Part shown: piece by piece, positions 1 through 64,000 of the stretch | Position numbering within the stretch: position 1 is the stretch's first letter | How the letters are laid out: each line of letters begins with the position of its first letter | Assembly (NCBI RefSeq): GCF_001886815.1 | Contig: NZ_CP018099.1 | Coordinates: 2,974,501-3,038,500 of the forward strand | From: Caldithrix abyssi DSM 13497 | GTDB taxonomy: Bacteria > Calditrichota > Calditrichia > Calditrichales > Calditrichaceae | Direction: 5' to 3' | DNA length: 64,000 nucleotides | Position numbers and translations under genes: made by a program | The notes under the pieces: generated by a model | Seen by the model: the letters and a program-made list of their open reading frames with translations, nothing else | Databases searched by the model: none | What the model was told of the DNA's origin: nothing

Positions 1-7
1 TCCCGTA

Positions 8-1183
8 TTAATTATCATTGATCCGCAGATCATTGTACTCAATAAAGTTTTTAATTTCCTTAAAAATAAAAGGGCTGATTCTTTTAATCTCGCTTTTTAT
101 TTCATTGAACACCTGATCAAAAAATTCCTGCTCATGGCCGATGGGGTCGGGAACAGAAGGATTGACGATGGGCGACGGCCTGCGCCAGCTCTTCAACAGA
201 ATGATCTTTTCGCTGTGTTCCGGGAAATGCGTTCTCAAAAATTCGTAATGATTCATGGCCAGGGCAATCACCAGATCGCTTTCTTTCATAATCCGGGCGC
301 TAATCGCTTGCGCTTTATGCCCTGAGATATTTATACCATGTTTTTTGGCGGTCAAAACGGCGGAGGGATGGGCAGGACCGACGGTCAGACTTAAAGTTCC
401 GGCCGATTGAATTTTGACCACGTTTTTGAATTTGGTTTTAGTAATAAATTCTTTCAAAATACCGGCAGCCATGGGCGATCGGCAGATATTCCCGGTACAA
501 ACAAAGGTAATGACAAACTTCGTTTTACGTTTTAGTACCTTTTCGGGAGCAAAAATCTTTTCCACTTTACTTTTTTTAACGCTGCCCTCCCGTAAAATCA
601 AATACGGCCTTTTGGTCATATCGATAATGGTAGAGCCTTTTAAATCCGGCGCCGGTCCGGCGTCTAAAATCAGATCCAATCGATCGCCAAATTGAGCGAT
701 GATCTCCTGCACGGTTGCCGCATTGGGTTTGCCAGAAATATTGGCGCTGGTAGAAGTGATCGGATTACCGAATTTTAACAACAATTTTTGATTAAAAGGA
801 AGCTCCGCAACGCGAAACCCCACCTTGTCGGCCTGCGGCCCCGAGGCAAAATGCGCGAGGTTCTTTTTAAACTTACTCCTCAAAATCACCGTAAATTTGC
901 CCGGTAAAATTTTCTGCAATATCTGCTTTTCGCGCGGCTCCATCACGGCGAACAACTGCTCCAGTTGATCGAGCGAGGCCACCATTAGCGAAATCGGTTG
1001 ATTGGGCGAGCGGTGCTTTACGACAAACAGGCGTTCCAGAGCCTTAAAATTAAAAGCGTCCACGCCCAGCCCGTATAAGGTGTTTGTAGGATAAACAATA
1101 ACGCCGCCGTTTTTCAGCACCTCAATCGTTCGCTTAATAATCTTTAAATCGGGTTTTTGTGGATTGATTTTATAATATTCCAT
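8..1183 (-). CDS. Fused threonylcarbamoyl-AMP synthase (Sua5/YrdC) and low-molecular-weight protein-tyrosine phosphatase
   Basis: Two domains are visible. Residues about 10-205 are YrdC-like (VIVYPTNTLYGLG, KHRSPNQPISLMV, TSTSANISGKPNA), the family that makes threonylcarbamoyl-AMP from threonine, bicarbonate and ATP for t6A modification of tRNA. Residues about 222-380 are an LMW-PTP: the P-loop CTGNICRS carries the nucleophile Cys and Arg (near residues 230 and 236), and VPDP near the C-terminus supplies the acid Asp. The reading frame is continuous, so this is a true fusion rather than two neighbours. The longest frame begins at a TTG one codon upstream of the ATG chosen here. Domain calls are firm; the phosphatase substrate is unknown. 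Confidence 0.9.
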   Translation of the reverse strand: MEYYKINPQKPDLKIIKRTIEVLKNGGVIVYPTNTLYGLGVDAFNFKALERLFVVKHRSPNQPISLMVASLDQLEQLFAVMEPREKQILQKILPGKFTVILRSKFKKNLAHFASGPQADKVGFRVAELPFNQKLLLKFGNPITSTSANISGKPNAATVQEIIAQFGDRLDLILDAGPAPDLKGSTIIDMTKRPYLILREGSVKKSKVEKIFAPEKVLKRKTKFVITFVCTGNICRSPMAAGILKEFITKTKFKNVVKIQSAGTLSLTVGPAHPSAVLTAKKHGINISGHKAQAISARIMKESDLVIALAMNHYEFLRTHFPEHSEKIILLKSWRRPSPIVNPSVPDPIGHEQEFFDQVFNEIKSEIKRISPFIFKEIKNFIEYNDLRINDN

Positions 1184-1215
1184 CAATATTCAATCTTTTT
1201 ATAAATTAAACAACA

Positions 1216-2118
1216 TTAATTAACGCCCTGCGAAGATGAAGAAACGGACGCCGGCCGGGTTTTCCAGCGGCGATGCATCCAGAACCACTGCTCCGGATAT
1301 TCTCGCACCCATTTTTCAAACTCGGAGCTAACTTTTTGCGTAATGGCCGTCACATCATCCTGTAAATTGCCGGTTTTTACCGGCAGTTCGATCTTTTTTG
1401 CGTACACATCAAATTTAGCATAATCTTTGCGCAATGCAATTAATAAAACAATATCGGCGCCGGTTCTAAGGTGCAATACCGCCGTGCCCACGGCCGTTGA
1501 AGAGGGCTGACCTAAAAAATTGACAAAAACGCCGCGTTTACGGGCATCTTGATCAAATGCGATGGCCACGGCCTCTTTTTGCTTTAAGGCCCTTTCGCAA
1601 ACCTGCATGGCTTTTTTTGTGTACACGATTTTCATACCGAACCTGCTGCGAATCTGCGTTATGAATTGATCAACTTTTTGATTGCTTTGTTTTTTGGCAA
1701 TGGCCCAGATCGGCCAGCCCTGAATGACCATGGCCTGCCCCAGCCACTCAAAATTTCCGAAATGTCCCGATACGAACAAAACGCCTTTGTTTTCCCTTTT
1801 AAGCTGCGCCAATACTTCGGGATTTTTAAAGCGCATTAATTCATCCAGCGTTCGGGGCGTAAAATGATTGATCTGCAAAAACTCCATCCATAAGTAAATA
1901 AAATTTTTGTAGATGTCGTGCAGAAATTGCTTTTCTGGCCTGGGTAATTGTTCGCCATAAACCAGATGCAGGTTCGATAAAATAACGTCCCGCCGGTAGC
2001 GAATCACTTTTTCTACCAGTATGGTTAACAAGCCGGCAAATCTTTTACCGCTTTTCAGCGATATTCTGCTAAAAATAAAAAAGAGTAGCTTTACGCTTAT
2101 GTATTCAATCGTTTTCAT
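1216..2118 (-). CDS. LpxL/HtrB-family lysophospholipid (lipid A) acyltransferase
   Basis: The motif SGHFGNFEWLG holds the HX4(D/E) catalytic pair of the LpxL/LpxM family, and VAIAFDQDARKRGVFVNF and the C-terminal W.HRRWK segment also fit. These inner-membrane enzymes add secondary acyl chains to a lipid A precursor. The N-terminal hydrophobic stretch VKLLFFIFSRISL suits membrane association. I chose the internal ATG (MKTIEY) because the longer frame starts at TTG with no ribosome site; that choice is weak. The gene lies 33 bp downstream of nothing obvious and reads toward the Sua5 fusion, so the two may be co-transcribed. Confidence 0.85.
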   Translation of the reverse strand: MKTIEYISVKLLFFIFSRISLKSGKRFAGLLTILVEKVIRYRRDVILSNLHLVYGEQLPRPEKQFLHDIYKNFIYLWMEFLQINHFTPRTLDELMRFKNPEVLAQLKRENKGVLFVSGHFGNFEWLGQAMVIQGWPIWAIAKKQSNQKVDQFITQIRSRFGMKIVYTKKAMQVCERALKQKEAVAIAFDQDARKRGVFVNFLGQPSSTAVGTAVLHLRTGADIVLLIALRKDYAKFDVYAKKIELPVKTGNLQDDVTAITQKVSSEFEKWVREYPEQWFWMHRRWKTRPASVSSSSQGVN

Positions 2119-2231
2119 GCGTTTGAAATTATTAAAATGATTTATAACAGGCAAATTGAACTTTTTTGCGGGGATAGTGGAAATTAATCCAGATATTATT
2201 TACATTTCACGAAAAAAATTAAGGACCTACT

Positions 2232-3128
2232 ATGCGCATTTTGGTTGCTGTTTTATTGGTGACGCTGGCTTTGAACGCCTGCCAGGTGGATCGCAAGAGT
2301 GTTGCTTCTGACAAACCGGCAAGCAATTCGCCCCTTAAAAAGGCAAAAATAAGTTTACCACAGTTAAACGAAATTTCCGGCATTGTTGCCAGTAAGCGGA
2401 ATAAAGATATCTTCTGGATTCATAACGACAGCGGAGACAAAGCACGGATTTTCGCCATCAACAGCGCCGGCGAATTGCGCCTGACCGTTGAATTGCAAAA
2501 CACAAAAGCTACAGACTGGGAGGATATTACGCTGGGCAAAGGCCCCCGGGCTGGGCTTGATTATATTTACATTGCCGATATTGGCGACAACCGCGCTCGA
2601 CGCGATGTAAAAACCATTTATCGTTTAATAGAACCCGATTTAAGCGCCCTGGGAGACAACCCGCTTGTAAAAATTGCCGATTATGATGCCATCCGATTTC
2701 GCTTTCCAGACGGTTCACGGGATGCCGAGACTTTGATGTCTGATCCATGGAACGGTGATTTGTACATCGTTAGCAAGCGGGAGAATCAGGTTGGCGTTTA
2801 CGTACTGCCCTATCCGCAAAAAACCGATCAAATTTTAACGGCTAACTTTTTGTTGAAACTTCCCGTTACGCAAATCACCGCCGGCGACATTTCACCAGAC
2901 GGCCGCCACATTGTACTTAAAAATTATGAACAAATCTTTTATTGGAAAAGGAGCAGGGAGCAAACTCTTTCGCAGGCAATGGAAAAGTTTCCCGCCTTTT
3001 TAAATTATGTGCCGGAACCGCAGGGCGAGGCCATCTGCTTTTCCGCACAGATGGATGGCTATTTTACCGTCAGTGAAATGGCCGACAGGAATTACACCGT
3101 TCTATATTTTTACCCCCATCGATTTTAA
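2232..3128 (+). CDS. Lipoprotein of unknown function, possibly beta-propeller
   Basis: The N-terminus is a lipoprotein signal peptide with lipobox LNAC (Cys near residue 17). The mature part opens with LPQLNEISGIVASKR, then IFWIHNDSGD, and later segments such as WNGDLYIVSKRENQVGVY and ITAGDISPDGRHIVLKNY, which look like repeated beta-blade strands with Asp-rich turns. This pattern is common in secreted propeller or phytase-esterase-like proteins, but no catalytic site is evident. An AAGG motif lies 6 nt before the ATG. It stands alone, divergent from the LpxL-like gene. Function not assigned. Confidence 0.75.
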   Translation: MRILVAVLLVTLALNACQVDRKSVASDKPASNSPLKKAKISLPQLNEISGIVASKRNKDIFWIHNDSGDKARIFAINSAGELRLTVELQNTKATDWEDITLGKGPRAGLDYIYIADIGDNRARRDVKTIYRLIEPDLSALGDNPLVKIADYDAIRFRFPDGSRDAETLMSDPWNGDLYIVSKRENQVGVYVLPYPQKTDQILTANFLLKLPVTQITAGDISPDGRHIVLKNYEQIFYWKRSREQTLSQAMEKFPAFLNYVPEPQGEAICFSAQMDGYFTVSEMADRNYTVLYFYPHRF

Positions 3129-3173
3129 TCTTTGTAAACTCTGGCTTTTAACGGCTCATTTTGGCCATGCAAC

Positions 3174-3220
3174 AAAAAAAGGCGCAAAAGGTTTTCCTGA
3201 AATTTCTCCCCTTTTGCGCC
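3174..3220 (-). terminator. Rho-independent terminator after the thioredoxin-like gene
   Basis: A perfect 10-bp stem, GGCGCAAAAG and CTTTTGCGCC, surrounds a 20-nt loop. Read on the minus strand it is followed by seven T residues, so it ends transcription coming from the dsbD/thioredoxin-like pair. On the plus strand the following sequence is not T-rich. Confidence 0.75.
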
Positions 3221-3266
3221 CATTATGCGCTTTATTTTTAAGTCAGCCTATTTCGCAATAGGTCTC

Positions 3267-3875
3267 TTACTTTTTATATTTCACCGAGCAACCGTAAGGT
3301 TTGGTCATAAACGGTTTAACGGGCTGGTTCTGCAGCATTTTGTCCAGTGTTTCGGACAGGTAATTCCGGGCGTTTTTCAGTGAACTCTGTTTAGAAGAAG
3401 GTTGGTCGTCGATGGCGCCGGCATAAACGAGGTTGCCGTCCGGATCAATGATAAACATGTGCGGCGTGGTTTTAGCGCCATACAACCGGCCCACGGTTCC
3501 CTCTTCGTCGATCAAATAAGCCGTGTAAAAGGCCCCTTTTTCCTTTTTTAATTCTCTGATCTTCTCCGGAGCATAATGTCCCTGCTTGCCTGGCGCAGAA
3601 GAACAAATCGAAATCCAGACAACGCCCTTTTCCGTGTATTTTTTCTGAAGCGCCTGCATCGTGCCGCTATTGTAAAATTTTTTAACAAAGGGGCAGCCGT
3701 AGTTTACCCACTCCAGCACCACAATCTTCCCCCGATAATCAGAGAGCTGGTGAGCCTTGCCCTCTGCATCTTTTAAAGTAAAATCCGGGGCAGGGGCGCC
3801 CAGCTTAATCTCTCCGGCCTGAGTAAACACAAAGGCCAATAAAATAAACGTTAACACACCGGACATCAGACGCAT
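3267..3875 (-). CDS. Secreted thioredoxin/peroxiredoxin-like protein (AhpC/TSA fold)
   Basis: A signal peptide (VLTFILLAFVFTQAG) is followed by a redoxin domain: LGAPAPDFTLKDAEGKAHQL, then VVLEWVNYGCPFVKKFY with a single peroxidatic-type Cys in place of a CxxC pair, and the cis-Pro strand TTPHMFIIDPDG. This matches periplasmic redoxin proteins annotated as thioredoxin family. The chosen ATG is the sixth codon of the longest frame because GAGGAG lies 7 nt upstream of it. It follows the DsbD gene on the same strand after 54 bp, so it is a plausible recipient of electrons delivered by DsbD. Confidence 0.85.
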   Translation of the reverse strand: MRLMSGVLTFILLAFVFTQAGEIKLGAPAPDFTLKDAEGKAHQLSDYRGKIVVLEWVNYGCPFVKKFYNSGTMQALQKKYTEKGVVWISICSSAPGKQGHYAPEKIRELKKEKGAFYTAYLIDEEGTVGRLYGAKTTPHMFIIDPDGNLVYAGAIDDQPSSKQSSLKNARNYLSETLDKMLQNQPVKPFMTKPYGCSVKYKK

Positions 3876-3929
3876 GGGAAATCTCCTCATTTTAATTGAT
3901 CTTGTTTAATACCTTTAAAATTATTTCTT

Positions 3930-6089
3930 TTAATATAAAGACTCCAAAGCGTCCAGAACTATTCCCGGCGTAAGCACTTCCGGCAAAATTTGTGGTTTTT
4001 GACCTGCTTTTCCGGAGTACAACAGATAAAGCGGCACGCTCTGCCGCCCAAAACGGCTTAAGGCACGTGTAATTTCCGGATCGCGGCTGGTCCAGTCCGC
4101 TTTAAGCGCAACCACGCCAAGCTCCTTAAATTTATTCTGAACTTCTTCAGAAGAGAAGGCGACTTTTTCGTTCACCTGACAGGAGAGGCACCACGATGCG
4201 GTAAAATCGATAAAAACCGGTTTTCCTTCGGCTAACAATTGATTAAGCCGTTCATCGGAATACGGTTGCCACTGAATGCCATCCTTTGAGGCAGACATGG
4301 CATCGGGCGTTGCCGCGTATTTATGGTAATTGGCCAGCACATAACCGTTGCTCAGAACCAGAAGGATCAGCGCAATGGCCCAGGCCAGGTAGCGAGTTCT
4401 TTCCTTCATGGCCAGGTTTCCCCAGCGGCCGTACACCCAGGCGGCGATGGAAGCAAAGAGCAAATTAAAAAGCACCAGAATAACAACCAGAGAACCGACC
4501 TGCTGACTGAGCACCCACAACAACCAGATCACCGTGGCCACCAGTAAAAAGCCCATGAACTGCTTTAAGGATTCCATCCAGCGGCCTGGCTTGGGGACGT
4601 ATTTGAGCAGAGCCGGAATGGAAGTAACCAAAGCAAAAGGGAAAGCCATGCCCAGCCCCAGAAAGGTAAAAATCAATAAAGAGACATAAGCCGGTTGCGT
4701 AAGCGCAAAGCCCAGCGCCCCGCCCATAAACGGCGCGGTACAGGGCGTGGCCACCACGGTGGCAATAATGCCGTCCATAAACGAACCGAAAAATCCGCTC
4801 TTCTCCGGCGTTTTGCCGCCGACCGCCGTTAACGAGGTGCCAATTTCAAAAACGCCGAACATGCTTAGGCCCAATAAAAACATGAATACGCTCAAAATGA
4901 TTAAAAAGGCGGGCGACTGCAGTTGAAATCCCCAGCCCAGTTGTTCGCCGCCGGCTTTTAAAATTAGCAGGGCAATGGCCAGCGCCCAGAACGCCGTCAG
5001 TACGCCGGCGGTAAATACCAGACCATGCTGCCAGGGTTTGGTGTGTTCATCCTGTGCCTGATGAATAAAACGCATGATTTTAATGGAAAGCACCGGTAAA
5101 ACACAGGGCATCAAATTGAGGATCATTCCGCCCAGAAAAGAAAAAAGGATGGCCAGCCAGATACTATTAATGCCCGAAGAAGCCAGCGGCGCCAGATGCT
5201 CGCTAACCGGCACCGCCACTTCGACGCCCTTTTCCGAATCCTGACCGCGCCAGCCGGGTTCGGCAAGAATAACGCCTTTCAGAGTGTCAACCAGGCTCTC
5301 CGTTTGCTGCGATCTCTTTAAAACAATTAAATAACTGTCGCCTTTCTTTTTAAATTCTTGCTTTGCTTCATATTGAATGATTCCATCGTCATAAGGAATG
5401 AAGTACATGGATTGGATGTCGTTTTTAAACCACTCGGGCGGGGTTAATTGTATTTTGTAGAACTGCTCGTCGCCGCTGGCGCTCATCTGCCAGTCTGTTA
5501 AAGGATGGGGAATTTTAAAACGCGCATCGGCAAATAGTTGCGTGTATTTTTCGTTGACTTCAGGCGGTTCGTTTTTAACCGGAAGGGTGATTTGCAGTTC
5601 TTCGCTCCCGGGAATACATACTTCTTTGCATTCCAGCCAGTCCACGTTAATTTTAATGGTAATAGACTTGCCGGCCGGAACGGTGGGTTTGAGCGTTACC
5701 GGCACCAGAAAATATTGTGTTCCCTTATACCCAAAAGTTGTAATGTCCTCTTCGGAAATCACTTCCGGATAGGGCCACTGAACGGGACCGATCTGAACGC
5801 CTTCGGGCGCATCGAAAAAGAACTCGGTGGGCTTACCGGTCTCTCCGTAATTTTTGTAGTAAAAATGCCATTCTTCATCCGCGGTCAGCTCAATGGCCAG
5901 CCAGATGGTTTCGCCGGGAGTTGCCCACGCCGCTTCGGAATAGACCTGCGCCTGTACATGTTTTGGTTGATCAAAAAGTGATTGTGCCAGGGCTAAGCGC
6001 CCCATGCTTAAAATTAAAAAGCCGATTACGGCTGCCAAAACGAACAGACGTTTAGCCCCGAAGGTATTACGATAAAAAGTAAGCGCCAT
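3930..6089 (-). CDS. dsbD: DsbD-like thiol:disulfide interchange protein
   Basis: The three DsbD parts are present in order. After a signal peptide comes an N-terminal periplasmic domain with CKEVCIPGSEEL, the redox pair of DsbD-alpha. A central eight-helix region has one conserved Cys in NLMPCVLPVLS and the other in VATPCTAPFMGGA. A C-terminal thioredoxin domain has WCLSCQ. The family moves electrons from cytoplasmic thioredoxin across the inner membrane to periplasmic partners. AGGAGA precedes the ATG. Length (719 residues) exceeds E. coli DsbD (565) mainly through the large N-terminal domain. It leads a probable two-gene unit with the redoxin downstream; in an organism with multiheme cytochromes it could support haem-Cys reduction. 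Confidence 0.93.
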   Translation of the reverse strand: MALTFYRNTFGAKRLFVLAAVIGFLILSMGRLALAQSLFDQPKHVQAQVYSEAAWATPGETIWLAIELTADEEWHFYYKNYGETGKPTEFFFDAPEGVQIGPVQWPYPEVISEEDITTFGYKGTQYFLVPVTLKPTVPAGKSITIKINVDWLECKEVCIPGSEELQITLPVKNEPPEVNEKYTQLFADARFKIPHPLTDWQMSASGDEQFYKIQLTPPEWFKNDIQSMYFIPYDDGIIQYEAKQEFKKKGDSYLIVLKRSQQTESLVDTLKGVILAEPGWRGQDSEKGVEVAVPVSEHLAPLASSGINSIWLAILFSFLGGMILNLMPCVLPVLSIKIMRFIHQAQDEHTKPWQHGLVFTAGVLTAFWALAIALLILKAGGEQLGWGFQLQSPAFLIILSVFMFLLGLSMFGVFEIGTSLTAVGGKTPEKSGFFGSFMDGIIATVVATPCTAPFMGGALGFALTQPAYVSLLIFTFLGLGMAFPFALVTSIPALLKYVPKPGRWMESLKQFMGFLLVATVIWLLWVLSQQVGSLVVILVLFNLLFASIAAWVYGRWGNLAMKERTRYLAWAIALILLVLSNGYVLANYHKYAATPDAMSASKDGIQWQPYSDERLNQLLAEGKPVFIDFTASWCLSCQVNEKVAFSSEEVQNKFKELGVVALKADWTSRDPEITRALSRFGRQSVPLYLLYSGKAGQKPQILPEVLTPGIVLDALESLY

Positions 6090-6291
6090 AAAATACTCTC
6101 CTGATTTTATTCTGGATTTAATACTCTTTTTCCGATCTTTCCAATTTAAAAATTTATGGTTTCTTTTCCAAACAATGATATTTTTCTTTAATCTAAAAGA
6201 AAGTTTGATGTTCCATTTGACCTTTTCGTGACATTTTTTTTTATTTAATGGCCTTTTTGAATATCTTTGTCCTTAAATTTTTGGAGAAAGG

Positions 6292-7620
6292 ATGTTCGAC
6301 AAAAGACTAAATCGTCAAATATTTAATCTGGCCGTTCCCAATATTCTCAGCAACCTTTCTGTGCCGCTGCTCTCTTCGGTAGATACGGCGCTGGTGGGCC
6401 ATCTGCCCTCGCCCATTTACATTGGCGCGGTGGCCATTGGCAGCATGATTTTCAATTTTGTTTACTGGGGATTTGGCTTTTTGCGCATGGGTACCACCGG
6501 TCTCACCGCCCAGGCGTACGGCAAGCAGGATCATGCCGACATGCGCCTGCAGCTCTGGCGCGCCCTGTTTTTTGCGCTGGGCGCCGGCATCTTGCTTATT
6601 GTAACTCAGGATTTAATCGCCTACTTTGCATTTTATTTGATCGACGCTTCGCCAGAAGTGGAAAAATTTGCCAACATCTACTTTAGAATTCGCATTTACG
6701 CTGCGCCGGCCACACTGGCCCTTTACGCTGTTCACGGCTGGTTTTTGGGCATGCAAAACGCCCGCCTGCCTTTGATTATTACCGTGACCATCAATTTTTT
6801 GAACATCGTTTTTAACCTTATTTTTGTCTTGCAACTGAAAATGACTTCCGACGGCGTGGCGCTGGGCACTCTGCTGGCCCAGTACGCAGGCGTTTTCCTC
6901 TCTTTTTTCTTTTTGATTCGCCATTACAAACCATACGTTTCCATCCCCTCGTTTAAGGATATTGTTGAGTGGCTGGAATTAACGCGTTTTTTCAAAGTTA
7001 ATTTCAATCTTTTCATCAGAACCTTAAGCCTGTTGTTTGCCTTTTCCTTTTTTACCGCTCAGTCGGCCAAACTGGGCGATATTCCGCTGGCTGCCAACAG
7101 CGTCTTAATTCAACTGTGGATGATCTTTGCTTATGGGATCGATGGCTTTGCCTTTGCGGCAGAGAGCCTGGTCGGCAAATTTTTAGGCGCAAATGACCGA
7201 AAAAATTTAGCGCGTCTGATTAAACAAATCTTTATTTTAGGCAGCGGGTTGGGGCTTTTGATCTCTATCGTTTACGGGTTTTTTGATCGGCAAATTGCGG
7301 CGCTGTTCACCAGCAATCGGGCTGTTTTGAATACGATTGCCCAATTTATGCCCTGGACAATCGTCGCGCCTTTTTTAAACAGTTTTTGCTACATCTGGGA
7401 CGGCATTTACATCGGAGCCACCGCCACCAGGGCGCTGCGCAATGCCATGCTGCTGGCCATATTTGGCGTTTATTTACCGCTACACTATCTTTTAACGCCT
7501 GTGTTTGGCAATCATGGAATGTGGGCCGCCTTGCTTTCGTTAATGATTTTTCGAACCGTCACTCTGACGTATTTGAGTCCAAAACATTTAAAGATTCATA
7601 TAAAAACCATTTTTAGGTGA
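6292..7620 (+). CDS. MATE-family multidrug/Na+ or H+ antiporter (DinF-like)
   Basis: At 442 residues with about twelve hydrophobic segments in two similar halves, this has the MATE layout. The N-terminal NLAVPNILSNLSVPLLSSVDTALVGHLP motif places it nearest the DinF branch. A strong ribosome site (GGAGAAAGG) abuts the ATG. The gene end overlaps the ribosome site of the PAP2 gene, which starts 7 nt later, so the two are probably one transcript. Substrate cannot be read from sequence. Confidence 0.9.
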   Translation: MFDKRLNRQIFNLAVPNILSNLSVPLLSSVDTALVGHLPSPIYIGAVAIGSMIFNFVYWGFGFLRMGTTGLTAQAYGKQDHADMRLQLWRALFFALGAGILLIVTQDLIAYFAFYLIDASPEVEKFANIYFRIRIYAAPATLALYAVHGWFLGMQNARLPLIITVTINFLNIVFNLIFVLQLKMTSDGVALGTLLAQYAGVFLSFFFLIRHYKPYVSIPSFKDIVEWLELTRFFKVNFNLFIRTLSLLFAFSFFTAQSAKLGDIPLAANSVLIQLWMIFAYGIDGFAFAAESLVGKFLGANDRKNLARLIKQIFILGSGLGLLISIVYGFFDRQIAALFTSNRAVLNTIAQFMPWTIVAPFLNSFCYIWDGIYIGATATRALRNAMLLAIFGVYLPLHYLLTPVFGNHGMWAALLSLMIFRTVTLTYLSPKHLKIHIKTIFR

Positions 7621-7627
7621 CTCGTTT

Positions 7628-8440
7628 ATGAAGCGAAAATTTTTTGTTCTAATCGTAAGTGTGTGGCTGGCATTGGCCGGTCAGGCCAGCGCGCAGCAAG
7701 GCCATTTAAGCGTGTTCAAAGAAGATTTTTATCACTCGTTAACCATTGGCAAGAAACTGGCCGGCGAAATGGTTACGCCAACCGCCGGAAAGGTCGGGCT
7801 TACGCTGGGCATATTGGCTCTGACCGTGACAGATGAGGCGGTGATTGATTTTTTCAGGAACCATCAAACGGAAACCAACGACCGGATTTTTAATATAGAC
7901 TGGATTCACGGCGAAAAGAACGTCCTGTTTCCGGCGGCGTTTGTGTTGTACGCTTACGGTCTTTTTAGCGGCAATTCCGCCATCCGGCAGAGCGGTTTAA
8001 AGAGCGGACAGGCCATGTTCTACAGCGGCTTGATCGTCATTACCTTAAAAGAGATGTTCGGGCGAGGTCGCCCCCACCAGAATTACGGCGCCTTTACCTT
8101 TCGCCCATTTTCTTTTGCGGAAGGCTGGCGGTCTTTCCCTTCCGGCCATGCCGCACTGAGCTTTGCATTTTCGACCGTGATGGCCGGCTCGATGGAGTCG
8201 ATGTGGTGGAAGGGCTTCTGGTATTCCAGCGCAGCCTTGGTGGCCGGAGCCAGAATGTACCACGATAAACACTGGCTGAGCGATGTGGTGGCCGGCGGAT
8301 TGATCGGCTGGTCTGTGGGCCGCTTTGTTTTGAATTACCCAAAAAAAGGGGAAGCGAAATCTTCATTGAACATTTCTCCTTTTTTTAAGACGGGAAAATA
8401 CTCATTGGCGGGGCTGGCCTTTTCGTTTAGAATCAGGTGA
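7628..8440 (+). CDS. PAP2-family membrane-associated phosphatase
   Basis: The three PAP2 phosphatase motifs are visible in order: KEMFGRGRP (KX6RP), PSGHAALSF and ARMYHDKHWLSDV, the last carrying the R-H-D triad. An N-terminal signal peptide ends near AQQG and several hydrophobic stretches follow. Such enzymes remove phosphate from lipid phosphates such as undecaprenyl pyrophosphate or phosphatidic acid at the periplasmic face. The AGGTGA ribosome site is formed by the stop codon of the MATE gene, indicating translational coupling. Confidence 0.88.
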   Translation: MKRKFFVLIVSVWLALAGQASAQQGHLSVFKEDFYHSLTIGKKLAGEMVTPTAGKVGLTLGILALTVTDEAVIDFFRNHQTETNDRIFNIDWIHGEKNVLFPAAFVLYAYGLFSGNSAIRQSGLKSGQAMFYSGLIVITLKEMFGRGRPHQNYGAFTFRPFSFAEGWRSFPSGHAALSFAFSTVMAGSMESMWWKGFWYSSAALVAGARMYHDKHWLSDVVAGGLIGWSVGRFVLNYPKKGEAKSSLNISPFFKTGKYSLAGLAFSFRIR

Positions 8441-8867
8441 GTTCACGGAAAGTACAGAAAAATTGTTAGAGGTGACTGGGTGAATGGTGGAATGTTTGAT
8501 TTGAAAATCCCGCAGGGCGGAAATGATAATGGCCCGCCGTTTCAACGGTGGGTAAACGGCAGAACGTAACCGCCCGATCGCCTCGTTGGGGCCAAAAAGC
8601 GAAACCGTTTCAACGGTTTACGCCAATGAACAGCGGGCTAACATCCTTCGTAAATAACCGCGTACCTTTCATTCGGAATGCTTATTCCCCATGCCGTAAA
8701 TTCAGGATGTTGCTGGAAGAAAGTGGCCAGCGGCAACGCGTCCCCCTCCCCCGGACTTTTATGCTGAGAGAAGAGGAACGTGGAGGTGAGGGCTACTCCG
8801 GCAAATGATCGCCAACGTTGGTGATGAAATAAGTGTAAGAGTTTATTAGTCGATTGGCTAATTTAAA
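8441..8867. other. Gene-free stretch carrying palindromic dispersed repeats
   Basis: No credible gene. Two hairpin repeats with the shared core CCGTTTCAACGG occur at 8533-8552 and 8602-8619, and the second one is the start of a longer degenerate unit (about 8600-8740) found again in the same orientation at 14758-14890. The short open frame across 8548-8808 only reads through these repeats. Confidence 0.6.
8600..8740. repeat. Degenerate dispersed repeat, copy 1
   Basis: Starts with AAACCGTTTCAACGGTTT and then aligns by eye along about 140 bp with 14758-14890 (shared blocks such as ATTC.GAA.GC.T, GTTG.TGGAA and CAACGC). I estimate clear but incomplete identity; both copies lie just outside the split MITE. 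Confidence 0.55.
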
Positions 8868-8959
8868 GGGGCTGTCCCAAAAGTCAAAGACAATGTATTT
8901 TTATAAAGTTTTTCTTTCCCTCACCCCCTTTAATTCCCCCTCTCCCGACTTCGGGAGAG
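8868..8959. mobile_element. Left half of a MITE split by an IS110/IS1111-like insertion
   Basis: Begins with the terminal inverted repeat GGGGCTGTCCCAAAAGT and matches, in inverse orientation, positions 39149-39241 of the intact MITE nearly base for base, up to the palindrome arm CGGGAGAG. The match stops abruptly at 8959 and resumes at 14661. The inverted repeat is the same as that of the IS1182-like element at 12619-14626, so this MITE is likely mobilised by an IS1182-type transposase. Confidence 0.85.
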
Positions 8960-9053
8960 CTTACTATATTATAGTTGTCAACAAAAGGATGAAAGAAAAG
9001 ACTATACTCCTTAAATTGTAAGCTGATTTAAAAAAAAAGAAAGGAGCATAGTC

Positions 9054-9864
9054 ATGGGGAAAATAAACAAAAAAGAGAGAAAATTCAACGAAGAAACCTT
9101 ATTAGTTACAGTGGATATAGGCAAAAAATTTAATTACGGTTATGCACGTACAAAAGATGGTCAGGAGTTAGAAGTGTTTAAGTTTTTTAACACAGGTAAA
9201 GGATTCGAATATTTTTTAAAAAAAGTAGAAAGCTTCAGAGCAAAGACCGGTCTTAAGAATTGTTTATTTGGCCTGGAATCCACTGGCAGCTATGGGCTTG
9301 CGCTCATTCATTATCTACATCGAAGGGGCTATGAGATTGTACAAATAAATCCGATGCATACCAAGCGCCTGAAAGAATTAACGGACAATAGTCCCAATAA
9401 GACAGATAAAAAAGACCCAAAGGTCATAGCAGATATAATAGAATTAAACAAATATTTAACAGTAATCATCCCAGAGGGAATTTTTGCGGAATTACGCGAA
9501 TTGGTTCATTTAAGAGAGAAAATACTTGAAGATCTACGAAGGAGTTATAATCGAATTGAGGGACAGTTATTTAAGATATTTCCGGAATTCTCTCAGGTCA
9601 TGAGAGATTTAACTACAAAGACTTCACGTTATCTTTTGGCTCATTATACTTTACCTCAATTCATATTGGATTTAGGCTTAACAAAGCTAACAGAGCTAAT
9701 AAAGTCAGTAAGTAAAAACCGATTAGGTGAAGAAAAGGCCCTTGCTTTATATGAAGCTGCTAAGATGAGCGGAGGCATCAAAGAAGGAACCCGGTCCATT
9801 GTAATGGAGATCAAGATACATCTTGATCAGATAGATCGTTTAGAATCTTATCAAAAGTCACTAA
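9054..9864 (+). pseudogene. IS110/IS1111-family transposase, 5' part (interrupted)
   Basis: Encodes the RuvC-like DEDD domain: LVTVDIGKKFNYGYA supplies the first Asp, LFGLESTGSYG the Glu, and NKTDKKDPKVIADII the later Asp residues. AAAGGAG lies 7 nt upstream of the ATG. The frame runs cleanly through YQKSL and is then broken by an IS1634-like element; the remaining codons up to 9965 are read from that element. Deleting the insertion and one CTAA copy joins YQKSL directly to KDEIENYLKEV in the downstream part. Confidence 0.9.
9861..9864. repeat. Target-site duplication CTAA (left copy)
   Basis: CTAA directly abuts the inverted repeat CCCATCTTGAACA of the IS1634-like element; its partner is at 11897-11900. 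Confidence 0.8.
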
Positions 9865-11896
9865 CCCATCTTGAACAAAATTTAAGCCCAAATCACCAAA
9901 TTTCCACCTTCGGTTTTTGTAAGTTATTGGTTTTTTTGGATCGAGTTTTCGAGATGTCGTTGTAGTGCCCCATACTATATTGGTTTCCCCCTTGACTTAA
10001 TTGACTGATATGATTATATTTGAACATGTTTATTAAAGAAGTCACAAAAAAGAATAAAGGGTACGATAAAACCTTCGTTTACCATCAATTGGTCGAATCC
10101 TATCGTACTGAAAAAGGCCCAAGACAAAGAAAATTGCTCAACCTGGGCAAGCTTACCATTCCTAAAGACCAATGGAAAACACTTGCCAATCGCATCGAAG
10201 AGATCATAAGCGGACAAACTTCACTGATCGAAGTGGATGAGCAAATTGAACAATTAGCCCAGCGCTATGCCTCGCTTTTAATTCAAAACAAACTAAAACA
10301 AGAAAAGGTAGAAAAAAAAGAAAGCCCACAGGAAACCGAGACCATTTTTACGGGCTCTGTCAAATTCAGAGATGCTCGCAGTATAGGAGGCGAATACATC
10401 AGTTTGATGATGTTAAGAAAGCTTAAGTTCAATGAACTTTTAAAAAAGCTGGGCTTTAAGGAGAAGGATATTAAACTGGCCGAACTGTTGATCGTTGGGC
10501 GCCTGGTGCACCCCTCAAGCGAATGGGCGACCTTACGCTGGGTCAAAAAGCAAAGCGCCATCGATGAGCTTTTAGAGTTAGACCTTTCAAGACTTTCTCA
10601 CAATAAACTTTATCGAATTACGGATCAATTATTAGAACATAAGGACAAAATCGAAAATGGTTTGGTAGAGCAAGAACGACTGTTATTTTCTTTGCAGGAA
10701 AAGATCATCCTGTACGATTTAACCAATACATATTTTGAGAGCAGCCGTACCAGCGAGCTCAAGGCTCGCGGACGCAGTAAAGACAAGCGTTACGATATGC
10801 CCCTGGTGACTTTAGGCCTGGTATTGGATGAGGATGGATTCCCCAAGGAGAGTCGTCTTTTCTCTGGCAATGTTTCCGAACCAGAGACTTTGTCTAAAAT
10901 TCTGGATACGATAGGCGGCAAAGTCAGGAAATTGATTATTTTAGATGCCGGGATTGCCACAGAAGAGAACTTGCAACTGATCACAAAGCGTGGACACGAC
11001 TATCTGGTTGTCTCACGCAGTAAACCGGAAATTGAGATCGAAGAAAATGCTTTTAAGCAGATTAATCACGATCAACCCCATAAAGTGGAAGCCTATCTTT
11101 ACCGTAAGGATAAGGAGCTTTATTTATACTGTCGCAGCGCCTCAAGGCAAAAGAAAGAGGAAGCCATTCGACAATTTCATCAGCAGCGCTTTGAGGCGGA
11201 GTTGAAGTATGCGGCGGAAAGTTTACACAAGAAACGAGGCACCAAGAAATATTCCAAGGTTTTAGAACGCATTGGCCGCATAAAGGAACGTCATGCAAAG
11301 GTGGCCTATTTTTATGATATTACGGTTGAGCACCATAATGGTATCGTAACAGAGATCAGCTGGAAGATAAAAGACGAGCAAAAGATGGATGATCGATTTT
11401 CCGGCACATATTATTTGCGGACGAGTCGTCTGGATTTAACAGATCGCCAGATCTGGCAACTCTACATCAGTTTAACGGATGTGGAGGATGGATTTCGCTC
11501 GTTGAAGAGTGAGTTAGGCTTAAGGCCTAATTTTCACCAGAAGGATAAGCGCATTGAGGGGCATATTTTCATTTCGATTTTAGCCTTTCATGTATTGATA
11601 AGTCTTCAAAAACAATTACATGATGCCGGCGTTTATCATCGCTGGTCAACCATTCGTGAATTACTTTCCGTACAGCAGCGCGTAAGCGTTGAGATGAAAA
11701 CGCAGAAAGGAGATTTATTAGTCATAAGAGATACGACCGAGCCGGAAGCGATCCATTATTTAATGGCGCAGGCATTTAAGATCAAGCCCAAGCCATTAGG
11801 TATGAAAAAGATAAGAATTTAAATATTGTAGTGGTAATAAAAAAGAACGACATGTTGTTTTTAAATAACTTAAATCGTTTTAGTGTTCAAGATGGG
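9865..11896 (+). mobile_element. IS1634-like insertion sequence
   Basis: A 2032-bp element with 13-bp perfect terminal inverted repeats CCCATCTTGAACA (9865-9877 and inverted at 11884-11896), flanked by CTAA duplications. It sits in frame-disrupting position inside the IS110/IS1111-like transposase gene and carries a single intact transposase. ISfinder lists usually 5-6 bp duplications for this family, so the 4-bp repeat is slightly short. Confidence 0.9.
10020..11822 (+). CDS. IS1634-family DDE transposase (intact)
   Basis: 600 residues, the usual size for the family. The N-terminus YDKTFVYHQLVESYRTEKGP and LLNLGKL are typical of IS1634 transposases. Catalytic segments: ILYDLTNTYFE (first Asp), KLIILDAGIATEENL (second Asp), and DVEDGFRSLKSELGLRP with the Glu of the third motif. 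No frameshift, so it may be active. No convincing ribosome site precedes the ATG, as is common for transposases kept at low expression. Confidence 0.93.
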   Translation: MNMFIKEVTKKNKGYDKTFVYHQLVESYRTEKGPRQRKLLNLGKLTIPKDQWKTLANRIEEIISGQTSLIEVDEQIEQLAQRYASLLIQNKLKQEKVEKKESPQETETIFTGSVKFRDARSIGGEYISLMMLRKLKFNELLKKLGFKEKDIKLAELLIVGRLVHPSSEWATLRWVKKQSAIDELLELDLSRLSHNKLYRITDQLLEHKDKIENGLVEQERLLFSLQEKIILYDLTNTYFESSRTSELKARGRSKDKRYDMPLVTLGLVLDEDGFPKESRLFSGNVSEPETLSKILDTIGGKVRKLIILDAGIATEENLQLITKRGHDYLVVSRSKPEIEIEENAFKQINHDQPHKVEAYLYRKDKELYLYCRSASRQKKEEAIRQFHQQRFEAELKYAAESLHKKRGTKKYSKVLERIGRIKERHAKVAYFYDITVEHHNGIVTEISWKIKDEQKMDDRFSGTYYLRTSRLDLTDRQIWQLYISLTDVEDGFRSLKSELGLRPNFHQKDKRIEGHIFISILAFHVLISLQKQLHDAGVYHRWSTIRELLSVQQRVSVEMKTQKGDLLVIRDTTEPEAIHYLMAQAFKIKPKPLGMKKIRI

Positions 11897-11900
11897 CTAA
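11897..11900. repeat. Target-site duplication CTAA (right copy)
   Basis: Right-hand partner of the CTAA at 9861-9864, immediately after the inverted repeat end GATGGG. Confidence 0.8.
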
Positions 11901-12331
11901 AGGATGAGATAGAGAATTATTTAAAAGAAGTGCCATACAGCAGGAACATATTATCCATAAAAGGGATAGGACCCATAATCGCAGCCATTTTAATAGGAGA
12001 GTTAGGAGATATCCGCAGATATAAAAGTTATCGTGAGTTAGAGAAGATAGCGGGATTAAACCTGTATGAAGTCAGTTCTGGCCAACATAAAGGTAAACAT
12101 CACATAAGCAAACGCGGTCGGAGTTTATTAAGAAAAGCTCTTTTTTATATAGCCATCAATGCAAGTAGAGGTATCTTACAAGAAGTTTATCAGGTACATA
12201 AGGAGAAAGGGATGGCCAGCGCCAAGGCTTTAACGGCGTTATCCAGAAAGATATTAGCCATTATTTTTGCATTAGTAAGAGATGATAGTTTCTACATAGA
12301 AGGCTATAAAAAATCAAATAAAGCAGCCTAA
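11901..12331 (+). pseudogene. IS110/IS1111-family transposase, 3' part (interrupted)
   Basis: In frame with the 5' part after conceptual removal of the IS1634-like element. It carries the Transposase_20 (IS116/IS110/IS902) domain: SIKGIGPIIAAILIGELGD is the helix-hairpin-helix-like segment, and GRSLLRKALFYIAINAS holds the conserved Ser-containing helix used as the nucleophile in this family. A start reading from 11831 would use insertion-sequence codons and gives no complete enzyme. Confidence 0.88.
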
Positions 12332-12618
12332 AAGCAACAATTTGAGATATGGCGGGAAGACCTTCGGCCCCCCCATAAAGGCATACAGATAGTATGACCT
12401 TCGGTAAGAGAGCAAAAAAAGGCTTCCCGTCATATTTACCTTAGTTCCGATTAAGTAAGATAAGAGCTGTTAAAATACAGACTCTCGAATATCAGGGTAG
12501 AACAAGGTAAAATATCTCAAAAAATAGGCGAAAAAGTTATCCACAATAATTAACATATTAAAAAGAAAGGAGTTAGGTGTGTAAAAAATGAGTTATCCAC
12601 ATATCCACACCCTCTACA
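12332..12618 (+). other. 3' non-coding end of the IS110/IS1111-like element
   Basis: Continues to 14627-14660 after the IS1182-like insertion. Holds the candidate bridge RNA hairpin and three DnaA-box-like words (TTATCCACA at 12537-12545 and 12593-12601, ATATCCACA at 12601-12609). No open frame of note. Confidence 0.6.
12347..12435 (+). ncRNA. Candidate bridge (seek) RNA segment of the IS110/IS1111-like element
   Basis: An 89-nt segment closed by a 13-bp stem, ATATGGCGGGAAG with CTTCCCGTCATAT (one G-U pair), 15 nt after the transposase stop codon. Inside it the word GACCTTCGG occurs twice (12359-12367 and 12396-12404), with a run of seven C after the first. IS1111-group bridge RNAs are known to lie downstream of the transposase gene. 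The first loop resembles the insertion site, which has GACTTCGG (8947-8954) followed by a G run. Prediction by eye only; full RNA limits are unknown. Confidence 0.5.
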
Positions 12619-14626
12619 GGGGCTGTCCCAAAAGTAAATCAAGATGTATAAATATGCAGGTTTTTAAATATAATTTTATTGGTAAATGTGATACGAAATT
12701 ATGGAAAAGGTAAAAGATTTCAACAAAAAAACATGAATAAAAACAAGATTTAAATTGGTTCTATTTATTGTCTTTAGCACATAAAATAACTTGCATTAAT
12801 AACTTGAAAATATTAAATTTAAAATAAAAACCATGAAGCCAAAAAGTTGTCGAAAAATCCCATTTAAAACCACCGATCAAAACCAACTTACTATTCTTCC
12901 GCCTTCATTAGATGAGCTCATAGAACCCAATCATATGGTTCGGTTTATCAATGCCATCATAGATAAGATGGATATTGATTTTTTAATTAAAGAATACAAA
13001 GGAGGCGGTCGGGCCGCGTATCATCCGCGGATGCTATTAAAAGTAGTCATTTATGCCTATACGCAGAAGATATTTACTTCGCGCCAGATAGCTAAGGCCT
13101 TAAGAGAGAATATTCATTTCATGTGGTTATCAGGGAACAGTCGTCCGGATTTTAGGACGATAAATCGTTTTCGTTCATCACGATTGAAGGGAAAAATAGA
13201 GGAAGTATTCACCTATGTAGTTGAGCAATTATTGGAGTTGGGCTATATCGAATTAAATGATCTTTTTATAGACGGGAGCAAATTTCAGGCGAATGCGAAT
13301 AAATACAAGGCCGTCTGGAAGAAGAATGTAGACCGTTACCAGAGAGTACTTCAAGAGAAGCTAAAGGAATTACTAAAGAAGATAGATAACGAGAATGATT
13401 TAGAGAATCGTTTATACGGTAATAAAGATTTAGGAGAATTAGGAGAGGATGTTAATTTAAGCTCTCATCAGATTGAACAAATAGTAGATATATTGAATGA
13501 GCGGTTAAAAAAGGAACCGGACAATAAGGAATTAAAGAGAGCAAAAAATAAAATAGAGAAGGATTATTTACCGCGCCAACGTAAATATGAAAAACAACGA
13601 AAGCTTCTAAATGGTAGGAATAGCTATAGCCAGACGGACCCGGATGCTACCTTTATGAGTAAGAAGCGGGATCATCATAATAATACGGATTTGCTTCCGA
13701 GTTATAATGTTCAGGTAGGAAGTGAGAATCAATTTATAGTGAATTATACGATAAATCAGAACGCGAATGATAGCGTATTATTAAAGCCCTTTATGGAGTC
13801 ATACAAGCGTTGTTATGGTAGGCAACCAAATCGAGTAATAGGCGATGCAGGCTATGGAAGTGAGGAGAATTATGCATATTTGGAATCAGAAGGTGTAGAA
13901 GCTTATATCAAATACAGTAGTTATTACAAAGAGCAAAAGAAGTCATACAAAGAGAATCCTTTTTTGATAGATAACATGCGGTATGATCCTGAATTAGATC
14001 GCTATGAATGTCCTGCCGGTCGGTATTTAGAATATGTTGGAGAACAGGAAAGTGTTACGTCGACGGGATTTAAAGTAAAGCATCGTATTTACCGTAGTGA
14101 GAGTTGTGAAGGCTGTGCATTGAAAGAGAAGTGCTACAAGGGCCAGACTGCACGTGTTGTTAGAGTAAATGTCATGCTTAATGATTATAAAAAGCAGGTT
14201 CGTTCTCGATTGAATACGGAAGAAGGAAGAAAATTAATCAGCAAACGAGGTTCGGAGATAGAAACAATTTTTGGACAAATAAAGCATAATCTTGGAATAA
14301 GGGGCTTTTTATTAAGAGGATTAGATAAAGTAAAAACAGAATTTGGTATAATAGCAGTGGCGTATAATTTAAAAAAGATGTTTAATCAGATGAAAGAGTT
14401 TGGTTTAGTTAACGAGATGTATAAATATAGCGCTAACATCTTTTTTAATTTACACCGTGCAAGCCAGAGTCAAAATTTAGGCCTAAAAAATACCATATTA
14501 GAAACGTTAGAGCGATTTTTTATAGAAATTAAGGAAAAAATAGTTGTTAAATATTCATCTTGTCTCTTCAACGCCAAAATATGTTTTGTATAAAAATTTA
14601 CTTTCATCGACTTTTGGGACAGCCCC
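12619..14626 (+). mobile_element. IS1182-like insertion sequence
   Basis: 2008 bp with 17-bp perfect terminal inverted repeats GGGGCTGTCCCAAAAGT (12619-12635; inverted at 14610-14626). It interrupts the 3' non-coding end of the IS110/IS1111-like element. I see no target duplication at the two flanks (CTCTACA against TTTATTA). Confidence 0.9.
12833..14593 (+). CDS. IS1182-family DDE transposase (intact)
   Basis: 586 residues. N-terminal ILPPSLDELIEPNHMVRFIN and YHPRMLLKVVIYAYTQ are the DUF772-type leader of IS1182 and IS5-like transposases. Catalytic residues are likely in DLFIDGSKFQANANKYK (Asp), NRVIGDAGYGSEENY (Asp) and GSEIETIFGQIKHNLGIRGF (Glu). A Cys cluster (YECPAGRYL, ESCEGCALKEKCYKG) before the last motif is typical of the family and may bind zinc. 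The frame is intact. Confidence 0.93.
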   Translation: MKPKSCRKIPFKTTDQNQLTILPPSLDELIEPNHMVRFINAIIDKMDIDFLIKEYKGGGRAAYHPRMLLKVVIYAYTQKIFTSRQIAKALRENIHFMWLSGNSRPDFRTINRFRSSRLKGKIEEVFTYVVEQLLELGYIELNDLFIDGSKFQANANKYKAVWKKNVDRYQRVLQEKLKELLKKIDNENDLENRLYGNKDLGELGEDVNLSSHQIEQIVDILNERLKKEPDNKELKRAKNKIEKDYLPRQRKYEKQRKLLNGRNSYSQTDPDATFMSKKRDHHNNTDLLPSYNVQVGSENQFIVNYTINQNANDSVLLKPFMESYKRCYGRQPNRVIGDAGYGSEENYAYLESEGVEAYIKYSSYYKEQKKSYKENPFLIDNMRYDPELDRYECPAGRYLEYVGEQESVTSTGFKVKHRIYRSESCEGCALKEKCYKGQTARVVRVNVMLNDYKKQVRSRLNTEEGRKLISKRGSEIETIFGQIKHNLGIRGFLLRGLDKVKTEFGIIAVAYNLKKMFNQMKEFGLVNEMYKYSANIFFNLHRASQSQNLGLKNTILETLERFFIEIKEKIVVKYSSCLFNAKICFV

Positions 14627-14660
14627 TTTATTATTAAAATATTTGACTATAATAAATCAG

Positions 14661-14744
14661 GGGGGAAGGGGGTGAGGGCTATTGTAAACTTTTCTCTATT
14701 TTTTGCATATATATATATTTGATGTCACTTTTGAGACACCCTCG
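14661..14744. mobile_element. Right half of the split MITE
   Basis: Starts with the G-rich palindrome flank and ends ACTTTTGAGACACCCTC, matching, inverted, positions 39066-39148 of the intact MITE (TATATATA tract and GATGTCAC included). Together with 8868-8959 it reconstitutes one complete MITE of about 176 bp. Confidence 0.85.
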
Positions 14745-15197
14745 AAATGATTATAGCGAAACCGTTTCAACGGTTTGCGCAATGTACATTGGATCACCAT
14801 TCTTCATAAACAGGCTCTTTCCTTCCATTCAGAACGCCTTCCCCCGTGCCACAAATCCCAAACACTGTTGGAAAAAATTACCCACCGACAACGCCAAAAA
14901 TTATCGCTGCAATGGACAAATTTTTATTTTAAAACATTCTTTGCACCCTTTGTGACTTCTCTGTGCGCTGTGCGCCGTGCGCTCTGTGGTTGCTTAAATC
15001 CCTGCGAAATGTTTAAGGAAAAATTTTGAACTCCCAAAAATCAATCATGATAATCCTGAAATCATGTAAATCATGGTTCAAACTTCACTAACAGTCATTC
15101 AAAATCACAATTCATTGGATGATGTCCAGCCCGGGTAATCTTTAACAGCGTCTGCGCCGAAAAAAGTCTAAGAGTTGAATGATGGAATTCCACCACC
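14745..15197. other. Repeat-rich gene-free stretch
   Basis: Holds the second copy of the degenerate dispersed repeat (14758-14890) and, near 14940-14999, a sequence built on TTTGTGACTTCTCTGTG and CTCTGTGGTTGCTT that recurs at 60526-60566. No credible gene; short frames across 14719-15029 are repeat read-through. The palindrome TGGAATTCCA (15182-15191) lies just past the response-regulator stop. Confidence 0.55.
14758..14890. repeat. Degenerate dispersed repeat, copy 2
   Basis: Direct-orientation, diverged copy of 8600-8740, opening with the hairpin AAACCGTTTCAACGGTTT (14759-14776). Confidence 0.55.
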
Positions 15198-16382
15198 CTA
15201 TTTTAAAAACAGGGGTTCATTAAAGATGTTTTCGATTTGTTTTTCCTCAATAATGGGGCCCGAAGAAAAGATCACCAATTTTTCTACCACATTTTTCAAT
15301 TGCCGCACATTTCCCGGCCAATCGAACTGTTTAAGGAGCTCAATGGCCGTATCAGAAAAATCCAGAATTTTTTTATTGTACTGATCGGTTGCCTTGCTCA
15401 ACAAAAAGCGGGCAATATGCGGAATGTCTTCTCGGCGTTCGCGCAATGGCGGGATGTGGATGTGTAATACATTCAAGCGGTGATAAAGATCCTCGCGAAA
15501 CTTCTTTTCAGCAATCAATTCTTCTAAATTTTGATTGGTGGCGCTAATAATTCGGCAGTTCGCCTTGTAGGTTTTATTGTCGCCCAACATGCTAAACTCG
15601 CCAGTATCAAGAATTTTGAGAAGTTTGGCCTGCAGGTAAATATCCATATCGCCGATTTCATCTAAAAACAGCGTGCCATCCTGTGCCAGATGAAATTTAC
15701 CTTTTTTAGTTTCCACCGCGCCGGTAAAGGCCCCCTTAACATGACCGAACAATTCGCTTTCCAGCAATTCATTGGGAATGGCGGCGCAGTTGATTTTTAT
15801 GAATGGTTTGCCGGCACGGGGACTGTTGTAATGCAAGATGTTGGCCACCAGTTCTTTACCGGTGCCCGTTTCTCCGGTAATCAACACTTTTGCATCAGCG
15901 GTGGAAAAAATCTTGATTTTTTTAAAAACCTCTTTCATCACGGGGCTTTCGCCGATCATCTGGTATTTTTCGTCAATGGCCGTTAAAAGCATGTCGCGTT
16001 CCTTAGACCACGCATTGCGCTCGATGGCGTGCTTCAGCATCATGATCAAACGCTCGGGCTCAATCGGTTTTTCGATAAAATCGTAAGCGCCTTTTTTCAT
16101 GGCGTGGACAGCCAGAGGGATGTTACTTTGACCAGAAATAAAAATCACGGGAACCAGCGGGTCCTCTTCCATGATCTTATCCATCAACTGAATGCCATCC
16201 AGACCCGGCATTTTCATGTCAAGCAAAATGCAGTCGTAAGAATTATTTTTAATTTGCTCCACTGCTTTAAAAGGATCGATGGCCACCTCTACGTCAAACT
16301 CAAATTTGGTGAGCAATTTTTTTAGAGCCTTTAAAAAATCTATGTCGTCGTCCACGGCTAATAAGCGGTGTTTCTTCTCCAT
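15198..16382 (-). CDS. NtrC-type sigma54 response regulator without a DNA-binding domain
   Basis: Residues 1-125 are a receiver domain with the acidic pocket DDD at 11-13 and phospho-acceptor Asp55 in CILLDMKMPG. A sigma54 AAA+ domain follows: Walker A GETGTGKE, the sigma54-contact loop GAFTGA, and Walker B TLFLDEIGDM. After FDWPGNVRQLKN the protein ends within about 25 residues, so the Fis-type helix-turn-helix normally found at the C-terminus is absent. I translated past the stop in frame and saw no Fis-like sequence. It overlaps the kinase gene by 25 bp, so the pair is co-expressed. It could act on sigma54 without specific DNA binding. Confidence 0.9.
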   Translation of the reverse strand: MEKKHRLLAVDDDIDFLKALKKLLTKFEFDVEVAIDPFKAVEQIKNNSYDCILLDMKMPGLDGIQLMDKIMEEDPLVPVIFISGQSNIPLAVHAMKKGAYDFIEKPIEPERLIMMLKHAIERNAWSKERDMLLTAIDEKYQMIGESPVMKEVFKKIKIFSTADAKVLITGETGTGKELVANILHYNSPRAGKPFIKINCAAIPNELLESELFGHVKGAFTGAVETKKGKFHLAQDGTLFLDEIGDMDIYLQAKLLKILDTGEFSMLGDNKTYKANCRIISATNQNLEELIAEKKFREDLYHRLNVLHIHIPPLRERREDIPHIARFLLSKATDQYNKKILDFSDTAIELLKQFDWPGNVRQLKNVVEKLVIFSSGPIIEEKQIENIFNEPLFLK

Positions 16383-17614
16383 GAAATGTCCTTTTCTTGT
16401 TGCACCTTAATCTCTTTGGGAATGATGATCTGAAATTTTGTCCCCTTATGCAGTTCGGAATCAATGAGAATCTCACCCTGATGATTGGCCACAATTTGTT
16501 TTACGAACACCAGCCCCAGGCCGGTTCCATGTGTTTTGGTGGTAAAGCTGGGTTCAAAAATTTTGTCTTTTACCGCCGAAGGGATACCGATTCCGCTATC
16601 GGAAATATTAATACAAATAGCATCTTTATGCTTCTCGCGGGCAAATGATGCGGGATAGGTGCTGATGCGAATTTCGCCCTGGGCCCCGACAGCATCCAGC
16701 GCGTTTTCAACCAGTTCTTTAAACACCACTCTTAACTGATCGGCGTCGGCCGTAATAAGCCTGGCTTCATCTGAAATATCTTTTACAATTTTTACCTGCT
16801 CTGGCGGATGAAACTGCAAAAGCGTTTCATCGCACAACTCTGCCAGATCGATAATATTAATTTTCAGTTTATTTAACTGCGCGATCTTTGAATAATTATT
16901 GGTGATGGATTGAATTCGATTCACTTCATGATTAATATTTTTCAGGTCTTCCTGCACTTCCGGATCTTCAATATTGTTGATAATGTATTTTAACGTCTCA
17001 ACCGAAAACTTGATGGTAGCCAGTGGGGTTTTAATATCATGCGCCATTTTGCGCACCAGACGATGAATAAGGTCTTCTCGCTCGTTCAATATTTCCTGTG
17101 AAAGGTCATAAATTTCGACCACGTAACCAATGGTGGAACGCAATCCCTGAACAGGATAGCCTATCAGCCGTCCCTTCAGAATCGATTTATTACTAAATAT
17201 GGTCAGTTCTTCATTAATCTCCTGCCCGTAGAGTAATAAATTTTCTAATTGCGCTTTTAACTGCGGCAGAGTCTGTAAAACAATCTTAAAATGCCTGCCC
17301 CGGTATTTTTCCATGGGCATGTGAAGCATGTCGGATATATTTTTATTAAAACCTGTTAAATGCCCCTGCGCATCAAAAAACATCACGCCCTTATTGGGTA
17401 TATTAAGATGCCTTTTTATAAATCGGTAATAAAAGAGAATGGAGTTAAAGTAACGTAAAACGAGGAGTCCTACAAAAATGAACATTCCTAATAATAATAA
17501 ATAAATGAGCCATTGCGAAAATACAAATCCCGTAGCCAGCGATAACTCTGGTTGTTCCCCGCCAATGATAAAGCACGGATTTTTGAATACTCCGGCAAAA
17601 ATGCATTTTAGCAT
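16358..17614 (-). CDS. Membrane-bound sensor histidine kinase (NtrB-like), partner of the sigma54 regulator
   Basis: One clear transmembrane helix near residues 30-50 (WLIYLLLLGMFIFVGLLVL) is followed by a PAS-like domain (GVMFFDAQGHLTGFNKNI), a HisKA H-box with MAHDIKTPLATIK, and an ATPase domain with ENALDAVGAQG (N box), ISDSGIGIPSAVKDKIFEP (G1/F) and THGTGLGLVFVKQI (G2). No large extracytoplasmic sensor is present, so the signal is probably cytoplasmic or membrane-borne. The start codon is uncertain. The 3' end overlaps the regulator start. Confidence 0.9.
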   Translation of the reverse strand: MLKCIFAGVFKNPCFIIGGEQPELSLATGFVFSQWLIYLLLLGMFIFVGLLVLRYFNSILFYYRFIKRHLNIPNKGVMFFDAQGHLTGFNKNISDMLHMPMEKYRGRHFKIVLQTLPQLKAQLENLLLYGQEINEELTIFSNKSILKGRLIGYPVQGLRSTIGYVVEIYDLSQEILNEREDLIHRLVRKMAHDIKTPLATIKFSVETLKYIINNIEDPEVQEDLKNINHEVNRIQSITNNYSKIAQLNKLKINIIDLAELCDETLLQFHPPEQVKIVKDISDEARLITADADQLRVVFKELVENALDAVGAQGEIRISTYPASFAREKHKDAICINISDSGIGIPSAVKDKIFEPSFTTKTHGTGLGLVFVKQIVANHQGEILIDSELHKGTKFQIIIPKEIKVQQEKDISWRRNTAY

Positions 17615-17945
17615 GTTTTTTACTCAATTAGAATTTCATCAATACTTTTAATACAAAGTTTGTTCTTATCGAATATACACTTTAATCGCTTTTTCTGCAA
17701 TGCCGATTACAGAAAATTTTTAATTTTAAGCCAGAGTTTTCCGAAATAAATGGTTAGGAAGGCGCCTTAAAAGGAATTTTAATTTGCCCATATCTTTTTT
17801 TAATTCGCGCAAAATATGGTGAACCCAAAATCCCCAGAGCCTGCACAAGAGCAGAAGTCGTTCTCAACTAAAAACAAAAATTGAAGCCTATTGTTGAATT
17901 TGTTAAAATTCCGATAAGTTCACTTATTTACCGGAGGTGTCCGTC
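17615..17945. other. Divergent intergenic region (kinase / NAD(P)HX repair gene)
   Basis: 331 bp of AT-rich sequence between two divergent genes; it must hold both promoters, but I see no convincing hexamer pair, repeat or RNA structure. Confidence 0.4.
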
Positions 17946-19520
17946 ATGAAAATTGTAAGCGTAGAACAGATGAGACAAATGGATCAAACAGCCATAAGCG
18001 AATTCGGCATTCCGGATCAGTTGCTCATGGAAAATGCAGGTCTGGCTTCCTACGAAAAAATCAGAGACCGTTTTGATTTACAGAAAGATAAATTTTTAAT
18101 TGTCTGTGGCGGGGGGAACAACGGCGGAGACGGACTGGTGGTTGCCCGCAAACTTTTTTCCAACGAGGCAAAGGTGCAGGTTGTGCTGTTGAGCAATCCG
18201 TCAAAATTTAAAGGTTCGGCCCATTTGAATTATCAGATCGCTCAGCAAATGAAAATCCCCACTCAATCCATTGAAAATGCTCAGGACTTTGAAACCCTTT
18301 TACCGGCATTTGATGTCATAGTGGATGCCATTTTCGGTACTGGCCTGGATCGTGAAGTGGGAGGCAAATACCGCGACATTATTCAGGCCATTAACCGGAG
18401 CGGAAAGCCAGTAGTTAGCATTGACATCCCTTCCGGTATTAACGGCAACACGGGCCAGGTTATGGGAATTGCCGTTAAGGCCGATATGACCATCACCTTT
18501 GGTCTGCCCAAGCTCGGCAATTTACTATTGCCGGGTTTTGAATATAACGGGCAACTGTTTGTTACCCATATTTCATTTGCGCCGAAAATCTTCAACAATC
18601 CAGAAGTGCAGACACAAACAAACGATCCGGTGGAACTTCCGGAACGCCCGACAGACGCCCATAAGGGGTTTTGCGGTAAGGTGTTGTTTGTGGCCGGCGC
18701 GGCCAATTACCTTGGCGCGCCCTATTTTGCGGCTCACGCCTTTTTAAAAGCAGGCGGAGGACTTTCCTATCTGGCAACGCCCCGTCAAATTGCCTCCACC
18801 ATCGCCATGCAGGGACCGGAAATTATTTTTCAGCCCCTGCAGGCCACCGAATCGGGAAGCATTGCCCATGAGAATCTGGACTTTCTGCTGGAATTTTCCG
18901 AAGATATGGAAATGGTCATTGTGGGGCCGGGCGCCTCGCTTCAAGCTGAAACCCAACAATTGATCAGAGACCTGCTGGAAAAAAGCCCAAAGCCGGTATT
19001 AGTGGACGGCGACGGCTTAACGGCGGTGGCTAAAGATCCTGCCTGCATTAAATTCCGACAGGCCCCAACCATTTTAACCCCGCATCCTGGCGAAATGGCG
19101 CGCCTGCTAAACATCAGTATCGGCGAAGTGCAGAAAAACAGAGTGGAAGTTTTACGCCGCGCCTGTAAGGAGTTGAATGCCATAATTGTGTTAAAAGGCG
19201 CCCACTCTTTAATCGGGCACCCCGACGGACGGGTTTATATGAACCTCTCTGGAAATCCGGGCATGGCCACAGCCGGTAGCGGCGACGTTTTAACGGGAAC
19301 CATCGCGGCCATGTACGCCCTTTTAAAAGATCCCTTACTGGCCACGCGCATCGGCGTCTTTTTGCATGGACTGGCCGGCGATTTAGCCGCCCAGAAGATG
19401 GGAATGGACGGTCTGTTGGCCGGCGATATTCTCCAGCATTTACCAGAGGCTTTGCAACACTATCGCCGCCACTGGCGGGAAATGAAAAATCAGAATTACG
19501 GAAAAATATCATTAGTTTAA
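17946..19520 (+). CDS. nnr: Bifunctional NAD(P)H-hydrate epimerase / ADP-dependent NAD(P)H-hydrate dehydratase
   Basis: The N-terminal half is the YjeF_N epimerase (LMENAGLASYEKI, CGGGNNGGDGLVVARKL, DAIFGTGLDREV). The C-terminal half is the ribokinase-like dehydratase (PRQIASTIAMQGPEI, MVIVGPGASLQ, LTPHPGEMARLL, GNPGMATAGSGDVLTGTIAAM with the catalytic GSGD). Together they repair hydrated NADH and NADPH. I start at the ATG that lies 8 nt after GGAGG (17933-17937) rather than at the GTG three codons earlier, which overlaps that ribosome site. Length is normal for the fused form. Confidence 0.95.
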   Translation: MKIVSVEQMRQMDQTAISEFGIPDQLLMENAGLASYEKIRDRFDLQKDKFLIVCGGGNNGGDGLVVARKLFSNEAKVQVVLLSNPSKFKGSAHLNYQIAQQMKIPTQSIENAQDFETLLPAFDVIVDAIFGTGLDREVGGKYRDIIQAINRSGKPVVSIDIPSGINGNTGQVMGIAVKADMTITFGLPKLGNLLLPGFEYNGQLFVTHISFAPKIFNNPEVQTQTNDPVELPERPTDAHKGFCGKVLFVAGAANYLGAPYFAAHAFLKAGGGLSYLATPRQIASTIAMQGPEIIFQPLQATESGSIAHENLDFLLEFSEDMEMVIVGPGASLQAETQQLIRDLLEKSPKPVLVDGDGLTAVAKDPACIKFRQAPTILTPHPGEMARLLNISIGEVQKNRVEVLRRACKELNAIIVLKGAHSLIGHPDGRVYMNLSGNPGMATAGSGDVLTGTIAAMYALLKDPLLATRIGVFLHGLAGDLAAQKMGMDGLLAGDILQHLPEALQHYRRHWREMKNQNYGKISLV

Positions 19521-19595
19521 AAAATGATTCCCCAAAAAACGTAGGCGGATTATTCTGAAGAGCGCTAACGTTCAAAACTTAAAAACGGGAAAAGT

Positions 19596-20183
19596 ATGAC
19601 ATTTAACAAAGACTACTGGAGCGCATTTTACCTTCAGGAAAAACCACCGTGGGATATGCGGCGCGTTTCGCCGCCGTTAAAGGCCTATTTCGACCAACTA
19701 CCTCGCAAAGACCTGATGATTTTAATCCCCGGAGCCGGCAACGCGTGGGAAGCCGAATACTTGTGGCAGCAGGGCTTTAAAAATGTTTTTGTGGTGGATA
19801 TTTCTCCTCTACCGCTGCAAAATTTTAAGTCGCGCGTTCCGGACTTTCCGGATGAGCAGCTTTTAAATGTCGATTTTTTCGAGCTAAAAGGTCAGTACGA
19901 TTTGATTGTGGAACAGGTGTTTTTTTGCGCTTTACATCCCTCCCAACGCACGGCCTACGCTCAAAAGATGCATGAACTGTTAAAACCAGGCGGAAAACTG
20001 GCGGGCGTTTTGTACGATTTCCCGTTGGATGCAGAAAATCCCGATCCGCCATTCGGCGGCTCTCTGGAAGAATATTTAACCTATTTCAAACCGCTATTTC
20101 AGATTAAAACGTTTGAACGCTGCTACAACTCCCACCCGCGTCGCCAGGGACGGGAACTGTTTATGATTTTGATTAAAGCGTAG
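19596..20183 (+). CDS. TPMT-family SAM-dependent methyltransferase
   Basis: The opening YWSAFYLQEKPPWDMRRVSPPLKAYF is the thiopurine-methyltransferase-like signature (W...PWD...P). The SAM site follows as LIPGAGNAWEAEYLWQQGF and VFVVDISPLPLQNF, with VEQVFFCALHP later. At 195 residues it has the compact size of bacterial TPMT-like proteins, some of which methylate thiols, halides, selenium or tellurium compounds. Substrate is not predictable here. A good terminator lies 134 bp downstream. Confidence 0.88.
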   Translation: MTFNKDYWSAFYLQEKPPWDMRRVSPPLKAYFDQLPRKDLMILIPGAGNAWEAEYLWQQGFKNVFVVDISPLPLQNFKSRVPDFPDEQLLNVDFFELKGQYDLIVEQVFFCALHPSQRTAYAQKMHELLKPGGKLAGVLYDFPLDAENPDPPFGGSLEEYLTYFKPLFQIKTFERCYNSHPRRQGRELFMILIKA

Positions 20184-20839
20184 TTCTGCGGCAGAATAAT
20201 TTTGGCGCGTCCTTACAACTTACCATTGGATCACGCGCTGCCAACTGTTGAGCGATATGCGCTTTTTACAGATTTGCGCGGTACGGCAGATGTGAGCAGA
20301 GACTCGTCAGGCAATCAATCGGCCAACCATTCAAACAATCTTCCTCTGGCCGATTTTTTTTTCAAAACTGAATGTCCCCCAAAAATTTAAAAATTCTTTT
20401 AATTTAATTCTTTGATATTTAAAGTATTAGAGAGGTTTTTTTCTTTAATACTCACCCTCTTATTCCTACTCCTTGCTCTGTGAGTCTTTTTTAACAGAGA
20501 GGGCGAGATAAATTCACCTAACATGTTGGAATAGCCGGAGTTAGGAGATGAGTCAATAATCGCGTTTTGCAAACATTTTGATATTCTTTTTAAAAATCTT
20601 GAAAAAAATATCAAAAATATATATCTTTAAAATGCGTTATGATTTAGATTGAACACAAGGAAGTGATTCATTAAAAATGATCATTAGTAAACGTCGCTAT
20701 TCGATTAATGCTGTAAACCCCAACGTAGTAAATTTTACAAAAAAAGTGGACATTCAAAATTTCCTTTTTTATATTTCGAACAAATGTTATTTGTTAAGTT
20801 TAATCGTTTCAAGTTTAATCAATAATTTGGTGAGGTATT
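20184..20839. other. Intergenic region with a terminator and AT-rich sequence
   Basis: Beyond the terminator at 20317-20362 I see no supported gene. A frame of 71 codons on the minus strand (20399-20614) and one of 86 codons on the plus strand (20677-20937, overlapping the next gene) lack family features and are probably chance. Confidence 0.45.
20317..20362 (+). terminator. Rho-independent terminator after the TPMT-like gene
   Basis: Stem AATCGGCCA and TGGCCGATT with a 21-nt loop, followed on the plus strand by nine T residues in a row. Confidence 0.8.
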
Positions 20840-21322
20840 ATGAAATCAAAGTATCCGGGAATCAGCAGAATCGATTCCAAGCACACGCATGGTTGGTATG
20901 TGCGTGTATATGCCAAAGGCGGCGTATTTGTCTCTAAATTATTTAGCGACAAAGCTTACGGCGGAAAGCAACAGGCGCTGAAAAACGCCATCAAGTTTCG
21001 CGACCACAACCGAATGGTCGCCGAATTGGAAAAAGCGAAGTACAAAAGCACAAAGCGAAAACCGTTTTACAACAAAAAGCCCAAAAACTCCACCGGCGTT
21101 ACAGGTGTAAATGAAATTAAAGGGATTGTCAACGGTCGCGAAGTGCATTACTTTCAGGCCACCTGGAGTGAAGAAGGAAAATTGCACACCAAAAAATTTT
21201 ACATAAACAGTAAACGCACCCGCGAAGAGGCCTTTGAATCGGCCGTAAAATACCGCAAAATGATGGAAGAAATACTCTATAAAAAATGGTTAGAGAAAAA
21301 CAAGGCCAAAGAAACGGTTTAA
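20840..21322 (+). CDS. Small protein with two AP2/ERF-like DNA-binding domains
   Basis: 160 residues, basic. Two segments resemble AP2 domains: residues 3-55 (KYPGISRIDSKHTHGWYVRV then a beta-turn and ALKNAIKFRD helix) and about 82-145 (NSTGVTGVNE, FQATWSEEGKLHTKKFYI, REEAFESAVKYRKMM). The pattern of a GV/GIS strand, an aromatic-rich strand, a lysine strand and an amphipathic helix is that of the AP2 fold known from plant regulators and bacterial or phage HNH homing endonucleases, but no nuclease motif is present. GGTGAGG precedes the ATG by 6 nt. It stands alone, ended by a strong shared terminator. Family call by pattern only. Confidence 0.6.
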   Translation: MKSKYPGISRIDSKHTHGWYVRVYAKGGVFVSKLFSDKAYGGKQQALKNAIKFRDHNRMVAELEKAKYKSTKRKPFYNKKPKNSTGVTGVNEIKGIVNGREVHYFQATWSEEGKLHTKKFYINSKRTREEAFESAVKYRKMMEEILYKKWLEKNKAKETV

Positions 21323-21330
21323 CTCCTTTT

Positions 21331-21365
21331 AATCGGGTTTTTTATGATCGATAAAAAACCCGATT
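21331..21365. terminator. Bidirectional terminator between the AP2-like and DUF2007 genes
   Basis: A near-perfect long hairpin: AATCGGGTTTTTTAT pairs with ATAAAAAACCCGATT around a 5-nt loop. It sits between convergent genes and has T-rich tails on both strands. Confidence 0.8.
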
Positions 21366-21366
21366 T

Positions 21367-21591
21367 TTAAATCCCATCGTACAGAGCGTCTATCAATGTG
21401 CGCGCTTTTTCAAAATCATCCTGATCTACGTACAAATCCACGCCATTCAGGGTGGAAGATGAAGCGCCGCCCAGAATGCCCACATCCGGGCTTTTTAAGA
21501 CGCATCCAATATTATTACTTTCCAATATTTCGCGCGCCTGTTCTGCAAAGGGGCGATTGGGAAAGTTTTTTAAAAATTTTAATCGTTCCAT
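21367..21591 (-). CDS. DUF2007-family small protein
   Basis: 74 residues. RPFAEQAREILESNNIGCVLKSPDVG followed by LYVDQDDFEKARTLIDAL is the DUF2007 (putative signal-transducing protein) pattern: a ferredoxin-like beta-alpha-beta fold in which a sequence-adjacent helix precedes Cys-Val-Leu. GGAGGCAACC lies just before the ATG. Function of the family is not established. It ends inside the shared terminator with the AP2-like gene. Confidence 0.8.
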   Translation of the reverse strand: MERLKFLKNFPNRPFAEQAREILESNNIGCVLKSPDVGILGGASSSTLNGVDLYVDQDDFEKARTLIDALYDGI

Positions 21592-21929
21592 GGTTGCCTC
21601 CGTTTTGGTTTGATTCGTATGTTTGCTCTAAAAAGGGTTATTGGTCATCTCGATCCCTCTCTGACAGGACGGAAATCTTATATCTCTAACCAAAATCCTT
21701 TTATTAGAGTTGACCCATCCATATTAATCAAAAAAAGCGCCAGACACAACATATTTGCAAAGAATGAGAATGCAAGTTCATGAGGAAGTGCCTGCGAGTG
21801 TTTTTTGTATTGTTAAATACAATCAACGGCCTTCTGGTCAAACCGTTGCCCGCCAGACAGGACGCCGTTTTTTTCTCTGACAGGCGGCATACAAAACCAT
21901 ACTTTTCTTCTTGCCCTTCCCTGCTTCGC
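21592..21929. other. Intergenic region with CTGACAGG/CCTGTC repeat words
   Basis: Contains the related words CTGACAGGACGG (21660-21671), CAGACAGGACGCCG (21854-21867) and CTGACAGGCGGC (21877-21888), suggesting eroded short repeats. No supported gene or terminator. Confidence 0.4.
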
Positions 21930-22904
21930 CTACTGCCTGCGCAAGTTCTGTTTAAGCAAACGCTCCATCAGACGGCGGATCAATTCTTCGCTTTGAATAT
22001 GGACGGCGATTTCGCAATTGGGCGGCTTTGTTTCATCCACAAGGGTTCTGCCCTGGCGGTCGATGGAAACATGCACCTTTCTGGTGGCAAACAATTCCGG
22101 CCACAGTACCAGTCCGATGGCCACGGGATCGAACATCGCAGGGTCTACATGGGCGTACGATTCATAAAGCCACAGGCTGTACAAAGCGCACAGGGCGTCG
22201 GTCAATGGCGAGTTGCGGTAAAGCAGACGCATTCTGTTTTGTTCGTTTAGTTTTACAAAAGCGGTCACATCCAGTCCGGCAAAAAGGGGTAACACGTCGG
22301 CATCCAGCAGCATGCGGGCCGCTTGCACATCGGCTTTAACGTTCCACTCTGCTGTGGGCTTTGAACCCACGGCATAGCCCATGTAAAACGAGCCGAACAT
22401 GGAGACAACGCGTTTAGCCCGTTTTAAGGCGCCGGGATCTTTTTTAAGGACTTCGCCAATATTAGAAAGCGGACCGGCGGTGAAGAGGATAACTTCGTTG
22501 GGATATCGCTTCAGATTTTCAATGATAAAGTCGGCTGCATTCTGGGAAATGGGTTTCACTTTGTCAAATCCAGCAGCCCAGGCGAACTGCTGCGCGTCCG
22601 GCGCTATGGTCGTATCTTTGCCCACAATTAAGGGAGTGGGCTTGCCGACGACCACGGGAATCTCTTCCCGGCCGCATTCATACAGCAATCGACCGGCCAC
22701 CTGCGCCCGTTTGTGTGTGTTGCCGTGCGTCATTACCAGCCCCAGGACTTCGAACTCCGGGCTGGCCAGGATGAGGGCCACGGCAAACGCATCGTCAAGG
22801 CCGCTGCCCAGATCGCAATCCAGAATGACCTTTTGTTTTTCCGCGCCATTTACCAGTTGAATAAAGAACAAAAGGATCAACAGCGATAGGATCGTTTGTC
22901 TCAT
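21930..22904 (-). CDS. Secreted inosine-uridine preferring nucleoside hydrolase
   Basis: A signal peptide (TILSLLILLFFIQLVNGAE) precedes an IUNH domain. The calcium-binding aspartates are in VILDCDLGSGLDDAFAVALIL, a variant of the family's DTDPGxDDA where Gly is followed by Ser. MTHGNTHKRAQVAGRLL, LFTAGPLSNIGEVL and FDPVAIGLVLWP also match. The family hydrolyses the N-glycosidic bond of ribonucleosides for salvage; export suggests use of external nucleosides. It is alone on this strand. Confidence 0.87.
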   Translation of the reverse strand: MRQTILSLLILLFFIQLVNGAEKQKVILDCDLGSGLDDAFAVALILASPEFEVLGLVMTHGNTHKRAQVAGRLLYECGREEIPVVVGKPTPLIVGKDTTIAPDAQQFAWAAGFDKVKPISQNAADFIIENLKRYPNEVILFTAGPLSNIGEVLKKDPGALKRAKRVVSMFGSFYMGYAVGSKPTAEWNVKADVQAARMLLDADVLPLFAGLDVTAFVKLNEQNRMRLLYRNSPLTDALCALYSLWLYESYAHVDPAMFDPVAIGLVLWPELFATRKVHVSIDRQGRTLVDETKPPNCEIAVHIQSEELIRRLMERLLKQNLRRQ

Positions 22905-23162
22905 TTTAAACTTCCCGTAAAAATCAAACCATGCTTTTAATTGGACAAATTATCCAAAACGTTAATTCAACACAAATTTAGCGTACTGCAGAAGAGAGCG
23001 CAGCAATTTGATTTTTTTGCACGCAAAGCACAACCTTTTTCTTAAGGTCGATTTTAATGATTCTTTAAATCCTGCCTCCCCAAAACCTTACAAATTTTTA
23101 AGGAAAATTTATATTTTTCTTTTAAATTTATTTCTTAATATTATTCCCACAGGAGAAAGATC

Positions 23163-23846
23163 ATGCGCATTTTAGTCATCGAAGACGAACGCAAAGTGGC
23201 CAGCGCCCTTGAAGAAGGCCTGACCAACGCCGGCTATCAGGTCGATGTGGCCTGCAGCGGAGAAGACGGCTTTTATCTGCTCAGCACGCGCCGCTACGAC
23301 TTACTGCTGCTGGATTTGATGCTGCCCGGCCGCGACGGCCTGGAAATCCTCAAAACCATCCGCCGCAAGGGCATGCAGTTCCCCATCCTCATCTTAACCG
23401 CCCGCGATACCGTAGAAGACCGCGTAAACGGACTGGACAGCGGCGCCGACGATTATCTGGTTAAGCCCTTCGCCTTTGCCGAACTGCTGGCCCGCATTCG
23501 CGTCCTCCTGCGCCGCGGACGCAGCGAAAGCTCTCTGCGGCTGGTACTTGCCGATCTGGAAATGGATCTGGTCACGCGGAAAGTATTGCGCGGCAAAAGC
23601 GAAATTAACCTCACCGTGCGCGAATTCGATCTGCTGGAATACCTGCTGCGCCATCAGGGACAAATCGTCTCGCGCGAAATGCTGGCTCGCGATGTCTGGC
23701 AGCAAACCAATCGCGCCACCCCTATCGACAACCTGATCGACGTGCATATCGCCCGCCTGCGCCGTAAAATAGACGATCCCTTCCCCGTTAAATTGATCCA
23801 TACCATCCGCGGCGTGGGCTTTATGATGAACGAGGGGGCGCCCTGA
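23163..23846 (+). CDS. OmpR/PhoB-family response regulator
   Basis: Receiver domain at residues 1-115 with acidic pair ED at 8-9, phospho-acceptor Asp51 in LLLLDLMLPGRDG, Thr in ILTARD and Lys in LVKPFAF. The C-terminal winged helix includes LTVREFDLLEYLLRHQGQIVSRE and VDVHIARLRRKI. AGGAGAAAG precedes the ATG. The stop codon overlaps the kinase start by one base. The arrangement next to a TolC/adaptor/RND set resembles CusR/CzcR-type control of metal efflux, but the signal is not shown. Confidence 0.95.
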   Translation: MRILVIEDERKVASALEEGLTNAGYQVDVACSGEDGFYLLSTRRYDLLLLDLMLPGRDGLEILKTIRRKGMQFPILILTARDTVEDRVNGLDSGADDYLVKPFAFAELLARIRVLLRRGRSESSLRLVLADLEMDLVTRKVLRGKSEINLTVREFDLLEYLLRHQGQIVSREMLARDVWQQTNRATPIDNLIDVHIARLRRKIDDPFPVKLIHTIRGVGFMMNEGAP

Positions 23847-25231
23847 TGACCTTCAAAGTGAAAAATATCCGCACGCGTTTAACGCTGTGGTATGTGGCCG
23901 TTTTTACGCTGATCCTTGTGGTTTACGCCGTCTTATCTCTTTCGCTGGTTTACTGGAGCATGCGCCAGGACCTGGATAATGAATTGGAAGAAGATTACGA
24001 GATCCTGGAAAATATCATCTCCGTCGAAAAGGACGGCGCCATTTCCGTTAACGAGAATGTGGACCCCTATTTTCGGGAACGGTGGATTGAAATATGGGAC
24101 GCCATCGGTAAAAAGCTGTACGAAAGCCGCCCCTTTACGGCAAAAATTTTACCGCCCGTTCCGGACAGAATAAAAAAGGCAGACCGCTTTACCTTTTACT
24201 CGCAAGCCCTGCCCGACGGCGGACACGCTCGCTTTTTATTTGGCAAAGCCAATATTAACGGACGCTGGCTGTTCGTTCGCCTGGTAAAATCAGAAGACCA
24301 ATTGTGGGATGACCTGGCCGACACGGCACGCGTCTTTCTGCTCGCTCTGCCCTTTTCGCTCTTTTTGGCGGGATTTGGCGGCTTTTTATTGACCAGGAAA
24401 ATGTTGAACCCCATTGACCGCATGACAGAAAAAGCGCGGCGCATCAGCGAAGAAAATCTACAGGAACGGCTGCCCGTCATCAACGCAGATGACGAATTGG
24501 GACATCTGGCTTGCACCTTTAACCAGATGCTGGAACGAATCGAAAAATCCTTTGCCCGTCTAAAACAGTTCACCGCTGACGCCGCTCATGAACTGCGCAC
24601 ACCTTTAACCGCCATCCAGAGCATTGGCGAGGTCAGTTTGCAGGAAAACAAAGACGCGGCCTACTATCGAAACGTAATCGGCAGCATGCTGGAAGAAAAC
24701 CACCGCCTAACGCAGCTGGTGGACAGCCTGCTGTTTCTTTCCCGGGCAGACTGCGAACGCATTAAAGTTAGTAAAGAGCCCTTTTCTCTGTTCTCGTTCA
24801 TCGAAAAAACCGTTGAATTGATTCAGCCCCTGGCCGAGGAGAAAAATCAGACCATTTTACTGGAAGGCGACCGCAGGCTAAATTTAACCGCCGACAAAAA
24901 TTTACTGCGCGAAGCCCTGCTCAATATTCTGGACAACGCCATTAAATATTCCGGCGGCGGAACGACCATTCGCGTACGCTTTGAGCGCATCCGCCATGTA
25001 ACGCAGATCAGCGTAACCGATCAGGGGCCGGGCATTCCAGTCGATCAACAGGAAAAAATTTTCGAACGTTTTTATCGTGTGGATAAAGCCCGTTCGCGCG
25101 AGATCGGTGGCATCGGACTGGGGCTGGCCATCGCCCGCTGGACGGTGCGCGCACAGGGCGGAAACATCCGCGTTATTAGTCAGCCAGAGGCGGGAAGCAC
25201 ATTTATCATTGAACTGCCCGGTGAAAGTTAG
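23846..25231 (+). CDS. Sensor histidine kinase with HAMP domain (CusS/CzcS-like)
   Basis: Two transmembrane helices (about 12-35 and 155-175) flank a periplasmic domain of about 120 residues. A HAMP domain (about 180-232) is followed by the H-box FTADAAHELRTPLTAIQ and a complete ATPase domain (NILDNAIKYSGGG, VTDQGPGIPVDQQEKIFERFYRVD, GGIGLGLAIARWTV). It overlaps the regulator gene by one base (TGATG). The layout is that of heavy-metal sensor kinases beside RND pumps; no metal-binding His or Met cluster stands out in the sensor domain. Confidence 0.93.
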   Translation: MTFKVKNIRTRLTLWYVAVFTLILVVYAVLSLSLVYWSMRQDLDNELEEDYEILENIISVEKDGAISVNENVDPYFRERWIEIWDAIGKKLYESRPFTAKILPPVPDRIKKADRFTFYSQALPDGGHARFLFGKANINGRWLFVRLVKSEDQLWDDLADTARVFLLALPFSLFLAGFGGFLLTRKMLNPIDRMTEKARRISEENLQERLPVINADDELGHLACTFNQMLERIEKSFARLKQFTADAAHELRTPLTAIQSIGEVSLQENKDAAYYRNVIGSMLEENHRLTQLVDSLLFLSRADCERIKVSKEPFSLFSFIEKTVELIQPLAEEKNQTILLEGDRRLNLTADKNLLREALLNILDNAIKYSGGGTTIRVRFERIRHVTQISVTDQGPGIPVDQQEKIFERFYRVDKARSREIGGIGLGLAIARWTVRAQGGNIRVISQPEAGSTFIIELPGES

Positions 25232-25566
25232 ATTACACACCGGCTGACCGACTTTACGGCGACCATGGAAGTGGCATGCTGGAAGCAGAGAGAAAACAAA
25301 ATGTGCTACCTCCGTCCTTTTACGGCACAAGTTTTTAAACGACCTGCAAGATCGATGTTCACAGGCCAATACCGTCGGCGAGTTCCATTTCAGGCCCCGG
25401 TTCGTCTGATAAAAAGGAAGCTTGATTTTTTAAACTAATACAACCGATCGAGTTCTGCAAAATACGCGTACCTGTTATTTCGACTCGCCTGCCGGCGGGA
25501 AGATCGAAATGAACTCAAAATTTGCAAGGATAGAACTCTAAGCAAAACAAAAAGGAGGGCAACATC
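25232..25566. other. Intergenic region before the efflux block
   Basis: 335 bp. An imperfect palindrome at 25477-25510 has perfect outer arms ATTTCGA/TCGAAAT and an inner CGCC/GGCGG; it could be an operator or a small dispersed repeat. AGGAGGGC at 25552-25559 is the ribosome site of the next gene. Confidence 0.45.
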
Positions 25567-26250
25567 ATGCATATTTTATCTTTAACCTCCATGGCTCTGT
25601 TTTTAGTGACGTTGGCGTCCGGCTTCTCTGGCGCCTTGCTGTCACAAACGCCATCCGGCAAAACCATTCTCTTTCATTTTGATGATTTAAAAACCGGCAG
25701 CATTCCGCAGGGCTGGAAGGTGGAAGCCACCAATCAGAGAGGAGCGTTAGCCACCTGGCAGGTGGTTGAAGACAGCACGGCGCCGTCCGGCAACCAGGTT
25801 CTGGCCCTGACCAGCGTCAACCACTCCTTTGGCGGAACATTTAATCTGTGCTGGACCGATCGTCTCACTTTTTTAAACGGTACGATCTCCGTTTATTTTA
25901 AAGCCAATTCCGGCATCGAGGACCAGGGCGGCGGGGTCATCTGGCGCGCGAAAGACAGAGACAATTACTACATTTCACGCTATAATCCCCTGGAAAATAA
26001 TTTTCGCATCTACTACGTCAAAGATGGCGCCAGACGCATGCTGGCCAGCGCCCGCATTCATCTGCCGGCTCACCAATGGCAGCAGTTAAAAATCGTCATG
26101 CAGGGCGAGCGGATTACCGGTTACTTGAACGGCAAAAAGCTGCTGGAGGTCAAGGACGCCACCTTTACCGATGCGGGCGGCGTCGGATTGTGGACCAAGG
26201 CAGACGCCGCCACCGCGTTTGATGATTTTAAAGTAGTTATTCAACCGTAA
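25567..26250 (+). CDS. Secreted LamG/concanavalin-like (DUF1080-type) protein
   Basis: A signal peptide (about residues 1-28) leads to a single jelly-roll domain: HFDDLKTGSIPQGWKVEA, TWQVVEDSTAPSGNQVLAL, GTISVYFKANSGIEDQGGGV, DNYYISRYNPLENNFRIYYV, ITGYLNGKKLLEVKD and GGVGLWTKADAATAFDDF. This is the laminin-G/DUF1080 pattern found in many exported bacterial proteins; it binds rather than cuts in most cases. AGGAGGG precedes the ATG. It is the first gene of the block leading into the DUF5916 protein and efflux pump. Confidence 0.75.
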   Translation: MHILSLTSMALFLVTLASGFSGALLSQTPSGKTILFHFDDLKTGSIPQGWKVEATNQRGALATWQVVEDSTAPSGNQVLALTSVNHSFGGTFNLCWTDRLTFLNGTISVYFKANSGIEDQGGGVIWRAKDRDNYYISRYNPLENNFRIYYVKDGARRMLASARIHLPAHQWQQLKIVMQGERITGYLNGKKLLEVKDATFTDAGGVGLWTKADAATAFDDFKVVIQP

Positions 26251-26283
26251 ACCAGCCAGGCAAACCGACGGAGATTTTTTACC

Positions 26284-28464
26284 ATGGAAGCAAGCTCAGG
26301 CGGAACAATGATAAAACGTCTTTTTCGCTTATTGATTCTGATCGCCGCCGCTTTAAAATTTCTCTTCGCTCAGGTTAGCTTTCCTGACGAAATTCAGGCT
26401 TACAAAATTGACGATCCCCTGAAAATCGACGGTCGTCTTAGCGAAGCGTTCTGGCAAAAAGCAGCGCACATCTCCAACTTTACGCAGCGCGAGTTAAACT
26501 TTGGACAGCCGGCAACAGAACGCACGGAAGTAGCCATTTTGTACGACGAGAAAAACCTGTATATCGGCGTGTGGTGTTATGATTCTCAACCGGAACAAAT
26601 AATCGCCCGCGGCATGAAATACGACTTCGATTTTGAAAAGGACGATAATTTCAAGATCGTTTTCGATACCTACCACGACCGTCGGAACGGCTATTTATTT
26701 GTAACCAATCCCAACGCCGCCCGCTTTGACGCCCTGATTCAGGACAATGGTCAGCAGGTCAACGAATCCTGGAACGGCGTGTGGGACGTTAAAACCAGCA
26801 TTACGTCTGAAGGCTGGTTCGCCGAATTTCGCATTCCTTTTTCCACGCTAAAATTCAAAACGCGCGAGGAGCTGATCTGGGGCATCAATTTCGAACGCGT
26901 TATTCAGCGTAAACGGGAACAGGTTTTGTGGCAGGGCTGGTCGCGCGACGCCGATATCGAACAGGTTTCACGCGCCGGCAAACTGACCGGCCTGCGCGGC
27001 ATTAATCACATCACCCTGCTGGAGTTCAAACCTTATGCTCTGGCGGGTATTGAAAAGACAGGCGGCCAGGCGCCCGCTACGGTCGGCGACATGGGCGGCG
27101 ATTTAAACTACCTGATCACGCCGACCATGAAGTTGAACGTAACACTGAACACCGATTTTGCCCAGGTGGAAGCAGATCGCATGCAGGTGAACTTAACGCG
27201 TTTTTCTCTATTCTACCCCGAAAAGAGAGAGTTTTTTCTGGAAGGCCGACAATATTTTGACTTTGGTCTGGGGCACAGTATTCGACCTTTTTACAGCCGA
27301 CGCATCGGTCTTGGGCCGGATAACTCAGAAATCCCCATCATTGCCGGGCTTCGGCTTCTGGGCAAAAGCGGCGGCGCCACTCTGGGCGGCATGAGCATCC
27401 AGACCGCCAGAAAAGATTCCATCCCCACCACCAATTACACCGCCCTGCGCTGGAAACAGGACATCTTTGAACAGTCCAGCATCGGCATTATCGGCGTGGG
27501 AAAAATTCAGAAAGATCACCAAAATCTGGTTTACGGTAGCGATTTTCTGTACTCCACATCCCGCTTTTTAGGCAGTAAAACGCTGGCCATGGGCGGCGCC
27601 ATTGCTCAGAGCTTTACGCCGCAAAATGACCACCCAATCGGCTTTGCCCACCGCCTGTTTATTGATTTCCCCAACGATTTGATCGATTTTTCTTCCATCT
27701 GGGATCGCAGCGACGCCTATTTCAATCCCGAAACGGGTTATCTGCGCCGCGAGAACTATCAGATGTTCATGGCCGATCTGCGCCTGAAACCCCGCCCCAA
27801 ATTTTTACCTTTCATTCAACGTTTTGAGTTTAAACCATTTGACTTTAATTATTACATTGACGACCGTACTCATGAATTGCAAACCCTGTGGTCGGAGTTT
27901 CGTCCTCTGGGGTTTAAAACCAGAAGCGGCGAATTCTTTGAAGCCAATTATCAGCGACTGGCAGAAAATTTGTTAGAACCTTTCGAAATCCACGACGGTA
28001 TTGTCATTCCTGCCGGTGAGTACTGGTTCTCCCGTTACGAGCTTCAGTTCGGAACATTTCGCGGACGGCCAGCTTACGCCTTTCTCTTTTACCAGTGGGG
28101 CGATTACTACACAGGCAAACGCACGGAGTGGTTCATTCGCAGTGTGGTTAAGTTCAATCGCCATGTAAGCATGAGCTACGATTTTACGCAGAACGTGATC
28201 GATCTGCCTCAGGGACATTTTACAGTCAACGAATTCGGCAGCCGTTTAGAAGTAGCTGTTTCTCCGGATTTGTTCGGTTCCCTGTTCGCCCAGTGGAATT
28301 CAGACGAAGATTTGATTCTCCTCAATTTTCGCATGAACTGGATTCCCCGGGCGGGAAGCAATTTCTTTTTTGTAGTCAATCAAAGCGTCGATACGCACGG
28401 CAGCGCCTTACGCTTAACCAACACCACCGTTTTAAGCAAATTCGTCTGGCGCTTTGTTCTGTAA
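26284..28464 (+). CDS. DUF5916 outer-membrane protein with N-terminal CBM9-like domain
   Basis: A signal peptide is followed by a CBM9-like domain (IDDPLKIDGRLSEAFWQKA, VAILYDEKNLYIGVWCYD, FFEKDDNFKIVFDTYHDRR region), then the DUF5916 part with alternating aromatic strands (FFLEGRQYFDFGLGHSIRPF, YSRRIGLGP) that ends in a terminal beta-strand LSKFVWRFVL, as expected of an outer-membrane barrel. Start could be the ATG 10 codons in (MIKRLF), which begins a better signal peptide. The function of DUF5916 is not known. It sits between a LamG-like protein and TolC in the same direction. Confidence 0.82.
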   Translation: MEASSGGTMIKRLFRLLILIAAALKFLFAQVSFPDEIQAYKIDDPLKIDGRLSEAFWQKAAHISNFTQRELNFGQPATERTEVAILYDEKNLYIGVWCYDSQPEQIIARGMKYDFDFEKDDNFKIVFDTYHDRRNGYLFVTNPNAARFDALIQDNGQQVNESWNGVWDVKTSITSEGWFAEFRIPFSTLKFKTREELIWGINFERVIQRKREQVLWQGWSRDADIEQVSRAGKLTGLRGINHITLLEFKPYALAGIEKTGGQAPATVGDMGGDLNYLITPTMKLNVTLNTDFAQVEADRMQVNLTRFSLFYPEKREFFLEGRQYFDFGLGHSIRPFYSRRIGLGPDNSEIPIIAGLRLLGKSGGATLGGMSIQTARKDSIPTTNYTALRWKQDIFEQSSIGIIGVGKIQKDHQNLVYGSDFLYSTSRFLGSKTLAMGGAIAQSFTPQNDHPIGFAHRLFIDFPNDLIDFSSIWDRSDAYFNPETGYLRRENYQMFMADLRLKPRPKFLPFIQRFEFKPFDFNYYIDDRTHELQTLWSEFRPLGFKTRSGEFFEANYQRLAENLLEPFEIHDGIVIPAGEYWFSRYELQFGTFRGRPAYAFLFYQWGDYYTGKRTEWFIRSVVKFNRHVSMSYDFTQNVIDLPQGHFTVNEFGSRLEVAVSPDLFGSLFAQWNSDEDLILLNFRMNWIPRAGSNFFFVVNQSVDTHGSALRLTNTTVLSKFVWRFVL

Positions 28465-28498
28465 ATGAACCCTGGTTTTAAATGAAAGGAAATGATGT

Positions 28499-29758
28499 AT
28501 GATTCAAAGGCGTGGTAGGCGGCTTCTTTTCGTTTGTCTGTTTCTGCTGTTTCCGACTTTGCTTTTATCTCAGACGCTTTCGCTGGCAGAGTGCGTAAAG
28601 CAGGCCGTACAGGCCAGCTACCAGCTGCGGGCGAGCGAATTTCGTTCTCAGTCAGCCCGGAAAGATTACGCCTTAAAAAAGGCGGGAAATTTACCTCAGT
28701 TTTTCGGATTGTTATCTTACGAGCGCGAGCAGCTCACGCCCTACGGTTTTAGTAGGCAATGGTCTTTGCTGCAGGCCGATTGGGCTTTAGGAGATTTTCT
28801 TCTTAAAACGCAAAACATCGCCCAAAAGCGCGCTATTGCTGCCGGCCAGGCGGTAGAAGGGCAACGCCTGGCCGTGGCGCGGCGTACGGTTTTGCTGTTC
28901 ATCGAAGCCCTGAAGCAAAAAGAAGTCAACGCACTTCTAAAACAGCGATTGCACAATTTACAGCTGCACGAAAAAATAACCCGCGCCCTGTGGCAATCCG
29001 GCTCCAAAAATGAGTTAGATGTGCTGCAAACGGAGGCGGAAATCCTGGAACTAAAAGAAGAAATGGAAAAAACGCTGAGCAGGCGCCGCTTGCTGCTCAA
29101 CGAGCTGGCCCTCATCATCGGACGCTCTGCCGCAGACAGTTTGCGCCAGCTTCCGCTCAACAGCGCGCAAATCGCCAACACGCCCCTGCCTGTTTTTGAT
29201 GAAGAACGGTTAAAAAACCATCCCCTGTGGCGCATGTTACAATTTAAAGTGGAAGCCGCCCGTCTGACCCAAAAAGCCGTTCGCGCCTCGCAATTACCGC
29301 GCCTGCAGGTGAGTTTTGGTTTTGTTCAGGATGGCGATCCCACTGGCGACGGCAATTACTGGCTGGCCAGCGCTGGCATTCGTTTCCCTTTGTTCCAATG
29401 GAACCGAAGTCAAATTGCCCGCCAAAAAAGGCAAATGGTATTTAAAACGATACGCAGCGAACAATCGGCGGCCTTACGCCAGCTGCGCATTGAAGCCCAA
29501 AGAGCGCTGACAGAACTAAAAAAATTGAAACGCATTTTACAGCTTCAACAGCAGCGCGTCAAAAAAACTGAACAGATGGTGCAAATGGCACGAACTCAAT
29601 ACAAAGCCGGTTTAATTACCAATCTGGAATTTTTAACGATCCAGGAACAATTCACCGCATCGCAAATTGCCCTGCGCAATACGCAACTGGATTATGCCGC
29701 TCAACTGGCGCAGTTCTACCTGGTCACCAATCAGCCGGAAAAATTGCAGGCGTGGTAA
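28499..29758 (+). CDS. TolC-family outer-membrane efflux protein
   Basis: A signal peptide (LLFVCLFLLFPTLLLSQ) and two repeats of the outer-membrane-factor fold: LSLAECVKQAVQASYQLR at the start, long coiled helices, and YKAGLITNLEFLTIQEQFTASQIA near the end, which is the second-repeat signature. At 419 residues it is normal for the family. It forms the exit duct for the adaptor and pump encoded next (96-bp gap). Confidence 0.9.
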   Translation: MIQRRGRRLLFVCLFLLFPTLLLSQTLSLAECVKQAVQASYQLRASEFRSQSARKDYALKKAGNLPQFFGLLSYEREQLTPYGFSRQWSLLQADWALGDFLLKTQNIAQKRAIAAGQAVEGQRLAVARRTVLLFIEALKQKEVNALLKQRLHNLQLHEKITRALWQSGSKNELDVLQTEAEILELKEEMEKTLSRRRLLLNELALIIGRSAADSLRQLPLNSAQIANTPLPVFDEERLKNHPLWRMLQFKVEAARLTQKAVRASQLPRLQVSFGFVQDGDPTGDGNYWLASAGIRFPLFQWNRSQIARQKRQMVFKTIRSEQSAALRQLRIEAQRALTELKKLKRILQLQQQRVKKTEQMVQMARTQYKAGLITNLEFLTIQEQFTASQIALRNTQLDYAAQLAQFYLVTNQPEKLQAW

Positions 29759-29854
29759 AAAGGCAATATGGCAAAATGGTGAAGTGCTTGGATGCGGGGA
29801 AAGGCATTAAATAACAAGAAAAAAAACAATTAACACCATAAAAGCAAGGAATTT

Positions 29855-30778
29855 ATGAAGAACAGCCGTTTAATTGTTTTGATGTTTTTCACTCTATTAC
29901 TGGCTTGCAGCCAACATAATGATACGCTGCCCGGCGGCGCTGACGGAAAGCTGCGCATTAAAACCGCAACGGTTAGCAGGGCCGATATGGCGGACACCGT
30001 GCGTTTTTACGGGCGCGTGAGTTTGCGATACGAATCTCTTCTGGCTTCCCAATTCGACGGACGCTTAAGCGGTTTTTCTTTACTCCCGGGCGATCAGGTT
30101 GCCAAAGAGCAAAAGATTGGTGAAATTATTCCACCGCAGCGCGAAGCGCTTTTGCAGGTTTTGCCGCAAATGGATGCTCGACTGCGCCCCCTGCTTTTAA
30201 AGCAAATCAAAACCATTCCGTTGACCAGCCCCCTTGCCGGTTCCGTGTTAAAAGTATTCCGCCACAACGGCGATGTTTTACAAAAAGGCGAAGCCATTGT
30301 ACACATTGGCGATTTAAGCATACTGGATGTGTACGGCGATCTGCCTTTAAAGGCTTTGCCCCAGGCCCGACATTTAAAAGAAATTCAGGTGCATTTTATT
30401 GATTTCCCTCATCCGGATATGGCCTTAAAAGTGGCAGCGGTTGCCGGCGGCGTGGATCGCCAAAAACAGACCGTTGCCATCCGCCTTACGCTTCCCAATC
30501 CGGATGGCTTATTTCGGCCGGGCATGATCGTGCGGATGTTTTTTCCCGGGGAACGCCACCGCAACGTCCTTACCATTCCCCGCAGCGCGCTCTTAGAACA
30601 CGAGGGCCTCTACTCGGCATTTGTGGTTAAAAATAACATCGTTGAAGAACGTGTTCTAAAGATTGGCATCAAAGACGATCGGCGCATCGAAGTGCTTGCC
30701 GGCCTGAAAGAAGGCGAAAGGGTGGCCACGCAAAAAGCCTATTCTCTGACCGATGGTATGGAGGTGGTAGTGGAATGA
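29855..30778 (+). CDS. RND efflux periplasmic adaptor (HlyD/MFP) lipoprotein
   Basis: The N-terminus has lipobox LLAC (Cys18). The adaptor core is visible as ESLLASQFDGRLSGFSLLPGDQV, the lipoyl half SPLAGSVLKVFRHNGDVLQKGEAIVHIGD, and the beta-barrel DGLFRPGMIVRMFFPGE. The helical hairpin between the lipoyl halves is very short, so the protein (307 residues) is smaller than usual. It links inner-membrane pump and TolC. Its last codons overlap the pump start by 4 bp. Confidence 0.9.
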   Translation: MKNSRLIVLMFFTLLLACSQHNDTLPGGADGKLRIKTATVSRADMADTVRFYGRVSLRYESLLASQFDGRLSGFSLLPGDQVAKEQKIGEIIPPQREALLQVLPQMDARLRPLLLKQIKTIPLTSPLAGSVLKVFRHNGDVLQKGEAIVHIGDLSILDVYGDLPLKALPQARHLKEIQVHFIDFPHPDMALKVAAVAGGVDRQKQTVAIRLTLPNPDGLFRPGMIVRMFFPGERHRNVLTIPRSALLEHEGLYSAFVVKNNIVEERVLKIGIKDDRRIEVLAGLKEGERVATQKAYSLTDGMEVVVE

Positions 30779-33700
30779 AAGGGCTTTCACGTTTTTCGGT
30801 AGAGAATAAACGCGCCTTAGTTTTTAGCGCTCTATTTCTGGCGGTCATCGGTTTTTACTTGATTTACCAGATTCCCGAAGGCGTTTTTCCGGACGCCACT
30901 TTTCCGCGCATTATGGTTATTGCCGATTACGGTCTGGCGCCACTTAAAGAGGTAGAAATGGAAATCGCCAAACCAATCGAAGAAGCCGTGATGATGGTAG
31001 AAGGCGTTCGAAATGTGCGCGCTACCATCAGTCGAGGCTCGGCGGAAATCAATGTCGATTTTCAATGGGATCAGGATATGTTCCGCGCCTACCAGTTAGT
31101 TCAGGCGGCCGTTAGCGGCATCCAGCACGAATTGCCGCCGGGCATCCAGCTTGAAGTGCGCCGTTTTACCACCAGCACTTATCCCGTGGCAGGCTACAGT
31201 CTAACGTCTGATAAATTAGACCTGCTCCAGTTGCGCGATCTGGCAATTTACACCATTCGGCCGCAACTGGCCAGCATTCCCGGCATTTTTAATATTGAAG
31301 TCATGGGCGGCCACCAGCGAGAATACTGGGTAAACATCGATCCGCAAAAATTGGCGGCCTTTCGCCTGGATTACCGACAAATTAAAGCGGCCTTGCAAAA
31401 AACCAATCGTTTAAGTTTTGTTGGCAGATTAAACGAAACCCATAAACTCTATTTGAATATTGCGGACAATCGCTTTTTGAACCTGGACGACATTAAAAAG
31501 ACCATTGTAGCTTACCGTGATCAAACGCCCGTAACTCTGGCTCAGATTGCCACGGTGGAGCCGGCGGTTAAAGAAACGTTTATCGCCTGCGAAAGCAATT
31601 TAAAACCGGCTGTTCTGGTGACCATCATTAAACAGCCTAAAACCAATGCCGTGGCCATTATGAATCAGGTTGAACAACGGTGGCAGGAATTAGCGCGCGT
31701 GCTACCGCCAGATGTTCATGTGCAAAAGTGGTACGACATGACCGACTTCATCAAGCGTTCCATCCGCAGCGTGCGAGACGCCATTTTGTTAGGCGCCCTG
31801 CTGACCATGATCATCTTACTGTTATTTTTGAAACGTCTGCGCATCACCCTGCTGACGGCGGTCATCATCCCCATTGCCCTGTTAATCACCTTTATTTTCA
31901 TCAAACTGTTTGGCATGAATCTCAATTTGATGAGCCTGGGCGGCCTGGCAGCTTCCATTGGCATTTTGGTGGATAATGCCATTGTGGTGGTTGAGAACAT
32001 AGAACGCTACCTGGAACAGGGAAAGCCCAAAAAAGAGGCGGTTATTCTGGCCACCGGTGAAATCATCCCCCCTTTACTGGGCGCCACACTCACCACGCTG
32101 GTTGTTTTTATTCCGTTGATTTTTTTAACTGGCGTGCCGGGAATTTTCTTCCGCGCACTGGCTTCCACCCTGTCCATTGCCATTTTTGTTTCCATGCTGC
32201 TGGCGGTTTTTTTAACGCCGGCCCTGGCCGTGATCTTCATTTCGACCAGGCCTAAAAAGCCCGGCCGTTTTCTTCCGCAAATCATTGCCGTTCAACAAAG
32301 AGGTTTGCGTTTTCTTTTGCGACGTCCGGTGGCAACAGTGTTGTTCATCGCTCTGCTGGGCCTCATTGCCGTCACTTCATACCTGCGCATCCCTTCCGGT
32401 TTTTTGCCGGAATGGGACGAGGGCACCATTGTACATGATTACCTTGCGCCGCCCGGCAGTTCCATTGAAGGCACTAAAAGCATGCTTAAAAGCGTGGCCC
32501 AATTCATCATGAGTCTTCCGGATGTTGAAGCCTATTCTTTACGAACCGGCCGCAGTCTGGCCCATCCGCGCACGCATGCCAACGACGGTGATTTTGTGAT
32601 CAATCTAAAAAAAGGCCACAAGCTTTCTTCTTTTGAGATTATGGACATGATTCGTGAATTTGACGCCAGGCATGAACCGCGGCTGGAGCCGGAATTGTTC
32701 CAGGTGCTGCCCGATCGTTTAAATGATCTTTCCGGCGAGATTGCACCCATTGTCATCAAAGTTTTTGGTAAGAATTTACGTCTGATTCAGGAGGTGGCCG
32801 CCCGCATTGCCGACTCTTTAAAGCAGGTCGATGGCGCCGTGGATGTGTACAGGGGCTTTTCCCGCGGTGAACCGGAGCTGACCATTCGCGTGAGCCCCGA
32901 AGCCGTTGGGCGTTTTGGCCTGACGGTGGACGAAGTGCAGAATGCCATCCGTTTTGCCTTATGGGGAGAGGTGGCCACCACCATGATGCAGGGCCTAAAA
33001 GTGATCCCGGTTCGCATTCGCTACCCAAAAACGGATTTTAACCACATGGAAAAAATTCGTCGCCTGCCGCTTTACCTGGCCAGGATTGACCGCGTGGTGG
33101 AATTGCAGGAGTTGGCTCACATCGAGAAGGTTCCCGGTAAAACCGATATCGATCATGAAAATCTGGTGCAGGTGGTCAATGTTAAAGCCCATATTTCGGG
33201 GCGTGATCTTGGCAGTGTCATTGGCGATGTAAAAACCATGTTAAATCGCATTCTCCTGCCGCCGGGCGTTACCATTCGAATCGGCGGCCAGTACGAAAGC
33301 CAACAACGCGCCTTTCGTGAATTAATTTTGATCTTACTTTTTGGCGCCCTTCTGGTTTACACCATCCTGCTGTTTGAATTCAAATCTTTTCGTACAGCGG
33401 CTGTCATTTTGCTGGGCACGGCGCTTTCGGTCAGCGGTGTGTTTGTTCTATTATTGATTACCGGAATTCCATTGGATATTTCAGCTTTTATGGGCATGAT
33501 TATGATCATCGGCGTGGTGGTGAACAACGGCATTCTGTTTATCGATTATGCGGAAAAGTTTTTGAAGGAAACGCCTGACGTGGCCCGCGCGTTATTGAAG
33601 GCCGGCCAGGTACGTTTGCGTCCTATTTTAATGACCACGCTTTCCACGATATTCGGGTTTTTACCGCTTGCGCTGGCCCTTGGAGAAGGATCGGAAATGC

Positions 33701-33813
33701 TGCAGCCGCTGGCTGTTTCCATGATCGGCGGGATGAGTTTGAGCGTGGCACTTTCGTTGTTTTTGATTCCAGGCATGTACTGGATCGTCAACCGCCCGTC
33801 CAGCAGCAAGTGA
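30775..33813 (+). CDS. RND-family efflux pump, inner-membrane permease
   Basis: 1012 residues with the RND layout: TM1 (VFSALFLAVIGFYLIYQIP), a first large periplasmic loop, the TM2-6 block, a second loop, and TM8-12. TM4 holds the proton-relay motif GILVDNAIVVVENIE; the second half has VVVNNGILFIDYAEKF. Loop motifs FPDATFPRIMVIADYG and GGQYESQQRAFRELI also fit. It is related to both HAE and HME branches; no firm metal-site Met triad can be read, so the substrate (metal, drug, bile-like compound) is open. Coupled by overlap to the adaptor. Confidence 0.93.
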   Translation: MKGLSRFSVENKRALVFSALFLAVIGFYLIYQIPEGVFPDATFPRIMVIADYGLAPLKEVEMEIAKPIEEAVMMVEGVRNVRATISRGSAEINVDFQWDQDMFRAYQLVQAAVSGIQHELPPGIQLEVRRFTTSTYPVAGYSLTSDKLDLLQLRDLAIYTIRPQLASIPGIFNIEVMGGHQREYWVNIDPQKLAAFRLDYRQIKAALQKTNRLSFVGRLNETHKLYLNIADNRFLNLDDIKKTIVAYRDQTPVTLAQIATVEPAVKETFIACESNLKPAVLVTIIKQPKTNAVAIMNQVEQRWQELARVLPPDVHVQKWYDMTDFIKRSIRSVRDAILLGALLTMIILLLFLKRLRITLLTAVIIPIALLITFIFIKLFGMNLNLMSLGGLAASIGILVDNAIVVVENIERYLEQGKPKKEAVILATGEIIPPLLGATLTTLVVFIPLIFLTGVPGIFFRALASTLSIAIFVSMLLAVFLTPALAVIFISTRPKKPGRFLPQIIAVQQRGLRFLLRRPVATVLFIALLGLIAVTSYLRIPSGFLPEWDEGTIVHDYLAPPGSSIEGTKSMLKSVAQFIMSLPDVEAYSLRTGRSLAHPRTHANDGDFVINLKKGHKLSSFEIMDMIREFDARHEPRLEPELFQVLPDRLNDLSGEIAPIVIKVFGKNLRLIQEVAARIADSLKQVDGAVDVYRGFSRGEPELTIRVSPEAVGRFGLTVDEVQNAIRFALWGEVATTMMQGLKVIPVRIRYPKTDFNHMEKIRRLPLYLARIDRVVELQELAHIEKVPGKTDIDHENLVQVVNVKAHISGRDLGSVIGDVKTMLNRILLPPGVTIRIGGQYESQQRAFRELILILLFGALLVYTILLFEFKSFRTAAVILLGTALSVSGVFVLLLITGIPLDISAFMGMIMIIGVVVNNGILFIDYAEKFLKETPDVARALLKAGQVRLRPILMTTLSTIFGFLPLALALGEGSEMLQPLAVSMIGGMSLSVALSLFLIPGMYWIVNRPSSSK

Positions 33814-34263
33814 AGCAGCGGGTTTAGAGGGATATGGGAAAGGGATATGAGTGTAAGGGTCTGTTGGTTGAGTGGGAAAGGGCGGCCTGAATTTGTTCTC
33901 TCGTTTCCAATGATGAAGGAATTCGTTCCTCGCAGATGGCGCTGTTTTACGCAGATTTTTTTTACTAAGGTAATAGAGGAATCAAAAAAAAATCAACTTA
34001 TTAGCACGAGTATTGACACGGATTTTATTACCGATCCGTGTCAATCCGTTTAATCAGCGTACATCCGCGTCCTTTTTTTTCTGCCAAATTTCAATGGTCT
34101 TTCTTGAACAAACGGAGTAATCATTTTTATTCCTTTCTGCGCTTATCTGCGCAATCTGCGTGCAGTAAAATTCATGAAAGAAAAATGTTTTTATCGGAAA
34201 ATTCCATTAAACTTGAGGACGGACGTAAGGCTTTTTGAATGGTACACAATTTGGGCACAATAC
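33814..34263. other. Intergenic region with palindromic repeat debris
   Basis: A perfect inverted repeat TGACACGGAT/ATCCGTGTCA (34014-34043) is followed by AATCCGTTTAATCAGCGT and TCTGCGCAATCTGCGTGC (34147-34164), words of a dispersed non-coding repeat that also appears near 60583-60614. No supported gene. Confidence 0.45.
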
Positions 34264-34310
34264 AAAAAAAGTAAGGGCTTACAGAATTTTATGATTTTCT
34301 GTAAGCCCTT
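34264..34310 (-). terminator. Rho-independent terminator of the tRNA operon
   Basis: A 14-bp perfect stem AAGGGCTTACAGAA/TTCTGTAAGCCCTT 10 nt after tRNA-Leu on the minus strand, followed by a run of seven T. Confidence 0.85.
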
Positions 34311-34320
34311 GATTTTATTG

Positions 34321-34407
34321 TGCCGAGGGCGGGACTTGAACCCGCACGCCCCAAAAGGGGCAAGGGATTTTAAGTCCCTTGTGTCTGCCAGTTCCACCAC
34401 CTCGGCA
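34321..34407 (-). tRNA. tRNA-Leu (UAA)
   Basis: Class II tRNA of 87 nt. Acceptor TGCCGAG/CTCGGCA, anticodon stem-loop AGGGA-CTTAAAA-TCCCT with anticodon TAA, long variable arm GCCCCTTTTGGGGC, and T-loop GTTCAAGTC region. CCA is not encoded. Last gene of the tRNA operon, before the terminator. Confidence 0.95.
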
Positions 34408-34446
34408 CTCTTAAACTCTCTATTTAAGCAACGATCGAATCCGAAT

Positions 34447-35223
34447 CTCAGCGGCGGGATTCGTCCCGCAATGGCGGGATTGCAGATCGCTTACTTAACA
34501 ACTTGCCCACATCGCCAGAAATCTTGTAAAAGAACAGTCACATGATTTAAATTTCGAGGCGACGGCCGGATTCGTCCCGCAATGGCGGGATTGCAGATCA
34601 CTTACTTAACAACTTGCGCACATCGCCAGAAATCTTGTAAAAGAACAATCAAATGATTTAAATTTCGAGGCGACGGCCGGATTCGTCCCGCAATGGCGGG
34701 ATTGCAGATCGCTTACTTAACAACTTGTGCACATCGCCAGAAATCTTGTAAAAGAACAATCAAATGATTTAAACTTCGAGGCGACGGCCGGATTCGTCCC
34801 GCAATGGCGGGATTGCAGATCACTTACTTAACAACTTACGCACATCGCCAGAAATCTTGTAAAAGAACAATCACATGATTTAAATTTCGAGGCGACGGCC
34901 GGATTCGTCCCGCAATGGCGGGATTGCAGATCCCTTACTTAACAACTTGCGCACATCGCCAGAAATCTTGTAAAAGAACATTCACATGATTTAAATTTCG
35001 AGGCGACGGCCGGATTCGTCCCGCAATGGCGGGATTGCAGATCCCTTACTTAACAACTTGCGCACATCGCCAGAAATCTTGTAAAAGAACAATCACATGA
35101 TTTAAATTTCGAGGCGACGGCCGGATTCGTCCCGCAATGGCGGGATTGCAGATCGCTTACTTAACAACTTGCGCACATCGCCAGAAATCTTGTAAAAGAA
35201 CAATCAAATGATTTAAACTTCGA
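34447..35223 (-). repeat. Seven tandem 111-bp units carrying tRNA-Cys-like sequences
   Basis: Exact 111-bp period; units begin at 34447, 34558, 34669, 34780, 34891, 35002 and 35113, and the true tRNA-Cys takes the next position at 35224. Each unit has a 70-nt tRNA-Cys-like part and a 41-nt spacer. On the minus strand the tRNA-like part keeps the acceptor ends (GGCGATG with CGTCGCC), CTGCA at the anticodon, and CGAATCCGGC, but loses the D-loop GG and the T-loop TTC, and gains a CCCGC-CATT-GCGGG hairpin. The spacer conserves a small AATCA/TGATT palindrome. Units differ at only a few positions. The leftmost has an eroded acceptor stem. The array lies inside the tRNA operon and should be transcribed. 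Confidence 0.9.
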
Positions 35224-35295
35224 GGCGACGGCCGGATTCGAACCGGCGAATCGAGGTTTTGCAGACCTCTCCCTTAGCCACTTGGGTACGTCGCC
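35224..35295 (-). tRNA. tRNA-Cys (GCA)
   Basis: 72 nt. Acceptor GGCGACG/CGTCGCC, D-stem CCC/GGG, anticodon stem-loop GAGGT-CTGCAAA-ACCTC giving GCA, T-arm GCCGG-TTCGAAT-CCGGC, discriminator T as usual for Cys. CCA is not encoded. It is the intact parent-like member of the tandem array downstream of it. Confidence 0.95.
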
Positions 35296-35328
35296 TTAAA
35301 AAAAAGCCCTTTCAGGCAAAAAAAATGA

Positions 35329-35400
35329 GCGAGAGACGGGACTCGAACCCGCGACCCCAACCTTGGCAAGGTTGTGCTCTACCAACTGAGCTACTCTCGC
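35329..35400 (-). tRNA. tRNA-Gly (GCC)
   Basis: 72 nt. Acceptor GCGAGAG/CTCTCGC, anticodon stem-loop CAACC-TTGCCAA-GGTTG with anticodon GCC, T-loop GGTTCGAGTCC. First tRNA of the operon, 21 nt after the promoter -10 box and 33 bp before tRNA-Cys. Confidence 0.95.
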
Positions 35401-35421
35401 TTTCATTTTTTAATAGACACA

Positions 35422-35450
35422 ATTTTACCAAATCTTAAAATTCATGTCAA
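35422..35450 (-). promoter_or_regulatory. Sigma70-type promoter of the tRNA-Gly/Cys/Leu operon
   Basis: On the minus strand TTGACA (35445-35450) and TAAAAT (35422-35427) are separated by exactly 17 bp, with an A/T-rich upstream element. The -10 box ends 21 nt before tRNA-Gly, giving a short leader. Confidence 0.75.
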
Positions 35451-35458
35451 ATTTTTTT

Positions 35459-35593
35459 TTAACGATAATGATCTTTAATTTTATTTTTTAGACGTCGTTG
35501 CGCCTCATGTAATCGACGACCCTCACGACGACTGTAAAATAAAAAAAAGATAAACGCAAACACCAGAATCACTAAAAAAATTATTTCCATCAT
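35459..35593 (-). CDS. Putative 44-residue single-span membrane protein between tmRNA and tRNA-Gly
   Basis: Starts MMEIIFLVILVFAFIFF, one hydrophobic helix of about 18 residues, then a strongly basic tail with SRREGRRLHEAQRRLKN. The ATG lies 7 nt past the tmRNA 3' end and the stop 8 nt before the promoter -35 box, so it fills the gap exactly. No Shine-Dalgarno motif is visible, which lowers confidence; translation would depend on read-through from tmRNA or an unseen promoter. The A/T-rich DNA could also give a hydrophobic run by chance. Confidence 0.4.
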   Translation of the reverse strand: MMEIIFLVILVFAFIFFLFYSRREGRRLHEAQRRLKNKIKDHYR

Positions 35594-35599
35594 AATTAG

Positions 35600-35983
35600 T
35601 GGAGACGCCGGGAGTCGAACCCGGGTCCGGACATGGACCAGTATGAACTTCTACAACCATAGCTGGTTGTTTATTCTCGTCTGCTAACTGGCCAACCAGC
35701 TTGCCTGTTAGCAGACCAGCCCGGTTATGTTAGGTGTCGATGGCTTCCGGGCGACGCCATCTTCACCATCCACCCAAAAACGACGCTTACTTCACCCCCG
35801 GTGGATTGGAGGCGAAGCAGCGTGGCAGCGTTAATTAAGCTGCCAGTGCGTAATTATTGTTGGCATTTATTTTTGCCTGACCAGTTTTATCCCGATAACC
35901 GGGATCCCTTACGGGACGGGATGGTCAAAGCCCGGGTTGCAGTTCATACCCTTCTCATGCCCGTCGAATCCTGAATCGTCCCC
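35600..35983 (-). ncRNA. ssrA: tmRNA (transfer-messenger RNA)
   Basis: 384 nt. The 5' end GGGGACG pairs with CGTCTCC near the 3' end to form the alanyl-tRNA-like acceptor; GGTTCGACTCCC gives the T-arm. The tag frame (35835-35876) ends ...NNNYALAA followed by TAA, close to the usual ALAA degron; starting at GCA it would be AKINANNNYALAA, starting at GCC it would be ANNNYALAA. CCA is not encoded. Releases stalled ribosomes and tags the peptides for proteolysis. Confidence 0.95.
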
Positions 35984-36007
35984 ATATTTATTAGATTCCG
36001 AAAAAGA

Positions 36008-36071
36008 GAGAAGGTGACCTTGTGAAGGCCGGGGGAAAGCCTTTTTTTACAAGGGGGGAAGTCACCTTCTC
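36008..36071 (-). terminator. Long terminator hairpin between the DCC-family gene and tmRNA
   Basis: Outer arms GAGAAGGTGAC/GTCACCTTCTC (11 bp, perfect) with an inner CCTTGT/ACAAGG and AAGGC/GCCTT stem; the minus strand continues TCTTTTTC. It ends the glgA operon and lies directly upstream of the tmRNA promoter region. Confidence 0.7.
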
Positions 36072-36178
36072 CATTTTTTTGTGAAATTTAATGCATAGTT
36101 ACTCACCACGCAAATGTTTTCTGCAAATCAGTTAGTAAACATTCTAAATCAAATTTGGTTCCCGAATATAGAAAAAAA

Positions 36179-36556
36179 TTATCCTTTACTACAACTACAG
36201 TTTTGCGTGGCAAACAACAATTTCGAAAAAACAAATCTTCTATTAGCAATGAATTGGTAAACAAAATCCAGAACAGCTAAAGGCAATAAGTCGGCCGCCC
36301 ATCCAAGCCCAAGTACCCGCCCAATCTGTCGTACAGCCCTCCCCTTTCGGTACCATTGACCTTCATATATGACAACCATGGAATTAAAATCTTCGAAAGA
36401 TTGTCCTTTTAACAGCCGGCGGGCGTCTGCCCCTGATTCTTTCAAAAAAACAAACCGTCCCTTTCGATCCAGCTGCCGGAGCAATGCCGCACTGCGTAAA
36501 CAAAACGGACAATCATCATCATAGATTATTTTGATACGCTTGCGGTTTGTTTTCAA
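36179..36556 (-). CDS. DCC-family (DUF393) thiol-disulfide oxidoreductase-like protein
   Basis: 125 residues. The family motif DxxCxxC appears as YDDDCPFCLRSAALL near the N-terminus, followed by a thioredoxin-like core (RFVFLKESGADARRLL, FNSMVVIYEGQWYRKGRAVRQI) and the W-rich helix DLLPLAVLDFVYQFIANRR. The start read here is a TTG with no clear alternative ATG. The tail NCSCSKG adds three small residues with two Cys. Third gene after glgA and the HAD phosphatase on the same strand. Biochemical role unknown. Confidence 0.8.
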   Translation of the reverse strand: MKTNRKRIKIIYDDDCPFCLRSAALLRQLDRKGRFVFLKESGADARRLLKGQSFEDFNSMVVIYEGQWYRKGRAVRQIGRVLGLGWAADLLPLAVLDFVYQFIANRRFVFSKLLFATQNCSCSKG

Positions 36557-36643
36557 GATGCAGGGACTCCCATGTTGTACAACTTACAATACAAAACGGA
36601 AAATCCCTTCGGAAAATTTCTTCAAGTATCCATACTCCCTCAC

Positions 36644-37420
36644 TTAAAGCCCTGCATCTTGCAACAAGGCGGGCAGCCTTGCAATGGATTCGATGATGTG
36701 ATCCGGTTTTACTTCAGCCCGATCCACATCTTGCTGGCGAAATTTTCCCGTTTTTACCAGGCAGGTGCTTATGCCCAGGCGCTGGGCGCCCATGATATCT
36801 GACTCCACGTCATCGCCGATCATCAACACCTCTTCCCCTGCTAATTTTAGATCGTCAAGGGCCAGTTGGAAAAAGCGCGCAGACGGTTTGCCGATCAATA
36901 TGCTTTCCACGTTGGCGGCATACTCAAGCATGGCCACAAAGGCTCCGGCATCGATGCGATACCCCTGATCGCTGAGCCAGAAGCGGTTTTTTTGCAGGGC
37001 GATCAATTGCGCACCGCTCATCAAGCAATTAAAGGCCCGGTTTATCTTCTCCAGCGTAAAATCGTCTCCCATATCGCCCAGCACCACAAAATCCACATCC
37101 CGCTCGTCCTCTTCAATGCCTTCAAATTCACGTTTTGCGTCCCCGGTCAACAACAGCATGGCGCGATGCTTCGCAAATTGTTTCAGATACTGCGCCGCGG
37201 CATAGGCGGCTGAAAACAGTACATCCGCTGAGATGTTAATGCCCATTGAATTCAACTTTTTTACCAGGGTCGATCGATGTTTCATGGTGGTGTTGGTAAC
37301 AAAGCGAAAGGGAATGTTCCGATGCATCAGCCAGCGAATGGTCTCATTGGCGCCGGCAATGGGCTGCGAATCGTTGTAAACCACGCCATCAAGATCGATC
37401 AACAATCCTTTAATCTTCAT
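36644..37420 (-). CDS. HAD-family phosphatase, NagD/PGP-like (class IIA)
   Basis: The HAD motif I is LLIDLDGVVYND, motif II is FVTNTT, motif III Lys lies in LIGKPSARFF, and motif IV is MIGDDVESDIMGAQRLG. The class II cap between II and III fits NagD or phospholysine/phosphohistidine phosphatase-like proteins. 258 residues is normal. It overlaps the glycogen synthase gene by 11 bp, so it is translated with it; a role in sugar-phosphate clean-up is possible but not shown. Confidence 0.88.
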   Translation of the reverse strand: MKIKGLLIDLDGVVYNDSQPIAGANETIRWLMHRNIPFRFVTNTTMKHRSTLVKKLNSMGINISADVLFSAAYAAAQYLKQFAKHRAMLLLTGDAKREFEGIEEDERDVDFVVLGDMGDDFTLEKINRAFNCLMSGAQLIALQKNRFWLSDQGYRIDAGAFVAMLEYAANVESILIGKPSARFFQLALDDLKLAGEEVLMIGDDVESDIMGAQRLGISTCLVKTGKFRQQDVDRAEVKPDHIIESIARLPALLQDAGL

Positions 37421-38876
37421 CGTTTGCCTGCATTAAATTTTCATACAGTTTTTCATATTCTTTGATCTGTTTTTCCCAGGAAAAATCTTTTTTCATGCCG
37501 TTTATCATGATTTTTCGCCAGGCCGTTTTGTGTTCAAAAGTGGTTAACGCATACTCTACAGCCCATGTAAAGCTTTCGGTATTGTAGTGCTCAAACACAA
37601 AGCCGTCGCCCGTTTGCTTTTGCCAATCGTAAAGCGTTACAGTATCTGCCAAGCCCCCGGTTTTACGCACCACCGGCACCGTCCCATATTTTAAACTGTA
37701 AATCTGATTCAGGCCGCACGGTTCGTAAAGCGAAGGCATTAAAAAGATATCCGCCCCCGCCTCGATCAGGTGAGACAGGGCGTAATCATATCCACGAAAA
37801 AATTTAACGCGCTCAGGGAATCGTTCCTGTAAAGAAAAAAAGAATTGTTCATAACGAATTGCGCCGCTTCCCAGCACCACCAAACTGAATTCGAAGCGCC
37901 GCAAAAGGCCTTCCATTGCCCCCATTAAAAGATCGATTCCTTTTTGCTCAACCAGCCGACTGATCATCGAAACCATCGGTTGCTGCAGCCAGCGTGTCGC
38001 TAAACCGGCCTTTTTCAACAGCGCTTCTTTGTTCTTTTTCTTGCCCGAAAGATTTTTAATCGAATAGTGAAAGGGAATAAACACATCCGTTTCCGGATTC
38101 CACTCCTGGTAATCCACGCCATTCAAAATGCCCAATAAATCGTTTGCCCGTTGCCGCAACAACTTCTCCAGTCCGGCTCCGTAGGTCTCTGTTTGAATTT
38201 CTCTGGCATAGGTGGGGCTGACGGTGGTTATTTTATGCGCATGCCGGATGCCGTTTTTCAAAAAATTGATTCTTCCATGATACAGGTCCTGACTATCGAA
38301 CCAGAAGTAAAACGCGCTTAAAGAAAGATCGTTTACGGTTTCAGCCGGAAAAATGCCCTGATAGCCGATGTTGTGCAGCGTTAAAACGGTTTTGCTCTTT
38401 TGAAATATTTTATCATAACCGTAAATGGTTTTTATGTAAATCGGCAACAGGGCCGTATGCCAGTCGTTGGCGTGAAAAATATCCGGCGCCCAGTTCAGTC
38501 GTTTGCACAATTCAATGGCTGCCCGCGTCAGCACGGCGAAACGCAGATATTCATCGCCATCGGTGGTGTAAACGGCGCCGCGCTCGTACAAAAGGGGGCA
38601 ACCGACCAGATAAACATCAGCATTAGCCCCAGGCAATTGAGTTTTAAAAAAATCCAACTCATACGTTTTGTCGCCCATTTTAAGCAGGATATGCCTGGCT
38701 CTGACAACAGGCCGGATATTCAACTCCCGCGCATCGATGGTATCGTAAAAAGGCATCACCAAACGTACATCATGCCCGTTTTTAGCGAGATATTTACCCA
38801 GGGCCGCGCTAACATCGCCCAGACCGCCCATTTTAGCAAAAGGCGCAATTTCTGCAGAAACCAAACAAATACGCAA
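37410..38876 (-). CDS. glgA: Glycogen synthase (ADP-glucose, GT5)
   Basis: 488 residues with the GT5 layout. N-terminal KMGGLGDVSAALGKYLAKNG is the ADP-glucose binding KxGGL motif; HANDWHTALLPIY, NGVDYQEWNPETD, and the C-terminal LMPSLYEPCGLNQIYSLKYGTVPVVRKTGGLADTV complete the active site. It elongates alpha-1,4-glucan from ADP-glucose. It heads a run with the HAD phosphatase and DCC protein. The start ATG is preceded by GGGAAAGGGATTCG. Confidence 0.95.
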   Translation of the reverse strand: MRICLVSAEIAPFAKMGGLGDVSAALGKYLAKNGHDVRLVMPFYDTIDARELNIRPVVRARHILLKMGDKTYELDFFKTQLPGANADVYLVGCPLLYERGAVYTTDGDEYLRFAVLTRAAIELCKRLNWAPDIFHANDWHTALLPIYIKTIYGYDKIFQKSKTVLTLHNIGYQGIFPAETVNDLSLSAFYFWFDSQDLYHGRINFLKNGIRHAHKITTVSPTYAREIQTETYGAGLEKLLRQRANDLLGILNGVDYQEWNPETDVFIPFHYSIKNLSGKKKNKEALLKKAGLATRWLQQPMVSMISRLVEQKGIDLLMGAMEGLLRRFEFSLVVLGSGAIRYEQFFFSLQERFPERVKFFRGYDYALSHLIEAGADIFLMPSLYEPCGLNQIYSLKYGTVPVVRKTGGLADTVTLYDWQKQTGDGFVFEHYNTESFTWAVEYALTTFEHKTAWRKIMINGMKKDFSWEKQIKEYEKLYENLMQANDED

Positions 38877-39048
38877 ACGAATCCCTTTCCCATAACGGCA
38901 TTACAACGCAGATAGTGTATTTATTTTTTGCATAAAAATCAAGGGAGAAACGGTTGAATCACCAGGATAAGAGTTTAGGAGTTTAGGAGTTTAGAGGGTT
39001 AGGATACTTCCTTCGAAAGATCTAGTGCCTTAGCGTGTGAAAATTTTT

Positions 39049-39258
39049 AAACTCATCCCCCTACCGAGGGTGTCTCAAAAGTGACATCATATGTATATAT
39101 ATGCATAAAATAGAGAAAAGTTTACAATAGCCCCCACCCCCTTTCCCCCTCTCCCGAAGTCGGGAGAGGGGGAATTAAAGGGGGTGAGGGAAAGAAAAAC
39201 TTTATAAAAATACATTGTCTTTGACTTTTGGGACAGCCCCAGGTAGGGGGATGAGTTT
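39049..39258. repeat. Perfect 17-bp-arm palindrome split by a MITE
   Basis: AAACTCATCCCCCTACC (39049-39065) and its exact inverse GGTAGGGGGATGAGTTT (39242-39258) flank the MITE. Before insertion they would have formed a hairpin with T-rich tails, resembling a bidirectional terminator. Confidence 0.85.
39066..39241. mobile_element. Intact MITE of about 176 bp (IS1182-related)
   Basis: Imperfect terminal repeats: GAGGGTGTCTCAAAAGT at the left and, inverted, GGGGCTGTCCCAAAAGT at the right, the latter identical to the IS1182-like element's 17-bp repeat. A central hairpin CTCTCCCGA/TCGGGAGAG (39149-39169) sits between C-rich and G-rich arms. No coding capacity. A second copy, split, is at 8868-8959 plus 14661-14744. 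Confidence 0.85.
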
Positions 39259-39319
39259 TTAAAACGGCATAAAAATCTTCGCATAGCGTCATGGCGGGTA
39301 TTCGGCATGACAGCCGGCG

Positions 39320-39366
39320 ACCATTCAACCATTCAACCATTCAACCAATCAACCATGCAACCAATC
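39320..39366. repeat. ATTCAACC microsatellite
   Basis: Six imperfect copies of an 8-9 bp unit (CCATTCAA, CCAATCAA, CCATGCAA). The inverse unit GGTTGAAT recurs at 60352-60388. Confidence 0.7.
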
Positions 39367-39471
39367 CAGCAGCACAAAAATTTCCAAAGCCCGCCAGGGC
39401 GGGACTAGGTCTTCCAGAGAAAGTATCCTAACCATATTCAAGTCTATCCCCTTCAACAGAGCGGCGCCACA

Positions 39472-39508
39472 AAAAAAAAGGCCGCCCCGCACTTGGAGCA
39501 GCCTTTTA
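39472..39508 (-). terminator. rpsA: Rho-independent terminator of rpsA
   Basis: Minus-strand stem AAGGCTGCTCC with GGGGCGGCCTT (two G-U pairs) followed by nine T residues, about 25 nt after the rpsA stop codon. Confidence 0.8.
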
Positions 39509-39530
39509 CGATCAATCAGAAAAACAAATT

Positions 39531-41597
39531 TTATTCGTTTTTCTTTTCCTCTTCTTTAGCCTCGGCTTCAGCTTTTTCTTCTGCAGCGTCGTCTGTTTTT
39601 TCCGGTTCTGGCGCGCTTTCTTCAGCCTTTGTTTCTTCTGCTTTTGGTTCTTCAGCCGCTTCAGGTTCAGCTTTAGGCTCTTCTTTGACCTCGGCTTCTT
39701 CTTTTTCGGCTTTTTCCGGCGCCTTTTTCTTTTCTTCCTTTTTCTCTTCCGTTCTACCGATCGGCCTGGATTTGATTATCTCTTCAACCGTGGTTCCGGG
39801 AAGGCCCTGTTTGGCCAGATACTCTTCATATTCTTTACGCTCGCGATCGCGGAAATAATTGACAACGGAAAGAACGATTTTCTTGTTTTCCTTGTCAAAC
39901 TCGAGCACTTTGGCCTTAATTTCAGCGCCCACTTCGTAAACATCGGACGGTTTTTTACCTTTAGGCGTCGGGATGTGATGATTGGGAATAAAGCCGTCTA
40001 CGCCATGAGGCAGGGTTACGACCACGCCTTTATCCACAAAGCGCGAGATTTTCCCTTCGACTTCGGAGCCTTCTTTGTAAACTTCTTCAAAGCTATCCCA
40101 GGGATTCGGTTCGATCTGTTTGTGCCCCAGTGCAATGCGCCGTTCTTCGCGATTAATGCCCAGCACTTTAACTTCGATCTCATCGTTCTTTTTCACCACT
40201 TCGCTTGGATGCTGAATTTTACGCGTCCAGGAAAGATCAGAAATATGCACCAGGCCGTCAATGCCTTCTTCCAGTTCCACAAAAACGCCAAACTGCGTAA
40301 TATTGCGCACAATGCCTTTGTGGATCGAACCAACCGGATAGCGTTCTTCGATGTTTTCCCATGGATCCGGTTCCAGTTGTTTTAAGCCCAGCGAAATCTT
40401 TTTCTGCTCCGGTTCCACATTCAATACAACCGCTTCCACTTCCTGCCCTACGGTTAAAATCTGGCTGGGATGTTTAATATGCTGCGACCAGGACATTTCC
40501 GAAATATGGATCAGGCCTTCGATGCCCTTTTCCAGCTCGACAAATGCGCCGTAATCGGTAATGCTGACCACGCGGCCTTTTACAATGCTGTTAACCGGAT
40601 ATTTGTCCTGCACATTGTCCCAGGGATGCGGTTGCAATTGTTTAAGACCAAGAGAAATACGATCTTTATTTTCATTGAAATCCAGAACCATTACTTCCAG
40701 TTCCTGGTCCAATTTAACCAGTTCGGATGGATGGTTGACGCGTCCCCAGCTCAAATCGGTGATGTGCAGCAAGCCGTCCACACCGCCCAGATCGATGAAC
40801 ACGCCAAAGTCGGTGATGTTTTTGACGATGCCTTTGCGCACCTGTCCTTTTTCCAGCGTTTCCAAAATTTCTTTGCGTTTGCCTTCCAGCTCTTTTTCGA
40901 TGAGAGCGCGGGAAGAGACCACGATATTTTTCCGCGCGCGATTGACTTTAACGATTTTGAAATTCATCTGTTTACCAATCAGGGCGTCAAAATCGCGAAT
41001 CGGCTTCACATCGATCTGCGAGCCGGGCAAAAAGGCGTCCACGCCCATCAAATTAACCACCATACCGCCCTTAATACGGCGCGTAATGGTTCCAGGAATG
41101 ACCTCGTCATTTTCGTATTTTTCAATCAGTCTTTCCCAGTTTTTAATAAAATCGGCACGACGGCGCGAAAGGGCAACCATGCCTTCGCCGTTATCCAGTT
41201 CATCCACATAAACTTCAATTTCATCGCCGGGTTTTAACTCTTCAATATTGTCAAATTCTTCTTTGGGAATAATGCCTTCAGATTTAAAACCGACGTCCAC
41301 GATTACGTCGTTATCCGTAATCGACAGCACCCGGCCCGTTACCACTTCGCCTTCTTTCAATTCATCCAGCGTCTGATTGTAAAGACGTGTTAACGTCTCC
41401 ATTTCGGCCGGGGAATATTCCATTTCCTCTTCCAGATCTTCTAATTTAACAACTTCTTCTGTAAACTGATCATCAGTGGTTTGATCTTTTTGATCCTGGG
41501 GTTGATCGTTTGATGTTGTTGTCTGGTTGGCCATCTCTTCGGTAGCCTGTTCTTGAGATGGGTTTGGGGTTGTTGGTTCTTTTTTTTCTTCAGTCAT
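39531..41597 (-). CDS. rpsA: 30S ribosomal protein S1
   Basis: Six S1 RNA-binding repeats can be followed, starting near residues 78, 165, 250, 335, 422 and 508 (for example GRVLSITDNDVIVDVGFKSEG, and GVFIDLGGVDGLLHITDLSW in repeat three). S1 helps messenger RNA bind the ribosome. The protein is 688 residues against 557 in E. coli, because of an acidic N-terminal leader of about 65 residues and a low-complexity Lys/Glu/Ala tail of about 75 residues. ACGGAGG lies 11 nt before the ATG. Serine-rich frames opposite the tail are shadows. It ends the trpS-to-rpsA gene run. Confidence 0.95.
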   Translation of the reverse strand: MTEEKKEPTTPNPSQEQATEEMANQTTTSNDQPQDQKDQTTDDQFTEEVVKLEDLEEEMEYSPAEMETLTRLYNQTLDELKEGEVVTGRVLSITDNDVIVDVGFKSEGIIPKEEFDNIEELKPGDEIEVYVDELDNGEGMVALSRRRADFIKNWERLIEKYENDEVIPGTITRRIKGGMVVNLMGVDAFLPGSQIDVKPIRDFDALIGKQMNFKIVKVNRARKNIVVSSRALIEKELEGKRKEILETLEKGQVRKGIVKNITDFGVFIDLGGVDGLLHITDLSWGRVNHPSELVKLDQELEVMVLDFNENKDRISLGLKQLQPHPWDNVQDKYPVNSIVKGRVVSITDYGAFVELEKGIEGLIHISEMSWSQHIKHPSQILTVGQEVEAVVLNVEPEQKKISLGLKQLEPDPWENIEERYPVGSIHKGIVRNITQFGVFVELEEGIDGLVHISDLSWTRKIQHPSEVVKKNDEIEVKVLGINREERRIALGHKQIEPNPWDSFEEVYKEGSEVEGKISRFVDKGVVVTLPHGVDGFIPNHHIPTPKGKKPSDVYEVGAEIKAKVLEFDKENKKIVLSVVNYFRDRERKEYEEYLAKQGLPGTTVEEIIKSRPIGRTEEKKEEKKKAPEKAEKEEAEVKEEPKAEPEAAEEPKAEETKAEESAPEPEKTDDAAEEKAEAEAKEEEKKNE

Positions 41598-41665
41598 AAA
41601 AATTCATACCTCCGTTAATAATTGTTTTTGGGCATAAGCCCGTTAATGTTATTTAATAAAGCCTT

Positions 41666-41699
41666 CAAATTTAATATATGAGCCAGGCAAACACAAAAT
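41666..41699 (-). promoter_or_regulatory. rpsA: Candidate promoter of rpsA
   Basis: Minus strand TTGTGT, 17 bp, TAAATT. The same bases also read TTTTG-N20-TAAATTTG, which resembles the Bacteroidetes-type promoter (TTTG/TAnnTTTG). About 70 nt upstream of the ATG. By eye only. Confidence 0.4.
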
Positions 41700-41703
41700 T
41701 TTT

Positions 41704-42399
41704 TTATTTCGCTGCCCCTTTTTCAATCTTTTCCAGCGCCCAGCGGTAGATGATTTCCACCTGTTCTTTAATGGTCAAATTGGTGGTATCCAGTTCGCGG
41801 GCGTCGTCCGCTTTTTTTAAAGGCGATTGGGCGCGGCTGGAATCCAATTTATCCCGCTGCTTAATTTCTTGTTCGATGGCTTTTAGGTCCATTTTAATAC
41901 CCTGGCGTTCCAGGTCCAACTGGCGACGCCGGGCGCGCTCTTTAATGCTGGCCACTAAAAAGACTTTTAATTCGGCGTCGGGCAGCACCACGGTGCCAAT
42001 ATCCCGACCGTCCATCACAACCCCGCCCTCTTTTGCCAGTTCGCGTTGTTGTTCGATCAACACTTCGCGCACGCCAGGATAGGATGAGATAACACTGATG
42101 ATCTGATTGATCTGCGGCGTACGTATTTGATCGCTAACGTCTTCGTCGTTTAAAAATGTGCGCTGAATGCCGTCCACAATTTTTAAAGAAATTTTGATGT
42201 TTCGCACATGATCCACCACGGCTTGCTCATCGTGCACATCAATCCCCGCTCTTAAAACCGAAAGGGTGGCGGCGCGGTACATGGCGCCCGTATCGATATA
42301 TAAGTAGCCCAGCTTTTGAGCTAAAAGCCGGGCCGTGGTACTTTTCCCCGAAGCAGCGGGGCCATCTATGGCAATGCGTATTTTTTGCGTCATCATCAA
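41704..42399 (-). CDS. cmk: Cytidylate kinase
   Basis: The P-loop IAIDGPAASGKSTTARLLA, the CMP-binding YIDTGAMYRAATL, VVMDGRDIGTVVLPDAELKVFL and the LID RARRRQLDLERQG are all present. It phosphorylates CMP and dCMP. The gene starts with three ATG codons in a row and overlaps the stop of the upstream Rossmann-protein gene by 4 bp, so it is translationally coupled. rpsA follows 106 bp later; a cmk-rpsA pairing is widespread in bacteria. Confidence 0.96.
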   Translation of the reverse strand: MMMTQKIRIAIDGPAASGKSTTARLLAQKLGYLYIDTGAMYRAATLSVLRAGIDVHDEQAVVDHVRNIKISLKIVDGIQRTFLNDEDVSDQIRTPQINQIISVISSYPGVREVLIEQQRELAKEGGVVMDGRDIGTVVLPDAELKVFLVASIKERARRRQLDLERQGIKMDLKAIEQEIKQRDKLDSSRAQSPLKKADDARELDTTNLTIKEQVEIIYRWALEKIEKGAAK

Positions 42400-44099
42400 T
42401 CCTTCATCCGTACGCCTTGTTCTTCCTGTAAAAACAGCCAGCCAACGATCTTGCCCGGTTCGATTTCATCCGTTTCGCTCCAGTATTCCCGATCCCGATC
42501 GTATTGCGAACTGGTGTCGTCAATGGGAATGGCCTCGATTTCTTCCTTGATTTTTTTGATGCGTTCCTGCCAGAGTTTAAAATTAGCCGGGCGCAGATCA
42601 ATCCAGCCTTCCGCCGACCATTTTTCGATGTTTTCCGGCGTAACTTCCAGCTCGTTGCTTCCCCGATATGCGGGAATTTTCATTTCCGGACCGCGGAGCA
42701 ATCGCTTGCCGTCGCTCATTAAAATGGGAATACCGATAGAAAGAATTTCGGCCCTTAGTTTTTCATCTGTTTTAATGATTTCTTCAGCGCAGCTTGACAA
42801 AAATTCCGGACTATGTTTGAGCACTTCGTCCATGGTAAATTTACAGCGTTTTAACAAATAGGCTTCATAGAGCAATTTGCTCAATTTGGGCGGGCCTAAA
42901 AGTTCAAAGGCTACGCTGTCCGACTGGTGTTCTTTTTGCAAACGCTGCATTTTTTGCAATGCGCTGCCCCGCAGATAGCCGGCCCGATAGGTTGGCCCCA
43001 TGGTGGCGTTATCCAGCGCGTTAATGATATCGTGCCCGGTGTTTCCGCCTTTGATCTCCCACAGAACCACATTGGCAATTTCTTCGGGCGTAACAAATTC
43101 CATCTGTCCGCGCGAGGTAATGGCCGTAAATTCTTCGTAGCTAAAAATACCGTTTTCACCGGTGTCGATGTAAACCTTTTTCAACGTGTCGTTTAATGGT
43201 TTCCACGGTCCTTTGGGCATTTCGCGTTTTAAGGTGCCTTTAAGGGGAATGGCTTTTTCCGGCGGACAGTCATAGAGCTCCACCGGTTTTCCGCCCTTAC
43301 GGATTTCGCCGTACTCAATCTTTTTCCAGGCAATAGCTGCAGTGGGCTTGATCTCTTTGGTGATCGGCGCGTCCGGCGTACGAGCCATCAGCCACAACAA
43401 TAACGTATGTGAGCCGGCAATGGCCGATTTGCTCAACAACATGCGCGAGGGTTTTTCTTCGCTGTGCGTGTAAGGAATATTCAGGCCCATGCCGCCCGTG
43501 CCGCTGGTGCCGATCTTTACGTACACTTTCGTTTTCGCTTTTTTCATGGACTCGTACAAAATCTGAATATGGCGAATGAGCTGCGGCGTGTACTGCGTGA
43601 TCAGCAATCGTTCGATGGCCGAAACGCTCTCCTCCTGATTTTCACATTGCTTTACATTTTCCAGAATTTTTCGCACTTCGATCGAGCTGGTAAAAATATC
43701 CTGATAGGCCAGAGCCGTGGCTGAATTTACACAATCGACGATGATATCCGGCTTGTGTCTGGAAATTATCCGCGCAAGGAAAGAATGTTCCAGAATTTCC
43801 TGATTTAAATCGTCCAGCACGTCGTGCATCAGCACGGCCCGATGTTGCGGATTGTTGAGTATTTCATGACGATTGAGGTCTTTTAAAGAATCCCGCACAA
43901 AAATGTTGCCCCATTCCGCCACATACTTGATGGTGGGATCCAGCTTTTTCAAAACCTGTACGGCTTCTTCGGCCTGCTCTTTTAAGAGCGACAAAATGAT
44001 CATCTCAGACGGTTTTTCTTCGATCATCTTTTTGCAGACGGCCAAACCGACCAACCCCCAGCCGCCTAAAATCAACGCTTTTTTACCTTTCACTTCCAT
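42396..44099 (-). CDS. Uncharacterised protein with N-terminal NAD(P)-binding Rossmann domain
   Basis: 567 residues. The N-terminus ALILGGWGLVGLAVCKKMIE is a GxxGxxG dinucleotide site, and IIVDCVNSATALAYQDIF continues a short-chain-dehydrogenase/epimerase-like core. KIGTSGTGGMGLNIPYTHSEEKPS and LLSKSAIAGSHTLLLW could be a substrate loop with a Ser/Lys pair. The C-terminal 250 residues match no family I recognise. It overlaps rluB by 17 bp and cmk by 4 bp, within an otherwise housekeeping operon, so it is probably expressed constitutively. Function not assigned. Confidence 0.75.
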   Translation of the reverse strand: MEVKGKKALILGGWGLVGLAVCKKMIEEKPSEMIILSLLKEQAEEAVQVLKKLDPTIKYVAEWGNIFVRDSLKDLNRHEILNNPQHRAVLMHDVLDDLNQEILEHSFLARIISRHKPDIIVDCVNSATALAYQDIFTSSIEVRKILENVKQCENQEESVSAIERLLITQYTPQLIRHIQILYESMKKAKTKVYVKIGTSGTGGMGLNIPYTHSEEKPSRMLLSKSAIAGSHTLLLWLMARTPDAPITKEIKPTAAIAWKKIEYGEIRKGGKPVELYDCPPEKAIPLKGTLKREMPKGPWKPLNDTLKKVYIDTGENGIFSYEEFTAITSRGQMEFVTPEEIANVVLWEIKGGNTGHDIINALDNATMGPTYRAGYLRGSALQKMQRLQKEHQSDSVAFELLGPPKLSKLLYEAYLLKRCKFTMDEVLKHSPEFLSSCAEEIIKTDEKLRAEILSIGIPILMSDGKRLLRGPEMKIPAYRGSNELEVTPENIEKWSAEGWIDLRPANFKLWQERIKKIKEEIEAIPIDDTSSQYDRDREYWSETDEIEPGKIVGWLFLQEEQGVRMKD

Positions 44100-44811
44100 A
44101 ACCTACTCTCTCCTTTAATAGGCTTACTTCTTTTTTTGTTAAAAAGCGCCACTCGCCGGGAGCCAGGCCCCTGGCCGTAATTCCCCCAAAAGAGATGCGC
44201 TCTAACTCACGGACTTTATAATCCAACGTTTCGAACATGCGCCGCACCTGGCGGTTGCGACCTTCGGTTAGCTCTACCTCTAGCAAACTGCCGTTATCCA
44301 CAATCCTCAACTCGCTTATTTTGCAGGGCTGTGTTTTTTTGCCATCCAGTTCAATGCCGTTTCGCAGGCGGTGCAGATCGATGGGACGAATGACCCTGTT
44401 TAAAAGAACGCGATACACTTTGACGACCTTGTAATTGGGATGCAGCAGACGATGCGACAGGTCGCCGTCGTCGGTTAACAAAAGTACGCCCGTTGTGTTG
44501 TAGTCCAGCCGTCCGATGGGGTAAATACGTTCCGGAACGGCGATTAAATCCAGCACTGTTTTACGCTTAAACTGATCGCTGGCCGTGGTCACCACGCCTT
44601 TGGGCTTGTTTAATACGATGTAAACAAATCTTTTACGCGGCTTTACGATTTTTCCTTTAAAAGTAACGGTATCTTTTTTTTCGTCAATAACCACGCCAAC
44701 ACGATCAACCACTTTACCGTTGACCTTAACAAAGCCGGCTTTTATAAAATCATCGCATTTTCTTCTGGAAGCGATTCCTGCATGGGCTAAAAATTTGTTC
44801 AAGCGCATCAT
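44083..44811 (-). CDS. rluB: 23S rRNA pseudouridine synthase (RluB/RsuA family)
   Basis: An S4 RNA-binding domain at the N-terminus (MRLNKFLAHAGIASRRKCDD) precedes the synthase: IYPIGRLDYNTTGVLLLTDDGDL has the catalytic Asp in GRLDYNTTG, and VELTEGRNRQVRRMFETLDY is the family's second motif. Length fits RluB/RsuA, and the scpA-scpB-rluB order is common in bacteria. It begins 6 nt after the scpB stop. Confidence 0.93.
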   Translation of the reverse strand: MMRLNKFLAHAGIASRRKCDDFIKAGFVKVNGKVVDRVGVVIDEKKDTVTFKGKIVKPRKRFVYIVLNKPKGVVTTASDQFKRKTVLDLIAVPERIYPIGRLDYNTTGVLLLTDDGDLSHRLLHPNYKVVKVYRVLLNRVIRPIDLHRLRNGIELDGKKTQPCKISELRIVDNGSLLEVELTEGRNRQVRRMFETLDYKVRELERISFGGITARGLAPGEWRFLTKKEVSLLKERVGYGSER

Positions 44812-44817
44812 AAGGCC

Positions 44818-45504
44818 TTAAGACTCCCTGGTTCCATTTTCCGCTTTGTTTTGTTGTTGTGAATGGTTTTCGTTTTGCTTTTTTTCCATTAATTCTTCCG
44901 GATTGGCAATGCCCAGCTCTTCCGGAGCGAGTTGTTCCAGAGCGACCTGATCCAGACTTTCCAGAAATTTTTCGTCGCCTTTCAGGATTTCGTCAATTTC
45001 TTTGAGTTTGGGTAAATCGTTCAGACTTTTAAGGCCAAAATATTCCAGAAATTCTTTGGTGGTTCCATAAAGCAAGGGATTGCCCGGCGCCTTTTCGCGT
45101 CCCACCACCGTAACCAGATTACGTTCAATGAGCGTGCGCAACACCCAGTCCACGTTAACGCCGCGGATATGTTCAATGGTTTGCTTGGTGATGGGTTGTT
45201 TGTAGGCAATGATGGCCAGCGTTTCCAGCGCTTTTTGCGTTAACCGTTGTCCCTGGCGCGCTTTGTACAGTCGGCTTACCGGTTCGGCAAATTCGGGACG
45301 CGTTACCATCTGAAATCCACCGGCCACTTCAATGATTTGCAGGGCAGAGCTCTGCTCTTCGTAACGTCGATTTAATTCACTCACCGCCTTTTTAATCTCT
45401 TTTGCACCCACGTCCTCCAGAATTTCTTTAATCTTCTGGGCGGTAATGGGCGATTCACTGGCAAAGATCAATGCTTCGATGGTTGCTATTTTTTTTTCTT
45501 CCAT
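44818..45504 (-). CDS. scpB: Segregation and condensation protein B
   Basis: Winged-helix ScpB pattern: ATIEALIFASESPITAQKIKEIL, QKALETLAIIAYKQPITKQTIEHIRGV, LRTLIERNLVTVVGR, GNPLLYGTTKEFLEYFGLKSL. ScpB joins ScpA on SMC to form the bacterial condensin. A polar tail of about 55 residues is added at the C-terminus. The ATG follows scpA by 1 nt. Confidence 0.95.
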   Translation of the reverse strand: MEEKKIATIEALIFASESPITAQKIKEILEDVGAKEIKKAVSELNRRYEEQSSALQIIEVAGGFQMVTRPEFAEPVSRLYKARQGQRLTQKALETLAIIAYKQPITKQTIEHIRGVNVDWVLRTLIERNLVTVVGREKAPGNPLLYGTTKEFLEYFGLKSLNDLPKLKEIDEILKGDEKFLESLDQVALEQLAPEELGIANPEELMEKKQNENHSQQQNKAENGTRES

Positions 45505-45505
45505 T

Positions 45506-46234
45506 TTACGCCGCTTTTTTTAGTTTAATGCGAATATCGTCGAATACTTCCGATTGCCGCACTTCTATTTGCCCTTTGCGAATGAGTTCCAGAAGCGCAA
45601 TAAAAGTTACAATAAGAACGATTTTTTCTTTAAACTGCTTCATCAGATCCTGGAAAAGAATCATCTTTTTCTCTTTCAGCTCGTTCAGTAAAAATTCGCT
45701 CTGCTGCTCAACGGTTACGTCGATCCGTTCCACCTGATGGTAGGTAATTTTGGGCATATTATCCAGCGCGCGTTTCAGAGCGATCATCAGGTCGAACAGG
45801 GTGACCTTTTCCAGAAATTCTTCCGTGGTAGGTTCTCTGCTTTCTCTTTCGATAAATTTAAAGTCGCGGCGTGTAAAATATTTTTTTCGTTCTTCTTCCA
45901 GATTTTTAAATTCAAACGCCGCTTCTTTAAATCGCTTGTATTCTAACAATCTTTCCACCAGTTCGGTGCGCGGATCGTCCGGTTCCTCTTCGCCGTCGGT
46001 TACCATTTTAGGCAGCAGCATGCGCGCTTTGATGTGCATTAAAATGGCCACCATTTCAATAAAATCGCCCGCTACATTCAAATCCAGAATGCGCATGGCC
46101 TCGATGTACTCTAAAAACTGCTCGGTAATTTGTGCGATGGGGATGTCGTAAATATCCACTTCGTTCTTACGAATTAAGAACAACAACAGATCAAACGGGC
46201 CTTCGAATATGTCTAATTTTACCCGATATCTCAT
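45506..46234 (-). CDS. scpA: Segregation and condensation protein A
   Basis: Kleisin signature FEGPFDLLLFLIRKNEVDIYDIPIAQITEQFLEYI at the N-terminus, FIEMVAILMHIKARMLLP after it, and the C-terminal winged helix IVTFIALLELIRKGQIEVRQ. It bridges the two SMC heads. It overlaps the trpS stop by 4 bp and is followed directly by scpB. Confidence 0.95.
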   Translation of the reverse strand: MRYRVKLDIFEGPFDLLLFLIRKNEVDIYDIPIAQITEQFLEYIEAMRILDLNVAGDFIEMVAILMHIKARMLLPKMVTDGEEEPDDPRTELVERLLEYKRFKEAAFEFKNLEEERKKYFTRRDFKFIERESREPTTEEFLEKVTLFDLMIALKRALDNMPKITYHQVERIDVTVEQQSEFLLNELKEKKMILFQDLMKQFKEKIVLIVTFIALLELIRKGQIEVRQSEVFDDIRIKLKKAA

Positions 46235-47208
46235 CCCATTTTCATCGCTTTATGTACTTCTTCCATTGTTTTTTCGGCCACTGCTCTGGCCTTGCGCGTG
46301 CCTTCGCTGAGCACATCCCTCACCTCGTCCAGATGATTTTCGTAGTAAACGCGCTTCTCGCGCAGCGGCGCAAAATAATCGGCGATTTTCGCTGCGCAGT
46401 TCTGCTTGCAGGCCACGCAACCCAGTACGCCGCTTTTACAATCTTTTTCGATTTCATCCACTTCTTCGGGATTGAATTTTTGATGGTATTTAAAAACATT
46501 ACAAATTTCTGGATGCCCCGGATCATTTTTACGAACCTTCTGCGGATCGGTCACCGCGGTGCGCACTTTTTTCTGAATCTCTTCCGGCGAATCGGAAAGC
46601 AAAATAAAATTGTTGTTGGACTTGCCCATCTTCCTGCCGTCCAGCCCCGGTAAGCGTGAAAAGGTGGTCAACTTGGGCGCCGGTTCAGGAAAGACCTCGG
46701 CATAGGTTTGATTGAACTTACGGGCGATCTCGCGCGTGATTTCCACGTGAGGAAGCTGATCTTCTCCCACCGGCACCAGATGCGCCTTGTACATCAGAAT
46801 ATCGGCCGCCTGCAACACAGGATATCCGAGATGACCGTACAAAATGGTCTCGGCGTGCAAATCGCGCACCTGTTCTTTTAAAGTGGGATTGCGCTCCAGC
46901 CGTTCTTTGGTGATTAACATGGAAAAGATGAGATGCAATTCCGCGTGTTCTTTTACTTTAGATTGAATGAAAAGCGGCAAGTCGGGTTTGATGCCTGCGC
47001 TAAGCCAATCTATAATCATCTGGATGGTATTTTCTTCAACCGAAAAAGCGGCGGCGGGATTGGTGGTAAGGGCGTGCCAGTCCGCCACAAAAAAGTAACA
47101 GTCGTATTCTTCTTGCAGTTTCAGCCAATTTTCCAGCGCGCCGGCGTAGTTTCCCAGATGGAGCCTGCCGGAAGGACGCATGCCGCTCAAAATCCTTTTT
47201 TTCTCCAT
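46231..47208 (-). CDS. trpS: Tryptophanyl-tRNA synthetase
   Basis: Class I synthetase: the HIGH-like motif is PSGRLHLGNYAGAL, and the KMSKS motif appears as GLDGRKMGKSNNN. GYPVLQAADILMYKAHLVPVGEDQ and PHVEITREIARKFN are typical. A Cys-rich segment (CKSGVLGCVACKQNCA) in the C-terminal domain may bind a metal, as in some bacterial TrpS. First gene of the run down to rpsA; GGGAGAAGCA lies just upstream. Confidence 0.96.
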   Translation of the reverse strand: MEKKRILSGMRPSGRLHLGNYAGALENWLKLQEEYDCYFFVADWHALTTNPAAAFSVEENTIQMIIDWLSAGIKPDLPLFIQSKVKEHAELHLIFSMLITKERLERNPTLKEQVRDLHAETILYGHLGYPVLQAADILMYKAHLVPVGEDQLPHVEITREIARKFNQTYAEVFPEPAPKLTTFSRLPGLDGRKMGKSNNNFILLSDSPEEIQKKVRTAVTDPQKVRKNDPGHPEICNVFKYHQKFNPEEVDEIEKDCKSGVLGCVACKQNCAAKIADYFAPLREKRVYYENHLDEVRDVLSEGTRKARAVAEKTMEEVHKAMKMG

Positions 47209-47422
47209 TGCTTCTCCCGTATTTATTCGTTTATTTTTATCAGAAATTTTAATTTACAAAATGATTGGTATTGGAACAAACCGAGTTTTTAACGTCCGTG
47301 TTGGGGCAATATAAACAATGGCGATGGGGCGTGGAATAAAAACAGAGGCGTGCATTCAAAAAACGTTCTCTTGTCCGGACAGCCCATGCCCTTTGTGAAC
47401 GCAGCGCCCCTGCCATTTTCCA

Positions 47423-50299
47423 TTATTTAATCAAAATCATTTTATTCCCTGCAACAAATGTTTTTCCCTGGCCGTTAAATACCAGACGGTAAAAATAGAG
47501 ACCGCTGGCCAGCCGATCGCCGGAAAAGGTGATTTTTTGCGCCCCGCTGGTGGTAAAAGAAAATTGACCTTCAAAAACCTGCTGCCCGGGCGTATTGAAC
47601 ACCGTTAATTTGACGCGACCCGGCGCCGGCAGGTTAAAGCGAATCTGCGTTTGATTATTGAAGGGATTGGGGAAATTACCGATTAGTTTAAATGCAACCG
47701 GCGTTTTTTGCAGTTGCTCTTCATCAATACCTGTCAGATTGTATAGCTCAAAAAAATCGACAACGCGGCTCATTAATGAGTCGCGTTCGGCAGCATCGTA
47801 AATGGTTTCGAAGGGAAAGCCCAGATAGAATAACCGAGCCGGCCTGTTACCGTTCGGAAAAACGCCGTCAAAATAAACTGCTGCGCCATCGCCGTTGGCG
47901 TATTTTAAAGCCAGCTGCGCGCCGCCTTGCGGGTTAATGGCGTCCGGGTAAGATACGGGATAAATGCCCTGCAGGCCGTCGTCAAAACGCACCTGAAGCC
48001 CGGCAAAGGGCGTTCCAACCGCTCCTTCTGCCTGCCAGCTGCCGGCATTGTCTTTGACAAAGGCCGCCTTAAGATAGTCGCTGAAAAAGGTTTGATCATA
48101 AGCGGTACCATGACTTCCAAGATCGTAGCCGATCTCCGAACCGCTAACAAACAATCGCCCGCCGTTGCGCAAATAATCCGTTACCAGTAGCTGCTCTTCT
48201 CTGTCAAAAGTGCCGTCGCGAATACTTTCATCGCCGCACAGCCAGAAAACGGCGGGATAATTTTCCAGATCAATGTTTTGCGCGCGCACCATTTCGTTGG
48301 TTGTCGTTTCAAAAGGGATGCCGGCCGCCGCCAGAGATTTTCCCAGCGTGGTTGCAAACGAGTGATACAAATATTGCCAGCGTCCGCTGGTGGCCGAGGT
48401 GCGGTCAAATCCATCGACAATTAATACCCGAGATATTCCGTCGTTACGAAATCCGCCGTACACATCCGAACTTACACTTGGATTTTGATAGGCGCCGGAA
48501 GAGAAACTTCTCAATTTAACAAAGATCATTTGTCCGTCGTTGATGGGCACGGACCACTGCGTGGTATCTTTGGGCACAGATATTCCAGAACCCCAGCTAT
48601 TACCGTCGGTCGAAAAATAAATGCGTAACGAGCTAACGTTTTCCAGCCCTTCTAACGACCAGTCCAGCTCCATCTTTCCTGCTTCATTGATTGTTACCGC
48701 ATTCAGACGGGGCTGCGGGATATTGTCTGGCGCGCCCTGGCGATTCACATAATAACGCGGCGTATAGTTGACCAGCGAGCTGTAGTAATAGGTTCTGTAT
48801 GAAACTTTCCAATCCTGTCCAGAAGATTCAACCACCAGCAAACTTCCGTTGGTATTTTGCCTGACCACCATGCGCACATGACCTACTTTGTGTACGGCGT
48901 CGCCCGGCTCCGCCTCGCTCCAGCTCAGGTACGGCAGAGTAATACCATCATCCATCATGCTGGTGGCATAATGGCGGGGTAAATTCCAGCAGCGGGAGAC
49001 AAAACCCGAACAATCGACGCCCACCGCCGATGGCGTACCGCCGCCGTCGGTGTAATTATCGCCCGCGTATTTTAAAATATCAATGCCGTACAAAAAGGCT
49101 TCGATGGATTCCGAGCCGCCCCACTTATAAGGCACATGCTGATTTTGACCGACTACGATCCACGATGGCGTGCGCACCTGATTGCCGTAAGGATCGGTGA
49201 CCACGCCATTGGTTAAATTGTCCTGCGTACAGGTCCAGTAAAGGCGCACATATTCATCGGCAATGGCCAGCGCTTCTGAAGGCATAATTTGCGGATAATC
49301 TTCAAAATCGCTCACCTTGCTTAATTGGCTTCCGGCGTCTTGTGTATTCAGAAGGTTGTAATGTACGCCTTCGTAAAACGGCTGCGGATAGCGCAATGGA
49401 AGAGGCCGATCCGCGTTAACGACTCCGGTCAGATCCCATTTAACAATTTTAATGCCTTCAGCGCCAGAAATCATCTGGTAAAAAAGGCCATCCGCTTCGA
49501 TAAACCAATCGCGGAAAATTTCTGTGTGGGCATTCACCGGCGCATGTATTGTAGCCAGCAGCCGAAATTGCCCATCTAAAACACGAATTTCACGGCGTAC
49601 GCGTAGGGGCACCTGCTGCTCAAAAAATTCCAGATTCAAATAGTGGCGATTCAAATCGTCGCTGCCCAGATAACGCACACTGGCCAGAGGTTCTTCGCTT
49701 TTAAGCGCCATGTCGGTTGTCTGGCCGGGGCCTGTTTCCAGGCGAAACGTATGTTCGTCCAGCTTAACGGTTTTGAGTTCAGAAAGAGCATTCCCAGCGC
49801 TGGCAGGCGCCTTTTTTAAAAGTTGCGTATCATTCAGCTGAAAATAGGCCTTTGATTGATCGCTAAATGTTATTTGCAGATGGTTGACGTCAATGCGTTT
49901 AATGGCCTCGATTACATCCATGGGTGTTGGCGGCTTTACAGAATTGACGATGCGCCCGTTTTTAAAAAAGTAGAGGCGATTTTCGGCAAGAATGACAAAA
50001 TCGTCCGCGCTGTTAAATTCAACGTCATCGCTAAAGGGCGGAATTTCAAACATGCGAAGCAATCGGCCATTTTTAAAAATTTTAAGCAAATTTTGCGGTT
50101 CATCCAGAATAACGACCTGTCCGTCTTTAACGGCAAAAGCACGCGGGCCGTAATTGGCTTCGGGCGCTTTTCGGAAGCCGGCGTTCTCAATACCACTTCC
50201 CCACTTCAGTTCTAAAACGACTTGCGGGGTTTGCGCATTCAGGCCGTTCAGAACGGCGCCGATTAAAAACAAAAATCCAAAAAATATTTTGTACTGCAT
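47423..50299 (-). CDS. Secreted NlpC/P60-like cell-wall hydrolase with Por/T9SS sorting domain
   Basis: Signal peptide MQYKIFFGFLFLIGAVLNG. The first 350 residues look like beta-propeller strands. Around 400-530 an NlpC/P60-type domain has VGVDCSGFVSRCW (catalytic Cys) and VGHVRMVV (His). A fibronectin-like segment follows, then a module starting RVLIVDGFDR and ending LGFPFETIYD, and finally a C-terminal sorting domain (NFPNPFNNQTQIRF, ASGLYFYRLVF) as used by type IX secretion. The enzyme would cut peptide stems of murein or a similar amide. The same VL(I/L)V(D/N)GFDR module occurs in the amidase-like gene at 56579-59620. Confidence 0.82.
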   Translation of the reverse strand: MQYKIFFGFLFLIGAVLNGLNAQTPQVVLELKWGSGIENAGFRKAPEANYGPRAFAVKDGQVVILDEPQNLLKIFKNGRLLRMFEIPPFSDDVEFNSADDFVILAENRLYFFKNGRIVNSVKPPTPMDVIEAIKRIDVNHLQITFSDQSKAYFQLNDTQLLKKAPASAGNALSELKTVKLDEHTFRLETGPGQTTDMALKSEEPLASVRYLGSDDLNRHYLNLEFFEQQVPLRVRREIRVLDGQFRLLATIHAPVNAHTEIFRDWFIEADGLFYQMISGAEGIKIVKWDLTGVVNADRPLPLRYPQPFYEGVHYNLLNTQDAGSQLSKVSDFEDYPQIMPSEALAIADEYVRLYWTCTQDNLTNGVVTDPYGNQVRTPSWIVVGQNQHVPYKWGGSESIEAFLYGIDILKYAGDNYTDGGGTPSAVGVDCSGFVSRCWNLPRHYATSMMDDGITLPYLSWSEAEPGDAVHKVGHVRMVVRQNTNGSLLVVESSGQDWKVSYRTYYYSSLVNYTPRYYVNRQGAPDNIPQPRLNAVTINEAGKMELDWSLEGLENVSSLRIYFSTDGNSWGSGISVPKDTTQWSVPINDGQMIFVKLRSFSSGAYQNPSVSSDVYGGFRNDGISRVLIVDGFDRTSATSGRWQYLYHSFATTLGKSLAAAGIPFETTTNEMVRAQNIDLENYPAVFWLCGDESIRDGTFDREEQLLVTDYLRNGGRLFVSGSEIGYDLGSHGTAYDQTFFSDYLKAAFVKDNAGSWQAEGAVGTPFAGLQVRFDDGLQGIYPVSYPDAINPQGGAQLALKYANGDGAAVYFDGVFPNGNRPARLFYLGFPFETIYDAAERDSLMSRVVDFFELYNLTGIDEEQLQKTPVAFKLIGNFPNPFNNQTQIRFNLPAPGRVKLTVFNTPGQQVFEGQFSFTTSGAQKITFSGDRLASGLYFYRLVFNGQGKTFVAGNKMILIK

Positions 50300-50418
50300 G
50301 TCAGTCCTTTAAGTTTATACCTGTGCTTTTTGAATATACGACAATTAAAGGAGAATGATCCTTTCTGAATCACAATATTTGTTCACAAAAATTACTAACC
50401 TCATCCTAAACGAAGATT

Positions 50419-50922
50419 TCATGAGATAAAAAGATAAGGTTTCCAGGTTGCATGCGGTTTGCCGGCCATGACCTGCAAATAAAACAGATGGCCCGGTCGT
50501 TTGGGCGTTCTTAACAATTTCATGCCGGCCATCTCCGGGGTGCGGTTTCCCTTTTTTGCGTTACAGGCCAGGCAGGCGGCAACCAGATTTTCCCACGTAT
50601 CTTTGCCGCCAAAACTTTTGGGAATCACATGATCGATGGTCATGGGACGGCTGTTTTTCCCGCAATACTGGCAGGTGTGGTGATCTCTTTTCATGATATT
50701 TTTGCGATTTAAAGGAATTTCACGAAAGGGCTTGCGAATGTAGCTGTGCAACCGGATCACGCTGGGACAGGGCATGCTGGCGGAAATCGAACGGATAATA
50801 CCGTCATAGCGCTCCACCACTTCCACCTTTTGCGCATACAATAAAATGATGGCGCGTTTAACGGTAGAAATAGCCATTGGCTCATAATTCTGGTTCAGAA
50901 CCAGTACTTTACGCTTTAACAT
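50419..50922 (-). CDS. HNH endonuclease family protein
   Basis: 167 residues. MKRDHHTCQYCGKNSRPMTIDHVIPKSFGGKDTWENLVAACLACNAKKGNRTP has the two CxxC zinc pairs and the DH...N catalytic pattern of HNH nucleases. The N-terminal VLVLNQNYEPMAISTVKRAIILL is typical of the widespread chromosomal form of unknown target. It follows the NlpC/P60 gene at 50941-51717 by 18 bp. Confidence 0.9.
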   Translation of the reverse strand: MLKRKVLVLNQNYEPMAISTVKRAIILLYAQKVEVVERYDGIIRSISASMPCPSVIRLHSYIRKPFREIPLNRKNIMKRDHHTCQYCGKNSRPMTIDHVIPKSFGGKDTWENLVAACLACNAKKGNRTPEMAGMKLLRTPKRPGHLFYLQVMAGKPHATWKPYLFIS

Positions 50923-50940
50923 GGATTTTGCCCTTTTTCT

Positions 50941-51717
50941 TTAAAAAAAAGTACGCACTTCCACAAAGTCATGTAACAGATCCGGCGTAAATTCCGGATC
51001 GTCTTCTTTAAGGGAGTTGATGCGCACCATTCCCCGCGCGTGAATAAACTTTTGCCCGCCCATTGTAATGGCCACATGCGTTATTTTATCGCCGTTTTCA
51101 GAAAAGAAATAGAGGTCTCCGGCACGGGCATCCTTTGGGCTTTTTGAAACAGGATGCGAATCTTCAAATTGCATCCAGGCGTCGCGCCTTACGTTTTTGC
51201 CCAAAAGCTTAAGGCTCAGTTGTACAAAGCCAGAGCAATCCAATCCGAACGGCGTTTTCCCCCCCCAAACATAGGTAACGCCTAAAAACCTTCGGGCTAT
51301 CTGTAGTAAGCCATCACGACTAAAACCGGGCGGAGGGGCAAAGGCTTCATTGGGAACAAATCCTCGTTTTTCGTCCGGCAGCAGCACCTCATACCAGCCG
51401 TTCTTTTCCTGTACGATCGGCAGCGTCGAGCCAGCGCCCACCGTACGCATAACCTCTGCCGAAGCGTCTGGCGCGTTGTACACCTTTTGCGCCAGCGCGG
51501 TCACCATACGCCGCTCTTCCTGCGGTCGGTGACAAACGGCCACCTGGTGTTCGTTTATCCAGCCTTCGTAATGATCTTCTGTTTGAACGCGATAAAAAGA
51601 TTCGATTTTTTCTTCGACCTGTAGTTCTTCCCAGAGAACGGCCTGAGTATCCACTTCGCAATGAAAGGTAGGCTTACGGTAAATATTAGCAAACGTAACA
51701 TTGACAAAATATTGCAT
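50941..51717 (-). CDS. SH3b-NlpC/P60 murein peptidase (YkfC-like)
   Basis: Two SH3-like repeats (about residues 1-130) with a basic GWINEHQVAV and GFVPNEAF, then an NlpC/P60 domain: TYVWGGKTPFGLDCSGFVQLSLKL with the catalytic Cys, ITHVAITMGGQKFIHARGMVRI with His. Similar proteins cut gamma-D-glutamyl-diamino-acid bonds in recycled wall peptides. No signal peptide is evident, so it probably acts in the cytoplasm. Confidence 0.9.
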   Translation of the reverse strand: MQYFVNVTFANIYRKPTFHCEVDTQAVLWEELQVEEKIESFYRVQTEDHYEGWINEHQVAVCHRPQEERRMVTALAQKVYNAPDASAEVMRTVGAGSTLPIVQEKNGWYEVLLPDEKRGFVPNEAFAPPPGFSRDGLLQIARRFLGVTYVWGGKTPFGLDCSGFVQLSLKLLGKNVRRDAWMQFEDSHPVSKSPKDARAGDLYFFSENGDKITHVAITMGGQKFIHARGMVRINSLKEDDPEFTPDLLHDFVEVRTFF

Positions 51718-51881
51718 GCTTGCTCTCTCAATTTAAATTGATCTTTAAATGTAATAGACAAAAATAAAATGAGCAAGTTTAAAAAGCGTGGGCCTGGCCG
51801 TGTACGAGTTTTTTTATCTTACTTTTTTGGAAAACTTCCTTCAAAACTTCGGGGCTGTCCTTCACTCCGCTGGCGCCGTCC

Positions 51882-52964
51882 TTAACACACTTCGTCGATC
51901 TGCTGCAACAATTTTTTCATGGCTTCGACCTCGTCAAAATTAACCAGATAGCGACGCAATTTGTGGCTTTTTTCCAGCAGGTCTTCATCTAAAATTTTAT
52001 GTTCTTTGCGCGTACCCGATTCTTTTAAATTAATGGCCGGGAAAATCCGACGATCGGCACAGGCGCGGGAGAGCACCAGCTCCATATTGCCGGTTCCTTT
52101 AAACTCCTGAAAGATAATATCATCCATCCGGCTGCCGGTTTCCACCAGGATGGTAGCCAGCACGGTCAACGAACCGCCATTCTCAATTTTGCGGGCGGCG
52201 CCAAAAAATTGGCGGGGAATTTCCAGTGCGCGGGCATCCAATCCGCCGCTCATGGTGCGGCCTGAAGTATTGGAGCCTTTATTAAAAGCGCGTCCCATTC
52301 GCGTTAACGAGTCGATCAAAACCAGCGCATCTTTTCCCATCTCCACCTTGCGGATGGCCATATTGACGGTTAAACGGGCAATGCGCAAATGATTTTCCAC
52401 GCTTTGATCCGATGAAGAAAAATAGACATTCGCGCCCACCGTTCGCCTGAAATCCGTCACCTCTTCCGGGCGTTCATCGATCAGTAGAATCATCACTTCC
52501 ACTTCCGGGTGATTTTTTAAAACTGCCTCGGCAATATGTTTTAAAATGGTTGTCTTACCGGCCCTGGGGGGAGAGATAATTAAGCCGCGCGTTCCTTTGG
52601 CTAACGGCGTAAACAAATCTATGACACAGCCGGTAACATCGCCTTCGTCCATTTTAATCTTTAACGGCTCAAAGGGATCGATGGAGGTTAATGATTTGAT
52701 CTCAGGCACCGCGGCGTATTTTTCGGGGGGCAAATCATTAACGGAAAGAATTTCGCCAACCGGTTTGTAGCGGCCTCTGCTGTTTCCTTCCTGCAGAACC
52801 ACTTTTAAAAGAACGCCCTCCCGCAACTTAAATTTTTTAATGAAAGCCGGCGGAACAAAAGCGTCTTCGGAAGAAGGCAAGAAATTATTTTCCGCTTTGC
52901 GCGTAAAACCATGACCCTGCGCCGTAATTTCCAGAACGCCTTCAATAATTTTTTTCGGACTCAT
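51882..52964 (-). CDS. rho: Transcription termination factor Rho (short form)
   Basis: RNA-binding cold-shock-like domain at about 1-80 (GVLEITAQGHGFTRK, DAFVPPAFIKKFKLREG) and a RecA-like ATPase: Walker A ISPPRAGKTTILK, Walker B ALVLIDSLTRMGRAFN, Q-loop/R-loop region TSGRTMSGGLDARALEIPRQFFGAARKIENGG, and GTGNMELVLSR. At 360 residues it lacks the N-terminal helical domain of about 45 residues present in E. coli Rho (419). No second copy is in this window. Upstream is a 435-bp divergent intergenic region shared with the FecR gene. Confidence 0.93.
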   Translation of the reverse strand: MSPKKIIEGVLEITAQGHGFTRKAENNFLPSSEDAFVPPAFIKKFKLREGVLLKVVLQEGNSRGRYKPVGEILSVNDLPPEKYAAVPEIKSLTSIDPFEPLKIKMDEGDVTGCVIDLFTPLAKGTRGLIISPPRAGKTTILKHIAEAVLKNHPEVEVMILLIDERPEEVTDFRRTVGANVYFSSSDQSVENHLRIARLTVNMAIRKVEMGKDALVLIDSLTRMGRAFNKGSNTSGRTMSGGLDARALEIPRQFFGAARKIENGGSLTVLATILVETGSRMDDIIFQEFKGTGNMELVLSRACADRRIFPAINLKESGTRKEHKILDEDLLEKSHKLRRYLVNFDEVEAMKKLLQQIDEVC

Positions 52965-53399
52965 CTTAGTATTCCCACTGTTTTTCCTCTGGATTTAGAT
53001 ATTCAAAATAAAAATTGAAACATGTCAGAATTAAACCAACAACCCCAAATTTACAAAAATTGATTTAAATTCCAAAATGTCATTACTCTCCTCTATTACA
53101 TTCCGATACATCCCGAATTATGATTTGCCTTATTTTTGGATCACCGGGATTGTATTTACCGCCCCCGAAATGAGAAAAATATCAAGGCAAGCAGGTAATC
53201 CTATTAATCAAGGTTAAATTGATCATTCGTACCACTGGCCTCCTGCGGAACGTTGATAATTAAACGTTTGGCTTGCGCGACGGCTCATTTACTCCCCCCG
53301 CCTGATAAAAAAATCCTTCATTTTTATCTCACGCTTATTGGATTATTTGGGGAATTTCACTACATTATTTATCATCTACCAAAGAACAAGGGAGGAACC
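52965..53399. other. Divergent intergenic region (rho / FecR gene)
   Basis: AT-rich, 435 bp. I see the ribosome site GGGAGG (53390-53395) of the FecR gene and no firm promoter hexamers, repeats or RNA. Confidence 0.4.
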
Positions 53400-55583
53400 A
53401 TGCGTTGGATTTTTATTTCGCTGATCCTTTTTTCAGCGCTTTTTTCTCAAACCGCAAAAGTACGTTTTTTGATGGGCGATGTTACCTACAAACCAAATTC
53501 CTTTGCAGCAACCTGGCAGACGTTAAAACTGGATGCTTCGTTACAAATAGGCGCCATTGTCAAAACCGGCAGCGAATCGTTGTGTGAAATTGAGTTTTCT
53601 GATGGGTCGGTTTCTAAAGTCCTGGCCAATTCTTTACTTGAAATCCGTAAAATGCCCTCGCCAGAAAGCGATGACGGCGAATTGATAACCAACCTGGGCA
53701 AATTTTTCTTTTATTTTAAGAAACGCTTTCTGGGCAAAGTAAAAATTCGCAGCTCGGTGGGCGTGGCCGCCATTCGTGGAACTCAATTTTATTTGATTGA
53801 CCAACCGGCAAAAACCAGCGTGTGGGTGCGGGAAGGAGCCGTTGAGTTAAGCGATCCTACCTTTCAGAACTCGGTAATGATTAAGGCTGGCTTCAAGTCG
53901 GAAATCGCTTCAACCGGCATACCAAGCGCGCCAGCGCCGCTGACGCAACAGGAACTGGCCGAACTGGAGATGGTGAGCGAAGGCCTTCCGCAACCAGCTC
54001 CCGAACAATCGGCGCCTGAAGAGAAGATGGAAGAGCGCAAGCCCGCCCCAGACGAACAGCCTGAGCCAAGGCCGGCCCCCCAGCCGCAAGAACCGCAACC
54101 GCAGGTTAAGCCACAAACGCCCGCAGCGCCAGAACAAAAAGCGCGTAAAGGTGGGTTGCGAACCGGCGTTTCTCTGGGCGCCGTAACCATTGACGGCCAG
54201 ATTTACAATCAAATTGGCGTGCGGCCCGAATTTTCCATCGGCAAAGTTGGCGTGGCGCTGGATTTAACGCTTTACCTGGATCAAAACGGCAATATTCGCA
54301 AGGAAAACTGGGATTCTTTTAAAGACATTGTAGAAAAAATTTATTACGTACGCTGGGCGCAGCGCGGAGATCCCTTTTATCTTAAAGTTGGCGCTATTGA
54401 TAATTACCGGCTGGGTTTTGGTTTATTGATGAATCGCTATTCCAACACGGTGGAATACCCCGGCGTGATCCGTACGGGAATGGAAATAGGAATGAAACGC
54501 GGCCCTTACGGCTTTGACGGAATGGTCAACAACTTTTCCGAAGTGCTGAGCGGCGGCGGCTTGTTTGCCGGACGAGTTTCTTACCGCCCTTTTGGCGCGC
54601 TGGAAATTGGCCTTAGCATGGTTTATGATCGCAATCAATACAAAGGCCTAAAAGACCGCGACGGCGACGGCATCCCGGATTTACTCGACGATTTCCCCGA
54701 CGACAAAAATGAGGCCATCGATAGCGACGGCGACGGTATTCCAGACTCTCGCGATTTTGACCGTGACGGCGATGGCTTCACGGATAATCTGGATTTGTTA
54801 ATCGAAACCTTTGGCCCGCATGGCGCCGATCTTTACAACGAACAGGATTCGGTCATGCTCAAACCTGAGCCGTTCGATATCGATCAGGCCAGAGACAAAT
54901 CGCAAATTGCCTTTGCGCTGGACGCTTCGTACCCCATTTTAACCTTTAAATATCTGCAATTAACCACCTACGCCCAATACGCCAAATATCCATACAACGG
55001 CGCCTGGGGTGTTACCTTTCCCGGCTTCTGGGCTAAATTTGCCTTTATTAACGCTTACGCCGAATATCGCGTATTCGGAAAAGGCTTTTTACCGGAATAT
55101 TTTAATACCACCTATGAATTAGAACGCGCCACCTATAAAACCGCGAACGATACCACCGATATCATCATTCCTTACACCAAGAGGCAATATTTAAATGATT
55201 TTGCCACAGAACGGCTGCGCGGCTTTGTGATCGGCGCAGATTTCGATTTGTGGAATATGATGATCTTTGGCGCCGAGTACCAGAACATGAGTCGCGCCAA
55301 TGTCCGTTTTAGAACCCTGCGCGCCAACCTTGATTTAAATACCAGCTTTATTCCCAGAATTACTCGGGCCGGCGCTTATTACTACCAGAACAACGCCATC
55401 GACCTGTTCAAGAAAACCGAAGGCACTATTTTAGGCTATCGGCTGGAATATGAAATTTCGCCTTCGGCCTCGCTGCTGATCGATTTCCGCCAGACCTATC
55501 GCGACGTGAACGGCGACGGCAAAATATCCGGCAGTAATGAAACCGTAAAAACGACCATCATACAAACCGTTATGCGCTTTTGA
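53400..55583 (+). CDS. FecR-domain outer-membrane protein with thrombospondin type 3 repeats
   Basis: Starts at MRWIFISLILFSALFSQTAK, a signal peptide; the longer frame from 53253 has no ribosome site, whereas GGGAGG sits 5 nt before this ATG. A FecR domain follows (VTYKPN, IGAIVKTGSESLCEIEFSDGSV, VRSSVGVAAIRGTQF region, GAVELS), then a Pro-rich linker of about 60 residues and a barrel with aromatic strands. In the middle are calcium-binding TSP3-type repeats (DRDGDGIPD, DSDGDGIPDSRD, DRDGDGFTD). It ends in Phe after a strand, as barrel proteins do. Function unknown; the FecR part suggests a surface-signalling or polymer-binding role. Confidence 0.8.
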   Translation: MRWIFISLILFSALFSQTAKVRFLMGDVTYKPNSFAATWQTLKLDASLQIGAIVKTGSESLCEIEFSDGSVSKVLANSLLEIRKMPSPESDDGELITNLGKFFFYFKKRFLGKVKIRSSVGVAAIRGTQFYLIDQPAKTSVWVREGAVELSDPTFQNSVMIKAGFKSEIASTGIPSAPAPLTQQELAELEMVSEGLPQPAPEQSAPEEKMEERKPAPDEQPEPRPAPQPQEPQPQVKPQTPAAPEQKARKGGLRTGVSLGAVTIDGQIYNQIGVRPEFSIGKVGVALDLTLYLDQNGNIRKENWDSFKDIVEKIYYVRWAQRGDPFYLKVGAIDNYRLGFGLLMNRYSNTVEYPGVIRTGMEIGMKRGPYGFDGMVNNFSEVLSGGGLFAGRVSYRPFGALEIGLSMVYDRNQYKGLKDRDGDGIPDLLDDFPDDKNEAIDSDGDGIPDSRDFDRDGDGFTDNLDLLIETFGPHGADLYNEQDSVMLKPEPFDIDQARDKSQIAFALDASYPILTFKYLQLTTYAQYAKYPYNGAWGVTFPGFWAKFAFINAYAEYRVFGKGFLPEYFNTTYELERATYKTANDTTDIIIPYTKRQYLNDFATERLRGFVIGADFDLWNMMIFGAEYQNMSRANVRFRTLRANLDLNTSFIPRITRAGAYYYQNNAIDLFKKTEGTILGYRLEYEISPSASLLIDFRQTYRDVNGDGKISGSNETVKTTIIQTVMRF

Positions 55584-55629
55584 TGATGAACGTTCCCTCC
55601 TTTCATTCTTAAATAACGCTTTAAACGCC

Positions 55630-55666
55630 CTGCCGGCGGAAGTTGCCTTCCGCCGGCAGTTTTATT
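55630..55666 (+). terminator. Rho-independent terminator after the FecR gene
   Basis: 13-bp perfect stem CTGCCGGCGGAAG/CTTCCGCCGGCAG around a 4-nt loop, followed by TTTTATT. Confidence 0.85.
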
Positions 55667-55693
55667 CTGGTTGCACTGTATGCACATTTACTT

Positions 55694-55701
55694 TATCTTT
55701 G
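55694..55701 (+). promoter_or_regulatory. Candidate Bacteroidetes-type -7 box TATCTTTG
   Basis: TATCTTTG fits TAnnTTTG, with TTG (55671-55673) 20 bp upstream, 27 nt before the start of the HAD gene. The same word occurs 23 nt before the MATE gene (6262-6269). Weak evidence, by eye. Confidence 0.3.
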
Positions 55702-55727
55702 GCTGCTAAAAATCAGAAAGGATGTCA

Positions 55728-56453
55728 ATGATTTCGAATACGGAACTATTGAAGCGCCTGCAAAAGACAAAGGCCTTAATTCTGGATATGGACGGCGTGC
55801 TGGTGGATACCGAACCGTTGCATATGGAAGCCTTTGCGCGTTTTCTGGATGCGCTAAAACTGCCTTACGACAATGATTTTTTGTATGGTTTTATCGGCTT
55901 TTCTGTGCCCGATAACATCCGCAAAATTTACAACGAAAGGCTACACATTACCGACGAAACCGTTATTCAACAAGGAATTAAACAACGGGACGCCATTTAC
56001 CTTAAACTGCTGGAATCCACCCCGCTACACCCCCTGCCCGGCATCGAAGGTCTGGTCGATTACTGCCAAAAAAAGCAATTTAAATTGGGCGTGGCCTCAT
56101 CGTCAGATAGAGAGCAAATTGAAGTTATATTCAAGAATTTAAAGGAAACAACTCAAGGTCGGTTCGATCCTCAAAACATCTTTTCTGTGACCCTTTCCGG
56201 AGAAGATGTTAAAAATCGTAAACCAGATCCGGAGATTTACCGCAAAGCCTGCCAACTGCTGCAAGAACAATCGGAGAACTGCCTGACCATTGAAGATTCG
56301 CCGGCTGGAGTCAGCAGCGCCCTTGCCGCTGGTTTAACCTGCATTGCTTTAAAGAGCCATTTTGTCCCGCCGGAAAAATTAACGCACGCTCATGCGCTCA
56401 TCGAAAAAATAGATCAGGCTACAGAATGGCTTCGTCAGGCCCAATCCCAATGA
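55728..56453 (+). CDS. HAD-family hydrolase (beta-phosphoglucomutase-like)
   Basis: Motif I is ALILDMDGVLVDTEPLH with both Asp, motif II is VASSSDREQIEVIF, motif III Lys in KNRKPDPEIY, and motif IV is LTIEDSPAGVSSALAAG. The helical cap (LHMEAFARFLDALKL) fits the phosphoglucomutase/phosphoglycolate phosphatase subclass. I chose the second ATG because AGAAAGGA lies 6 nt ahead of it; the first lies inside that ribosome site. Substrate not predictable. Confidence 0.9.
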   Translation: MISNTELLKRLQKTKALILDMDGVLVDTEPLHMEAFARFLDALKLPYDNDFLYGFIGFSVPDNIRKIYNERLHITDETVIQQGIKQRDAIYLKLLESTPLHPLPGIEGLVDYCQKKQFKLGVASSSDREQIEVIFKNLKETTQGRFDPQNIFSVTLSGEDVKNRKPDPEIYRKACQLLQEQSENCLTIEDSPAGVSSALAAGLTCIALKSHFVPPEKLTHAHALIEKIDQATEWLRQAQSQ

Positions 56454-56578
56454 GCAAAGCAAGGCTGCGCACCTATTAGTAGTTCGCTTTCAATCCCCTG
56501 AGGGGCGTATGGCAGTTTTAGAGATTTTTTAATAAATCGATCTTTAATCGATGTCCCTGGCGTTATTGCCCAAACCGC

Positions 56579-59500
56579 TCACTGTTTATTGTTCAACAAA
56601 AAGCGCAGGGCCTGCTCCATCAACTTATTGCGAACCTGTGTATCCAGGATCGTTTCAAAAGGAAATCCCAGTGTAATGGTTCGAAAATAGCCTTTAAAAG
56701 CCACACCGGCGCTGAATTCATTTTCCGCATAACGTAAACAGGTCCATGAATCGCTCATGGGATTCAGGGCATCCGGCGATTCCACGGCATAAATTTGCGG
56801 GTGATAATCTGTATTAAATCGGAATTCCGGCAAATCAAAAATCTCATCGCGCAAGGCGGTTTTAACCTTACCTGTTCGAGCGGCGTGGTCTGTCGCCAGC
56901 ACAAAGCGCAACCACTTTTTGGCAAAGATAATATCTTTATATTTCTGTTCTTTGGGCGCAAAAAGATCACTGGCCACATACGCTCCGGAGACAAACAGAC
57001 CGTTGCCTTTAACCAGATATTTTTTAATCACTCGCTGTAAGCGTTCCGGAAAAGCGGCAAAAGTGGAATCGTTAAACATCTCATTTTGCCTGAACGGCCA
57101 GGGCGTTCGTTTTTCTTCGCCAAGAATCAGATCCATAACCGGATATTGTTCTGGATTTAACCGGCCGTCCATCAGCGCTTCATCGCTGGACGACACAAAA
57201 GAATAACCGGCGGCTTTGATGGCTTTTCCATGTTCGTACACAAAATCGAATGTATTGCCCGGGATAACGCGCGTTTCGTAATCGGCAAAACTGGCGCCAA
57301 AGCCCGGCGCATCATTTCTCAAAAACTTAGAATCCATCTTCAGATCATACTGAAGCCCCACAAATCCCGGATCATATTTGTACGGAACCCCGTTATCCAG
57401 CCAGCCCAAAAATCCGCCGATGCGGTCGTCTTTAAAGTAAGAAGGAGCGCAAATCCGATCGAATCCATTGACGATGAGCAGGACGGGCCCTTGTTTTGGA
57501 GAACGATAAATCGAGAGAATTTCTGAGGGAAAGCTTTTACCTCCTGCATTTAAAGCACAGACCTTAAAACTGTAAATTTTACCTGGCTGAACAGAGTCGA
57601 TCACCGCAAAAGTGTCTTGTACCACAAAACCGTTATCAAAGCCGAAGCTATCAATGCGTGTAAAAACGATGTAAGAGCGCGCTTCGGCCGTAGGTTCCAG
57701 CGGGTCGTGCGTGGGCTTCCAGCTTAAAATAACGCGCCCGGCAGAATCGAACACGGCCTGAAAGTGTGTTACAGGCAACGGTTGAACCACAAATGGTTGT
57801 TCGTTTTGTGAAGCGATAAATTTTAACATGGCCTTGTAAATGGCCCGGCTCACCACAAAGCGAAAGCGCGGGTCAAGCGCCATCTGCATGTCGCGAAAAT
57901 TCTGATGCGAAAGTAGTTCTAACAGGGCGGCCGGCATATTAGGTAAAAACGCTTCACTGTAGTACGCCTCGTACAGAGGACGCCTTTGCCATACGGGATC
58001 CAGCTGCGCCTGGATATCATGGACAATCTGCGTCTGTAAAATGTCGGCAAAATCGCGATTGGCCATACGCGAAACACTGTCCGGGAACACTCTTTGGGAA
58101 TCCGCTCCCGCAAGGCTGTAAATGGCAAGCGTCCCGATGGTCGTGTCGTTATGGGTTATGCCGGCGTCTGTGTGAAAGGCAAACGACAGATCAATGGGAA
58201 TCTTTAATCCTTCTGCCTGCCGGTTGCGGCTCGGACCAAACGGCTTACCGTAGAGATAGTTGGCATACTCGCCCCTGCTTTTATAGTCATCCACATAGTC
58301 ATTGGAATCCGCGTAAAAATTGTAAACCAGGGTATCGGGCATTCCGGCAAACTGCAAATAGTAGCGCGCCGCTTCCACAAAGCGGGGGCGTCCGCTCACC
58401 TGCCCTTCGCGGGCAACGTTGCCCATGCCGCCGCCAAAGCGCACGGCATCGGCCGATACGATCCGATCCTGGTCTTTACTTAAATTGGTCAACCTTACGC
58501 TGCCGGAATCGGGATGAAAGCCCCGTCGAAATTTAAAAGTCCCCAGGTAAATCCAGGTTCCCCCGCCAATGGTCTGGTTCACTTTAAAAGCGGTTTTGCC
58601 CCCGGCATGAAAAACCGTGTAGTCGGCGTCGGTAACGGAGTTGGAATCGGAATGGTAGGAGACGTACACCGCATAATAACCGGTTTGCGGAATGACCGGC
58701 GTCCATCTAACAATCGCTGAAGCCAGCGAATCGCTTAATACATAACGGTACGTTCCCATTTTAAATGGATTTTCTCCCGTTTCATAAGGCGGATAGCCCA
58801 GGGCAAATCCCGGGGCATGGCCCGTTTTGAAAAAGTGCAAATTATCGCGGGTGATCTCTGAATAGTGCCGACCGGCCGGGGCGGTGGAATCGTTGTCCAC
58901 AATAACCTCGTTGATCTGGAAATCCCGTTCGCGGGGCAAAAAGAGATAAGCTCCCGCATTCTCCAGCATCGGAGCAAGAAAAGGCAGGACAAAAGAAGTG
59001 GTCAACAGGTCTTCGACGGACTGAAACAGTCGAGGCCGCTGCCATTCCCAACGGCCTACGCTATTATTAAAATACCAGCCATGACTGTTCCACAAAACAA
59101 TATTTTTTCCTTCCAGTCCGCGTTCTGCTTTCCATGGCTTTTCAGGGCGGACAATGGGCGCGGGGCGTTGATATTTTTTGGGCAAACGCGTTACATCCCA
59201 TTTTGCTTTTTGAGAACGGTAAAAATTGGGGATTAACTCTTCGATGGGAACCTGCAGGCTGTAAATTTGTAAGTCATATTTTTTGAACTTGCCCCCCAGC
59301 AGGCCGCGAATTATTTCGTAAACTTTACGAACATTCTCTTCACGAAAAGGAACGAAGGAAAAAGATTTATTAAAGTAAATTCGAATCTTTTTCATTTCTT
59401 CGTTTACTTTAACGCTGTCGATCCTAACGCCGGGGAAAAGCCTGACGGGTTGTTCTGTTCGGGCGGCATATTCCAGGAAGCGCTCCGCCTTTTTATGTAC

Positions 59501-59620
59501 TTTTATTTCCTTCTTGCTCAACCCCGAATAATCGTATGCGGGTTTTTTCTTAATCAACAACGGCTGACAGGAAGCCAGCATCAGAACAATGGTCCAGAAA
59601 GCGAGTGCCTTTAATCTCAT
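56579..59620 (-). CDS. Secreted lipoprotein: amidase_3-like, golvesin-type domain, shared C-terminal module
   Basis: Lipobox LASC at the N-terminus. An N-acetylmuramoyl-L-alanine-amidase-like fold is split around other domains: NIVLWNSHGWYFN (zinc His), LSFAFHTDAGIT (zinc His), and MPAALLELLSHQNFRDMQ (Glu). A golvesin/xanthan-lyase-type beta-domain (about 275-405) includes YAVYVSYHSDSNS, and a fibronectin-like domain is near 630-700. The last 300 residues begin VLLIVNGFDR and end LGFPFETILD, shared with the gene at 47423-50299. No sorting domain is seen, so it is probably anchored as a lipoprotein. Confidence 0.8.
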   Translation of the reverse strand: MRLKALAFWTIVLMLASCQPLLIKKKPAYDYSGLSKKEIKVHKKAERFLEYAARTEQPVRLFPGVRIDSVKVNEEMKKIRIYFNKSFSFVPFREENVRKVYEIIRGLLGGKFKKYDLQIYSLQVPIEELIPNFYRSQKAKWDVTRLPKKYQRPAPIVRPEKPWKAERGLEGKNIVLWNSHGWYFNNSVGRWEWQRPRLFQSVEDLLTTSFVLPFLAPMLENAGAYLFLPRERDFQINEVIVDNDSTAPAGRHYSEITRDNLHFFKTGHAPGFALGYPPYETGENPFKMGTYRYVLSDSLASAIVRWTPVIPQTGYYAVYVSYHSDSNSVTDADYTVFHAGGKTAFKVNQTIGGGTWIYLGTFKFRRGFHPDSGSVRLTNLSKDQDRIVSADAVRFGGGMGNVAREGQVSGRPRFVEAARYYLQFAGMPDTLVYNFYADSNDYVDDYKSRGEYANYLYGKPFGPSRNRQAEGLKIPIDLSFAFHTDAGITHNDTTIGTLAIYSLAGADSQRVFPDSVSRMANRDFADILQTQIVHDIQAQLDPVWQRRPLYEAYYSEAFLPNMPAALLELLSHQNFRDMQMALDPRFRFVVSRAIYKAMLKFIASQNEQPFVVQPLPVTHFQAVFDSAGRVILSWKPTHDPLEPTAEARSYIVFTRIDSFGFDNGFVVQDTFAVIDSVQPGKIYSFKVCALNAGGKSFPSEILSIYRSPKQGPVLLIVNGFDRICAPSYFKDDRIGGFLGWLDNGVPYKYDPGFVGLQYDLKMDSKFLRNDAPGFGASFADYETRVIPGNTFDFVYEHGKAIKAAGYSFVSSSDEALMDGRLNPEQYPVMDLILGEEKRTPWPFRQNEMFNDSTFAAFPERLQRVIKKYLVKGNGLFVSGAYVASDLFAPKEQKYKDIIFAKKWLRFVLATDHAARTGKVKTALRDEIFDLPEFRFNTDYHPQIYAVESPDALNPMSDSWTCLRYAENEFSAGVAFKGYFRTITLGFPFETILDTQVRNKLMEQALRFLLNNKQ

Positions 59621-59795
59621 TTACAGTTCTCCGAAAAACTTAAAACCCTTGCATCTTATAATTTTTTTTTTATATTTCATATATAATTTTAATAAAGACT
59701 GATTTTAATCAAACCGTTTAATCGTATTTTAAAATTTAATCCAATGTAAAACAACTTTTTCTTCAATGATTAAGTGAAGATAGAAAGTCTTGCTC

Positions 59796-60275
59796 ATGCT
59801 TGAATTACCAATTAATCTCGATGAGCTGGCGTTCGTTCTGCATCGCGGTCCGGAAATGAATATGGAGTGCTTTCTGGATTGTGAGACAGGCGAGATTATT
59901 TATATTCCAACGGAGACCTCCGCCCTGAGCGCCATGTTTCAATCTCTTTTTGAGCCCGAGCGTATGAACGTTGAAGCGCTGGCGCGGGACATTACACGAC
60001 GCGATACCGCATTAAAGTACATTCCGGACAATTTTTCGCTGGTAGTTTTTGAATTGATGAACGGATTTCTCGAATCTACTTCGATTCCCGATTATCTGAA
60101 AAACAGGCTGTACAATGCCATCCACGGAAATGGCGGCTTTTCTGAGTTCCATTCCATTTTAAAGGGAGCACCCAAATTCTTAAAAAAATTCATTCAATTC
60201 CGAGATGAGTTCTATCTTTGCAAAGCGATCGAATGGCTGAAGGACAACAACATTCTGATTTCTCATCAAAATTAG
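59796..60275 (+). CDS. UPF0158-family protein
   Basis: LPINLDELAFVLHRGPEMNMECFLDCETGEIIYIP is the opening of this family, a helix followed by a strand pair; the C-terminal half has FSEFHSILKGAPKFLKKFIQFRD and EWLKDNNI, the usual ending. Residue count 159. I use the ATG rather than the TTG two codons earlier; GAAAG lies 8 nt before it. The family has no known activity. It stands alone between a divergent lipoprotein gene and a repeat-rich gap. Confidence 0.75.
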   Translation: MLELPINLDELAFVLHRGPEMNMECFLDCETGEIIYIPTETSALSAMFQSLFEPERMNVEALARDITRRDTALKYIPDNFSLVVFELMNGFLESTSIPDYLKNRLYNAIHGNGGFSEFHSILKGAPKFLKKFIQFRDEFYLCKAIEWLKDNNILISHQN

Positions 60276-60679
60276 TTTAATCGTGAAACCTAAGACTTAG
60301 AATAATTTAAAAAATGTAATGCCTTAGCGTGCAAAATTTTTGTGCCGCTGGATTGGTTGAATAGTTAATTAGTTGAATGGTTGAATAGAAATTTACAAAT
60401 GCGCAAATATTGAACATCATTGGAGAAAAATTTCCAACGAACAGTTCTTTACCCTCTCCCAGACTCTTTTTCTTGGAAAGGGGTGAGGACAATTGAAACT
60501 ATTTCTAATTTAAAATAGTATTTGCGCCTTTGTGACTTCTCTGAGCTCTCTGTGGTCGCTTGAAATAGTTTGTTTAATCTTTTTTTGCGCTGATTGGCGT
60601 AATCTGCGAGAAAATTACTTTGCGCGCTTTGCGTTTGATTTTGGTTGCGGCTTTGCTGCCATATAATAATATCCGACAA
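60276..60679. other. Repeat-rich gene-free region
   Basis: Contains GCCTTAGCGTG (60321-60331, shared with 39028-39038), a GGTTGAAT microsatellite (60352-60388), a probable MITE relic (60449-60520) and the dispersed repeat TTTGTGACTTCTCTG (60528-60542, shared with 14949-14963). A frame of 61 codons here is repeat read-through. Confidence 0.6.
60449..60520. repeat. Degenerate MITE relic
   Basis: ACCCTCTCCCAGACTC, GGAAAGGGGTGAGG, and CAATTGAAACTATTTCTA follow, in the same order, CCCTCTCCCGACTTC, GGGAAGGGGGTGAGG and CTATTGTAAACTTTTCTCT of the split MITE. Diverged, by eye only. Confidence 0.45.
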
Positions 60680-61351
60680 TTATTCTATGTTTTTTAACAT
60701 ATTTTCATTTACTTTAACATCATACTCTTTGAATAAGGTCTGGGCAATTTCTTTGGCAACTCGGCTTCTTTTTTCACTCTGTATCATTTGTGTAAGAATA
60801 TCCCGTTGGATGATTTGAGCTTTTGAGTTTTTCTTAGTACGTTTTAATGCATAAGTACCTTGATGAGCCGTTAAAAAATTATCAATATCAGAATCGGTTA
60901 CTTGAATATAGGGCTCTATTTCTTTATTTAAGTAAGCCTTACATAGTAAACCATTTTTAATTTTTTCCTTGATTAAAGCTACCGTTTCGTGAGAAAGCTT
61001 TTCCCGATTCGCCCTCTGGTCAATTTCTTGAAAGGCCTTTTCCATTTCAGGCTTTAATATTCGGAAATATTCCGTTTGTTCGATTTTATTTTTTTTGGCC
61101 TCATTCAAGATTATTTTTTGCAAAGCTAATTCTTTTGCCGCAGTAATTTTATCCGAAAGATTAAAATACCAATCGTCACTTTTCAAATTTTTTATTTTCT
61201 GTTTATAATCCTCATAATATGCTTTAAATTCTGCAGGAGAAATCGTAATTCCTTTAGAAGTTGTCACAACAGCACTTTGTTCATTGTTTTGCGCCAAAAT
61301 CATAACAGGTAATAAGATCAGCCCGAGAAAAAATACACTATACTTTTTCAT
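60680..61351 (-). CDS. Secreted SurA-N-like chaperone/foldase-type protein
   Basis: Starts MKKYSVFFLGLILLPVMILAQ, a signal peptide; this ATG has GAGGG 6 nt upstream, unlike the earlier ATGs of the longer frame. The mature part is helical: ISPAEFKAYYEDYKQK, ITAAKELALQKIILNEAKKNKI, and VTDSDIDNFLTAHQGTYAL, a pattern like the N-terminal chaperone domain of SurA/PrsA without a parvulin domain. Third gene of the porin/cytochrome run, behind a hairpin; a role in folding or delivering those exported partners is possible. Confidence 0.65.
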   Translation of the reverse strand: MKKYSVFFLGLILLPVMILAQNNEQSAVVTTSKGITISPAEFKAYYEDYKQKIKNLKSDDWYFNLSDKITAAKELALQKIILNEAKKNKIEQTEYFRILKPEMEKAFQEIDQRANREKLSHETVALIKEKIKNGLLCKAYLNKEIEPYIQVTDSDIDNFLTAHQGTYALKRTKKNSKAQIIQRDILTQMIQSEKRSRVAKEIAQTLFKEYDVKVNENMLKNIE

Positions 61352-61372
61352 TTTTACCCTCATCATTGGATT

Positions 61373-61411
61373 AAAAGCGGCCTCCTTGTTTTAAAAAGGA
61401 GGCCGCTTTTT
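61373..61411 (-). terminator. Intercistronic hairpin between cytochrome and SurA-like genes
   Basis: Perfect stem AAAAGCGGCCTCC/GGAGGCCGCTTTT. The following minus-strand T-run is only four bases (TTTTAATCC), so it may attenuate rather than stop transcription into the SurA-like gene, or protect the cytochrome mRNA. Confidence 0.65.
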
Positions 61412-61416
61412 CATTT

Positions 61417-62922
61417 TTATTTAATATGCATTTTGTTTCGATATTCATCAACTTTTTCTTTATGTTCTTTAATCCATGATATGTATTGCGCCACATAATC
61501 GTCACCGAGTCGAGGGGCAACGGAATTTTCCAACCACTCGGTCAATTCAAACGCAACTTTATACACGCCTTCCCACCATACATATCCAGGGGCATAATGG
61601 AACATGGAAATCTCAGTCGGTCTTACAGCCATGGCTCCAATATCCCGAACCGTTTTACGATCTAACGGAGTGTTAAGCCCTTTAGCTTTAAGATCATCCT
61701 CTATCTTTAGAGCAATGGTTCTAAAATTATCCAAAGTGGACATGGTTAAATCGCCGCTCACCAGAGCGTTGGCTGACCACTGTTTTGTGTGGCATTGTGT
61801 ACACATAGCCAATGCTCGTTTTCTATTTTCGATCCCATTAGTCGGATATTTAACAGAAGGCAGAGCGGGATGCGGTTCACCTGCTTTACGAACAAAAGTT
61901 AGTTTCCACATTCCTAATTTCCATTTACAAATAGCCGCCGGATTATGAGTAGGCGGATACAGCATTTCGTCACCCTGGTAAACAGCTCCCATGTGGCAGG
62001 TAGCGCAAGTTGGCGCAAAGTAATCACGGCCAGCCTTAGCTGCCGGCGAATCAAGATTCCATTCATGGGCTTGAGACAAAAAAGCTGCACCATGCATCGA
62101 TTTGCCATACATTTCATAATTGGGATGGTCTTCAGATTCATGACAACGGCCGCAAGCGCCGCGCCCGACACGAGCTACGCGCAAACTGAAACTATGGAAA
62201 GGATGACAGGCTTTACAGGAACCGATAGAACCATCGGGATTTACCGTTCCAGCACCGCTCATTGGCCAAGTTCTAAAGTCGAACACCACTTTTTCCCTGG
62301 TTTTTTCCAGAACATTAATTACAGTTCCATGACAGGAATAGCACCCGTAATTAGCAAAAATCTTAACCACATCCTTTATTTTCGGATTTTCGGTCTGCAA
62401 TTCTTTGGGTACACCGGCATAAGGCCAGATTGGATCGTTAACGATATCTTTCCAGAATTTCTGATGAATAATTTTGTCTGGCTTCCATCCTAACATGGAA
62501 AGAATTATAACGGAAAAATTTCCGCCGGCCGAGGCCTCTGCTCGTTGGGCAATTAAACCAGAATGCGAATGAATCGATGCTTGATATTCTTTGACAATGC
62601 CGGAATGGCATGAGGCACATTGATTTGGGGTAACCAGAGTGGAAATGGTGTAACCATTGTGTTCATACGCGGCAGGATTACTTTCATCTGTCTTATGGCA
62701 CTCATAACAGCCAACGCCATTATAGTAGTGTTTGGATCGCTTCCAATCATTTACCACAAATGATGTCGCATCATTATGACACTCCAAACATTCTGTAGTT
62801 GCTTCACTAAAAGTTTTGTACTGTGGTTTCGTATCTTTCACTCCCTGTTCACATATTCCGGAAGTTGAAAGAACGAAGGCGAGCATAAATCCACAAACAC
62901 ATAAGAATTTTAACCCTTTCAT
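61417..62922 (-). CDS. Octaheme c-type cytochrome, hydroxylamine oxidoreductase (HAO) family
   Basis: Signal peptide, then eight CxxCH haem sites at residues 45, 72, 102, 194, 236, 257, 306 and 374 (first Cys of each). The spacing, the YGKSMHGAAFLSQAHEWNLD segment and APTCATCHMGAV are those of HAO-like octaheme cytochromes, which either oxidise hydroxylamine/hydrazine or, in many anaerobes, reduce nitrite or hydroxylamine. The direction here is undecided: I cannot verify the cross-linking Tyr near FHYAPGYVWWEG. It follows the porin gene by 20 bp. 501 residues is slightly short for the family. Acts in the periplasm. Confidence 0.85.
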   Translation of the reverse strand: MKGLKFLCVCGFMLAFVLSTSGICEQGVKDTKPQYKTFSEATTECLECHNDATSFVVNDWKRSKHYYNGVGCYECHKTDESNPAAYEHNGYTISTLVTPNQCASCHSGIVKEYQASIHSHSGLIAQRAEASAGGNFSVIILSMLGWKPDKIIHQKFWKDIVNDPIWPYAGVPKELQTENPKIKDVVKIFANYGCYSCHGTVINVLEKTREKVVFDFRTWPMSGAGTVNPDGSIGSCKACHPFHSFSLRVARVGRGACGRCHESEDHPNYEMYGKSMHGAAFLSQAHEWNLDSPAAKAGRDYFAPTCATCHMGAVYQGDEMLYPPTHNPAAICKWKLGMWKLTFVRKAGEPHPALPSVKYPTNGIENRKRALAMCTQCHTKQWSANALVSGDLTMSTLDNFRTIALKIEDDLKAKGLNTPLDRKTVRDIGAMAVRPTEISMFHYAPGYVWWEGVYKVAFELTEWLENSVAPRLGDDYVAQYISWIKEHKEKVDEYRNKMHIK

Positions 62923-62942
62923 TTTTCGCCTCCTTTTTTTAG

Positions 62943-63956
62943 TTAAAACTTACATAAAAATGTTAAACGTGGAATAATATCCTCATCCGGTGTTACGCCA
63001 TTTGTTTTATCGTAAAGAACCGTTTCCAGATTCGGCATCAAATGGACGTCGGAATCAAAAGCATAATCAATACCGCTTATGATAAGAGTGGACCTGGCTG
63101 TCGGATCAAAAGGGATATAAGCAATTGTATTCCCTGCGGGGTCTGGATCGAAGCAACGATCAATGCGCATTATAGCGTTAGTCTTTTTCATTACTTTAGC
63201 TACCGCAAATACAGACCCCATGTCTAACTTAAGATCTTTAGCGCCTATCAACTCTCTTACCTGATGCGTATAAAGTAAACCTACCCTGAATTGTTCGGTT
63301 TTATATGCCATAAAACCGCGAAAGGTGTACCAATCCGTTTTACCCGGATTATTATCCCAGTCACCATAGAGATCGATTAAAAGATTTTTAACAGGCTTTA
63401 TACCCAATGAGAGCATTACCTTCTTTCCTTTATTCATATCTCCTACATTTCCAGAACCGTTAGCTATCATCAAATGGTATGTAAACTTTCCCCTTTTATC
63501 CAGATTCCCTTTTATAGCCAGGCCAAAATCAACCGTATGTACAAATTTGTGTAAATCCAGGGGAGTCTTTTCGATGGAACGATACCCCCACATTTTAAGG
63601 ACCGCCCCATAGGCAGGAGTAAGCGAAATTCCCAATAACGCTTGATGATTTCCACGATTCCAGGACAGATATGCTGCCTTAACAAAGGGAGTTAATTTAT
63701 TACTGACCTGATTCAGGCCATCGGGCGTATTCATTTCGAATAACACGCATGAGGAAAAGTTTTCTGTAATATCTTTTTGATATTTTAAATAAATCCTGCG
63801 AATCCAGAATCCGTTTCGATCTTTAAGATTACTATTATTATTAGAAACCTCATAATAGTAATCTCCAAACATCAAACCGCTTATCTTACCACTTTTATTA
63901 TTTTGGGCAAATAACAATGTCGAAATTAGTAACAGAATAAAATATAATTTTTTCAT
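62943..63956 (-). CDS. Outer-membrane porin-like beta-barrel
   Basis: Signal peptide MKKLYFILLLISTLLFAQ, then repeated amphipathic strands (GLMFGDYYYEVSN, GFWIRRIYLKYQKDI, FSSCVLFEMNT, TYHLMIANGSGNVG) and a final strand ending PRLTFLCKF with C-terminal Phe. This suits a phosphate-selective-porin-like barrel of 337 residues. Beside an HAO-type cytochrome it could admit the nitrogen substrate or scaffold the redox protein. GGGGG lies 8 nt before the ATG. Confidence 0.8.
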   Translation of the reverse strand: MKKLYFILLLISTLLFAQNNKSGKISGLMFGDYYYEVSNNNSNLKDRNGFWIRRIYLKYQKDITENFSSCVLFEMNTPDGLNQVSNKLTPFVKAAYLSWNRGNHQALLGISLTPAYGAVLKMWGYRSIEKTPLDLHKFVHTVDFGLAIKGNLDKRGKFTYHLMIANGSGNVGDMNKGKKVMLSLGIKPVKNLLIDLYGDWDNNPGKTDWYTFRGFMAYKTEQFRVGLLYTHQVRELIGAKDLKLDMGSVFAVAKVMKKTNAIMRIDRCFDPDPAGNTIAYIPFDPTARSTLIISGIDYAFDSDVHLMPNLETVLYDKTNGVTPDEDIIPRLTFLCKF

Positions 63957-63985
63957 TTCATAACCCCCTTATCTTGTTATGTTTT

Positions 63986-63995
63986 TCACATGTGA
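63986..63995. promoter_or_regulatory. Palindromic operator candidate upstream of the porin/cytochrome run
   Basis: TCACATGTGA, a perfect 10-bp inverted repeat, 29 bp before the porin ATG and at the edge of the window. TGTGA/TCACA half-sites are used by CRP/FNR-type regulators, though the usual N6 spacing is absent. Confidence 0.4.
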
Positions 63996-64000
63996 GGGCA

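Follow-up and report, generated by a model that had tools for sequence, protein, structure and literature searches.

Repeats that carry pieces of tRNA genes are known from the E. coli tyrT operon, in which tandem rtT repeats of about 100–180 bp each contain a tRNA 3′ end; the units hold only about 19 nt of tRNA-Tyr and, to our knowledge, they have neither a palindrome replacement nor a GIY-YIG gene. Among GIY-YIG nucleases, I-TevI and SegB possess further parts for DNA binding beyond the catalytic domain.

PMC13096335 (with Brok-Volchanskaya 2008 as cited there) presents SegB as a free-standing GIY-YIG homing endonuclease of T-even phages. In phage T6, the segB gene adjoins tRNA genes and the enzyme cuts within them, with RAWTSGAAC as the enriched motif; SegB and recombination genes are both needed for tandem amplification of a tRNA-Tyr/segB segment (PMC13096335). 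For Caldithrix abyssi itself, the part of PMC5317091 that treats palindromes reports a motif, AACCGTTnnAACGGTT, that prefers intergenic sites. Here we describe a tandem array of broken tRNA-Cys copies in this bacterium, which we regard, with moderate confidence, as the amplified, ORF-less relic (or DNA footprint) of a GIY-YIG element associated with a tRNA gene.

Architecture of the tRNA-Cys array

The window (the whole stretch of 64,000 nt that was analysed) comes from the 4.98-Mb, single-contig genome of C. abyssi and holds a tandem array at 34452–35240 (period 111, 7.1 copies, 97% matches, 0% indels, score 1473; TRF). The cluster lies on the minus strand in the order tmRNA, tRNA-Gly, tRNA-Cys, array, tRNA-Leu and strong terminator. 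Units 1–7 run along the tRNA strand from 35184 down to 34408, in the tRNA register; they end where the real tRNA-Cys, as register 0, starts. The features are as follows.

35599–35983, minus strand: tmRNA, first in the conserved tmRNA-Gly-Cys-Leu neighbourhood (ARAGORN, Rfam)
35422–35450, minus strand: promoter-like TTGACA-17-TAAAAT before tRNA-Gly (consensus match 11/12, a sequence match only)
35327–35400, minus strand: tRNA-Gly (GCC), upstream in the cluster (ARAGORN)
35222–35295, minus strand: intact tRNA-Cys (GCA), array register 0 (ARAGORN; Rfam RF00005, 63.4 bits)
35074–35184, minus strand: unit 1, hairpin-broken tRNA-Cys copy with copied 3′ flank (TRF; tRNA model, 17.4 bits)
34963–35073, minus strand: unit 2, with GGGAT (TRF, tRNA model)
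34852–34962, minus strand: unit 3, with GGGAT (TRF, tRNA model)
34741–34851, minus strand: unit 4 (TRF)
34630–34740, minus strand: unit 5 (TRF; 20.5 bits as tRNA)
34519–34629, minus strand: unit 6 (TRF)
34408–34518, minus strand: unit 7, distal, 3′ end diverged below about 34452 (TRF)
35130–35145, minus strand: palindrome TCCCGCCATTGCGGGA of unit 1 (genome pattern search)
35019–35034, 34908–34923, 34797–34812, 34686–34701, 34575–34590 and 34464–34479, minus strand: palindrome TCCCGCCATTGCGGGA of units 2–7 (genome pattern search)
34320–34406, minus strand: tRNA-Leu (TAA), downstream of the array (ARAGORN)
34264–34310, minus strand: intrinsic terminator after tRNA-Leu, 14-bp stem and T run (fold −23 kcal/mol, z −7.8)

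The tmRNA measures 385 nt here, 352–357 nt in several relatives and 379–386 nt in others; its stretch TCCCGATAACCGGGATCCCTTACGGGACGGGA (around 35880–35925) resembles the palindromes of the tRNA copies.

In all units, TCCCGCCATTGCGGGA stands between CTGCAA and CGAATCC and replaces 18 nt of tRNA-Cys, from the 3′ anticodon strand to the T-loop. The 5′ 37 nt of the unit match tRNA-Cys at 28 positions, and from CGAATCC through the spacer 52 of 54 positions are identical to the real tRNA-Cys and its 3′ flank. An earlier note on this DNA had described tandem units of a decayed tRNA-Cys, which is correct. The seven units at an exact 111-bp period, their location between tRNA-Cys and tRNA-Leu with the real gene in the next register, the acceptor-pairing ends, CGAATCCGGC and CTGCA, the loss of the D-loop GG and T-loop GTT and the presence of a CCCGC/GCGGG hairpin were all borne out; the hairpin is a substitution, with 18 nt of the tRNA missing.

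Other details of that description needed amending. The AATCA/TGATT motif of the spacers is present but is simply the copied 3′ flank of the real tRNA-Cys. GGGAT is carried by units 2 and 3, but the ATCCC with which it was said to restore an anticodon stem belongs to the palindrome TCCCGCC..GCGGGA, which the predicted unit fold pairs in place of that stem; a restored stem was rejected because its pairing bases are palindrome bases. Whole tRNA-like units are limited to units 1–6, in which the 7-bp acceptor ends (GGCGATG/CGTCGCC, one U-G pair) pair, and the distal unit 7 has lost the 3′ acceptor strand and the spacer. Variation among units 1–6 is confined to six columns, so that amplification or homogenization appears to be recent.

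Judging from the sequence, it is plausible that the array is co-transcribed with the tRNA cluster. The terminator mentioned in the note was found and is strong, and a promoter-like site was found as well, although the promoter scan as a whole did no better than chance (4 sites versus 3.0). This setting, the paired acceptor ends of units 1–6 and the stable predicted fold of unit 1 (z −2.9) would suit seven units that share the operon transcript and are processed to tRNA-like RNAs serving as decoys or mimics. The fold of unit 1, however, uses the palindrome and not the cloverleaf, and one unit variant folds otherwise, the tRNA-Cys fold being lost. When the units were scored against RF00005, as the note had proposed, they gave 17–20 bits or no match (gathering score 29; real gene 63.4) and failed as functional tRNA-Cys with all arms. 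A comparison among relatives, also proposed there, showed that the acceptor ends, copy number and presence of the units all vary, and arrays at other loci contain tRNA pieces only. RNase decoys, Cys-tRNA mimics and small RNAs are thus unsupported and were rejected as the best reading, given that ends, number and presence are unconserved; we consider such RNAs very improbable. The array units are probably neither tRNAs nor RNA genes.

Broken tRNA copies in relatives and elsewhere in the genome

When one array unit was used to search the phylum, other genomes proved to carry hairpin-broken copies of tRNA-Cys at this tmRNA-Gly-Cys-Leu site as well. In L010, L013–L016 and L149 (the last from another family of the class), a GIY-YIG ORF (PF01541; typically ~82 aa, range about 80–90 aa) and then a hairpin-broken 3′ part of tRNA-Cys lie between tRNA-Cys and tRNA-Leu; for L013, only the element end is visible, at a contig end. 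The ORF starts no more than about 15 nt past the 3′ end of tRNA-Cys (L010, L014, L015, L016 and L149) and is doubled in tandem in L010 and L016, and a second copy in L014 begins at the contig end. Five genomes (L012, L142–L145) have empty sites, with a Cys–Leu gap of about 12–20 nt, no copies and no ORF. L012 shares its genus with the occupied L010 and L014, and the presence of empty and occupied sites within one genus is compatible with homing. The 13 readable Calditrichota loci comprised six with copies and ORF, two with copies only (C. abyssi itself and one congener), five with neither and none with the ORF only (Fisher p 0.021, from small numbers of related genomes). Given that neither an ORF nor an ORF remnant was found at the array locus in the window, the link of the array to a GIY-YIG element rests on these relatives.

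In L010, L014, L015, L016, L052, L079 and L087, the ORF starts about 1–11 nt past the tRNA 3′ end, so close that the 5′ end of its mRNA would come from tRNA 3′ processing and be nearly leaderless. The tRNA-Gly adjoining tRNA-Cys also appears to be hit: upstream of tRNA-Cys, L009 (same genus) has a broken tRNA-Gly copy with two palindromes (anticodon region and T-loop), and a partial tRNA-Gly copy in L092 bears a single palindrome.

We inspected the surroundings of all 43 tRNA genes that the tRNA model identified in C. abyssi. Repeated partial copies of the neighbouring tRNA occur at seven loci (Cys, Ser-CGA, Ser-TGA, Ser-GCT, Asn, Glu-UUC and Glu-CUC), with arrays of 113 bp × 8.2 at Ser-CGA, 104 bp × 5.3 upstream and 199 bp × 2.3 downstream at Ser-TGA, 88 bp × 4.2 at Asn and 286 bp × 2.2 at Glu-CUC, and six copies downstream of Glu-UUC; apart from a 15-nt match beside a tRNA-Lys, the remaining tRNA clusters (about 20) had no copies. 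At loci other than the Cys array, copies that lie upstream of the tRNA mostly retain its 5′ part and those that lie downstream its 3′ part, each interrupted by at least one palindrome. The genome has six standalone GIY-YIG genes. Two are of the tRNA-side type, an intact gene at the Ser-CGA array and a pseudogene at the Asn array. At 598657–599957 (L053), two near-identical UPF0213-like GIY-YIG genes lie about 1.1 kb apart with no tRNA nearby.

These copies bear on the att-like site that the note had offered as an option. A scar of an integrating element that used the tRNA-Cys 3′ end would account for CGAATCCGGCCGTCGCCTC, the 19 nt of that end that recur in units 1–6; tRNA genes are frequent att sites, and copies of tRNA 3′ ends do feature here. 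However, no integrase was noticed among the ORFs listed around the locus, the repeats are whole damaged tRNAs with internal replacements, and many other copies are 5′ parts that lie upstream of the tRNA. The att scar was rejected on these grounds and is scarcely credible.

The palindrome is present in the copies at a tRNA-specific point, and the intact tRNA beside the ORF is uninterrupted. Copies of tRNA-Cys are broken after nt 37, three bases past the first anticodon base, where both sides align cleanly (less so in the L100 copy), and lack 18 nt (19 in one L010 copy, 17 in a patescibacterial genome). This break position is common to Calditrichota, Ignavibacteria and Patescibacteria, although the sequence of the palindrome varies (CCCGCCTTTGGCGGG and CCCCGAAAATTTATTTCGGGG are two examples). 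In several genomes, a palindrome takes the exact place of the 17-nt anticodon arm in copies of tRNA-Val, tRNA-Glu and tRNA-Pro, Asn copies from two families have lost the identical 10 nt, Thr copies from two families are interrupted at one shared T-arm base, and the Glu-UUC, Glu-CUC and Ser-TGA copies of C. abyssi are broken between GTTC and GA of the T-loop. Palindrome positions for Ser-CGA and Glu-UUC differ among genomes, and a few Cys copies (for example, in L149) have a second palindrome in the D-arm.

At 1728284–1730309, 1758874–1759914 and 1974574–1977024 of the genome, many regularly spaced palindromes of the CCCGCTTTCGCGGG / CCCGCTTGCGCGGG type were observed; they are unrelated to tRNAs and are possibly coding repeats.

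GIY-YIG ORFs beside tRNA genes

GIY-YIG domains were collected regardless of tRNAs, from the best matches of a PF01541 search (40 phylum genomes), a GTDB scan with four Cys-type proteins and one viral match. In a first set of 85 distinct standalone domains, 46 had a tRNA within 500 nt, 26 clearly had none and 13 were at contig ends (46/72 assessable); the scan also led to 17 genomes of other groups, where 34 of 53 further assessable domains were equally close to a tRNA. Combined, 80 of 125 assessable ORFs lie at most 500 nt from a tRNA, and every one of the 80 is on the strand of that tRNA. Partial copies of the neighbouring tRNA were detected by BLAST beside 64 of them (40/46 and 24/34). According to their record titles, the hosts belong to Calditrichota, Ignavibacteria, Acidobacteria, Patescibacteria and Omnitrophota, and more than a dozen other tRNA species are represented despite the Cys-type query, which biases the scan toward tRNA-Cys loci. 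Viral contigs yielded one clear case (L091), and the phage collection contained distant GIY-YIG relatives only (about 41–46% identity). In L106 (Candidatus Spechtbacteria), tRNA-Ile and tRNA-Ala flank a pair of GIY-YIG ORFs at 2842–3704, with a partial tRNA-Ala between the ORFs; this order of the two tRNAs is typical of rRNA operons.

The tRNA-side ORFs encode about 80–85 aa and consist of the catalytic domain only, which is present in the elements of relatives and at Ser-CGA of C. abyssi; they lack a separate DNA-binding part for site specificity. PF01541 was assigned in seven of seven tested ORFs, and Y8, Y19, G21, R29, H33 and E65 are invariant. The ORFs are under purifying selection, with dN/dS values of 0.06, 0.07 and 0.21 for pairs in which synonymous sites are unsaturated. 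On a tree of 72 domains, which is built on few alignment columns and leaves many forks open, location beside a tRNA changes 4 times, compared with 21.6 when the labels are shuffled (0/500). Of the 26 domains that have no tRNA close by, 22 fall together on a UPF0213-like branch of their own, which contains no tRNA-side member. The subclades tend to track tRNA species, and Ser-CGA, Asn, Thr, Val and Glu elements from different families group together.

The array could also be inert debris of unequal crossover: a second tRNA-Cys decayed, gained a dispersed palindrome and was multiplied by slippage at a site prone to recombination, where the GIY-YIG genes seen in relatives would be passengers with no connection to the copies. 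The six variable columns in six units fit a single recent amplification or homogenization, short palindromes are frequent in the genome (42 TCCCGA..TCGGGA versus 1 control) and the array locus has no ORF. Debris alone seems unlikely in the face of seven array-bearing tRNA loci in one genome, an identical tRNA-Cys breakpoint in three phyla with differing palindromes, and ORFs that without exception follow the tRNA strand and mostly have copies beside them; crossover debris, as the earlier note had it, nevertheless forms part of the answer. Alternatively, the palindromes themselves may be mobile (REP-like) and tolerated only in dead tRNA copies, the GIY-YIG ORFs acting in trans or riding along. 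Several palindrome families are dispersed through the C. abyssi genome, and one 18-mer, TGCGCAGCATCCTGTGGA, is shared by the Ser-TGA and Glu-CUC copies, in which it sits at an identical point of the T-loop, and is found nowhere else. Yet copies co-occur with the tRNA-side nuclease clade far above chance, and several palindromes take the place of stretches particular to the tRNA (the 17-nt anticodon arm in copies of tRNA-Val, tRNA-Glu and tRNA-Pro, for example) instead of inserting at arbitrary points; we regard mobile palindromes as a quite improbable source.

A proposed tRNA-gene-associated element and its closest precedents

In the reading that we prefer, an element consists of one GIY-YIG ORF of about 80 aa, close to a tRNA gene and on the same strand, together with a partial copy of that tRNA into which a short palindrome has been set, either as an interruption or in place of some of the tRNA. 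The nuclease would cut at or near the tRNA gene, its putative target, and the break would be repaired by homologous recombination between tRNA segments, as in phage SegB; such repair would spread the element into empty alleles and also yield tandem copies. Persisting copies, dead as tRNAs with a palindrome at a point characteristic of the tRNA species (as observed for several of these), would probably no longer be cleavable, and the intact tRNA would be retained because the cell needs it. At the C. abyssi tRNA-Cys, we take the absence of the ORF as loss, after which the pseudo-copy would have been amplified to seven near-identical units. The array would work at the DNA level, with no RNA product required.

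The joint occurrence of ORF and broken copy in relatives, the clean empty sites, the seven array loci (two of them with the tRNA-side GIY-YIG genes of C. abyssi), the strand rule, the frequency of copies, the clustering in the tree, the selection on the ORFs, the tRNA-Cys break position shared by three phyla and the SegB precedent all argue for this element. Against it stand the restriction of the ORFs to a catalytic domain, their profile similarity to UPF0213 and SLX1, the missing ORF at the array locus, the shifting palindrome positions at Ser-CGA and Glu-UUC, the second D-arm palindrome of a few Cys copies and the few columns and open forks of the tree. The missing DNA-binding part and the likeness to UPF0213 and SLX1 speak against a simple homing model, so the same outcome might instead be reached if the nuclease recognized cruciform tRNA DNA by its structure and cut it. 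More tentatively, we propose that there may be a widespread class of minimal mobile elements (about 300 bp: a GIY-YIG catalytic ORF and a palindrome-broken piece of the target tRNA) that reside in tRNA genes, use the cutting of these genes to spread or diversify, mark copies at tRNA-specific points and leave arrays.

By itself the array would be a curiosity, and its interest lies in its class: an odd repeat becomes one instance of tRNA genes serving as home to tiny nuclease elements, a pattern that recurs in at least five bacterial groups. If the proposal is true, the elements would rank with the smallest of the homing-like kind known from bacterial chromosomes, broken tRNA copies and tRNA-side repeats would have an explanation, and the cutting and amplification of tRNA genes, recently demonstrated for a GIY-YIG enzyme of a phage, would take place on chromosomes too. 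The class is directly testable, as the tRNA gene next to each nuclease is the predicted target of that nuclease. We found no earlier description of tRNA-side GIY-YIG genes with broken tRNAs in the literature searched, in which subscription journals were barely covered, and the class appears to be undescribed in the searchable literature.

Compared with known systems, the array shares with REP and other small dispersed palindromes the presence of short palindromes dispersed in the same genome; AACCGTTnnAACGGTT is a different sequence from the array palindromes, and the section of PMC5317091 that describes it makes no reference to tRNA copies. Similar to the rtT repeats, the array consists of tandem repeats in a tRNA operon that carry a tRNA 3′ end (19 nt, units 1–6), but the remainder of the unit is tRNA-related, unlike that of rtT. 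The tRNA-side ORFs have the same catalytic domain as UPF0213 and SLX1-like proteins (best solved-structure matches 1zg2, 1ywl and SLX1) and are by profile nearer to UPF0213 and the structure-selective SLX1 than to I-TevI, whereas the UPF0213-like clades in the genomes examined do not adjoin tRNAs. The closest precedent, in our analysis, is SegB: again a GIY-YIG gene lies beside tRNA genes, and its product drives the amplification, in tandem and through homologous recombination, of a segment with a tRNA. SegB is a longer, phage-borne protein for which cleavage has been demonstrated, its amplified units contain intact tRNA, and palindromes or broken tRNA copies have not been reported for it; the elements described here are chromosomal, with broken copies, and their cleavage activity is putative. 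The two also meet at one site by our own comparison, which is not made in PMC13096335: RAWTSGAAC is the complement of the T-loop GTTCSAWTY, the palindrome site at four to five of the loci mapped here.
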